DNA from: a virus | Length of the DNA: 31,803 nucleotides | IMG/VR virus record: IMGVR_UViG_3300028827_000068 | Span: 1-31,803 of that record | Direction: 5' to 3' (one strand) | Part shown: positions 1 through 31,803 of the stretch, piece by piece | Layout: every line of letters begins with the position of its first letter | Position numbering within the stretch: position 1 is the stretch's first letter | Program-made: the position numbers and the translations under genes | Notes under the pieces: model-generated | Told to the model about the DNA's origin: nothing | Database searches by the model: none | Seen by the model: the letters and a program-made list of their open reading frames with translations, nothing else

Positions 1-8
1 CTGAGAAG

Positions 9-23
9 CCTTGTATATCAAGG
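9..23. other. Candidate attachment-site core (palindrome)
   Basis: CCTTG-TATAT-CAAGG is a perfect 5-bp inverted repeat around a 5-bp spacer, the layout typical of tyrosine-recombinase crossover cores. Phased direct repeats follow within 35 bp on its right, which would put the element on the right-hand side. No second copy of the core is present near the right edge and no integrase is visible, so this rests on architecture only. Confidence 0.4.
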
Positions 24-55
24 GTTCATGCCAGGTCAAGAGCTTTTTTGAAATA

Positions 56-111
56 GTCAAAAATTGTCAAAAAAAGTCAAAATGGATTGCAGTTTGCAGT
101 CCAAATGCAGT
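56..111 (+). repeat. Phased direct repeats, possible integrase or excisionase arm sites
   Basis: GTCAAAA occurs three times at 56-62, 66-72 and 76-82, exactly one helical turn (10 bp) apart. TGCAGT follows three times at 88-93, 95-100 and 106-111, the last two as TGCAGTCC. Such helically phased short repeats next to a palindromic core are typical of phage arm-type sites. The binding protein is not in the window. Confidence 0.4.
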
Positions 112-676
112 CCATTTTTTTTTAAACCTCGGAAGGTTTGCGGAAGTTTTTTTTCGATACAAAAACCTTGACAAGCCACTAATTTATAAAAGGCATTAAA
201 CTAGAGCAATGGAGGAGATTGTAATTTTCATTTGAGAAAAGCTAGCCTCTTTAAATTATTCGCCAAAAATAATCTATAAATATCACCACCCAAGGTCATA
301 ACCAAGGCCCTGCTAGGACAGGTTATATCAGATCGCAGTAATAAGAAAATATATCACGTTTCTTAAATAAAATTGCCCTAGATAAGAGCGTGAACTTTCA
401 CTGCTTAGGGCGCGCCATTTACCATCTTTCCTAACCTTGGGGCTTCGACATGTAGTGCTGCCTTACTTAGAAGCATGGCCTTATATGGCGTTTCTGTTCG
501 TCGGCCCACAGTTTTGCACTCCGGCTTCCTTCAGACCTTGCCTTCACCCAATGCTTAATGTAAAGAATTTCCTCAACATAAGGTCAACTACTGGGGGCTT
601 TAAACCCAAGTTCATGCCCATGACGGGCGTACACAAGGCGTAGCTTATGCAAAACATTATGCGTTAAGGATGAAAG
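112..676. other. Non-coding region left of the first cargo gene
   Basis: No convincing gene is present. An inverted repeat near 374-412 (GCCCTA ... TTAGGGC) encloses a second hairpin (GTGAA/TTCAC). The stretch at about 415-432 (GCCATTTACCATCTTTCCT) is nearly repeated near 2359-2377 in the third spacer. A TTTGCGGAAG motif near 139 recurs near 2495. The 68-codon ORF at 437-643 lacks a ribosome-binding site. The region looks like structured or decayed mobile DNA that I cannot name. Confidence 0.4.
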
Positions 677-1144
677 ATGGAAGCCATTAGATATGAAGTA
701 AGAGATACAAATACGAATCTCCAAGCAATTCTTAGTATTATTGATAGTAATTGCACAAAGCGGGTGATTTTATTTGCATCTCCAACAAAAGAAACTCAAG
801 AAATGAGCCATAGTGATGGGCCTGATCCAAGGTTACCTCTTCTTTCGGCCTTGGCGGAGTATGAGATTCCTCATATAGCTACCATTTATATAGTATTTGA
901 CGGTTTGTTTTTAACGGCAGCACTAAGACCGCGATATCCAGATATAAAGAAGTTATTGGATATAGCACAGGAATCTGGGAAAGTATTCTTCGCCAAAGAA
1001 AGAGCTCCATTTACTTCTGCGTTAACACCAGCGAACGCAGTAGAGGAACTTTTAAAAATCAAAAATATCGCGAAGCTAAACAAAGAATCGAGAGCTAGCT
1101 TTTTCAGCTTATTGTCAGCCATACCGGAAGAAAGCATCGTATAA
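677..1144 (+). CDS. Hypothetical cargo protein, 155 aa
   Basis: I do not recognise the family. It is a soluble protein with no signal peptide or membrane segment. The ATG at 677 is preceded by AAGGA six bases upstream, which supports this start. The middle is hydrophobic and strand-like (KRVILFASPTKE, then IPHIATIYIVFDGLFL), suggesting a compact alpha/beta fold, followed by a Lys/Glu-rich helical C-terminus. It stands alone, with non-coding DNA on both sides, and is followed about 290 bp later by the TIR gene on the same strand. The two may be cargo of one insertion, but no shared operon is evident. It lies beyond the end of the late tail operon and points towards it. The function is unknown. 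Confidence 0.6.
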   Translation: MEAIRYEVRDTNTNLQAILSIIDSNCTKRVILFASPTKETQEMSHSDGPDPRLPLLSALAEYEIPHIATIYIVFDGLFLTAALRPRYPDIKKLLDIAQESGKVFFAKERAPFTSALTPANAVEELLKIKNIAKLNKESRASFFSLLSAIPEESIV

Positions 1145-1433
1145 TTAATAAGGTAAAGGGAGGTATTTTGTCCGCCCTTCCCACATAGCGTAGCATGCAG
1201 GGCATTAGGTAGTTTATGAAGGTTATCTGGCCGTAGACCGGATAGTGAACTCACCCACAGCTTTTTGTATGCCGGGTTCTTAACTTGTGAGGGTTTAATC
1301 TTCGTTGCAAGTTCAAGGTTCAGGTTGCCTTAGCCAAATTTGCAAACAATCTGGGTGGGAACTTTCTCTTTTCACCCAAAAAAGTATGGAGCAAGAAGGG
1401 GTTTTCTGCAACCTCGTTAGATAACAAAATAAA
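1145..1433. other. Non-coding spacer between the two cargo genes
   Basis: No gene is supported; the minus-strand ORF here is antisense to the 155-aa gene. The spacer opens just after the stop codon with GGTAAAGGGAGG ... CCCTTCCCACA, which resembles the opening of the spacer after the TIR gene (GGTAAGGGATG ... CCCCTCCCACA). The upstream end of the TIR gene holds GTTAGATAACAAAA directly before its start codon, with no clear promoter or strong Shine-Dalgarno site. Confidence 0.35.
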
Positions 1434-2297
1434 ATGGCTACACATTCAGTATTTATAAGTCATAGCTCAGTTACAAAAGAATTGGCTAGACAAATTTACT
1501 ATAACGCAATCTCAAATGGTGTTTCTGTTTGGTATGACGAAGCTCTATTAACTTTAGGCGATGAGCTAAGAGATTCTTTGATTAAAGGGATAGAAAACAG
1601 TGCCTCATTCTTGTTACTTCATTCTAAAGCTGCAATGGATAAGCCTTGGGTTCCCCTTGAAATGGCTGTCGCAAGAAAAAAATATGAGAAAGATAATAAT
1701 TTCAAGATACGAGTAGTCAAACTTGACGATGAACCACTTCCGGATAAATTTTGGAATAGATTTCTTTATGAAAAATGGAATTCTTCTGACCAAGGCGGCT
1801 CAATTATTAAAATATTGGAGGCATTAACTGGAAAAAGAGGGATTGTTGCAATAACTGCGTCATCAGTTTTAACTTCTGATCCCTCATCACATTTCGTAAA
1901 TCAGAGTGCAACAATTGCTGAACATACTAGGAATTATGTTCTCTGGTATCTATGTCATATAAAAAAGTTAATGCAATCGGTAGTATCAGTTGCTTATGAA
2001 CAAGAATTAAGAGATACTTTAGAGAAACTTTTACATCTTTTCTTATTCGAGAATATACCAGCAATTCATGGTGGTGTGATTCCTGTAGAACCTGGTGTAT
2101 TCGAACTGATCCACGCAAATAGGATGAGGGTCCCTCCGCGTATTACTGTTAACGGATTGCCTGATAAATACAAATGGGAATTGGTACAGGGAAACGAGCT
2201 GTTTTCACGAATAAGGATATTAGAAGCTAATAGTGATAATACCGTCAGTCATCCAGTTCCTTTGGCGATATCAGTTGAATTGGATGCGGAGTTATAA
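1434..2297 (+). CDS. TIR-domain protein, likely NAD+-cleaving defence effector
   Basis: Residues about 4-120 form a TIR domain: strand A FISHSS (7-12), the VSVWYDE segment (30-36), and the helix motif W72-V-P-L-E76, which matches the WxxxE signature whose Glu is catalytic in NAD+-hydrolysing TIR proteins. Residues about 120-287 are a separate unassigned region with a helical stretch (about 160-200) and a C-terminal beta-rich part, possibly the sensor or partner-binding half. There is no membrane segment. TIR enzymes in bacterial immunity deplete NAD+ or make signal nucleotides after phage sensing; a role here is inferred from family and prophage context. The gene is solitary and AT-rich relative to the structural genes. 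The start ATG at 1434 has a weak ribosome site. No obvious partner such as a pAgo, Thoeris ThsA or STAND NTPase is adjacent. Confidence 0.85.
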   Translation: MATHSVFISHSSVTKELARQIYYNAISNGVSVWYDEALLTLGDELRDSLIKGIENSASFLLLHSKAAMDKPWVPLEMAVARKKYEKDNNFKIRVVKLDDEPLPDKFWNRFLYEKWNSSDQGGSIIKILEALTGKRGIVAITASSVLTSDPSSHFVNQSATIAEHTRNYVLWYLCHIKKLMQSVVSVAYEQELRDTLEKLLHLFLFENIPAIHGGVIPVEPGVFELIHANRMRVPPRITVNGLPDKYKWELVQGNELFSRIRILEANSDNTVSHPVPLAISVELDAEL

Positions 2298-2603
2298 GTT
2301 GTTTCATCTAATTGGGTAAGGGATGTTCTCTTCCCCTCCCACACCACCCTACCAACCCGCCATTTACCATCCTTCCTGATCCAGGAGTTGCTATAATGCT
2401 CACCCAGTCCCGAAGCCCCCTGACTGGGCACGTCCATATCGGTAACTGAAAAGGCCATATACCCCCCAGATGTCCGGGGCTAAAAATTGAGTTTTGCGGA
2501 AGGTTTTCATGTTATTTTATTTTGACAAATTTCCGCTGGGAGGACGTGGAGGAGACATGGGTAGGCAGCGGACGAATATAACACCCGCCACCTTTTTGAG
2601 CTA
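2298..2603. other. Non-coding spacer between TIR gene and tail module
   Basis: This is a convergent interval between the plus-strand TIR gene and the end of the minus-strand late operon. It contains the GCCATTTACCATCCTTCCT element shared with about 415-432, a CCCC/GGGG hairpin near 2463-2480, and a longer GCGGAA/TTCCGC inverted repeat between about 2497 and 2538. A 69-codon minus-strand ORF (2249-2458) overlaps the TIR gene and has no ribosome site. I see no supported gene and no clear terminator with a U-tract. Confidence 0.35.
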
Positions 2604-3017
2604 TTAAATTTGAGGCTTAGTCGGCCAAACAACATCAAAAGGAAACCCTGTCTGCTGAGGAACATCTCTTAAATCTTGTATGTACTGGGCTATTTCAGCG
2701 GCTTGTGTGTCTGTGAGAGTGGTTGGAAGTCCGAACTCTTTTTGGTTACGGTGTCTATCGAGCATCCAGAGAACTTCATTGATTAGTTTATCTCGTTTCT
2801 GTTTTACTTTTTGAGCTTCTTTTTCTGTTTCTATAGCTGTTATTTCGTCAGCAGGTTTTAAAACAAAATCTGTACCATCAAATGTATAGTGTTCAAGAGG
2901 GCCGTCAGGACGTTGACCCTCGTATTCAAATTTTGCGTAATAAGTGTTTTCAGCTAAAATATCTTTTTCAGCTACAGTTAAAATATTACCAACACTATCT
3001 TTTGTATATACAAACAT
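2604..3017 (-). CDS. Tail fibre assembly / tail assembly chaperone protein
   Basis: This 137-aa protein has the usual design of phage tail-assembly chaperones that follow a fibre gene. A short beta-rich N-terminus is followed by a charged helix (about 75-95) and a C-terminal module with RDKLINEVLWMLDRHRNQ and LRDVPQQTGFPFDVVWPTKP, the 'YRQALRDVPQQ-GFP-WP' signature of the Phage_tail_APC-like family. It probably helps fold or trimerise the tail fibre encoded just upstream, 10 bp away. The start ATG at 3017 has GGAGG four bases upstream. It is the last gene of the leftward late operon. Confidence 0.8.
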   Translation of the reverse strand: MFVYTKDSVGNILTVAEKDILAENTYYAKFEYEGQRPDGPLEHYTFDGTDFVLKPADEITAIETEKEAQKVKQKRDKLINEVLWMLDRHRNQKEFGLPTTLTDTQAAEIAQYIQDLRDVPQQTGFPFDVVWPTKPQI

Positions 3018-3027
3018 ATTACCTCCA

Positions 3028-4326
3028 TTATCTCCAAGCTAAAACACGCCACTCGTGATTGTCATGCTGTATCCAATCTGCACTTGCTGTCCAGTATTGT
3101 ACTAAATATTGACCTATGTAAATGTCTAACAAAATATATGTACTGTCATATCTAACAGTTAAAGGTTGTTGATATTCAGTATTTACATCGCCAGTTCCGT
3201 TAGCTCCTATATGTGTGTAAATATAGCCGTATGTAGTGTCTTTAATTTGTACGATAACAAGTTTAGGTATAGTTCTTAAACCGTGAGCCAAAGTAACAGT
3301 GTTGTTTGCTGTTCTTGATACAGTAAACCATCCTGAATCATAGTCAGCAGAGCGTGGTAAAGCACGGTCGAGAGGGTTTTCTTGGTAAGGGAGAGCAAGA
3401 GTTCCTTTAACTAAAACTGCTCCACTATAAATAACTGTCCCTGTTCCTTCGACTAATAAATGTGGACGTATTAAAGTAGCGCCTGAAGACAAAGTAATCG
3501 GCACTGTTAAAAACTGCCAAGTGCCGTCTCCTGTGTGATAAGGAGAAAATTGAATGTTCGTTGTGGCATCATGTATTTTAAGTCTTGCTATATTTGGCGT
3601 AGAAGTTAAAACCCAACATCCGAAAGTTAATGTACTTTCTCTATAGTCTTGCCAATTAGGAATATCTTGATATATTTGTTCTAATACAGTACCGTAAGTA
3701 ATGGAAAGACTATAGGGGCCTACTTTTACATTAGTTGAATCTTGTGCAAGTGAACTGTCACCTGCTTTTTTCCAACCGTCAGGAGTAGAGGCTGTTCCGC
3801 CGCTCCAAGAAGCGAAGTTACCGTTTTGAATAAGATTTATAAAACCTTGAGACTCTATTTGACCTCTAGCAAGAGCTTCGTCTGCTGAAGTGGCAGGGGC
3901 TACTTTAAACGGCACTTCTGGGTCGCCTTCTTTGACGATAACTTTAATTTTCTGCCATCTACTGCCGTCGTCAGTTGTTGGATCATTACCAATATTACCG
4001 TCAATCAAAGATAAATAGGTATAACCATCTGAGCCAATTGCCCTATCATGTGTATTATAAGTTATATCGGACTTCCACAGACCGCATCCAGCACTAGCAA
4101 TAGCGTTATCTCTCGCTTCGAGAGTTTGATTTTTGTAAGTTGTTGTCAACTCAGTGTTCAAGTTGACTTCATCCGCTGTGGAGTTTGCTTCCTGTGCCCA
4201 CTGGTTTACTTCGTCCGCAAAATTATCCAGAGAAGCCAGAAATGCGTCTGCTCTTGCGTCAAAATTTTCTGGATCACTCCTGGATGGCGGAGTGGGCAGG
4301 TCTGTAATTTGTTGATTTATTGCCAT
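3028..4326 (-). CDS. Tail fibre / receptor-binding protein
   Basis: This 432-aa virion protein follows the baseplate gene and precedes a fibre-assembly protein. Residues about 20-75 are helical and polar, as in fibre shafts that attach to the tail. Residues about 85-130 contain a small carbohydrate-binding-like module: a W, then a Y, then DGYTYLSLIDGNIGNDP, then W. A similar module occurs twice in the neighbouring 355-aa protein. Residues about 160-310 look like a jelly-roll carbohydrate-binding domain. The C-terminal 100 residues (SGWFTVSRT ... RTIPKLVIVQIK) resemble fibre-tip domains. The start ATG at 4326 has GAGGAG six bases upstream. The receptor cannot be predicted. Confidence 0.75.
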   Translation of the reverse strand: MAINQQITDLPTPPSRSDPENFDARADAFLASLDNFADEVNQWAQEANSTADEVNLNTELTTTYKNQTLEARDNAIASAGCGLWKSDITYNTHDRAIGSDGYTYLSLIDGNIGNDPTTDDGSRWQKIKVIVKEGDPEVPFKVAPATSADEALARGQIESQGFINLIQNGNFASWSGGTASTPDGWKKAGDSSLAQDSTNVKVGPYSLSITYGTVLEQIYQDIPNWQDYRESTLTFGCWVLTSTPNIARLKIHDATTNIQFSPYHTGDGTWQFLTVPITLSSGATLIRPHLLVEGTGTVIYSGAVLVKGTLALPYQENPLDRALPRSADYDSGWFTVSRTANNTVTLAHGLRTIPKLVIVQIKDTTYGYIYTHIGANGTGDVNTEYQQPLTVRYDSTYILLDIYIGQYLVQYWTASADWIQHDNHEWRVLAWR

Positions 4327-4337
4327 TTTTCGCTCCT

Positions 4338-5405
4338 CTACACTAATCCTTCAATGTTTATGCTGACCTGGCTGTAAACAGGTCCAGGCAGCACAACGTC
4401 AAACGACCTGAATATTCCGTATATCAATAAATTTTCGTAAGACACACCGTCATTGTTGCAGTCCCAGACCAGGGGTGTGCCTCGCAAATTCGCTAATTTG
4501 CGGTAGATTATATCAATCTGCTTGGTTGGGATCATTACGTCCACATCATTATCCTTGGTCCAGTAGCCAGGTTTGAGGTAGCTGTACCCTCGGTCGTCTT
4601 CGTCTCGTCGAGAGAAATCTAAAACTCCGGTTTTTACAGGCAATTGAGACTGTCCGATATAATCGCCTCGACCGACTCTGCAAAGACCGCATTTTGCTGT
4701 AGAGTTTCCTTTGATTATTTTGAGATATAAAACTCCATTATAATAGATAGGAAAATTGAACAGAATGTCTCTTTTGTATTCTATATCCTTGTAAAAATAT
4801 TCATACCATGAACTTGAACCTGTAATTTGCAAGTCTATGGTACCAGACGCAACCTGCTCTCTTGGGTCAATACCCTCATCATAGAGTATCCATTCAATTG
4901 TAGTAGCGTCCAGATTGAACAGAGCGCATGTATCGCATTTGCGTGCGCTTATTTCTACTTCTATATAGTCGGCAGCCTCAGTTACGGTATTGGTAAAGGT
5001 ATCAAACATCTTATAGCGGTTTGTACCACCCAGATTTTGCCAGTTAGAGGGATTGTCATAGGGGGTCTTACCGATATTGTAACCGGTAGTTATAAGCTCC
5101 CACCAATCAGTTGCAGTGGATGGAATATTGCCTGTATTAGCGTCCTGCAATGATCTATAAGCATCTATACGGCCGTCATGGCGATAGTAAACTATATCAT
5201 CTTTTCTGTACTCGGTTGCACTGTCCCATTCTGACAAATTGTTATCTTTCTCAAGAGACTGAAAAATCTCTTTTATTCCATCGTGGATATAATATACTAT
5301 TTCACCTGGAGGATAAAACCACGTCTCATCCCATAGTGGATAGTCATTTTCTTCAGGGATATTGGATAGTCTTAAATCTGTGGTAATCGGGACTATTATT
5401 TTCAT
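4338..5405 (-). CDS. Distal tail / baseplate protein with tandem carbohydrate-binding-like modules
   Basis: The 355-aa product is encoded immediately after the tape measure gene; its ATG overlaps the tape measure stop as ATGA. Two related modules sit near the N-terminus: PGEIVYYIHDG (about 33-43) and KDDIVYYRHDG (about 68-78) followed by AYRSLQDANTGNIP and a WW pair, resembling chitin-binding-type modules used by phage adhesins. The centre has four Cys (CDTC and CGLC). The C-terminal half (GVLDFSRRDEDDRGYSYLKP, ending YSQVSINIEGLV) recalls distal tail or hub proteins of siphoviruses. It probably forms part of a tail tip. I do not recognise a precise family, and no lambda M, L, K, I or J homologues accompany it. 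Confidence 0.6.
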   Translation of the reverse strand: MKIIVPITTDLRLSNIPEENDYPLWDETWFYPPGEIVYYIHDGIKEIFQSLEKDNNLSEWDSATEYRKDDIVYYRHDGRIDAYRSLQDANTGNIPSTATDWWELITTGYNIGKTPYDNPSNWQNLGGTNRYKMFDTFTNTVTEAADYIEVEISARKCDTCALFNLDATTIEWILYDEGIDPREQVASGTIDLQITGSSSWYEYFYKDIEYKRDILFNFPIYYNGVLYLKIIKGNSTAKCGLCRVGRGDYIGQSQLPVKTGVLDFSRRDEDDRGYSYLKPGYWTKDNDVDVMIPTKQIDIIYRKLANLRGTPLVWDCNNDGVSYENLLIYGIFRSFDVVLPGPVYSQVSINIEGLV

Positions 5406-8400
5406 TGAGTTTTTACTCCTTCAACGTCCCATTTCTGGTGTAACCTGTAGAGCTTTTTGTTGGTCTTGATTAGCTCTACTTGCGTAGCCCTGATCTCCTG
5501 ACGCAAAGCTTTTATTTCAGCAGCAATATTGGCAAAGCTGCCGGGCATCTGGCCTGAATTGATTGCGTCAAGAAATTCCAATCCCTTGCGCGAAACTACA
5601 TATTCGCCAAATTGCAGGGCTGCTACTCCGTCCTCGCCTTGAGGCACAAGCAGTCGATTTATATATCCGCCCGTTTTCCAGGCATAACCAGAGGCATCAT
5701 CATCCGGGCCACCACCTACGCCTGTAGTATCCCAACCGCCACCAGTATCCGCCCTGTCTCCACCAAAGCTCCAACCACCGCGAGATAGACTGCGGGCCAT
5801 GTCACTAGGGTAGCCCATAGCTTCATACGCTTTTTCTCTGCTGTCATAGCCATAAAACCCAGGATTACTTACCACATCCTTGGTCAGCGCTTCGATGGCT
5901 TCTTTGCCATAGGCCCCGCTCCATATTTTATCTGTCAATTCCTTGCCAAAAGTATGCGCGGCCATTGCTATCCTATCGGCATAAGAGTCGGCCCTGGCTG
6001 CCTCCATCACCTCTTGCACGCGCTCAAAAAATTCCTGCGGCGTTAAATTTAAATCCTCTAACCTGGCAAAAGTATAGGTAGGCACGCCATAGGGAGACAG
6101 TTTATATCCGCTGGGCAAAGCGTAATTGCCTGGCATGGCAAACGCTTGGGATGCGTCGTCGTTTATCATAGCCCCAATCTGCCGGCCTAGTCGGTCTCCA
6201 AACCTGTCCTCAAGCATATCCAACATCTTTTCGTTTTTGCGCAGGCCTAGCAGATCCGCAATCTTGTCCATTGTATAGGCGGTTAAAGGAGATAACGCCC
6301 CGACCGCTGCCCCAGGCAGGCCTAACCCTAGCAATGATGCCAATGCACCCGTAACAATATGCGCAGGCGTGGAGTATTCCTGCACACCAAACGCGTACAT
6401 GCCTATGTCGCCGATAATACCCCCCAGCAGTCCATTGAAAGACCGGGAAAGAAAACCTCCCCAGGCCATCTTTTGGGCAATGCTATTGATTTGGCTGGTT
6501 GAAATATTGTATCCGGCGCTTTGGAGTTGCTGTCCGATGGCTTGTGTTCTGCTGTAGTTGTTATAAGCCACCGCGCCACCAGCCAGGGCAGAAGACATCA
6601 TGTGTCCCATAATGTTACCGGCTATCTGAGCTCTGGCAAAACTCTCATAACCTGTGTAACCAAAGGTTTTAGCAGTACCGACTTCAACAGCACCTACAAC
6701 TGAGTCAAAAAAGTCGGCAACAGAAGTTCCCCCGCTGCCTATAGCTTCCCTTATCTTAGCTGCCTGTTCACGGGGGATAACCATTTCACCAGTTTGTAAT
6801 TTGGCAATTATTTCATCGTCACGGACAAACGGGGTTCCTTCGTGGAAAATCGCATCAACAAAGCCAACGCCGAACTCCATAAGTTTGCTTGTGGCCCATT
6901 GTGTTGTCATTTTTGCCACAGCATCGGTCATGGTTCTCAACATCGACTTCCAAAACGATTCCCAATAGTCCTCGAGGTCCTTCATATCGCCGGTAATCCC
7001 GTCGAATAGGATATCTGATACAGTGCTGCTGGATTTGCGACTAAAATCCTGGACTATGTCATAGCCTGCTTGTGCCCAAGTGTATTGCTCCTTCTGTAAC
7101 TCCTGCCAGCCCAACTTCATGCCGGCAAAGAAATTCTGGCTGGCTAGAGTTTGCTCGCGAAGTGCCTTCTGTGTGGCTTCGACTTCTTTTTTATTGATCT
7201 TTTCTATTTCAGCTTCGGCCCACTTGGCGACTTTGATTTTATCCGCACCGGCATCTATATATGCCTTAGCCTGCAGCCTGATCTGCTCCCGCTCGAACCC
7301 ATACTGGCCAAGAGTGAGCTGTTTGTATTTATCTGTAAATTCTTCTTTTAGTCTTAGCTGTTCCTCAATACGGTCGTTAATGATCTTGGTAGCTCTCTCA
7401 TCGGCTTTTACTTTTCCTGCATAATAAGACATCCAGCCATCTTTTAACTTGGCCAGATCTTTTAGTTGCTGCTTTGTTAGCTGACTTTGTATCGTTTGAG
7501 CGGGTTTGGCTGCATTTAGTTTTTTTGCACGTTTATTTGCAGCGTCCAGCCCTTTATAATAGGCCAACCATAAATCCTTTAAAGCCTCCGCGTTACCTAG
7601 ATCACGCCTAATTTTTGCTCTATATGTACTGTGCCCTTCTTCCAACCATTCTCCTGTATCCCAATGTCTCCTGCCTATAATTCCATCCCATATATTTAAA
7701 AAAGACTCAGAAATTCTTGCACTACTTTCTAACGTACTCCCTATATCAAGACCTGTATTTAGTTCTTGCAAGACTGTATTTAGTGTTTGCAGTATGGTTA
7801 ATGCGGTACCAACCTTCCAAGAACCAAAAAGATATCTGCCTATAATCCCAGTCCCAGCGGCGCCAACAATTTCATCGGGCAATTTATTGTAAACAGCAAA
7901 AACGTCATCAAGACCTTGGCCGATTTTAATTATCCCCTTCCCTGTCTTAACCAGCCCTGTTGCCAGATCTCCAATGGCCTGCTGGGTTTCTTTGTCTTTT
8001 AAGATGTCGGTCAATTCGCCCAGCGCATCTATAGCAGCGTCCATATATTCGCCGCCAGCCAGGGAATTTTTGAAGTCCAGCCAGGCCTCGTTAAACTTGT
8101 TTGTGGCTCTTGTTGCATCGTCCACACTGCCTGAATATTTCTGCTGCAGCACTTGAGCTAGCTTAGGGAGTAAGTCGCTTGCTGCAACCTCGCCCTTTTC
8201 CAGCATTTTATCCAGCTCAGCCGTGGACACTCCCATGGCCTGGGCAGCCAGTTGAAATGCACCTGGAAGCCTTTCGCCCAACTGTCCACGGAGTTCTTCG
8301 GCCTGAACCTTGCCTTTAGAAATCATCTGAGACACGGCATTGAGCGCCCCTTGAAGTTGTTCCGAAGACAACCCCAAGGTCGCGCCTGCTTTTGCAATGC

Positions 8401-8785
8401 CTAAAAATATCTGTCTGGCATTTTCACCTTCCAGTGCCGTATTTTTGGAGGCGGCTATGAGTTGTTTATATGGGTCGAGCAGGGCGTAAAAATTTTGGCC
8501 CAACTCATCAGCAGTCTTGCGCAAAAACTGAAATTCCCGGCCTGCTGCCTGGGTTGAACCTGTAATCTCGACAAAAGCTCTTTTTGTCGCATTCAAGCTT
8601 TTGCCAGCTTCAAAAATCTGCTGGGCAAACATGCCCATGCCAAGGCCTGCAATGCCGGATTGTAAGGAAAACAATCTGTGCTTAATTCCTTCCAACTCAA
8701 TTCCGATTCGCCTACTGGCTGCCTGAAATACCTTACTGGCCTCGTCTTTGGCACTGACTATGATTTGCGTATAAGCCGTGGACAT
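5402..8785 (-). CDS. Tail tape measure protein
   Basis: At 1127 aa it is by far the largest gene, located between the gpG/gpGT pair and the tail tip genes, exactly where lambda H lies. The N-terminal 250 residues carry the conserved tape-measure domain (ITGSTQAAGREFQFLRKTAD, then GLSSEQLQGALNAVSQMISK, then LRGQLGERLPGAFQLAAQAM, then KFNEAWLDFKNSL). Long helical or coiled segments follow at about 450-620, with hydrophobic glycine-rich stretches at about 720-870 that may enter the host membrane during DNA delivery. Its length would imply a tail of roughly 170 nm by the usual length rule; that is an inference. The start ATG at 8785 has GGAG eight bases upstream. Confidence 0.93.
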   Translation of the reverse strand: MSTAYTQIIVSAKDEASKVFQAASRRIGIELEGIKHRLFSLQSGIAGLGMGMFAQQIFEAGKSLNATKRAFVEITGSTQAAGREFQFLRKTADELGQNFYALLDPYKQLIAASKNTALEGENARQIFLGIAKAGATLGLSSEQLQGALNAVSQMISKGKVQAEELRGQLGERLPGAFQLAAQAMGVSTAELDKMLEKGEVAASDLLPKLAQVLQQKYSGSVDDATRATNKFNEAWLDFKNSLAGGEYMDAAIDALGELTDILKDKETQQAIGDLATGLVKTGKGIIKIGQGLDDVFAVYNKLPDEIVGAAGTGIIGRYLFGSWKVGTALTILQTLNTVLQELNTGLDIGSTLESSARISESFLNIWDGIIGRRHWDTGEWLEEGHSTYRAKIRRDLGNAEALKDLWLAYYKGLDAANKRAKKLNAAKPAQTIQSQLTKQQLKDLAKLKDGWMSYYAGKVKADERATKIINDRIEEQLRLKEEFTDKYKQLTLGQYGFEREQIRLQAKAYIDAGADKIKVAKWAEAEIEKINKKEVEATQKALREQTLASQNFFAGMKLGWQELQKEQYTWAQAGYDIVQDFSRKSSSTVSDILFDGITGDMKDLEDYWESFWKSMLRTMTDAVAKMTTQWATSKLMEFGVGFVDAIFHEGTPFVRDDEIIAKLQTGEMVIPREQAAKIREAIGSGGTSVADFFDSVVGAVEVGTAKTFGYTGYESFARAQIAGNIMGHMMSSALAGGAVAYNNYSRTQAIGQQLQSAGYNISTSQINSIAQKMAWGGFLSRSFNGLLGGIIGDIGMYAFGVQEYSTPAHIVTGALASLLGLGLPGAAVGALSPLTAYTMDKIADLLGLRKNEKMLDMLEDRFGDRLGRQIGAMINDDASQAFAMPGNYALPSGYKLSPYGVPTYTFARLEDLNLTPQEFFERVQEVMEAARADSYADRIAMAAHTFGKELTDKIWSGAYGKEAIEALTKDVVSNPGFYGYDSREKAYEAMGYPSDMARSLSRGGWSFGGDRADTGGGWDTTGVGGGPDDDASGYAWKTGGYINRLLVPQGEDGVAALQFGEYVVSRKGLEFLDAINSGQMPGSFANIAAEIKALRQEIRATQVELIKTNKKLYRLHQKWDVEGVKTQ

Positions 8786-8807
8786 TTTAGTGACTCCGGT
8801 ATATAGT
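8779..8807 (+). promoter_or_regulatory. Sigma70-type promoter for the plus-strand moron
   Basis: TGGACA (8779-8784), 17 bp, then TATAGT (8802-8807) are each five of six matches to the sigma70 consensus at optimal spacing. The predicted start of transcription (about 8814) falls at the AAAGGAGG ribosome-binding site of the following small gene. The promoter overlaps the first codons of the divergently read tape measure gene. Confidence 0.6.
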
Positions 8808-8826
8808 TCTTACAAAGGAGGAGTTA

Positions 8827-9072
8827 ATGCAGTTCAAAATAGATCCGCCACCTGAGCAAAAAAAGGCACAAGAGAAAGCCTCGCGAGGACTACAATCTAT
8901 TGAATTAAAAGAATCACAAATAGATGCTAAAAAAGTTGTCATAGTCGGTCTTAAAATTCCTTTTTGGGACATTGTATCACTTATGGTTAAATCTGCATTT
9001 GCTATACTTCCTGCGACATTTATATCGTTTTTTTTATGGCGAATTTTAATTTTCATTCTGAATAGTTATTAG
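8827..9072 (+). CDS. Small membrane protein, moron inserted between gpT and the tape measure
   Basis: This 81-aa gene reads opposite to the surrounding late operon and fills precisely the gap between the end of the gpT extension (9087) and the tape measure start (8785). It has its own promoter and a strong AAAGGAGG site five bases before ATG. The N-terminal 45 residues are charged and soluble (PPPEQKKAQEKASRG). Residues about 45-80 are hydrophobic (ILPATFISFFLWRILIFIL), giving one or two membrane spans with the N-terminus probably in the cytoplasm. I do not recognise the family. An independently promoted small membrane protein in a prophage tail operon is the classic form of a moron; superinfection exclusion or entry blocking is a plausible role but unproven. 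Confidence 0.75.
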   Translation: MQFKIDPPPEQKKAQEKASRGLQSIELKESQIDAKKVVIVGLKIPFWDIVSLMVKSAFAILPATFISFFLWRILIFILNSY

Positions 9073-9086
9073 CTATTTGCCACTCA

Positions 9087-9679
9087 TTACTGTTTCTTGT
9101 CTGCTTTATTAATTGTCCACCATTCCAAAGCCTGTATTTTCTCCAGGTTGGCCCTGGACATTTCTATCCCCAAGGATGCGGCAACCCGGTACAAGGCATT
9201 GTAATCCAGCCCAATCAATTTCCCATTCGGGGCAACCCTCCACTGAGTCTGTATTGCAAGCCAGAGTTCCCAGGCAGGATAATTCTCCGGCCAGAGTTCC
9301 GGACATTTTCCTTCGCATTCTAAGCAATTTAATTTCTCTCCTCTTTGTTTGGCGGCTTTCTGGCATGCCTGGCAGTATTTTAGACCGTCTCCTCCGTAAT
9401 ACTGCCAGACACTAAGGAGTTTTTTACCGCGTCAGGTCCTCCCACAGAGTAACGCAGGACCAGATTAACCAAATAGGAGAGATCAGCAGCGGGCCAGTCA
9501 TCAACCGAATCAACAAACTCAGGATAACAGAGGCCAACCACATATTTGCGGAACTCATGCAGACCAATTTCTCCCTGGGCCAACTTCTGCTGCTTTTTCT
9601 CAACTTCTGCTTGATCTTTAGCTTTGTAGCTGCGTAACTCTATGATTTTATTCTGTTCTGGAAGTTTAATTTTGCTCAT
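9087..9679 (-). CDS. gpGT-like tail assembly chaperone, made by -1 frameshift
   Basis: The gpG frame continues in the -1 frame from the slippery heptamer at 9425-9419 for 110 more codons to TAA at 9087. The extension begins LLSVWQYYGGDGLKYCQACQ, has two Cys pairs (CQAC and CLECEGKC) suggesting a small zinc site, and ends in a conserved-looking region (WLAIQTQWRVAPNGKLIGLD, then MSRANLEKIQALEWW) typical of T-like extensions in lambda-type phages. By analogy with lambda, the rare fusion binds the tape measure while gpG binds tail tube subunits. The extension has no ribosome site of its own and stops just before the moron gene. The join is one long protein with no in-frame stop after the shift. 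Confidence 0.85.
9380..9679 (-). CDS. gpG-like tail assembly chaperone
   Basis: The 99-aa product is the major product of the G/GT pair. ATG at 9679 has AAGGAG five bases upstream; the GTG two codons earlier overlaps that site and is less likely. The protein is helical and charged (DQAEVEKKQQKLAQGEIGLH) with a conserved-looking C-terminal helical part (WPAADLSYLVNLVLRYSVGG). Position between the tail tube gene and the tape measure gene matches lambda G. The slippery site sits near its 3' end, so a minority of ribosomes make the longer fusion. Confidence 0.85.
   Translation of the reverse strand: MSKIKLPEQNKIIELRSYKAKDQAEVEKKQQKLAQGEIGLHEFRKYVVGLCYPEFVDSVDDWPAADLSYLVNLVLRYSVGGPDAVKNSLVSGSITEETV
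9419..9425 (-). promoter_or_regulatory. Programmed -1 ribosomal frameshift site (A AAA AAC)
   Basis: Read on the minus strand in the gpG frame, the codons are gtA AAA AAC, a perfect X XXY YYZ slippery heptamer. It lies 13 codons before the gpG stop, with an in-phase -1 frame that stays open for 110 codons. A GC-rich, partly self-complementary stretch downstream could act as a stimulator, but I did not find an unambiguous pseudoknot. Confidence 0.85.
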
Positions 9680-9692
9680 TTTCACTCCTTAA

Positions 9693-10640
9693 TTAGTAGC
9701 TTGATTTAGTATTAGTCAGAGTTGCCTTAATAGATGTCCCGTCTGCGTTGTCGTCAAAATATCCCTGCCAGGGCAAATCAACATAAATGCCTGCTGGCCC
9801 GTCTATTCCAGGGGTAGACCGTTGATACTCCAGTTCTGGGACCAGAATAGTTAATATCTCTGAGCCGTTATCAAAAGTGATCTCCAGCGAGCTCTCGGTC
9901 GAATTGATGGCCTTGTCTAGCAGTGTCATGCTGTCAAACAGCGCCCGAATACTGCCGGAAATTTCCATCATCCCTTCTGGGATATCTCCTCTGGTCCCTT
10001 GCGAGCCAACAGTATAGACACTTGTGTCCAGACCAAAATTGATACTCAGGCTGGCCTCAACAACAGTGGCGATGGTTGCGCCACCTTCTTTGATGCTTGC
10101 CTGAAAATTGTTGAATCTGGATAATGATAGGCTGGTTGGAGAGGCATCATAGGGTGTGCCGCCCAGTTCCTCTGTTGCGCCCTCTATACCCAAGGACGCT
10201 GTTAGTTCCCCATCTCCGCCAACCTGCATAGAAAATGAGCTAACCTTACAACCCAGATGCTTGGCATATACGCCTATATCGGGGAATTCCTTCTCTAAGA
10301 CTAGGCTAGGCTGGTTGTCGCCTGTCTTCCAAACGTGGGTAAAAGTACCGTCCAGGTTATCAGTAGTGGCAGGATTGCCAAACATGGCCTTGAGCCAATA
10401 CCCAAAAACTATCCCATCTACGGGGACAACCACATCACCAGAGACAGACAGATTCCCGTCAAATGGATTTACCGGATCGCGCCGGCCAGTAATAGTTGAT
10501 GCCCTGTTTTTTGCCCTATCCGACCGGACAGAAACTGAATTGAACGGCATAACCAACCCCGCAGGTGTGGCAGGCGGAGTTTTGAACTCAGTCTCAAAGT
10601 CCAGGATCAGTCTGCCTTTATAACCTCTTGCTTGTGCCAT
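9693..10640 (-). CDS. Major tail tube protein
   Basis: The 315-aa protein is placed immediately before gpG, as lambda V. It is beta-rich with repeated Gly/Ser/Thr strands. Features include an N-terminal KGRLILDFETEFKTPP, a central GDGELTASLGIEGATEE and a C-terminal LPWQGYFDDNADGTSIKATL segment that is typical of tail-tube-2 type proteins. At more than 300 residues it is longer than lambda V, fitting that two-domain tube family. The start ATG at 10640 has GGAGG five bases upstream. It polymerises into the hollow tail tube around the tape measure. Confidence 0.85.
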   Translation of the reverse strand: MAQARGYKGRLILDFETEFKTPPATPAGLVMPFNSVSVRSDRAKNRASTITGRRDPVNPFDGNLSVSGDVVVPVDGIVFGYWLKAMFGNPATTDNLDGTFTHVWKTGDNQPSLVLEKEFPDIGVYAKHLGCKVSSFSMQVGGDGELTASLGIEGATEELGGTPYDASPTSLSLSRFNNFQASIKEGGATIATVVEASLSINFGLDTSVYTVGSQGTRGDIPEGMMEISGSIRALFDSMTLLDKAINSTESSLEITFDNGSEILTILVPELEYQRSTPGIDGPAGIYVDLPWQGYFDDNADGTSIKATLTNTKSSY

Positions 10641-10655
10641 AATATCCTCCGTAAA

Positions 10656-11123
10656 TTATAGCGTTATTCCTCCCCCAATCAGATTGGGGACACTTATTGA
10701 TAAGTCCATGCCCCCTACGATCATGGGGAAATAGTCTATTGGTTCCAGGATGTAATCATTGCGAGACAGAGAGACGTTGCTTGAAAAGCCTTGCAGTGCC
10801 TGCCAGACAAGCTGGCCCATATCGTCAATCTGGAAAACTCCTTGGTATTCCACGACACTTCCGTTAGTGCTGACCGATTCGTCCAGAACAGCCCAATCAA
10901 CCATGATCTTGTATTCATGGTTTTTTACTTCCCGCCCAACTTCAGCGGTTCCAGGTCTCAGTATAATTAACGGACAATCCTTTTTTCCGGGCTGGTTGCG
11001 GTTGTCTATGCCAACAAAAATTTTAGGTGCCTGGCCGTAGTTTGTCTGACACCAGTCAGCGAGAGCTGTGTCATTTGCCAGGACATCTCGCATTCTTTGC
11101 AAAATATCTTTGTAAGTAATCAT
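10656..11123 (-). CDS. Tail terminator / minor tail protein (gpU-like position)
   Basis: This 155-aa protein lies between the gpZ/gp10-like gene and the tail tube gene, the place of lambda U. The ATG at 11123 overlaps the upstream stop as ATGA, so I prefer it over the upstream TTG. The N-terminus is a helix (YKDILQRMRDVLANDTALAD) followed by strands (CPLIILRPG and YKIMVDWAVLD) and a C-terminal IGGGITL. This alpha-then-beta pattern suits tail terminator proteins that cap the tube and join it to the head. Family assignment rests mainly on order and fold-like pattern. Confidence 0.65.
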   Translation of the reverse strand: MITYKDILQRMRDVLANDTALADWCQTNYGQAPKIFVGIDNRNQPGKKDCPLIILRPGTAEVGREVKNHEYKIMVDWAVLDESVSTNGSVVEYQGVFQIDDMGQLVWQALQGFSSNVSLSRNDYILEPIDYFPMIVGGMDLSISVPNLIGGGITL

Positions 11124-11839
11124 TTTAAGGCCGCCCAATTAAAACGTAGTTTACGCTTTGCTGTTTTAAGGTACATACGAATGCGATTTTCAATGCGTTC
11201 GTGAATTTCACGTTCCTTGGCCCTAAACATTGGCTCAAATAGAGGTCTGGCGGGTGTACGCAATATTCTGGTTTCTTTAGCCAGCGGTGCATCAGCAGCC
11301 CACCAGAACCTTCTCATTTTGGGAGTCACTGCGGTTTCAAACCCTTTTTGAAGCTCTGCTCCTCGTCTAGCTGCCGCCTTGGATAGCCAGCCAATACGGA
11401 CACGCTGCTTTTCCGGCTCGTGTTTATAGCCGATTGCCCTAACCAGTTCACCAAATGGCCACGGGGTTAAAGAGCGCATTCTCCTTAATGATTTTGCCAG
11501 CGCTTTTCGCTCATCACCCGTTGCGTCGGAGACAATCTCTCGCATTGTTTCGGTTTTATAGTTTTCAAACCATCGACCTCTTTGCATCAAAGAAAGCGCA
11601 GGCCAGCGGTGTCCTGGAGGCCCTCCCTGGAGACAGGCTTCCTTTAATTCTTTGTGCAGCCACCAACCCACATGACGCAGGGCGCGGTTAAATTCCTTGG
11701 GAAATGTGCGGGCAAGATAGGCAAGATAAGGCTGGGCCTCATCGTTAATGCGGATCATTGTTCCGATGGTTCCATCGGAGAAAAATGGGTATTTACGTCC
11801 TTTAATTTCAACTCTGCCTATTTGTTGGATTTCAGCCAT
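11120..11839 (-). CDS. Neck / tail completion protein (gpZ or HK97 gp10-like)
   Basis: The 239-aa protein is basic and rich in Arg, Lys and Trp. A helical N-terminal part (FPKEFNRALRHVGWWLHKEL) is followed by GGPPGHRWPALS, a feature of virion-morphogenesis proteins, and the C-terminus contains TPARPLFEP, a turn often seen in gp10-like neck proteins. It lies between the head-tail joining gene and the tail terminator, as lambda Z. Probable role: connecting head and tail. It overlaps the next gene by four bases (ATGA) and the previous small gene by one. Confidence 0.65.
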   Translation of the reverse strand: MAEIQQIGRVEIKGRKYPFFSDGTIGTMIRINDEAQPYLAYLARTFPKEFNRALRHVGWWLHKELKEACLQGGPPGHRWPALSLMQRGRWFENYKTETMREIVSDATGDERKALAKSLRRMRSLTPWPFGELVRAIGYKHEPEKQRVRIGWLSKAAARRGAELQKGFETAVTPKMRRFWWAADAPLAKETRILRTPARPLFEPMFRAKEREIHERIENRIRMYLKTAKRKLRFNWAALK

Positions 11840-12045
11840 TAGGATTCCTTTTCAACTTCAGCTAAAATTGCATTAAGTTCACCTTGCAGTTCAAAATCCA
11901 CAAAATATAGCCGACATATCTTTTCCTTGGGCGTTAATAAAATTTCTGCTCGTGTTACATTTGTTATTTGTTCGCCTGTTTCCACATTAACAATCTTCAC
12001 GTCATTGCAATTATTGCCGACCTCAATACGTATTTTTAAGTCCAT
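11839..12045 (-). CDS. Small conserved-type phage protein, 68 aa
   Basis: A small soluble beta-rich protein (LKIRIEVGNN, VKIVNVETGEQITNVTRAEI, KICRLYFVDFELQ). Its ATG directly follows the upstream stop TAG and its end overlaps the next start, so it is translationally coupled within the head-tail joining block. I do not recognise a function. Its tight packing and good coding pattern support a real gene. Confidence 0.6.
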   Translation of the reverse strand: MDLKIRIEVGNNCNDVKIVNVETGEQITNVTRAEILLTPKEKICRLYFVDFELQGELNAILAEVEKES

Positions 12046-12390
12046 CTAAAACGCCCCTCTCTCGTCTGTGCTACAATAGAGTTTCCACTGCCCGGCACGA
12101 TACTGTTTTTGCTGCACTGTCCAAACCGTGCCGTCTGTCTGTGTGACCTGGTCCCGGTATTGTGGGTTTGGCACGTCCAAAGACGATACTCGAACAACTG
12201 CATATCTGCCCAATCCTGTCCGGAAAGCCTTGTCCATCTCTGGAAAGCCTTTGCCCAAGTTGATACCGTCTTCGATTATAGCTTTGGTCAAAATTGCAGT
12301 GCCATCGGTTGTGGTGTAAGTGACATCTTCTCCAAAATCGGCAAGGGCTGTATTTTTGAGATCTTGCGCTATCTGGTCGTGCAAGCTCAT
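12046..12390 (-). CDS. Head-tail joining protein (gpFII-like)
   Basis: The 114-aa protein has the beta-barrel pattern of head-tail joining proteins: a short N-terminal helix (SLHDQIAQDLKNTALADFGE), then strands containing an YTTTDGTAILTKAII pair, a loop (GYxVV-like GRYAVVRVSSLDVP) and a C-terminal TVQQKQYRAGQWKLYCS. It sits between the lysis block and the gpZ-like gene. The product would lie at the portal vertex where the finished tail docks. The call rests on order and general fold pattern. Confidence 0.65.
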   Translation of the reverse strand: MSLHDQIAQDLKNTALADFGEDVTYTTTDGTAILTKAIIEDGINLGKGFPEMDKAFRTGLGRYAVVRVSSLDVPNPQYRDQVTQTDGTVWTVQQKQYRAGQWKLYCSTDERGAF

Positions 12391-12399
12391 TGTTGTCTC

Positions 12400-12912
12400 C
12401 TACTCTTCTCCTGGAGGCATGGGCGGTGGGGTCATCTTTGCAAACGGTTCTGGTTGGTATCCGCCTTGTATTTTTTTGCCTCCCCATACCTTTTGCACCA
12501 AGGGTGCAATCAACCAGCGCAAGCCAAAGGTGGCAGCTATCACGCCAAGTAATGCGATTTTGTACCAATCTGGAGCTTTGCCTACGTAATCCCAGCCTTT
12601 ACAGATATAATCCTGCACACCAGGGATAAAAGAACCGATAACCGGCAAAGTCAGCAAAATAAGCAAATATTCATCTTTCCAACTGAATTTCATTTGCTCC
12701 TGAGCGCGCATGTCCCAGTCGGCCTGAATTTGCTGCCCACGCTCGGCCATACGTAAAATAGCCTCTGCCTTTTTAACCTCGGCAGTTGCTAGAATTTCGT
12801 CTATTTTGGCCTTTGTCTGGACTTTTATTGTCTTGCGCTTTTGCCACTCTTTGATCGGCTCTGTAACCACGGATGCCACGCTGGAAAATAAACTGGACAG
12901 CCAACTAAACAT
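12400..12912 (-). CDS. Membrane protein, candidate holin
   Basis: The 170-aa protein starts with a short amphipathic segment (FSWLSSLFSSVASVV), then a long charged coiled-coil (about 20-75), then WKDEYLLILLTLPVIGSFIP (first membrane span) and WYKIALLGVIAATFGLRWLI (second span), and ends in a proline-rich tail. A coiled coil before a WKDE motif and two spans is the design of three-segment phage holins. It overlaps the endolysin gene by one base (TAATG), so lysis is the best explanation. It would set the timing of endolysin release. Confidence 0.65.
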   Translation of the reverse strand: MFSWLSSLFSSVASVVTEPIKEWQKRKTIKVQTKAKIDEILATAEVKKAEAILRMAERGQQIQADWDMRAQEQMKFSWKDEYLLILLTLPVIGSFIPGVQDYICKGWDYVGKAPDWYKIALLGVIAATFGLRWLIAPLVQKVWGGKKIQGGYQPEPFAKMTPPPMPPGEE

Positions 12913-13334
12913 TATACATCTCCAAACATCGTCATAGCTCGCACAATCTCACGCGAGCCGTAGAAATATTTCCCTCCCCGCCTAGTCCACAAAAGCCTGG
13001 GTACGACCACCCGTAAATCAGTGTGCCAGCCAGGATATGGTTTCCACCCTGGATAAAATCCAATACCCCCAATATCCGGAAAACTGCTGATCAATGCGAA
13101 TTGCTCTAGGATTGGAAAATCAGGGTCATCAAAATGCCAATCTACCGCTAACCCTGTATAATGATAGGATTTTTGACTGTGCCCGCCATCGTCCCAGGCT
13201 ACATGAATTATTATTTTCACACCTGCCTGATGGCGGATTTCATCCAGGGTATACACCAAAGCAGGGGCCACTCTGTGGGGGTCCTTGCCCCATTCTTCCG
13301 GATCGAAATGTCGTATCTTATCCCAATCAACCAT
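12912..13334 (-). CDS. Endolysin, M15-type D-Ala peptidase
   Basis: A 140-aa zinc peptidase. The motif SYHYTGLAVDWHF gives zinc ligands H58 and D65, and PGWHTDL gives H104 with D106; this is the SxHxxGxAxD ... HxD arrangement of M15 peptidases such as VanX and phage L-alanyl-D-Glu or DD-carboxypeptidase endolysins. I chose ATG at 13334 because AAGGAG lies nine bases upstream; a TTG 29 codons earlier would add a low-complexity leader across that site. There is no signal peptide, so export needs a holin. The gene is followed directly by the candidate holin. It would cleave host peptidoglycan peptides at the end of infection. Confidence 0.85.
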   Translation of the reverse strand: MVDWDKIRHFDPEEWGKDPHRVAPALVYTLDEIRHQAGVKIIIHVAWDDGGHSQKSYHYTGLAVDWHFDDPDFPILEQFALISSFPDIGGIGFYPGWKPYPGWHTDLRVVVPRLLWTRRGGKYFYGSREIVRAMTMFGDV

Positions 13335-13424
13335 CTCAAAGGACTCCTTATTTACAGTATGAAAGCGTCCCACTTGGGAGGTTGGGAAATTTGTACTCCT
13401 TAAAATTTGTGTATCCGGCAAAAT

Positions 13425-13646
13425 CTATTTCTTGGGCCATAGGAAAAATGTTATCGCACCAATGATAAATAGAGTGATGGACCGAACAACAACCCGGACA
13501 AAGGTTTTCCGTGCGGTGGTCAGATTGTCACACAGTGTCTCAATAAAATCGTGGTGTTGGCGATGCGTCCTTGCATCTAGCCCAAACTCGCTCAGCTCTT
13601 CTCGGATCGCCTCTTTTACTGCTCGCTTGATTTCATCTCTAGACAC
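13425..13646 (-). CDS. Small membrane protein of the lysis block, 73 aa
   Basis: The start is GTG at 13646, with AAGGA seven bases upstream. The N-terminus is charged and helical (EIKRAVKEAIREELSEFG), followed by a His-rich bend (RTHRQHHDFIE) and one C-terminal membrane span (VVVRSITLFIIGAITFFLW). Similar small single-span proteins are common beside prophage endolysins. It may be a second holin, an antiholin or a spanin-like partner; the sequence does not decide. Confidence 0.6.
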   Translation of the reverse strand: MSRDEIKRAVKEAIREELSEFGLDARTHRQHHDFIETLCDNLTTARKTFVRVVVRSITLFIIGAITFFLWPKK

Positions 13647-13666
13647 AGCTCAGTCCTTAATGGCTT

Positions 13667-13691
13667 ACGGCCAGACCTATGGCCTGGCCGT
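13667..13691 (-). terminator. Hairpin just after the capsid gene
   Basis: ACGGCCAG and CTGGCCGT form a perfect 8-bp GC-rich stem with a 9-nt loop, four bases past the capsid stop. There is no U-tract on either strand, so it may act as a weak terminator or an mRNA-stabilising 3' element that raises capsid mRNA over the lysis genes downstream. Confidence 0.5.
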
Positions 13692-13694
13692 TGG

Positions 13695-14699
13695 TTATAC
13701 TGTTAATTTAACGCACACTTCAGGATTGAGACAAATTGGCAATGGATTTGATTGAGAGTGGATGTCTATTCCTCTGTTGTATTTGCGAGGCTCCTGCTTT
13801 ACATATATTCTCTTGCCCCTTGTGTTGACTGTCTCAATAAAGTCGGCAGGAGCAAAATAAATATCAAAAAGCAGAGTTCCTACAGGGAAGGCGTATGCAG
13901 TTCCATCCTCTACGTATTTCACTTCGTTGCCATTCAGATCCACTCCAATATCACTACATTCAATAAAAGTGATATTGCCAAAGGTGAAACCATTTACGCT
14001 GTCTTCCCGTAAAGAAGCAGCAGCCTCGTGATTAAGAAAGGTTTCTCTTACAGATGGGTGATTGATAAGCTTATCGTAAAAATCAGGAGCGCATAAAGCC
14101 TTGAACCCTGTTATCCTCTGACCTTTTGCTTTTCTGCGGATAGTCCTTTTTACCTCCCGACACTTGGCTGCAACATCGGTGGTATCCGTAGCTAAAGCAA
14201 AACTTACTGTAATCTGAGACAGGCCAAACTCGTCAAAAAGATTGTAAATTACGTTACCTTTGCCGTCTTTAATCTGCCCCTTAATAGCTCCCATCATCAT
14301 GAAATCAAAAGTGAGTTCATGGCTCTGCCTGAGAGAAAAAAGTTTGTCTCCCATGATTTCAGAAAGGGTCTGGAGTATGTTTTCCTGTCCAAAAGCTCTG
14401 ACATTAGCGTAGTCTTCAGGCAGAATTACGTCGTCCAGAGGGATATGGGGGACGTTAAAAGAAATTGACTTTCTATCGGGGCCTGTATTTTCATCTCCCG
14501 GAGAACCGACTGGCTTTACTGCCAGCAGTGTGGGAGAAAAAGCCTTTTTTTCAATGATAGCAGTCCTGGTAGTCAGTCTTTTTGTCTGGAAAAGTCCAAG
14601 GGAACTAACAGTACCAAACTGCGCATCAATCTCATTGATAGCCGCAGTTAAATTAGCCATGTTAAACATGGGATGATCAAACGGATTGGATATAGGCAT
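13695..14699 (-). CDS. Major capsid protein (lambda gpE family)
   Basis: The 334-aa protein has the length and gpE-type order of motifs: MPISNPFDHPMFNMANLTAA at the N-terminus, then GLFQTKRLTTRTAIIEKK, IPLDDVILPEDYANVRAFG, a P-domain helix (KCREVKRTIRRKAKGQRI), ALCAPDFYDKLINHPSVRE, and a C-terminal IHSQSNPLPICLNPEVCVKL. It forms the icosahedral shell with the HK97 fold. It is encoded straight after the decoration protein gene. The start ATG at 14699 has AGGAGG eight bases upstream, one of the strongest sites in the window. Confidence 0.93.
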   Translation of the reverse strand: MPISNPFDHPMFNMANLTAAINEIDAQFGTVSSLGLFQTKRLTTRTAIIEKKAFSPTLLAVKPVGSPGDENTGPDRKSISFNVPHIPLDDVILPEDYANVRAFGQENILQTLSEIMGDKLFSLRQSHELTFDFMMMGAIKGQIKDGKGNVIYNLFDEFGLSQITVSFALATDTTDVAAKCREVKRTIRRKAKGQRITGFKALCAPDFYDKLINHPSVRETFLNHEAAASLREDSVNGFTFGNITFIECSDIGVDLNGNEVKYVEDGTAYAFPVGTLLFDIYFAPADFIETVNTRGKRIYVKQEPRKYNRGIDIHSQSNPLPICLNPEVCVKLTV

Positions 14700-14711
14700 G
14701 GCTTATTCCTC

Positions 14712-15344
14712 CTATCTGACTAAAATTCCTTTTTCTTGAAGTTGTTCAATAGCTGTTGCTTTTTGTTCGTCCGTAGTGCCTTCCGGCCAGACAAGGTTTT
14801 GACTAACAGCTATTGCTTGTCTGGATACTACAACTCCTTCCACTTCAGCAGTTGTGGCGTCATAATCACCAGCAGAAACGCCATAAGCCTTTTGAGAACC
14901 GTTAGTTGCTGCGAAGTTAACTGGCACAACTTTGCCGTCTCCGTCTGTTACGGAAATGGTGAAAGTGTCACCTGCTGCAAAAGCAGTTGCTCCGGCAGTA
15001 ATCGTGAAGGCTATTTGCTCGTTGGAATAGGCTTCTCCAACTTTTGCGTCTGGCAAGGCTGTTCCGTCGGGGGCTTTCACGGTAAATGTGCTTGCATCTA
15101 CAGCAGTTAAAACATAGTCTCCTTTTTTGACCTCTGCTCCCAGGGCCACATCACCAATAGTGCCGTCTCCTGTATTTGAGCCTGCGGTTACGCTACCCAG
15201 GGCAAACAACCTTTTGCCCACAACCATGCCCGCAACCAATGCTGCGCCTAGGGCAACAATAACGCTTTCCCTGGAAAATCTTTTGTTTTCAATTTCCCAT
15301 GCAATAATATCGGAAAGTCTTGTTGGTTGACTTGTTATAGCCAT
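14712..15344 (-). CDS. Head decoration protein (lambda gpD-like, extended)
   Basis: The N-terminal segment (RLSDIIAWEIENKRFSRESV) and the C-terminal part (RQAIAVSQNLVWPEG ... LQEKGILVR) match the D-family decoration proteins. Between them lies a beta-rich Gly/Ala/Thr section (about 60-150) with FTVKAPDGTALPDAKVGEAY and FTITAGATAFAAGDTF, making the protein about twice as long as lambda D (110 aa). The insertion is typical of D proteins in other prophages and may project from the capsid surface. It stabilises the expanded head as trimers. It lies between the protease/scaffold and capsid genes. Confidence 0.85.
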   Translation of the reverse strand: MAITSQPTRLSDIIAWEIENKRFSRESVIVALGAALVAGMVVGKRLFALGSVTAGSNTGDGTIGDVALGAEVKKGDYVLTAVDASTFTVKAPDGTALPDAKVGEAYSNEQIAFTITAGATAFAAGDTFTISVTDGDGKVVPVNFAATNGSQKAYGVSAGDYDATTAEVEGVVVSRQAIAVSQNLVWPEGTTDEQKATAIEQLQEKGILVR

Positions 15345-15350
15345 CTTTTA

Positions 15351-15746
15351 TTACCCCCTGTTGTTTCTATTTCTAATGACCTGCAATAAAATGTTTTCTT
15401 TGCCTTCTGGCTCCGGCACATTGCCCTTAACGCCTTCGCCATGAGCATTTTTTAAGGCTGCCAGGATTTCTTCTTTTTTGTCTTCTGCATCTGGCTGCTT
15501 TTCCGATTGCTGAGCAGCCAGCACAGACACAACAGCCTTGGCCTGCTCTGGATCAAGACCGGTCTTAACAACAGCACCAAGCTTTTCGGCTACTTCTTTG
15601 CCCAGCAAAGCTTCTGCAAGACCAAGAATGCGATCCTGTTCTGCCTTGATTTCTTCCTGTTTCTTTGCTTCGACTTCCTTCACCGCTTCCGACCTGATCT
15701 GCTGCACCAGGTCGGGATGCTTTGCCTGCAATTCTTTTAAATCCAT
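15351..15746 (-). CDS. Nested scaffold protein (Nu3-like), internal in-frame start
   Basis: An ATG at residue 269 of the protease is preceded by a strong GGAGG five bases upstream, inside the coding sequence. The 131-aa product MDLKELQAKHPDLVQQIRSE onward contains only the charged coiled-coil scaffold domain. Lambda Nu3 is made in exactly this way from the 3' part of C. It would be produced in excess over the protease, guide capsid assembly and be cleaved out. Confidence 0.8.
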   Translation of the reverse strand: MDLKELQAKHPDLVQQIRSEAVKEVEAKKQEEIKAEQDRILGLAEALLGKEVAEKLGAVVKTGLDPEQAKAVVSVLAAQQSEKQPDAEDKKEEILAALKNAHGEGVKGNVPEPEGKENILLQVIRNRNNRG

Positions 15747-16553
15747 GACTTCCTCCGCTATTTGCTCTAAAAATCTTTCTTTACTGGTGACCAAATCTAT
15801 CATGCCAATATTTTTGGCTTCCTCTGCCAAAAAAACTTTGCCGTCGGCCATCTCAAGGGCGTTCTCAATGCTCACGCCCCTGTGCCTGGCAACAGTATCC
15901 ACAAAAATTGAGTAGATTGCGTCCAGTCTGGACTGGATGTACTCGCGGCTCTTCTTGTTCAGAGGCTCGGCGTCATTGCCGATAGCCTTATATTCCCCGG
16001 CAGTAATGTATGTGCGCTTGATGCCAGCCTGCTCATCTGCCTTTGAGTAGTCAGTGTGCATGGTAATCACGCCGATAGAGCCGACCTGCGCCACAGGGCT
16101 TGCAGCCACCATTTGCGCTGCTGAGCCAAGCCAATAGGCCGCTGATGTCATCTGGCTGTCCGTGAACGCGTAAACAGGGATTTTGCCGCGCAAGCTGTAA
16201 ATATATTCTGCCAAATCAGACACGCCGCCCACGCCTCCGCCAGGAGAATCAATGTCCAGCAGGATGGCGCTGACATCCGGATTGCTCATTGCGTCGGCAA
16301 TGGTGTGGCGCAACCAAGCGTAAGTTGTGCCACACGAAAAGAAGTATGAGCGCTTGTAAAGTGTGCCCTCTACCGGAATGATTGCTACGCCGTTTTTGAC
16401 CGCATAGAGTCTGTCCTCTGCGGTCTGTTGACTGCCAGAAGCGGTAATCCTCTCAGGCAATTTGAGCTTCAGAGCTATATCCACCAGCGCATCCAGGGCC
16501 TGTTCTGTTATGGCCCATGGCTGTTCAAATAATCTTAAAATTTTACTGCTCAT
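15351..16553 (-). CDS. Capsid maturation protease, S49 family (gpC-like), with C-terminal scaffold
   Basis: The 400-aa protein has an N-terminal S49 (SppA-like) protease domain, residues about 50-265: DIDSPGGGVGG (100-110), the nucleophile Ser137 in MTSAAYWLGSAA, and the general base Lys189 in GEYKAIGND. Residues 270-400 are a charged, helical scaffold domain (EVEAKKQEEIKAEQDRILGL) that is also made alone from an internal start. The protein directs procapsid assembly and then degrades the scaffold. It overlaps the portal gene end by 11 bases, as expected for coupled lambda B-C genes. The start ATG at 16553 has GGGAG six bases upstream. Confidence 0.92.
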   Translation of the reverse strand: MSSKILRLFEQPWAITEQALDALVDIALKLKLPERITASGSQQTAEDRLYAVKNGVAIIPVEGTLYKRSYFFSCGTTYAWLRHTIADAMSNPDVSAILLDIDSPGGGVGGVSDLAEYIYSLRGKIPVYAFTDSQMTSAAYWLGSAAQMVAASPVAQVGSIGVITMHTDYSKADEQAGIKRTYITAGEYKAIGNDAEPLNKKSREYIQSRLDAIYSIFVDTVARHRGVSIENALEMADGKVFLAEEAKNIGMIDLVTSKERFLEQIAEEVMDLKELQAKHPDLVQQIRSEAVKEVEAKKQEEIKAEQDRILGLAEALLGKEVAEKLGAVVKTGLDPEQAKAVVSVLAAQQSEKQPDAEDKKEEILAALKNAHGEGVKGNVPEPEGKENILLQVIRNRNNRG

Positions 16554-18093
16554 TATCCGCTCCCAGCCCTAGTTCCTGGGCTTTTCGTTTCTCTCTGGCC
16601 CTCTGCTCAAGGGCAGTTTCCCAATCGCCACCATTCTCTGCAGCAATGTCCGCAAGGGTCAGTATGTTGTTTTCCAGCCCTTTGATGTTGGCGGCCATTT
16701 CTTTGACCGGATCAACGTGTCCGCGTTTAGGCGGTATCCATATTGCTCGAGTATAAGCCGGCATTGCATCGTACCAATCAGGAGAACCTTTTGGCAGTTG
16801 CAAAAGCCCTCTCAAATACGCCTCCTCGAGGACCATCTCCCAGACCAACTGGCAGAACTGGTCAACAAGCCATTTCTGATAGAATTTGAATACGCGCCAT
16901 GCTTCCAGCAGGGCAGCACGAGCAGAGGAATAGTTTGTTTTGGAAAAATCTTTTGCGATTATCTCGTAGGGCATTCCAACAGAAGCGCCCACGGCACGAA
17001 GGATGCGTTCAACAAAGGAATCAAACGTATTGCCTGGTCGGTTGGCCTCGAGGACATGCGGCTTTTCGCCAGGATTGCCATACATTACCAGCCCGGGTGG
17101 TATTTCTCCGTAATAGGTCTTTTCATCTGCCTGTTCGTCTGACTGGTAATATTGCGCTGCTTCAATTGGGTTGCTTGTCTCGATAAAGACAGGAAAACTG
17201 GCCGCTACTATCGCGCCCACAAGCTCGTAGTCCAGGTAGTCAGAGAGGTCGCGAAAAAACTTCATAGCAGGAGCCAGAATGGACACTCCGCGCACCTGCT
17301 CGTCTTCCTTGGCGACAAAGACATGAAACATCCCGGGCCTGTGTCCTATGCGGGCAGGGATCCGCTTGAAATATGTTGATGGCTGACTGGTGTAGCTATC
17401 TATTATAGTCCCGTCTAAAACTCCGGCAGGAGGGCTAAATACATAATATGCGGTTGGTTGGCCGTATTTGCCCAGCACAACGCCGTCTCTTATGTTGGGA
17501 TTAGTCTGTAATATCTGAGGGGTACACACGCGTAAGGGAGATATACTTTGCAGGGCCAGCCCAAAGGTACGACCTGGCTGATCAATCATTACTGGCAGCC
17601 GGAAAAACTCGCCATTGACTAGCATGGAATAGATGGACTGGAACTGTATTGCCCAGAAAGGCAGCTTGCCCCTGGCGTCGGCCTCTTTTGTTGCCCATAA
17701 ATTCCAAGCCCATTCTGCCTGGGACTGAAATTCTCTGGTTTGATCTTCGTTCCAGCCCAGAAGCTTTGCATTTGGTTGGGATTGGGGAATAAGGCCAGTG
17801 CCAACAATGTTGACAGACATGCTGTCAATAACGCTGGCTGCATGGCTGTCATTTGCAACCATGTCCTGAGCGCGGGTGGCTATTGTCTCGCGCTCTGGGC
17901 CTTCGTCCCACTTGTTCAGGCGAGATGTGTGCCAGTTACCCATTGTACCCTTTTTGCTGCCAGCAATGCGGGACACAGAATAGGACGCAATAGCCTTGAG
18001 CGCTGCTTTTGCGCGATAGCGATTCAGGGCCGCCCGTGGGGAGAACACGGCAATGGCGCGATCAAGCAAGGAGAGCTTAGGCAGGCCGTTCAT
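16543..18093 (-). CDS. Portal protein (lambda gpB family)
   Basis: The 516-aa portal starts at ATG 18093, which overlaps the gpW stop as ATGA and has GGGAGG eight bases upstream; the upstream in-frame extension lies inside gpW. Motifs include SHAASVIDSMSVNIVGTGLI near residue 90, SMLVNGEFFRLPVM, DEQVRGVSILAPAMKFFRDL and SSARAALLEAWRVFKFYQ, all typical of lambda-type portals. It forms the dodecameric ring at one head vertex where terminase docks and DNA passes. It precedes the protease gene in the lambda order. Confidence 0.93.
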   Translation of the reverse strand: MNGLPKLSLLDRAIAVFSPRAALNRYRAKAALKAIASYSVSRIAGSKKGTMGNWHTSRLNKWDEGPERETIATRAQDMVANDSHAASVIDSMSVNIVGTGLIPQSQPNAKLLGWNEDQTREFQSQAEWAWNLWATKEADARGKLPFWAIQFQSIYSMLVNGEFFRLPVMIDQPGRTFGLALQSISPLRVCTPQILQTNPNIRDGVVLGKYGQPTAYYVFSPPAGVLDGTIIDSYTSQPSTYFKRIPARIGHRPGMFHVFVAKEDEQVRGVSILAPAMKFFRDLSDYLDYELVGAIVAASFPVFIETSNPIEAAQYYQSDEQADEKTYYGEIPPGLVMYGNPGEKPHVLEANRPGNTFDSFVERILRAVGASVGMPYEIIAKDFSKTNYSSARAALLEAWRVFKFYQKWLVDQFCQLVWEMVLEEAYLRGLLQLPKGSPDWYDAMPAYTRAIWIPPKRGHVDPVKEMAANIKGLENNILTLADIAAENGGDWETALEQRAREKRKAQELGLGADNEQ

Positions 18094-18314
18094 CTGGCTG
18101 GCCTCCCTGCCAGGGCTACAGGGCCTGTGCGGTTGTTGATTAGTTTCTGGCGCTCGCGCTCCAGCCACTCAAGGTGGGTGCGGAGTTCAGGCAAATCCGC
18201 CCTACGCACGGACATATCGCCGTTGCGATATTCCTGGGCAGTTGCAAGGGCTTTGATAGCCTGTTTATATAGAGAGATTTGTTCTTCGACTTCTGAAAGT
18301 GTAAATATTGCCAT
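18090..18314 (-). CDS. Head-tail connector gpW-like protein
   Basis: The 74-aa helical protein (LSEVEEQISLYKQAIKALAT, then LPELRTHLEWLERERQKLIN) has the size and two-helix pattern of lambda gpW and sits directly before the portal gene with a four-base overlap. In lambda, gpW binds the portal and seals packaged DNA. Its ribosome site is weak. It is the first gene after the terminator that closes the toxin cassette, so its transcription needs read-through or a local promoter. Confidence 0.8.
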   Translation of the reverse strand: MAIFTLSEVEEQISLYKQAIKALATAQEYRNGDMSVRRADLPELRTHLEWLERERQKLINNRTGPVALAGRPAR

Positions 18315-18358
18315 GCGCCCACATTAAAAGGACATGGAAGGGGCGAGAAGTAAAATTG

Positions 18359-18412
18359 AGAAAAAAGAGAAAAAAGAGAAAAATAAGACAAATGAGAAAA
18401 TTGAGACAATAA
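18359..18412. repeat. Six tandem 9-bp A/G-rich repeats
   Basis: Six consecutive units follow the pattern AGAMAAWNN (agaaaaaag twice, then agaaaaata, agacaaatg, agaaaattg, agacaataa). They lie between the terminator and gpW. Read on the minus strand they form a pyrimidine-rich leader for the late mRNA. I see no open frame with a ribosome site, and their role is unknown. Confidence 0.65.
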
Positions 18413-18431
18413 AGCAAACAAGAAAAAAAAG

Positions 18432-18459
18432 AAAAAGCCCCGCAGGGCGGGGACTTTTC
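18432..18459 (-). terminator. Strong intrinsic terminator after the chaperone gene
   Basis: CCCCGC-AGG-GCGGGG forms a 6-bp GC stem extended by AAAAG/CTTTT around one bulge. On the minus strand it is followed by TTTTTCTTTTTTTT. It ends the toxin-antitoxin-chaperone transcript and also blocks transcription from terminase into gpW unless there is antitermination. On the plus strand the pattern is nearly symmetrical. Confidence 0.85.
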
Positions 18460-18483
18460 AAAAAAAAAAGAGGCTATTATCTA

Positions 18484-18897
18484 TTATTTTGAAGTAGGTA
18501 CCTGAGTGAGCGGTAAAATTACAGGTTGAAAGCCACAACGTGAAGTGAGAGCAAAGACTTGTTCCCGCATGTATGGCATTAATATATAAGGCCCGTTATT
18601 TAGAGCCCAATCTTGAATTTTGTCTTTTGGAAATTTCTTGTCATCAACTAAAAAATGACCATAAAGCTCAATTCGTAAAGAAAACGGACATTCTTCCTCG
18701 TCATCAATACCAATTTCAAGCTTTAAAGCGACACCGATGGCTTTATTTTCTTCGTCATAGTCAGTTAGTCCAGTCTGCAAACGAAACTTTCCCTCTTCAA
18801 GTTCAGGAAGCTGACCATCTGGCTGTGGAGGGATGTTTGACTTGATAAACAATTCCCTTATACCCAAGTAAACCAATTGGATAGGATGCTTGTCCAT
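18484..18897 (-). CDS. SecB-like chaperone of a toxin-antitoxin-chaperone cassette (CmdC-like)
   Basis: The 137-aa protein belongs to the SecB fold: strands with acidic loops (KLEIGIDDEEECPFSLRIEL), then YGHFLVDDKKFP, then the hallmark helix NGPYILMPYMREQVFALTSR and GFQPVILPL. This last part matches the SecB C-terminal signature 'P-Y-RE-V-L-SR-GF-P'. Solitary SecB-like proteins next to a toxin-antitoxin pair mark TAC systems, in which the chaperone folds the antitoxin and so keeps the toxin silent. It is third in the operon, two bases after the antitoxin stop, and followed by a terminator. A housekeeping SecB is unlikely in this prophage context. In the CmdTAC system phage capsid protein is reported to divert the chaperone; whether that applies here is inference. 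Confidence 0.85.
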   Translation of the reverse strand: MDKHPIQLVYLGIRELFIKSNIPPQPDGQLPELEEGKFRLQTGLTDYDEENKAIGVALKLEIGIDDEEECPFSLRIELYGHFLVDDKKFPKDKIQDWALNNGPYILMPYMREQVFALTSRCGFQPVILPLTQVPTSK

Positions 18898-18899
18898 TT

Positions 18900-19190
18900 T
18901 TACGCTGCCATATCGTACTGGTTGGTAGATAAATCTTCAATGTTTAAATAAGTGTAAACTAAATTATTTTGTTCTGTAGCTGGCTTTTTCTGTATCAAAA
19001 AAGTGCCACTCGCGCTCCATAGAACCAAACATTTTTCTGTTGCCTCTAAATAATTAGACAAACAAAAATCGTCAATTTTATTATAATAATTAAACCCAGA
19101 TTCTTCTAAGTCAATTTCCAGTTCAGTATCAGAAACATTGTCAAAATAATTATCTATTTTTTTAAGCAGATTTTTAATATCTAAGGTCAT
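18900..19190 (-). CDS. Putative antitoxin of the TAC cassette (CmdA-like)
   Basis: The 96-aa product is acidic in its first half (DNVSDTELEIDLEESGFNYY) with an N-terminal helix, and its last 25 residues are rich in hydrophobic and aromatic side chains (NNLVYTYLNIEDLSTNQYDM), like the chaperone-addiction tails of TAC antitoxins. The ATG overlaps the toxin stop (ATGA), so the two are translationally coupled. I do not recognise it by sequence alone; the call comes from size, acidity, position between an ADP-ribosyltransferase-like gene and a SecB-like gene, and the tail. Confidence 0.65.
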   Translation of the reverse strand: MTLDIKNLLKKIDNYFDNVSDTELEIDLEESGFNYYNKIDDFCLSNYLEATEKCLVLWSASGTFLIQKKPATEQNNLVYTYLNIEDLSTNQYDMAA

Positions 19191-19762
19191 ATATAACCTT
19201 CCTTAATTTTTTCAAAATCTATAATACACTCATGTTTTTTAACACATATTATTAATTGTGTATAATAAATGTTTGGCCGAACAAAAAGCCTATTCCCTAA
19301 ACAATTAAAAGCTCTTACAGTATCAATTTCATCAAATTTGTATGTCAAGAAATTTATTAGTGCAGAAACTGCTATTTCCTTCTTCTTTGTTTTTTCTGAC
19401 AAACGACTTTTGAGTTTTAAAATAACATTGATATGTTCTCGCCTTGTTAAATCTAAACATCGACCAAGATTAATTATAGCACGGAAAACAACATATTTAC
19501 AGCCACCTTTTACGCTTTTAGTCTTTTTTTTTGCCCAATTCTGTGCTTCTTGTATAGAACTTTCAAAAAAATATACTCCATCCCCAAGATATTGATGCTC
19601 ACCTGTACTTGTTCTAAATTTCTTTTCTCTTAATATGTTGCACGCACTTGCGAAATCAGTGCCATGGTAAGCGTCAGGGATTATTTTCTCGAAATTTTCT
19701 ATAACTAAATCAATTTGATATTCTGTCCGTCCTAACAAATTACTTCTAATTTGAGAGTTCAT
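19187..19762 (-). CDS. ADP-ribosyltransferase-like toxin (CmdT-like)
   Basis: The 191-aa protein has an ART/PARP-like N-terminal half: AYHGTDFASA (31-40), where the YHGT His would hold NAD+, a TST pair (51-53), and LGDGVYFFESSIQEAQNWA (59-77), the 'G-GVYFF ... A-WA' motif of H-Y-type ADP-ribosyltransferases. The strand VVFRAIINLGRCLDL follows. In CmdTAC the toxin ADP-ribosylates mRNA and stops translation during phage infection. Gene order here (toxin, antitoxin, SecB-like chaperone) is the same. The catalytic Glu is not obvious to me. Base composition is clearly AT-richer than the flanking structural genes, and terminators bound the block, both signs of later insertion. Confidence 0.75.
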   Translation of the reverse strand: MNSQIRSNLLGRTEYQIDLVIENFEKIIPDAYHGTDFASACNILREKKFRTSTGEHQYLGDGVYFFESSIQEAQNWAKKKTKSVKGGCKYVVFRAIINLGRCLDLTRREHINVILKLKSRLSEKTKKKEIAVSALINFLTYKFDEIDTVRAFNCLGNRLFVRPNIYYTQLIICVKKHECIIDFEKIKEGYI

Positions 19763-19807
19763 CTAATATGAATGTGTTGATTATTTTCTGTTTATATCGA
19801 AAAGGTT

Positions 19808-19837
19808 CGATTAGCAATACAATTTTTTTTATGTCAA
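19808..19837 (-). promoter_or_regulatory. Probable promoter of the toxin cassette
   Basis: A perfect -35 TTGACA (19837-19832) lies about 70 bp before the toxin start. The best -10 at 18-bp spacing is TAATCG (19813-19808), preceded by TGC; a second possible -10, TATAAA, lies near 19799-19794. The interval is very AT-rich. The exact start point is uncertain, but an own promoter is expected given the hairpin upstream. Confidence 0.45.
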
Positions 19838-19864
19838 GCGAAAAAGTTGCTTTGTTTTAACTAG

Positions 19865-19890
19865 AAGCCCCCTTGCCGGGGCTTTTATCT
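19865..19890. terminator. Terminator-like hairpin between HTH gene and toxin cassette
   Basis: AAGCCCC and GGGGCTT form a 7-bp stem with a 6-nt loop. The T-rich tract (TTATCTTTTT) follows on the plus strand only; on the minus strand the stem lies right after the HTH gene stop but lacks a U-run. It probably separates terminase transcription from the toxin cassette, and insulates against plus-strand transcription. Confidence 0.6.
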
Positions 19891-19892
19891 TT

Positions 19893-20078
19893 TTATAGCT
19901 TGCTCGTTGTTCCTTCTCTTTCCCTCTTAAACCTTAACAACTCCTTCTCGGAAATCCTGATTCCATTTTTAAGCCCAAATCTACCCGCCTTTAGTTCGCC
20001 GGCCTCAATAAGTCGATACACCGTGCTCCGGGCAACGCCCAGTTTTTTTGCTACCTGAGAAACATCAAAATATTGCAT
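19893..20078 (-). CDS. Small excisionase/MerR-type HTH DNA-binding protein
   Basis: The 61-aa protein is a single winged-HTH domain of the HTH_17 type: FDVSQVAKKLGVARSTVYRL, then IEAGELKAGRF, then GIRISEKELLRFKRERE. The ATG at 20078 has GGGGGA four bases upstream; a TTG five codons earlier is within the ribosome site. Such proteins act as excisionases or as small transcription regulators. Its place after the large terminase gene is unusual for an excisionase next to integrase, so it may regulate late genes or the adjacent toxin cassette. The target site is unknown. Confidence 0.75.
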   Translation of the reverse strand: MQYFDVSQVAKKLGVARSTVYRLIEAGELKAGRFGLKNGIRISEKELLRFKREREGTTSKL

Positions 20079-20098
20079 ATCTTCCCCCTGCAAAACTT

Positions 20099-21946
20099 TT
20101 ATCGGTTATAAAACCAGCTGGGCTTGGTTCTTATCCTACTTGGCATATTTAATTGTCTTTGCTGGACGGGCTCTTTTATCTTTTTTGTCTGCACTGCGCC
20201 TGCTTCCTTCCAGAACTTAACACCCAAAATATCAGCTGCGGCCAGCGCATAGACTGAAGCATCCCAAAGGTCGCATCTCTTATACTTGGGCTGCACCCAA
20301 AAGCCCTTCTCGTCTTTGTACTCTGCTGTCATATGGACAACAAAATCACGGCTTACATCCTTTGGTAGATTTATTGATCCAGGCTGACCTTTCGGCAAAC
20401 TCATCTTGCTGGCCAGCATATCCTTGTAAAAAGTCGTGTTTAGCCGGTATAATTGCAGGCCTCCAGGAATAGGATAGCTTTTGCCGTCTGGCCGTGTGAC
20501 TTTGTCAATCATGCTAACTTTAAAGGGCTGTCCATACAGCTGTCTTTCACCCTTGATCGGCCTGGCCCCTGGATTGGCACGGCAAAAATCATAAATTTCC
20601 GCTGTTCTATGCCCCTGACTGTCAAAGAGGGACAAGTTGGGCACATAGACTCTGCCTTTAAAATCAAGATACTGACTACCCCAAAGAATCATCTTAACCA
20701 CATCTAAATCAGGTGCAAAACCTTCGCGAATCAAATAGCCTGTGAGCTCCGGCCCCCAAGCCCAAATCGTGAACCAGAAACCATTGTCCTGCGTATCTAC
20801 TCCGGCAGTTAAAGCCAAAATTTTAGCGTCTGGGACCTGTCCAGGCTCACGGTCATCACATAGAGAAATAATTTCATCAGGCTGCTTTACACCCTCTGTC
20901 TGATCTATCCATGGTTCGGCCAAGCTAGAATTGATGAAGTTGTGCAGCGCACCTTTGTTACCTGTCTTGGCCTCCGCCTGGGCTCGTAAGAATTTAACAG
21001 CTAAATCACCCCATCGAGACCATGGACTGTAAAGTTCGTTTAGGTGAAAACTTTTATGATCGCTCGGTGCGGAGGTGTGGGCCGGGATCCATTGACCTTG
21101 TTCGAGCATTCCTGGCTTGTGTTTTTCGTCTACACTACCCTTGCAATGTGGACACTCCAGCCATGTGTTTTCTTTGATTATGTCCAGATCTGTAGTCTCA
21201 GGCCATTTAATCTGTTTCCACTCCAACACAAAAAACGCCCCGCATACAGGACAAGGCACATGATATTGACATTGATCCCCGGCAAGAAACGCCTGCCAGA
21301 TTGCGCCTGTTTCAACGGTCGGAGTGCTGGCCAGTACAATCTTCTTATTTCGGTAAGACTTGGTGCGTTCTATGGCCAGATTCAAAGCGTCAGCCTCTTT
21401 GCTTGTCTGCTCCGGCCACTTGTCCACTTCATCAGCAAACAAATATTTGATTGGCCTACTGGCTAGCTGACTCGGCGAACCTGCCCCCTGCAAGTAGATT
21501 GTCAGCCTGTCCAGGATCATCTCTGTGGAGTTGAAATCAAACCTCTTACCTGTCTTGTGAGCTACCAGCTTGGGGCAGTCTTCTATCAATGGAACCAGTC
21601 GGTTTTTGGAAAAAGACCTTACTCCATCAAGGGAAGGTTGCACCAGCAGTACAGGCCCCGGTGCCTGGTCCACCACATAGCCCAACATGACCATCAAGGT
21701 TGTTGTCTTAGCTGATTGGGCACTCCAGCAAAGAGTAATCTGTCTAACACCAGGGTCTTGAAATGCCTCCAGCGGTGTGCGGATATATGGGGTGAGACTT
21801 GACCTGAAACGCCCAGGATAAGCTGTTGACCTGGCCGACAGCACCAAATGCTCATCTGCCCACTGCCATGGATTCAGGCTAGCTGGTGGAGTCCAACTCT
21901 CCGCCCACCATTCACTTAATATCTGCTGACAACTTGCTAAGGGCAT
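20099..21946 (-). CDS. Terminase large subunit (lambda gpA family)
   Basis: The 615-aa packaging motor has an N-terminal WQWADEHLVL segment (27-36), an atypical Walker A SAQSAKTT (75-82), a Walker B-like YLFADE (168-173) and a CPVC/CPHC zinc-like knuckle (232-235 and 265-268). The nuclease domain begins near GVDTQDN (about 399). It translocates DNA into the prohead and cuts at cos together with the small subunit. It overlaps the small subunit gene by 35 bases. The ribosome site before ATG 21946 is weak, so translation may be coupled to the upstream gene. The gpA-type sequence predicts cos packaging rather than headful packaging. Confidence 0.93.
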   Translation of the reverse strand: MPLASCQQILSEWWAESWTPPASLNPWQWADEHLVLSARSTAYPGRFRSSLTPYIRTPLEAFQDPGVRQITLCWSAQSAKTTTLMVMLGYVVDQAPGPVLLVQPSLDGVRSFSKNRLVPLIEDCPKLVAHKTGKRFDFNSTEMILDRLTIYLQGAGSPSQLASRPIKYLFADEVDKWPEQTSKEADALNLAIERTKSYRNKKIVLASTPTVETGAIWQAFLAGDQCQYHVPCPVCGAFFVLEWKQIKWPETTDLDIIKENTWLECPHCKGSVDEKHKPGMLEQGQWIPAHTSAPSDHKSFHLNELYSPWSRWGDLAVKFLRAQAEAKTGNKGALHNFINSSLAEPWIDQTEGVKQPDEIISLCDDREPGQVPDAKILALTAGVDTQDNGFWFTIWAWGPELTGYLIREGFAPDLDVVKMILWGSQYLDFKGRVYVPNLSLFDSQGHRTAEIYDFCRANPGARPIKGERQLYGQPFKVSMIDKVTRPDGKSYPIPGGLQLYRLNTTFYKDMLASKMSLPKGQPGSINLPKDVSRDFVVHMTAEYKDEKGFWVQPKYKRCDLWDASVYALAAADILGVKFWKEAGAVQTKKIKEPVQQRQLNMPSRIRTKPSWFYNR

Positions 21947-22598
21947 CCTTTATTTCTGTTTCAAGCATTTTTTGGATTTGGGGCCATGGTAACCCCTCAA
22001 TCACAGGCGCCAGCTTGCCCGGCAAGTCAAGCAAGTGCGCCTTAGCCGCCTCTATTTGCCTGGTCAGCCAAGTCTTTACCTCGTCAGTTGGCAATAGCTC
22101 GCGGCGCTTGTTTAAAACCGTCAAAAGGTTATCCTCCGCCTTCCGGAGCAAATCCAACGCCTGCTGCCAGTCCCTAAAATAGACTGACGCATTAGAGTCA
22201 TTTTCCTGAAACGCACTCTGCCATCTTTGATAGGTAACCCGCTCGGCTGCCCTCAAACGATCAAGGGCGGCCTCGAGGCCAGGTTGCTGATTGTCGTCAA
22301 CCTTGACTGAGGGTTGCTTTGCTTTGCTGGCTGCCTTGCCCGGTTTTTTCTCTTGCTTCCGATGTTCCTTGAGGACCTGGGCCGCAAGCCGCCGCATCTT
22401 CATGGTCTTTTTGTTGTTGATTTTGACGGGCGGATTAGCCAACAACCATTCGCAAACCGCCAATAGCGGCCATCTTGACGCCACTCCCCTACCCTTCGGA
22501 CGAATATCGCTGTTCGCCCGAATCTTCTTCAACATGGACGCGCTAACACCCACCTTTTCTTCGATTTCCTTTCTTGATAACCAGATTTCTTGTGTCAT
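21912..22598 (-). CDS. Terminase small subunit (Nu1-like)
   Basis: The 228-aa protein has an N-terminal winged HTH (LSRKEIEEKVGVSASMLKKI, 7-26) like Nu1, a linker rich in Lys and Gln, then a long helical region (about 105-228) with LEAALDRLRAAERVTYQRWQ and conserved-looking WPQIQKMLETEIKDAL at the end. The HTH would bind cosB-like sequence and bring the large subunit to cos. It is longer than lambda Nu1 (181 aa). It immediately precedes and overlaps the large subunit gene. A GC-rich cos-like sequence lies just upstream. Confidence 0.8.
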   Translation of the reverse strand: MTQEIWLSRKEIEEKVGVSASMLKKIRANSDIRPKGRGVASRWPLLAVCEWLLANPPVKINNKKTMKMRRLAAQVLKEHRKQEKKPGKAASKAKQPSVKVDDNQQPGLEAALDRLRAAERVTYQRWQSAFQENDSNASVYFRDWQQALDLLRKAEDNLLTVLNKRRELLPTDEVKTWLTRQIEAAKAHLLDLPGKLAPVIEGLPWPQIQKMLETEIKDALSKLSADIK

Positions 22599-22635
22599 TT
22601 AAAGCGCTACCAATGATTTCAACATGTTACATAGG

Positions 22636-22668
22636 CAAGGCGCGCGCTTGCGGCGACCCCTGGCCTTG
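22636..22668. other. Candidate cos site
   Basis: A GC-rich dyad stands out in an AT-rich gap upstream of the small terminase gene: CAAGG (22636-22640) and CCTTG (22664-22668) enclose CGCGCGCTTGCGGCGACCCC. GCGGCGACC (22650-22658) equals nine bases of the lambda cohesive end GGGCGGCGACCT. Location beside Nu1-like terminase is where lambda-type cos is found. Its orientation relative to terminase is opposite to lambda, which weakens the case. Confidence 0.45.
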
Positions 22669-22766
22669 TTAAATCCTTCAGAAGGACCCATCCTTGTCAC
22701 AGCCCTTGCTTTCCCAGTCTTCAAAAATTTTTGAACCGACTACACCTTTCTGGTCTTGGTACTTAA

Positions 22767-23468
22767 CTAAGAAACACATGACCATATTGTGCCTGTATTA
22801 ATTCTAGCGACTATTGATTGTGCAACATTAAATTTTTTCGCGATTTGTTTGTGTGTCATATTTTTCTGTTTTAACAGCTTTCTTATTTGTATAACGTCAT
22901 TTTTAGTTAATTTAGTTGGCTTCAAACCATTTACCACTGCATGCCTCATATTCTCCGCATGGGTTACCCATTCCAGATTAGACACGTGGTTGTTTAATTT
23001 ATTCCCGTCAATATGGTTAACTTGATACTTTTTTGTTGCTGGCTTCCCTAAAAAGTGTAACGCTACCAAACGATGCACTTTGACTGTTTGTTTTCCTTGT
23101 TTATTACTGATATCAATCATAGCGTATCCATCGCCATTTGGTGTTAATTTTAAAAATTCTCCAATAGGTTTTTTCGCAAATTTATTATCGATTACTTTTA
23201 CTCGTCCATAATTAGAGACAGCATAGTCAGAAAAATTTTCGATTATTATCCAAACTTCATCTTTGAAAGAATTTCTATATCTCCATTTTTCTTTTAGCTT
23301 TTTATCTTTATTATTTGGCGTAAACTTAATATTAGACCAAACTTTCTTTGTGTTAATCCTATTTACCGCGTAACAACTAACTTTAAACATTTTAGCGATT
23401 ACTTGTTGGCTTACGCCAAACCACAACAACCTTTTAATTAACCAAACTTCTTCTTTTTTTAGTGCCAT
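22767..23468 (-). CDS. HNH endonuclease with NUMOD4 domain and duplicated HTH ends
   Basis: The 233-aa protein has a NUMOD4 module (EVWIIIENFSDYAVSNYGRV, 71-90) followed by an HNH_3 nuclease: H132 in VHRLVALHF, N151-H152 in YQVNHIDGNKLNN and LEWVTHAENMRHA. The N-terminal segment 8-45 and C-terminal segment 191-230 are related HTH units sharing 'VxxIxxLL ... IAKxFxV ... RINT ... WS'. NUMOD4-HNH proteins are usually free-standing homing endonucleases. AT-rich codon use suggests later arrival. It stands between the cos-like site and nucleotide metabolism genes; a packaging role, as for some HNH proteins near terminase, is possible but this subtype favours homing. SD AGGAG precedes ATG 23468. Confidence 0.85.
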   Translation of the reverse strand: MALKKEEVWLIKRLLWFGVSQQVIAKMFKVSCYAVNRINTKKVWSNIKFTPNNKDKKLKEKWRYRNSFKDEVWIIIENFSDYAVSNYGRVKVIDNKFAKKPIGEFLKLTPNGDGYAMIDISNKQGKQTVKVHRLVALHFLGKPATKKYQVNHIDGNKLNNHVSNLEWVTHAENMRHAVVNGLKPTKLTKNDVIQIRKLLKQKNMTHKQIAKKFNVAQSIVARINTGTIWSCVS

Positions 23469-23483
23469 ATTAAACTCCTGTAC

Positions 23484-24005
23484 TCACTGCTTATCTAAAT
23501 ATACTTTACTTCCGGTTGCTCCTATCTGATTTTGATATTTCCCGTCGTACAACAGTTCGCAGCCAACCACTTTTTCAAAAGCTATTTGAGCGATTCTTAT
23601 TCCTGATTTAAGCAGAATGGGATTAGGACTAAGGTTAGCGAATTCTAAAGTGATTTGCCCGGTAAAACCAGGATCGCAAAAACCAGCTACACAATGGACA
23701 AGAAGTCCTATCCTTGCAAAGCTGCTCCTCCCCTCGACTCTACCAACTAAATCTATCGGAAGATTAACTTTTTCAATAGTTGTCCCAAGACAAAATTCTC
23801 CAGGATTAAGCAAACATTTATCGCCTTGTTTTTTGAAATATTTTGGCTTTTTATCTAGCCTTATTTCTTGTCCATGTTCTAGAAACAAGAACTCTTTGCC
23901 CAGGGTTAAATCATAGCTAGCAGGTTGCAGACAGGAAATGTTAAAGTTTTCAATTAGACTGTCTTGTTTTACCCTGGTTAAAATTTCTTGATTACCTAGG
24001 ATCAT
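23484..24005 (-). CDS. dcd: dCTP deaminase / dUTPase-like enzyme
   Basis: From ATG 24005 the product is 173 aa; this start has AAGAAGG eight bases upstream and overlaps the stop of the preceding 59-aa gene (ATGA), so the longer upstream frame is rejected. Motifs of the Dcd family are present: SYDLTLG, GRSSFARIGLLVH, and AGFCDPGFTGQITLEFAN with the catalytic Glu after ITL. The C-terminal region QNQIGATGSKVY is like the nucleotide-closing tail. It deaminates dCTP to dUTP, or does both steps to dUMP, supplying thymidylate precursors for phage DNA. Whether it is bifunctional cannot be told from the sequence. Confidence 0.88.
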   Translation of the reverse strand: MILGNQEILTRVKQDSLIENFNISCLQPASYDLTLGKEFLFLEHGQEIRLDKKPKYFKKQGDKCLLNPGEFCLGTTIEKVNLPIDLVGRVEGRSSFARIGLLVHCVAGFCDPGFTGQITLEFANLSPNPILLKSGIRIAQIAFEKVVGCELLYDGKYQNQIGATGSKVYLDKQ

Positions 24006-24181
24006 CTTTTCAACCTTCTTTTTTGAATTTGCAATTTTTCTTGCTCGCGTATCTTTTCCCATGTCCATCCGCACAGACCATCACGCTCTGTAATTAAACG
24101 GCCACACCTGGCCTTTGCCATGTAAGAACAGCAGAACTCGCGACAGAACTTTTCTGGAACTTCGGCTATTTTAGGCCTCAT
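24002..24181 (-). CDS. Small Cys-rich protein, 59 aa
   Basis: A short gene between the RuvC-like resolvase and the dCTP deaminase. ATG 24181 follows the resolvase stop by a few bases with GGGG about ten bases upstream, and its TGA overlaps the next ATG. The sequence holds five Cys in the first 40 residues (KFCREFCCSYMAKARCG and LCGW), suggesting a zinc-binding knuckle, then a basic helical tail (EKIREQEKLQIQKRRLKR). Tight coupling at both ends and coding quality support it. I do not recognise a family; a nucleic-acid-binding role is possible. Confidence 0.7.
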   Translation of the reverse strand: MRPKIAEVPEKFCREFCCSYMAKARCGRLITERDGLCGWTWEKIREQEKLQIQKRRLKR

Positions 24182-24187
24182 GTTTGT

Positions 24188-24640
24188 TTACCCCTGTTGC
24201 TTTGCCCACCATGCTAACAGAAGGGCATCTGCCTTATTATGGTCTGCTACCCTTGGAAGCTCGACATCAGGAAATAACCTACGGGCTACCGTCAATGACC
24301 TAGCCTTTGGGTTTTTACCATCAGACGGCTTGACCAACCCCTTTTGCCATTCCCTGGGTCCGGGCATCAGGTAAGGGATATCCAGAGTTGCCAGGATGCC
24401 TTGCCATTGGCCCAGGTTTTGACCAAATTTAAAGGTTGAGCTTACGCCTTGCTTAGGCATGGCATGAACGTTTTCAAGGGCTGCAAGGCGAATATTATAC
24501 TCAAGCAACCATTGCTCGATTTTGTCTGCTGCAAGGCCTGGATCACCAGGCCAATCAAATACCTCTTCGCCGTATTCATGGATGAGCGCAGCAGCGCCGT
24601 TTATTCCAGGATCAATACCTATCCAAGCTTTTTGCTTCAT
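24188..24640 (-). CDS. RuvC-like Holliday junction resolvase
   Basis: The 150-aa protein shows the RNase H-fold resolvase motifs: Asp10 in GIDPGINGAA, Glu56 in ALENVHAMPKQG, then STFKFGQNLGQWQGIL and a C-terminal H134NKAD138ALLLAWW. These acidic residues bind the two metal ions that cut four-way junctions. Phages use such enzymes to resolve replication and recombination branches before packaging. The start ATG 24640 has GGAGG five bases upstream. The length is close to that of cellular RuvC (about 170 aa). Confidence 0.88.
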   Translation of the reverse strand: MKQKAWIGIDPGINGAAALIHEYGEEVFDWPGDPGLAADKIEQWLLEYNIRLAALENVHAMPKQGVSSTFKFGQNLGQWQGILATLDIPYLMPGPREWQKGLVKPSDGKNPKARSLTVARRLFPDVELPRVADHNKADALLLAWWAKQQG

Positions 24641-24663
24641 GCTGCCTCCATCAAAACAACCCT

Positions 24664-25317
24664 TTACTGTTTTGCCATGTCTTTTAACTGACCATTCATG
24701 GCTAGCGCTATATGAGTCGGTATTGTTGAGCCTGTTAGTTTATGGGCATCACTACCCATCAATCGCACTTGGCGAGCTTTCTCCTGGTTGCCAATATAAA
24801 CAGGCTCACTTTTTTTATGTCCTATAAGCTGGTTGGCGTGATCACATATTCCCAGCAGTGTGCCGCCCAATTTAACCCCTTGTCTGGCAAAAGCGCCGTA
24901 AGCTCGTTCAAAATCCTTAAAAAACCACTTCTCGCCTTTTGCATCCAAATCCTCTGCCAGCTTAGTCCAACCTCCAAAGCTGTATTCAATAACGGCCTGG
25001 GTGACAGGATTATCAAAGACCACGCTGCGGTAAGGACCATGGACTTTTATGGCTTCCAACACTTTTGCAGCTTCAACCTGTGCAATGTCTTCTGCAGATC
25101 CACCTTCCAAGTGCTCAATAAACTCGGCAATAGTAGGCATTTTGAGATATTTGCGTGTCCGTAAAATACTTATAGCTGCGTTCCTGACTTGCTCAATGGA
25201 GTATTGTTTCAGAGCTTCAAAGCGCATACGCAGACCGGCTTTTGTTAGTGTTGTGCCGAAATTTTCGGCCAAACCTGCCATTATTGCTGCAAACTCGTGT
25301 TTATCTTTGTCTGTCAT
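24664..25317 (-). CDS. Replication accessory protein (helicase-loader-like position)
   Basis: The 217-aa protein starts at ATG 25317, with GAGGAG eight bases upstream, just after the replication protein stop. The N-terminal part is helical (FAAIMAGLAENFGTTLTKAG, then MRFEALKQYSIEQVRNAAIS) and resembles proteins of unknown function that follow phage replication initiators; the C-terminal half (FGGWTKLAEDLDAKGEKWFF and KDFERAYGAFARQGV) is typical of the same group. A role as helicase loader or replisome partner is inferred from the order, as in lambda O-P. No Walker motif is visible. Confidence 0.65.
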   Translation of the reverse strand: MTDKDKHEFAAIMAGLAENFGTTLTKAGLRMRFEALKQYSIEQVRNAAISILRTRKYLKMPTIAEFIEHLEGGSAEDIAQVEAAKVLEAIKVHGPYRSVVFDNPVTQAVIEYSFGGWTKLAEDLDAKGEKWFFKDFERAYGAFARQGVKLGGTLLGICDHANQLIGHKKSEPVYIGNQEKARQVRLMGSDAHKLTGSTIPTHIALAMNGQLKDMAKQ

Positions 25318-25319
25318 GA

Positions 25320-26327
25320 CTAACACTCCTCTGCTAAAAATTCAGCCACAGCTTGAGCATTTGGGTCTTGCTTCGGCTGTCCGCGCACATGATATTGGCC
25401 GTTGAGTATTTTCTCGAAATTGGTTGGCCTGACTATCCAGGACAAAGTAGCTTGAAAGTCCTTTTTGCGTCCCATGAGAAAGTCTGACTCTTTGAGCCAA
25501 ATAAAGAAATTTCTCCACCAGGCGAGGTTCTGCCTGGCATTTTCTTCCCTCCATCTGGCCCTGAGATTAGCTTGACTTGTTTTGCCCCATGCTTGCACTC
25601 GTGGAAGTTCGGGTAAAAGCTGATGGTACAGATCAACGATCTGCTCATGCGGGCAGTCAGGGATTGAATTCCGTTTTTTGATTTTTAATTTTGCCTTGGG
25701 AATATCTGAGCTTTGAGCTGAAACGTCTGTTTCAGCCTCAAGGCCAGATGAAAATTCAGGTTGGTTTTCGTCGGAAGCGGGGGCGGAGGCGTCCGAAGGA
25801 CGACGATCTACCTCGTAAGAGGTAGATAAATTATTATTTGGAGAAGGAGAAGGAATAGGAGAAGGAGAAGGGCATAGCTCGTTTATGCTCGTAGCATTGC
25901 TACTAGCATTTTTTAGCATATGCTTGTCTGTGCTAGTAGCATTGTCTTGTGTGTCTGCTTTATTTAAGCCGTTTTGTTTCCATCTCGCTCTGGCAGCCTT
26001 TTTGGCCTTCTCGGACCTTGCCTGGGCATGTGCTGCATATTCGTTGTGATCTTCCCAGTCATGAATTTTATATGTTTCATTTTCAAAGTCTAAAAATTTG
26101 ATGTCAATTAACGTCTCAACGAACTCTCCAGGCGATCCCTGCCAATCGGCCGCAATTTCTATATCTTCACTGTCCATATTGTTTAAAATGCCATCAGGTT
26201 TATTTTGTCCAACAAAAGTCCACAGCCTGATCAAGCAATAAAAAGCCCTATCCCCTAGCCTGCGCATTAGCTTAATTGTTTTGGGATGAGTTGGCAGTGT
26301 GACCGATACTCTTATATCCTTGTTCAT
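25320..26327 (-). CDS. Phage replication initiator-like protein (gpO-type role)
   Basis: The 335-aa protein has an N-terminal winged-helix region (residues 1-100: THPKTIKLMRRLGDRAFYCL, LIRLWTFVGQNKPDGIL), a low-complexity hinge rich in Ser, Pro and Asn (about 140-205) and a C-terminal domain (about 225-335) with LRARWREENARQNLAWWRNF, FLMGRKKDFQATLSWIVRP and NFEKILNGQYH. This two-domain design is usual for phage replication initiators. The hinge-coding DNA carries the TAGCAT/ATGCT repeat cluster, as lambda O carries its origin. It is followed by the accessory gene two bases later. ATG 26327 has a weak ribosome site. Confidence 0.75.
   Translation of the reverse strand: MNKDIRVSVTLPTHPKTIKLMRRLGDRAFYCLIRLWTFVGQNKPDGILNNMDSEDIEIAADWQGSPGEFVETLIDIKFLDFENETYKIHDWEDHNEYAAHAQARSEKAKKAARARWKQNGLNKADTQDNATSTDKHMLKNASSNATSINELCPSPSPIPSPSPNNNLSTSYEVDRRPSDASAPASDENQPEFSSGLEAETDVSAQSSDIPKAKLKIKKRNSIPDCPHEQIVDLYHQLLPELPRVQAWGKTSQANLRARWREENARQNLAWWRNFFIWLKESDFLMGRKKDFQATLSWIVRPTNFEKILNGQYHVRGQPKQDPNAQAVAEFLAEEC
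25877..25924. repeat. 48-bp repeat copy A, candidate origin iterons
   Basis: This segment matches 26608-26655 at 45 of 48 positions in direct orientation. It is dense in TAGCAT and ATGCT/AGCAT inverted motifs, including the perfect palindrome AGCATATGCT, and a further CTAGTAGCATTG follows at about 25933-25944. It lies in the hinge region of the replication protein gene. The second copy is in the same codon phase and encodes a similar peptide. Confidence 0.7.
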
Positions 26328-26341
26328 TTTGACAGCCCGTA

Positions 26342-27025
26342 TTAATAATTAGTTGCACATTCTTTATTTTGCATTTTCTCCGCCTGTAAAAGTTCCCAGA
26401 TAACCTGGGCACTAAAAGTTCGGAATTGTTCTTTTGCTCTTTGCTTGACGCGCTCAGCGAGTTCGGGACAGGCGTTGAAATGGATGCGATGAACATGCTT
26501 CTGCCAATTTGACCTGCATTGTTTTCCTTTATTATCCTGGACAATCCCACCCAGCATATCAAAGTTTTCATCAACAGCTGCATCAATGGCATTATCGGTT
26601 GAGCATTGCTCGTTTATGCTCGTAGCATTGCTAGTAGCATCATTTAGCATATGCTCAGTTGTGTCAGCGTTGTTTCTGTAAGGCCCTAACTTATACTTCC
26701 GTTCACAGTCATCGCATGTTGCAACTCTGTCTCCTGTAAACTCCGACAACCGGAACTGTTCTATTGACTTTTCTTTTCTGCACTTATTGCAAGTCCTAGT
26801 GTTTTTAGGCATGTCTTTAACCTCCGTTTTTTGTAGTCTGCCAAACCATGCCAACGCCTTGGCACATTCAGAGCAAGGTAATTTTTGGTTCTGATATCTG
26901 GCAAAACACTCCTGCTGATCTGTCCAATTTTTTATCCTGGAGCAGTGGAAGCGCAGACCAAGTTTAGCCAACATGATATCTCTCTTGGCGCTGCGCTCTA
27001 ATTGATAAAAGTTTGTCTGTTTCAT
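26342..27025 (-). CDS. Zinc-knuckle protein of the replication region
   Basis: The product from ATG 27025 is 227 aa. Residues about 48-60 contain CSEC, and about 78-110 hold a four-Cys zinc ribbon TCNKCRKEKSIEQFRLSEF with CDDCERKYK, like small phage zinc-ribbon proteins. The middle carries a hinge (HMLNDATSNATSINEQ) nearly identical to one in the next gene. The C-terminal third is helical and basic (NWQKHVHRIHFNACPELAER). I do not recognise its function; a DNA-binding or recombination role is possible. It follows SSB by three bases. Confidence 0.65.
   Translation of the reverse strand: MKQTNFYQLERSAKRDIMLAKLGLRFHCSRIKNWTDQQECFARYQNQKLPCSECAKALAWFGRLQKTEVKDMPKNTRTCNKCRKEKSIEQFRLSEFTGDRVATCDDCERKYKLGPYRNNADTTEHMLNDATSNATSINEQCSTDNAIDAAVDENFDMLGGIVQDNKGKQCRSNWQKHVHRIHFNACPELAERVKQRAKEQFRTFSAQVIWELLQAEKMQNKECATNY
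26608..26655. repeat. 48-bp repeat copy B
   Basis: This is the direct copy of 25877-25924 with three mismatches. It also carries the TAGCAT/ATGCT motifs and the AGCATATGCT palindrome. It lies 731 bp away in the neighbouring gene, in the same codon phase. Confidence 0.7.
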
Positions 27026-27027
27026 AA

Positions 27028-27456
27028 TCAAAATGGCGCATCATCTTCAGGCATGTTTTCTGGAAATGCCGGGCCCAGACCTGTGTCTGGCTGTTGACCT
27101 GGGACAGGACCACCCTGCTGCTGTTGCTTCCGCTCCAAATTCTGAACCCGCTTGGCCACGATCTCTGTTGTATATCTGTCCTGGCCTTGCCGGTCTTTCC
27201 ACTTCCTGGTCCGCAAGCGGCCCTCCACAAAAACCAGTCTGCCTTTCCCAAGATAATTGGCACAAACTTCGGCCAATTTCCCGAACACTACTATCCGGTG
27301 CCACTCTGTCTGCTCTACTTTCTGACCACTCTGGTCTGTATAACTTTCGTCCGTGGCCAGTGAAAAATTAACCACAGCCTGGCCGGTAGCTGTGTAATGT
27401 GTTTGAGGATCTTGCCCTAGTCGGCCAATTAAAAAGGTTTTGTTAAGACTGATCAC
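27028..27456 (-). CDS. ssb: Single-stranded DNA-binding protein
   Basis: The 142-aa protein is a bacterial-type SSB: an OB fold at residues 1-105 with LNKTFLIGRLGQDPQTHYTA, VVNFSLATDESY, TEWHRIVVFGKLAEVCANYL and LVFVEGRLRTRKWKD, a Gln/Gly/Pro-rich linker, and the acidic C-terminal tip PEDDAPF, which recruits partner proteins. The start is GTG at 27456, with GAGGAG five bases upstream that overlaps the end of the CII-like gene. It protects single strands in phage replication and recombination. Confidence 0.95.
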   Translation of the reverse strand: MISLNKTFLIGRLGQDPQTHYTATGQAVVNFSLATDESYTDQSGQKVEQTEWHRIVVFGKLAEVCANYLGKGRLVFVEGRLRTRKWKDRQGQDRYTTEIVAKRVQNLERKQQQQGGPVPGQQPDTGLGPAFPENMPEDDAPF

Positions 27457-27458
27457 CG

Positions 27459-27962
27459 TTACTCCTCACAAGCAATGTAGATTTTCTTGAAGTGCCCACC
27501 CTCAAAAACTTGGCCGGCTACATGCTGGAGGCCGTCTTTTAATTTTTGACACTGCTCTTCCACGTCTTTGATTTCCCCGATGATTTGTTGGGCCTCTTGC
27601 TGATCCACCTTGCCATCCTGGAGAGCTTCTCCTGTTACCCGCGCCACGTCGCCCAGCTCGCTGGACAGGCGATTTAATTCTTTCAGGAGTTCAGAACCTT
27701 TTGTGATGCTTGGATGATGGGAAGGAATTTCCAGTTGAGCGTGTAGCCACTCTATGAGGATGTTGTTGCCCAGGGCACGGCATAAGGCGGGGATCCGGTG
27801 GATGCCAGGGAAATACCTGGTTTCATGTTCTTTGAAATATTGTCTTATGGATTGATAAGGAAAGCCGGTTTCCTCGGCTATATCTTCACAAGTCTTGCCA
27901 GAAAGGAGTTTCGCCAGGGTCAAAGCCTGTTTAGCGGTCATATTTTTGAAGTCGTGTCCCAT
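27459..27962 (-). CDS. CII-like phage regulatory protein
   Basis: The 167-aa protein has an N-terminal HTH (KQALTLAKLLSGKTCEDIAE with TGFPYQSIRQYFKEHETRYF), then a helical C-terminal half (SELLKELNRLSSELGDVARV and LQDGKVDQQEAQQIIGEIKD). This matches the CII/CP76-type regulators found after cro-like genes in proteobacterial prophages. It probably activates repressor or replication genes. ATG 27962 has AAAGGAG five bases upstream, and the start overlaps the Cro-like gene by 25 bases. Confidence 0.75.
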   Translation of the reverse strand: MGHDFKNMTAKQALTLAKLLSGKTCEDIAEETGFPYQSIRQYFKEHETRYFPGIHRIPALCRALGNNILIEWLHAQLEIPSHHPSITKGSELLKELNRLSSELGDVARVTGEALQDGKVDQQEAQQIIGEIKDVEEQCQKLKDGLQHVAGQVFEGGHFKKIYIACEE

Positions 27963-28171
27963 GGATTCTCCTTTGGGGTATTGTTTAGGGGGGACTTTTC
28001 ACCATATAAATAAGGCCATAGCTTTTGCAGCGTGTCAGTGCGGATGGACTTCCGTTGGCCGTTTATGAGACGGGTGATGCTGGATTTATGAACATTTGCT
28101 TCTTTAGCTAATTTAGAAGCTGACCATCCTGATAGATGAAGGAATTTTTTTATGTCTTGAGCTACGTTCAT
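27938..28171 (-). CDS. Cro/CI-type HTH repressor (Cro role)
   Basis: The 77-aa protein has one HTH domain: DIKKFLHLSGWSASKLAKEA, then NVHKSSITRLINGQRKSIRT. It reads divergently from the S24 repressor gene, the layout of cI and cro. The ATG at 28171 has no ribosome-binding site, and the promoter -10 is only about 11 bases upstream, so the mRNA may be nearly leaderless. It starts the lytic early operon (CII-like, SSB, replication genes). Confidence 0.8.
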   Translation of the reverse strand: MNVAQDIKKFLHLSGWSASKLAKEANVHKSSITRLINGQRKSIRTDTLQKLWPYLYGEKSPLNNTPKENPWDTTSKI

Positions 28172-28172
28172 G

Positions 28173-28208
28173 GGTGCCAATAGTATACAAATGGCAACCT
28201 AAAGTCAA
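28173..28208 (-). promoter_or_regulatory. Early leftward promoter with operator dyad
   Basis: TTGACT (28208-28203), a short 15-bp spacer, and TATACT (28187-28182) form a probable promoter for the Cro-like gene. The dyad GGTGCCA ... TGGCAACC (about 28173-28199) centred on GTATAC spans the -10 box, as expected for an operator bound by the divergent repressors. Confidence 0.6.
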
Positions 28209-28253
28209 GATGAGGTAAATTTTTAAATACTAGAAAATTAAGGAGAGAGTGGT

Positions 28254-29003
28254 ATGGCTGTTAATATGGGATTATACGAAGACATTATTCATGGACTACA
28301 AACTGTAGTTTCAAAAAAATTTGAGGGGAAACCATATCGTTTGGCAAAGTTACTTGGCGAGCGGAAGGTTTCTTATGTTCAGAAAATTTTAAAAGGAGAG
28401 CGTCAGAAAAACCTGCAACTTTTCTGTAGGTTACTTGAAGCAGCAGGAGCTAAAATAACCTTTGAAGAAGCCGACGCTTCCCGTGAAGTCCACTTTGTAA
28501 ATCCGAAAATTGTTAACGCAGAAGAGATTGATGGGCCTGTAGATGATGATTATTTAGCTGTTCCCCTGGCCTCGATGCCTGTTGCTGCTGGGCCAGGTAT
28601 TATTCCGGAAGAAGACATTCAAAGCTGGGTTTTGGTATGGCGTAACCATGAATCTGTCAGACACAGATCAAACCTGGTAGCTGTAGAGATCGGCAAAAAC
28701 CAGCACAGCATGGAGCCAACCCTGCACCCGAAAGATATTGTATTGATAGACCGGAGCGACTTTATCCCCAAGGAGCCGCCCGGGAATATTTATCTAATCA
28801 GAGAACCTGCACCAGATTGTGCCCTGGCCATTAAACGGGTAAGAATACAGGTAAAGGATGGCCAAGAGTTTATCGTTTTTTACTCGGACAACCCGCAATA
28901 TCCGCCTGACTTTTATAACCTGAAAATAGATTACGACAATGACATTAAAAAGGCAGTTATTGGACGTGTTGTCTGGGCCTGGAGCGACATGAGTAAGAAA
29001 TGA
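28254..29003 (+). CDS. CI-type repressor with S24 autoprotease
   Basis: The 249-aa protein has an N-terminal DNA-binding part (about 5-70: YRLAKLLGERKVSYVQKILK) and a C-terminal S24/LexA-like domain. Ser152 in HSMEPTL and Lys194 in LAIKRVR form the catalytic dyad; Ala112-Gly113 in VAAGPG is the likely self-cleavage site. RecA-stimulated cleavage would trigger induction after DNA damage. The start ATG 28254 has AAGGAG eight bases upstream. It keeps the prophage silent and lies upstream of the cargo genes that follow on the same strand. Confidence 0.92.
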   Translation: MAVNMGLYEDIIHGLQTVVSKKFEGKPYRLAKLLGERKVSYVQKILKGERQKNLQLFCRLLEAAGAKITFEEADASREVHFVNPKIVNAEEIDGPVDDDYLAVPLASMPVAAGPGIIPEEDIQSWVLVWRNHESVRHRSNLVAVEIGKNQHSMEPTLHPKDIVLIDRSDFIPKEPPGNIYLIREPAPDCALAIKRVRIQVKDGQEFIVFYSDNPQYPPDFYNLKIDYDNDIKKAVIGRVVWAWSDMSKK

Positions 29004-29013
29004 AGGTTAAATA

Positions 29014-29394
29014 ATGTTCAAAATGCTAATAAGGTTATGTGTCGCGCTAATTCTATTAATTTTCCCGCCACAATTTGCCCACGCAAAACATTTGCATCCC
29101 GAAAAATACTATCAAAACCAATGGTGCGCTGAACATAGCGGCCAAACTGAAGTAACCCTGCCAGACCGCACCCGATGCGACTGCCTAACAGATACCCATG
29201 CAATAGAATTTGATTTCGGTCCCAAGTGGGCTGAAGCTATAGGTCAAGCCCTCTATTATGGCCTACAAACAGGAAAACGACCAGGAATAGTGTTAATTTT
29301 AGAGCAAGAAAGGGATTATAAATACTGGATCAGACTTAATACGGTAATTAAAAATTATAACTTGGCTATAGATACTTGGATGGTTAAACCTTAA
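29014..29394 (+). CDS. Exported protein with nuclease-fold-like motif, lysogeny gene
   Basis: The 126-aa protein has an N-terminal signal peptide (MLIRLCVALILLIFPPQFAHA, with cleavage likely after AHA near residue 24). The mature part has three Cys (WCAEHSG and RCDCLTD), then DTHAIEFDFGPKWAEAIGQA and RPGIVLILE. The spacing D...ExD...K followed by a hydrophobic strand recalls the PD-(D/E)XK nuclease core; this is a resemblance, not a proven assignment. It starts 11 bases after the repressor with AAGG upstream, so it is probably expressed in the lysogen. A periplasmic barrier to incoming DNA is one idea. Small exported proteins of this type are common prophage cargo. Confidence 0.7.
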   Translation: MFKMLIRLCVALILLIFPPQFAHAKHLHPEKYYQNQWCAEHSGQTEVTLPDRTRCDCLTDTHAIEFDFGPKWAEAIGQALYYGLQTGKRPGIVLILEQERDYKYWIRLNTVIKNYNLAIDTWMVKP

Positions 29395-29428
29395 AAGTGA
29401 TTTCTGGCTGCCGGAAACCAGAATAGAT

Positions 29429-30466
29429 ATGAAGCGCTTAACACCAAAAAGAAGAGAATGGTTAATAAGACATCAGTTTTACTGTGAAAAACGGCGAAAG
29501 AGAAATCCACACAAGCGTCGAAAAAGAAAAATAATTAAACCAATACGTGAAACCATAGAAGCCCCAGGGAACTTATGCTTAAAAGAAAATTTTGACGAGG
29601 TGATTAAATTTATTTATAAACTCAAACAAACTATTTCTGGGAATAAAGGGCGTTTTGCTGTTGATTTTGAGCCGATAAGGAAATTATCATCAGGCGCAGC
29701 ATTAATACTCGCGGCCGAATTAGATAGATGGCGTAGACTGTTCAAGTTCAAACTAAAGCCGTGGAAAATAAACGCTTGGGAAAAAGATGTTAGAAGATTA
29801 TTCCATGAATTAGGAATTTTTGAATTACTTAATATAAAAAAGAAAGATAGGAAGATAAAAAGTAAGAAAGGAAGTCTAAAATTTATCAAGTTTATTACAG
29901 GGAGAGAATCACATGGTGAACTTGTTGCACGATTAATAAAAGCGATAGCCCCCATAATTGGAGATAGATATGATGAGAGAAGGTTATACACCGCATTAAC
30001 TGAAGCAATGACTAATGTTGTCCAACATGCTTATCCTGATACTTTCAACTATAAATATCAATTAAAAAATCAATGGTGGCTTACTGGCTCATTTAATCGA
30101 AGAACAGGGGAGATAAACATAATCTTTTATGATCAAGGAGTCGGCATTCCTGCGACTTTACCTTCCTCGGGTTTAATAGACAAATGCCTTCAACTACTTA
30201 AATCGCGTAAACTAGAACCTCATGATGCAAACATGATAAAAGCTGCTTTGGAGGTTGGCAAGACAAGAACAAAACAAAGTTATAGGGGGAAAGGTCTGCA
30301 ACAGCTTCTTGATTTTATAAAATTTCATAAGGGAGAAATAAGAATAATTAGCGGTAATGGTGAATATAGAAAAAGTTATTTGAATGGTAACGATTGTGAA
30401 AAATGTATAAAAAGAGATAATCCACTTGGGGGGACATTTATCGAGTGGTCTCTTTTTTTAAAATAG
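29429..30466 (+). CDS. STAS-like plus GHKL ATPase fusion protein
   Basis: The 345-aa protein begins with a very basic segment (about 5-38), then a STAS-like half (about 60-135: FAVDFEPIRKLSSGAALILA, LFHELGIFELL), then a GHKL/HATPase domain: N-box LTEAMTNVVQHAYP with E192 and N196, G1 box YDQGVGIP (234-241), G2 box RGKGLQQL (286-293) and a final GGTFIEW. There is no phosphorylation His domain, so it resembles anti-sigma-factor-type ATPases rather than a sensor kinase. Two further genes follow closely. The function is unknown; partner switching with the STAS-like DUF4325 protein is plausible. Confidence 0.85.
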   Translation: MKRLTPKRREWLIRHQFYCEKRRKRNPHKRRKRKIIKPIRETIEAPGNLCLKENFDEVIKFIYKLKQTISGNKGRFAVDFEPIRKLSSGAALILAAELDRWRRLFKFKLKPWKINAWEKDVRRLFHELGIFELLNIKKKDRKIKSKKGSLKFIKFITGRESHGELVARLIKAIAPIIGDRYDERRLYTALTEAMTNVVQHAYPDTFNYKYQLKNQWWLTGSFNRRTGEINIIFYDQGVGIPATLPSSGLIDKCLQLLKSRKLEPHDANMIKAALEVGKTRTKQSYRGKGLQQLLDFIKFHKGEIRIISGNGEYRKSYLNGNDCEKCIKRDNPLGGTFIEWSLFLK

Positions 30467-30479
30467 TGGAGGGTGTAAC

Positions 30480-30818
30480 ATGAAGGAATGTATTATAAAT
30501 TTTGTTAATGATTTTACTAAATATCCATCAGGAAGATATAACTCTGATGGACCTTATTCTGGTGAAAAATTTCGTGAAGAGTGTCTAGTGCCTAAATTAA
30601 AGGAGTGCGATAAAGTTATTATTAATATAGATGGTATTATGGGCTTTGGTTCTTCTTTTTTAGAGGAAGCATTTGGAGGTCTTATAAGAAAAAAATATTT
30701 CACAGTAAAAGAAATGCAAAGCAAACTTAAATTTAGATACGAAGATAAATCACTCAAAACATACGAAGAGGAAATATGGATGTACATCGAAGGAGCAGTA
30801 GAAGATAACGATAAATAG
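30480..30818 (+). CDS. STAS-like DUF4325 protein
   Basis: The 112-aa protein has the DUF4325 pattern: FTKYPSGRYNSDGPYSGEKF, then REECLVPKLKECDKVIINID, then GFGSSFLEEAFGGLIRKKY. The SSFLEEAFGGL motif matches the helix after the strand in STAS-like proteins. It is 13 bases after the ATPase gene and shares its direction. In many genomes an ATPase-DUF4325 pair occurs in islands. It may be the partner protein that binds or is regulated by the ATPase. GGAGG is five or six bases before ATG. Confidence 0.85.
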   Translation: MKECIINFVNDFTKYPSGRYNSDGPYSGEKFREECLVPKLKECDKVIINIDGIMGFGSSFLEEAFGGLIRKKYFTVKEMQSKLKFRYEDKSLKTYEEEIWMYIEGAVEDNDK

Positions 30819-30839
30819 GCTAAAAAAGTAAATTAAATA

Positions 30840-31280
30840 ATGTCATCATCAATATCGCTAAAAGATTTTTTAATTCCTATACTTTCGGCTGTATTATCTG
30901 CAATATTTTCTTACTTTGTATCTCGCAAGACGGTGAATGACAGGCTGAACAGGACTTTTTTAAATGATGATATTAAGGAAATATGTAGGCGCATTGAAAA
31001 GTTGGAGAGTAAGGCATCATCTTATTGGAGACAAGAAGGGCAAAATTGTGATCTTGAAGATTTAATTAAAAGTAATTTTAGATATTTAGGTCAAGATTTA
31101 AGGCAATTACCTCAAAGCCAGTATATTCATTATGGTATAGAGAGAAAATTGATTAGATTTCGCATGATATCAACAGGCGGATTGTTTGAGACTTCATATA
31201 AAAAAGCAGAACCAGATCGAATTGAAAAAATTAGAAAAGCAGCCGAGAATTTGAGAGAAGCTGTAATTAAAATTACGTAA
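30840..31280 (+). CDS. Membrane-anchored coiled-coil protein, third member of the module
   Basis: The 146-aa protein has one N-terminal membrane span (FLIPILSAVLSAIFSYFVS, about 9-28), then a charged helical region (NDDIKEICRRIEKLESKASS and DRIEKIRKAAENLREAVIKI). The soluble part should face the cytoplasm. No family is recognised. It lies 21 bases after DUF4325 and before a terminator, so the three genes probably form one operon, perhaps starting from the repressor promoter. It could localise the ATPase/STAS pair at the membrane or act as an effector. Confidence 0.7.
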   Translation: MSSSISLKDFLIPILSAVLSAIFSYFVSRKTVNDRLNRTFLNDDIKEICRRIEKLESKASSYWRQEGQNCDLEDLIKSNFRYLGQDLRQLPQSQYIHYGIERKLIRFRMISTGGLFETSYKKAEPDRIEKIRKAAENLREAVIKIT

Positions 31281-31294
31281 CAAATTACTAACGC

Positions 31295-31317
31295 AGCCCG
31301 CACCCAGCGGGCTTTTT
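31295..31317 (+). terminator. Terminator of the lysogeny/cargo operon
   Basis: AGCCCGC and GCGGGCT form a 7-bp stem with loop ACCCA, followed by TTTTATTT. It lies 14 bases after the last plus-strand gene and is a textbook intrinsic terminator. It is also roughly convergent with the 36-aa minus-strand ORF. Confidence 0.88.
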
Positions 31318-31323
31318 ATTTGA

Positions 31324-31434
31324 TTAGCAGTTCGCAAGAATTTCCCATGCCTTTCGATGTTTTTTAAGAAGATGCTCTACAATATCAAGCACCTTTGTTT
31401 GATCTGACTGATTTACCAGCCACTTTTTACTCAT
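31324..31434 (-). CDS. Small ORF, 36 aa
   Basis: The ATG at 31434 has AGAGGA six bases upstream. The product is KKWLVNQSDQTKVLDIVEHL plus a basic helical tail. It lies directly after the HEPN-like gene on the same strand and ends before the plus-strand terminator. There is no family hint. The good ribosome site and coding-like composition support it weakly. Confidence 0.45.
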   Translation of the reverse strand: MSKKWLVNQSDQTKVLDIVEHLLKKHRKAWEILANC

Positions 31435-31481
31435 AAGTTGTCCTCTAACATGTCCTTAAATTTGTTTAATTTTAACAATCC

Positions 31482-31803
31482 TTAAATCCAATTTTCTTTG
31501 TCTCGATCAAACAGGTTTTTTGCTTGTTTAGCATTGTTTATGGATTGCTCTGCTAATATATATGTAATTCTTGTATTTCTTCTATAATCTGCACTTATTC
31601 TTGCAGTATATAATCGACTAATTAAACGTTTTAACCTCGTATTTCGAGCATTTAAATAATGTTTTATTTTTTTGTGTGATGTTAACTTGCTCCCTGAGTC
31701 ATCTTTATTAGGGATAGCTATAGTATTCTCTTTACAAAAATCCTCAATCAATTTAAATATACCATAATATGCTCTACTACATATTACTCGATAAATAGTT
31801 TCT
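31482..31803 (-). CDS. Partial HEPN-like protein (5' end outside window)
   Basis: The frame stays open to the window edge, giving at least 106 residues, so the TTG at 31751 is not needed as a start. The visible part begins ETIYRVICSRAYYGIFKLIE and later has RLYTARISADYRRNT. The 'SRAYYGxF ... ARxxADYR' pattern is typical of HEPN helical-bundle proteins, which include RNA-cleaving toxins and abortive-infection factors. A partner such as an MNT-type nucleotidyltransferase would be expected close by, possibly outside the window. The identity is tentative. Confidence 0.6.
   Translation of the reverse strand, partial: ETIYRVICSRAYYGIFKLIEDFCKENTIAIPNKDDSGSKLTSHKKIKHYLNARNTRLKRLISRLYTARISADYRRNTRITYILAEQSINNAKQAKNLFDRDKENWI

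Follow-up and report, generated by a model that had tools for sequence, protein, structure and literature searches.

A reverse-oriented membrane-protein gene inserted at the tail chaperone-tape measure junction of a phage, a candidate superinfection-exclusion moron

Introduction

Gp15 of phage HK97 is a superinfection-exclusion moron that blocks DNA injection, and phages escape from it by swapping their tail tube and tape measure protein (TMP) genes (PMC10883804). DNA injection is also blocked by Ltp of TP-J34 and SieA of P22, two exclusion proteins that are associated with the membrane and made in the lysogen (PMC3952083, PMC10883804), and SNIPE illustrates that a membrane-bound defence can act on the TMP during injection (PMC13190303). 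The TMP is likewise the target of Tab from JBD26, an 83-aa moron that is encoded on the minus strand, has its own promoter and is expressed from the prophage (PMC10884400).

Here we describe a gene from a viral sequence of 31,803 nucleotides (IMG/VR record IMGVR_UViG_3300028827_000068), the whole of which is referred to as the window. Like HK97 gp15, which is annotated as 'moron product' and fills precisely the space that separates the frameshifted tail chaperone gene from the TMP gene, it encodes a small predicted membrane protein in the chaperone-TMP slot. However, HK97 gp15 has 62 aa and is encoded in the sense orientation, whereas the window gene is reversed and its product carries the conserved core at the C-terminal side. 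HK97 gp15 has an N-terminal helix and a link to the bacterial protein YebO. With Tab the window gene shares the layout of a small moron placed opposite the late operon, and its orientation and putative promoter agree with this likeness. Tab differs, however, in that it lies between the terminase genes, blocks tail assembly and has an anti-Tab partner, while no partner was seen next to the window gene. Ltp, in turn, is encoded in the lysogeny module, and neither Ltp nor SieA is encoded in reverse at the TMP junction.

Results

A reverse gene with a putative promoter of its own fills the gap between gpT and the tape measure gene

The first-pass annotation had described an 81-aa ORF that reads against the late operon and fills the gap between gpT and the TMP gene, and all of these elements were found at the coordinates listed in Table 1. 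The gene occupies the gap of ∼300 bp from the TMP start (8785) to the end of gpT (9087) and is antisense to both. The naming of gpT was borne out as well, since the slippery site shifts the reading frame of G into the DUF1799-containing T part. The gpG-like ORF itself gave zero family matches; its arrangement with gpT is shared by the IMG/VR contigs L095 and L096. The opposite strand has an ORF of 89 aa (8787-9056), which was considered as the actual gene and rejected, as the homologues belong to the plus-strand ORF. A lysis or holin identity was also rejected, an endolysin-like gene being present at 12.9 kb.

Table 1. Features of the window discussed in the text
Feature	Position	Strand	Details
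SMV-family membrane moron gene	8827..9072	+	81 aa; ATG 8827, TAG 9070-9072
Putative sigma-70 promoter TGGACA-17-TATAGT	8779..8807	+	-35 TGGACA 8779-8784, -10 TATAGT 8802-8807
Shine-Dalgarno (SD) sequence AAAGGAGG	8814..8821	+	5 nt 5′ of ATG 8827; perfect SD (6-mer match)
Tape measure protein (TMP), 1127 aa	5402..8785	-	PF20155 TMP_3 E 1.5e-26; PHROG tape measure E 4.9e-51
gpT part of gpGT tail chaperone, DUF1799	9087..9425	-	PF08809 E 2.2e-15
-1 frameshift site A AAA AAC joining gpG to gpT	9419..9425	-	In-frame slippery site
gpG-like tail assembly chaperone	9380..9685	-	Position and frameshift into the DUF1799 T part
CI/LexA-like repressor (S24 peptidase)	28254..29003	+	PF00717 E 5.7e-7; PHROG repressor E 1.9e-16
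Cro-like HTH regulator, divergent from repressor	27938..28180	-	PHROG transcriptional regulator E 2.3e-7
Predicted secreted 126-aa protein, nuclease-like motif	29014..29394	+	63% identity, E 2.3e-56 to second slot gene of L096

The near-consensus promoter noted earlier is indeed present, and its -35 element falls within the first codons of the TMP gene. Its -10 element lies only 6 nt ahead of the SD sequence, which would give a leader of ∼13 nt if transcription starts near 8814. Over 1.2 kb the promoter is unremarkable, as two of this quality were found against 2.0 expected; in the 90-nt upstream region its score was reached by 1.4% of dinucleotide shuffles (p = 0.014). A good terminator was looked for downstream of the gene, and none was clear. 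The GC content of the gene is 33%, compared with 44% for the window. In its product, a charged N-terminal part of ∼35 aa is followed by a conserved membrane core (residues 35-79), with a hydropathy peak of 2.22 at residues 60-78 that corresponds to a predicted membrane-spanning segment. An 18-kb IMG/VR contig, probably of the same phage, matches the region without a single mismatch over 10,243 bases.

The gene product belongs to a family of small membrane proteins in phages and bacteria

The first single-sequence matches of the 81-aa protein were weak: 45% over 33 aa in Pseudomonas phage PotUPM1 and 38% over 45 aa in an Allochromatium plasmid. The protein belongs to an uncurated, mobile family for which we coined the name SMV in this analysis, after the core 'VDIxMPFxSMVxFMVKxAIASIPA'. 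The conserved core of the family reads VxIxDIxMPFxSMVxFMVKxAxASIPAxxIL, and residues F46, K55, A59, P62 and A63 are invariant across the SMV alignment (A8). The 81-aa protein fits this core by HMM: a model of 57 family cores, from which the window was excluded, returned 39.7 bits (E 1.6e-8 at Z = 1e6), while the best of 2000 shuffles reached 11.9 bits against the same model. This family homology shows that the ORF is a real protein-coding gene, and the earlier call of a membrane-protein gene thus stands. Apart from chance-level matches and those to N-terminal zinc-ribbon and PDZ domains, SMV is absent from Pfam, NCBIfam and PHROGs. A search of solved structures with the profiles of SMV and of the secreted protein described below returned nothing credible.

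We found 23 viral and about 41 bacterial SMV core loci. The family occurs in about 3-4% of the sampled Gammaproteobacteria and Desulfobacterota-type genomes, with 8 of 297 genomes in the phylum of a Desulfococcaceae genome and 14 of 369 in the class of an Oceanospirillaceae genome. Stand-alone members of ∼60 aa are sporadic chromosomal singletons in bacteria, and conserved chromosomal neighbours of the bacterial genes were not detected beyond the Chromatiaceae. Since these genes are chromosomal and lack conserved neighbours, the function of SMV need not be anti-phage. Furthermore, the N-terminal domains vary and include a zinc ribbon and a PDZ domain.

The zinc-ribbon SMV proteins of PotUPM1 and its IMG/VR relatives have the same membrane core and are encoded near the tail chaperone and TMP genes. 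They differ from the window gene in that they are sense-oriented, lie between the genes for the major tail protein and the chaperone, have a zinc ribbon at the N-terminus and often end in a long additional domain. Across the phages, zinc-ribbon SMV genes are mostly sense-oriented and lie between the major tail protein gene and the chaperone or TMP gene, so that expression restricted to the lysogen is not general for SMV. The zinc-ribbon SMV gene of the PotUPM1 group is absent from the related phage phi2. In Pseudomonas phage pAN (L275 3353-4075, +), a different protein with a zinc ribbon and a membrane helix replaces the SMV protein of PotUPM1 in the tube-chaperone slot. In phage CBW1004C-Prop1 (L071), the annotated gp17 (5947-6264, minus) overlaps a plus-strand SMV ORF (5881-6144), and the wrong strand was likely picked for gp17.

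The chaperone-TMP junction is empty in some relatives and filled by reverse genes in others

In Chi, AchV4 and phiWae15 (Casjensviridae and similar phages with related TMPs), T and the TMP gene overlap or abut, leaving an empty junction. To survey this slot, IMG/VR was scanned using an alignment of TMPs, and 80 related contigs were obtained. Among the ten contigs with the closest TMPs, the junction was visible in eight, being empty in three (L095, L100, L101) and carrying a reverse ORF in five. In these five (L094, the copy of the window, and L096, L098, L102 and L103), the reverse ORF starts with ATG, is preceded by a match to the SD over six bases and encodes a strongly hydrophobic helix. 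The same type of reverse ORF was present in the slot of the more distant contig L135 and at the bacterial genome locus L090, of which the TMP is 51% identical. Such ORFs occurred in the slot of 6 of 75 TMP-related contigs (31 kb), the window's own copy included, and at other antisense positions of the same contigs there were none in 466 kb, a control that lies mostly opposite coding sequence and is therefore an imperfect comparison. Together with the SMV HMM score, these counts led us to reject a non-coding artefact.

The slot ORFs represent four unrelated membrane families, namely SMV (the window and L096), that of L098, that shared by L102, L103 and L090, and that of L135. The L096 protein is a divergent SMV member (E 3.6e-4 at Z = 1e6) encoded in the same slot and orientation as in the window. 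No matches were obtained when the other slot proteins were sought among named phages. For the remaining reverse slot genes, promoter scores were no better than those of shuffles (p 0.08-0.80), although their host promoters may differ. The first-pass annotation had considered the site as one not usually used for morons. This view had to be abandoned, as HK97 gp15 occupies the exact slot and related phages use it repeatedly.

The clearest case was provided by the sister contigs L095 and L096, which are 97-99% identical on both sides of the insert. In the empty site of L095, T ends at 2682 and the TMP gene starts at 2684. In L096, by comparison, T ends at 993 and the TMP gene starts at 1652, and the ∼650 bp between them hold two reverse genes, the first of which encodes the SMV protein. 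The identity drops in the 3′ part of T and resumes 4 nt 5′ of the TMP start codon. The designation of the reverse gene as a moron, made in the first-pass annotation, is therefore supported by the insertion test, the flanking genes being adjacent in Chi, AchV4, phiWae15 and L095. Loss or breakage of the ORF with retention of the intergenic sequence had been named beforehand as the pattern that would speak against this designation; the relatives without the ORF proved to be without the intergenic sequence as well.

Neighbours of the slot partner and of other SMV genes point to probable lysogenic expression

The second slot gene of L096 (977-1426, minus) encodes a protein whose N-terminus, read by eye, resembles a signal peptide. 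In the window, its counterpart starts 11 bp 3′ of the CI-like repressor gene. Both belong to an uncurated family of predicted secreted proteins of ∼125 aa with conserved residues E46, D56, E65, D67, Q78 and Y82, which resemble those of PD-(D/E)XK nucleases. As a lead only, this motif would make the protein a candidate periplasmic anti-phage nuclease. Relatives of the secreted-protein gene adjoin repressor genes in Nitratiruptor phage NrS-4 and Dulem virus 31, and a detectable repressor lies within 3 kb of the gene in 11 of 80 IMG/VR contigs. Dulem virus 31 (L176, PP511318.1) is labelled Microviridae, yet it has 35.8 kb and encodes a CI repressor and an exonuclease, so this label is probably a misclassification. 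In two TMP-related contigs, a secreted nuclease-like gene is reversed ∼2.4 kb upstream of the TMP gene (L108 606-920, minus; L109 622-984, minus), which hints that the late genes contain another slot for reverse morons. The idea that SMV and the secreted protein generally go together found no support: both were present in 1 of 19 SMV records (L096), and of 50 records carrying the secreted gene, 2 had SMV as well, plus the window.

Other SMV genes also have lysogeny genes as neighbours. The SMV gene lies directly 3′ of a LexA/CI repressor gene in L071, is convergent with a CI repressor gene in L018 and is near an integrase gene in L026; in L005 and L225 it is reverse to the head genes. Since SMV genes elsewhere adjoin repressors or an integrase and the slot partner gene adjoins the repressor of the window, lysogenic expression of the reverse SMV gene appears likely, in line with what the first-pass annotation had proposed. 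No integrase was seen in the linear window of 31.8 kb, and the temperateness of the phage therefore rests on the repressor and Cro-like genes.

Discussion

The reading that we favour, to which we give an even chance, is that the reverse gene is a prophage-expressed moron whose product, a small protein of the inner membrane, most likely keeps superinfecting phages out at the stage of DNA injection. By analogy to HK97 gp15, TP-J34 Ltp and P22 SieA, such a role is plausible. In this scheme, the gene's own promoter would drive plus-strand transcription in the lysogen. During lytic growth, late transcription off the other strand would silence the moron, leaving the phage's own progeny untroubled. 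The charged N-terminal segment would be cytoplasmic and the SMV core embedded in the inner membrane, where it could interfere with the TMP or with a host membrane protein that incoming tails use for DNA delivery. Self-protection would come about if the moron and the adjacent TMP gene change together, and this could explain why exclusion genes cluster at the chaperone-TMP junction.

Conceivably, the protein could instead be a lysogenic-conversion factor that aids the host in stress, transport or the envelope, apart from phage exclusion. The sporadic chromosomal occurrence of SMV, its lack of shared neighbours and its varied N-terminal domains would fit such a benefit, but the repeated presence of unrelated membrane proteins at the TMP junction, together with the precedent of HK97 gp15, points to the tail and injection interface, and we regard host benefit as possible though rather unlikely. 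Closer to phage exclusion is a Tab-like role, in which a protein made by the lysogen binds the TMP or chaperone of the incoming phage after injection and thereby blocks tail assembly. The size of Tab, its strand, its own promoter and its TMP target (PMC10884400) are all reminiscent of the window gene, which adjoins the chaperone and TMP genes. Tail assembly is cytoplasmic, however, whereas the window protein is mostly membrane core, which renders this role improbable.

It could also be the plus-strand transcript that matters, regulating the late tail genes in antisense fashion with the protein being secondary, since the gene reads toward gpGT and has no clear terminator after it. Yet the protein sequence is conserved in phages and bacteria across unrelated contexts and the slot is empty in sister phages, so we give this idea a very slim chance. 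Very improbable, too, is a small hydrophobic toxin of a toxin-antitoxin pair or a lysis-related membrane protein, even though the gene is a short single-gene unit with a hydrophobic product. At 12.9-13.6 kb the window has an endolysin-like gene together with a small membrane ORF, the reverse orientation is ill-suited to a lysis gene, the slot has no antitoxin ORF, and the conserved PF/K/PA motif and the N-terminal domains are unlike those of typical toxins. Lastly, a spurious or decayed ORF could be suspected from the frequency of promoter-like sites in the region by chance, but the HMM score far above that of the shuffles, the strong SD sequence and the L096 homologue in the same slot and orientation make its probability negligible.

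Beyond the single gene, there is a broader and more tentative idea, which we consider doubtful at present: the chaperone-TMP junction may be a dedicated slot for reverse, lysogen-only exclusion cassettes. These would encode membrane proteins of unrelated origin, in some cases accompanied by a secreted nuclease-like protein, and would be swapped together with the TMP gene that they have to spare, so that a cassette and its self-immunity travel jointly. If this is true, the junction could serve as a map of exclusion genes, which as small antisense ORFs may be missed or placed on the wrong strand by annotation pipelines. Likewise, an unnamed membrane family of bacteria and phages would become a testable candidate for blocking DNA injection. 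The sister contigs L095 and L096 differ mainly by the cassette.

The window contains further genes of note. A row of three genes at 29429-31280 (+) encodes a HATPase-like protein, a DUF4325 STAS-like protein (E 3.8e-15) and a predicted membrane protein; it had no PADLOC match and is possibly an undescribed module. The product of 19187-19762 (minus) resembles the defence component PD-T4-9_A (PADLOC E 3.7e-10) and, by eye, an ADP-ribosyltransferase. In addition, 1434-2297 (+) encodes a TIR-domain protein (PF13676 E 2.7e-15) that is weakly similar to ThsB and to further TIR proteins of defence systems.
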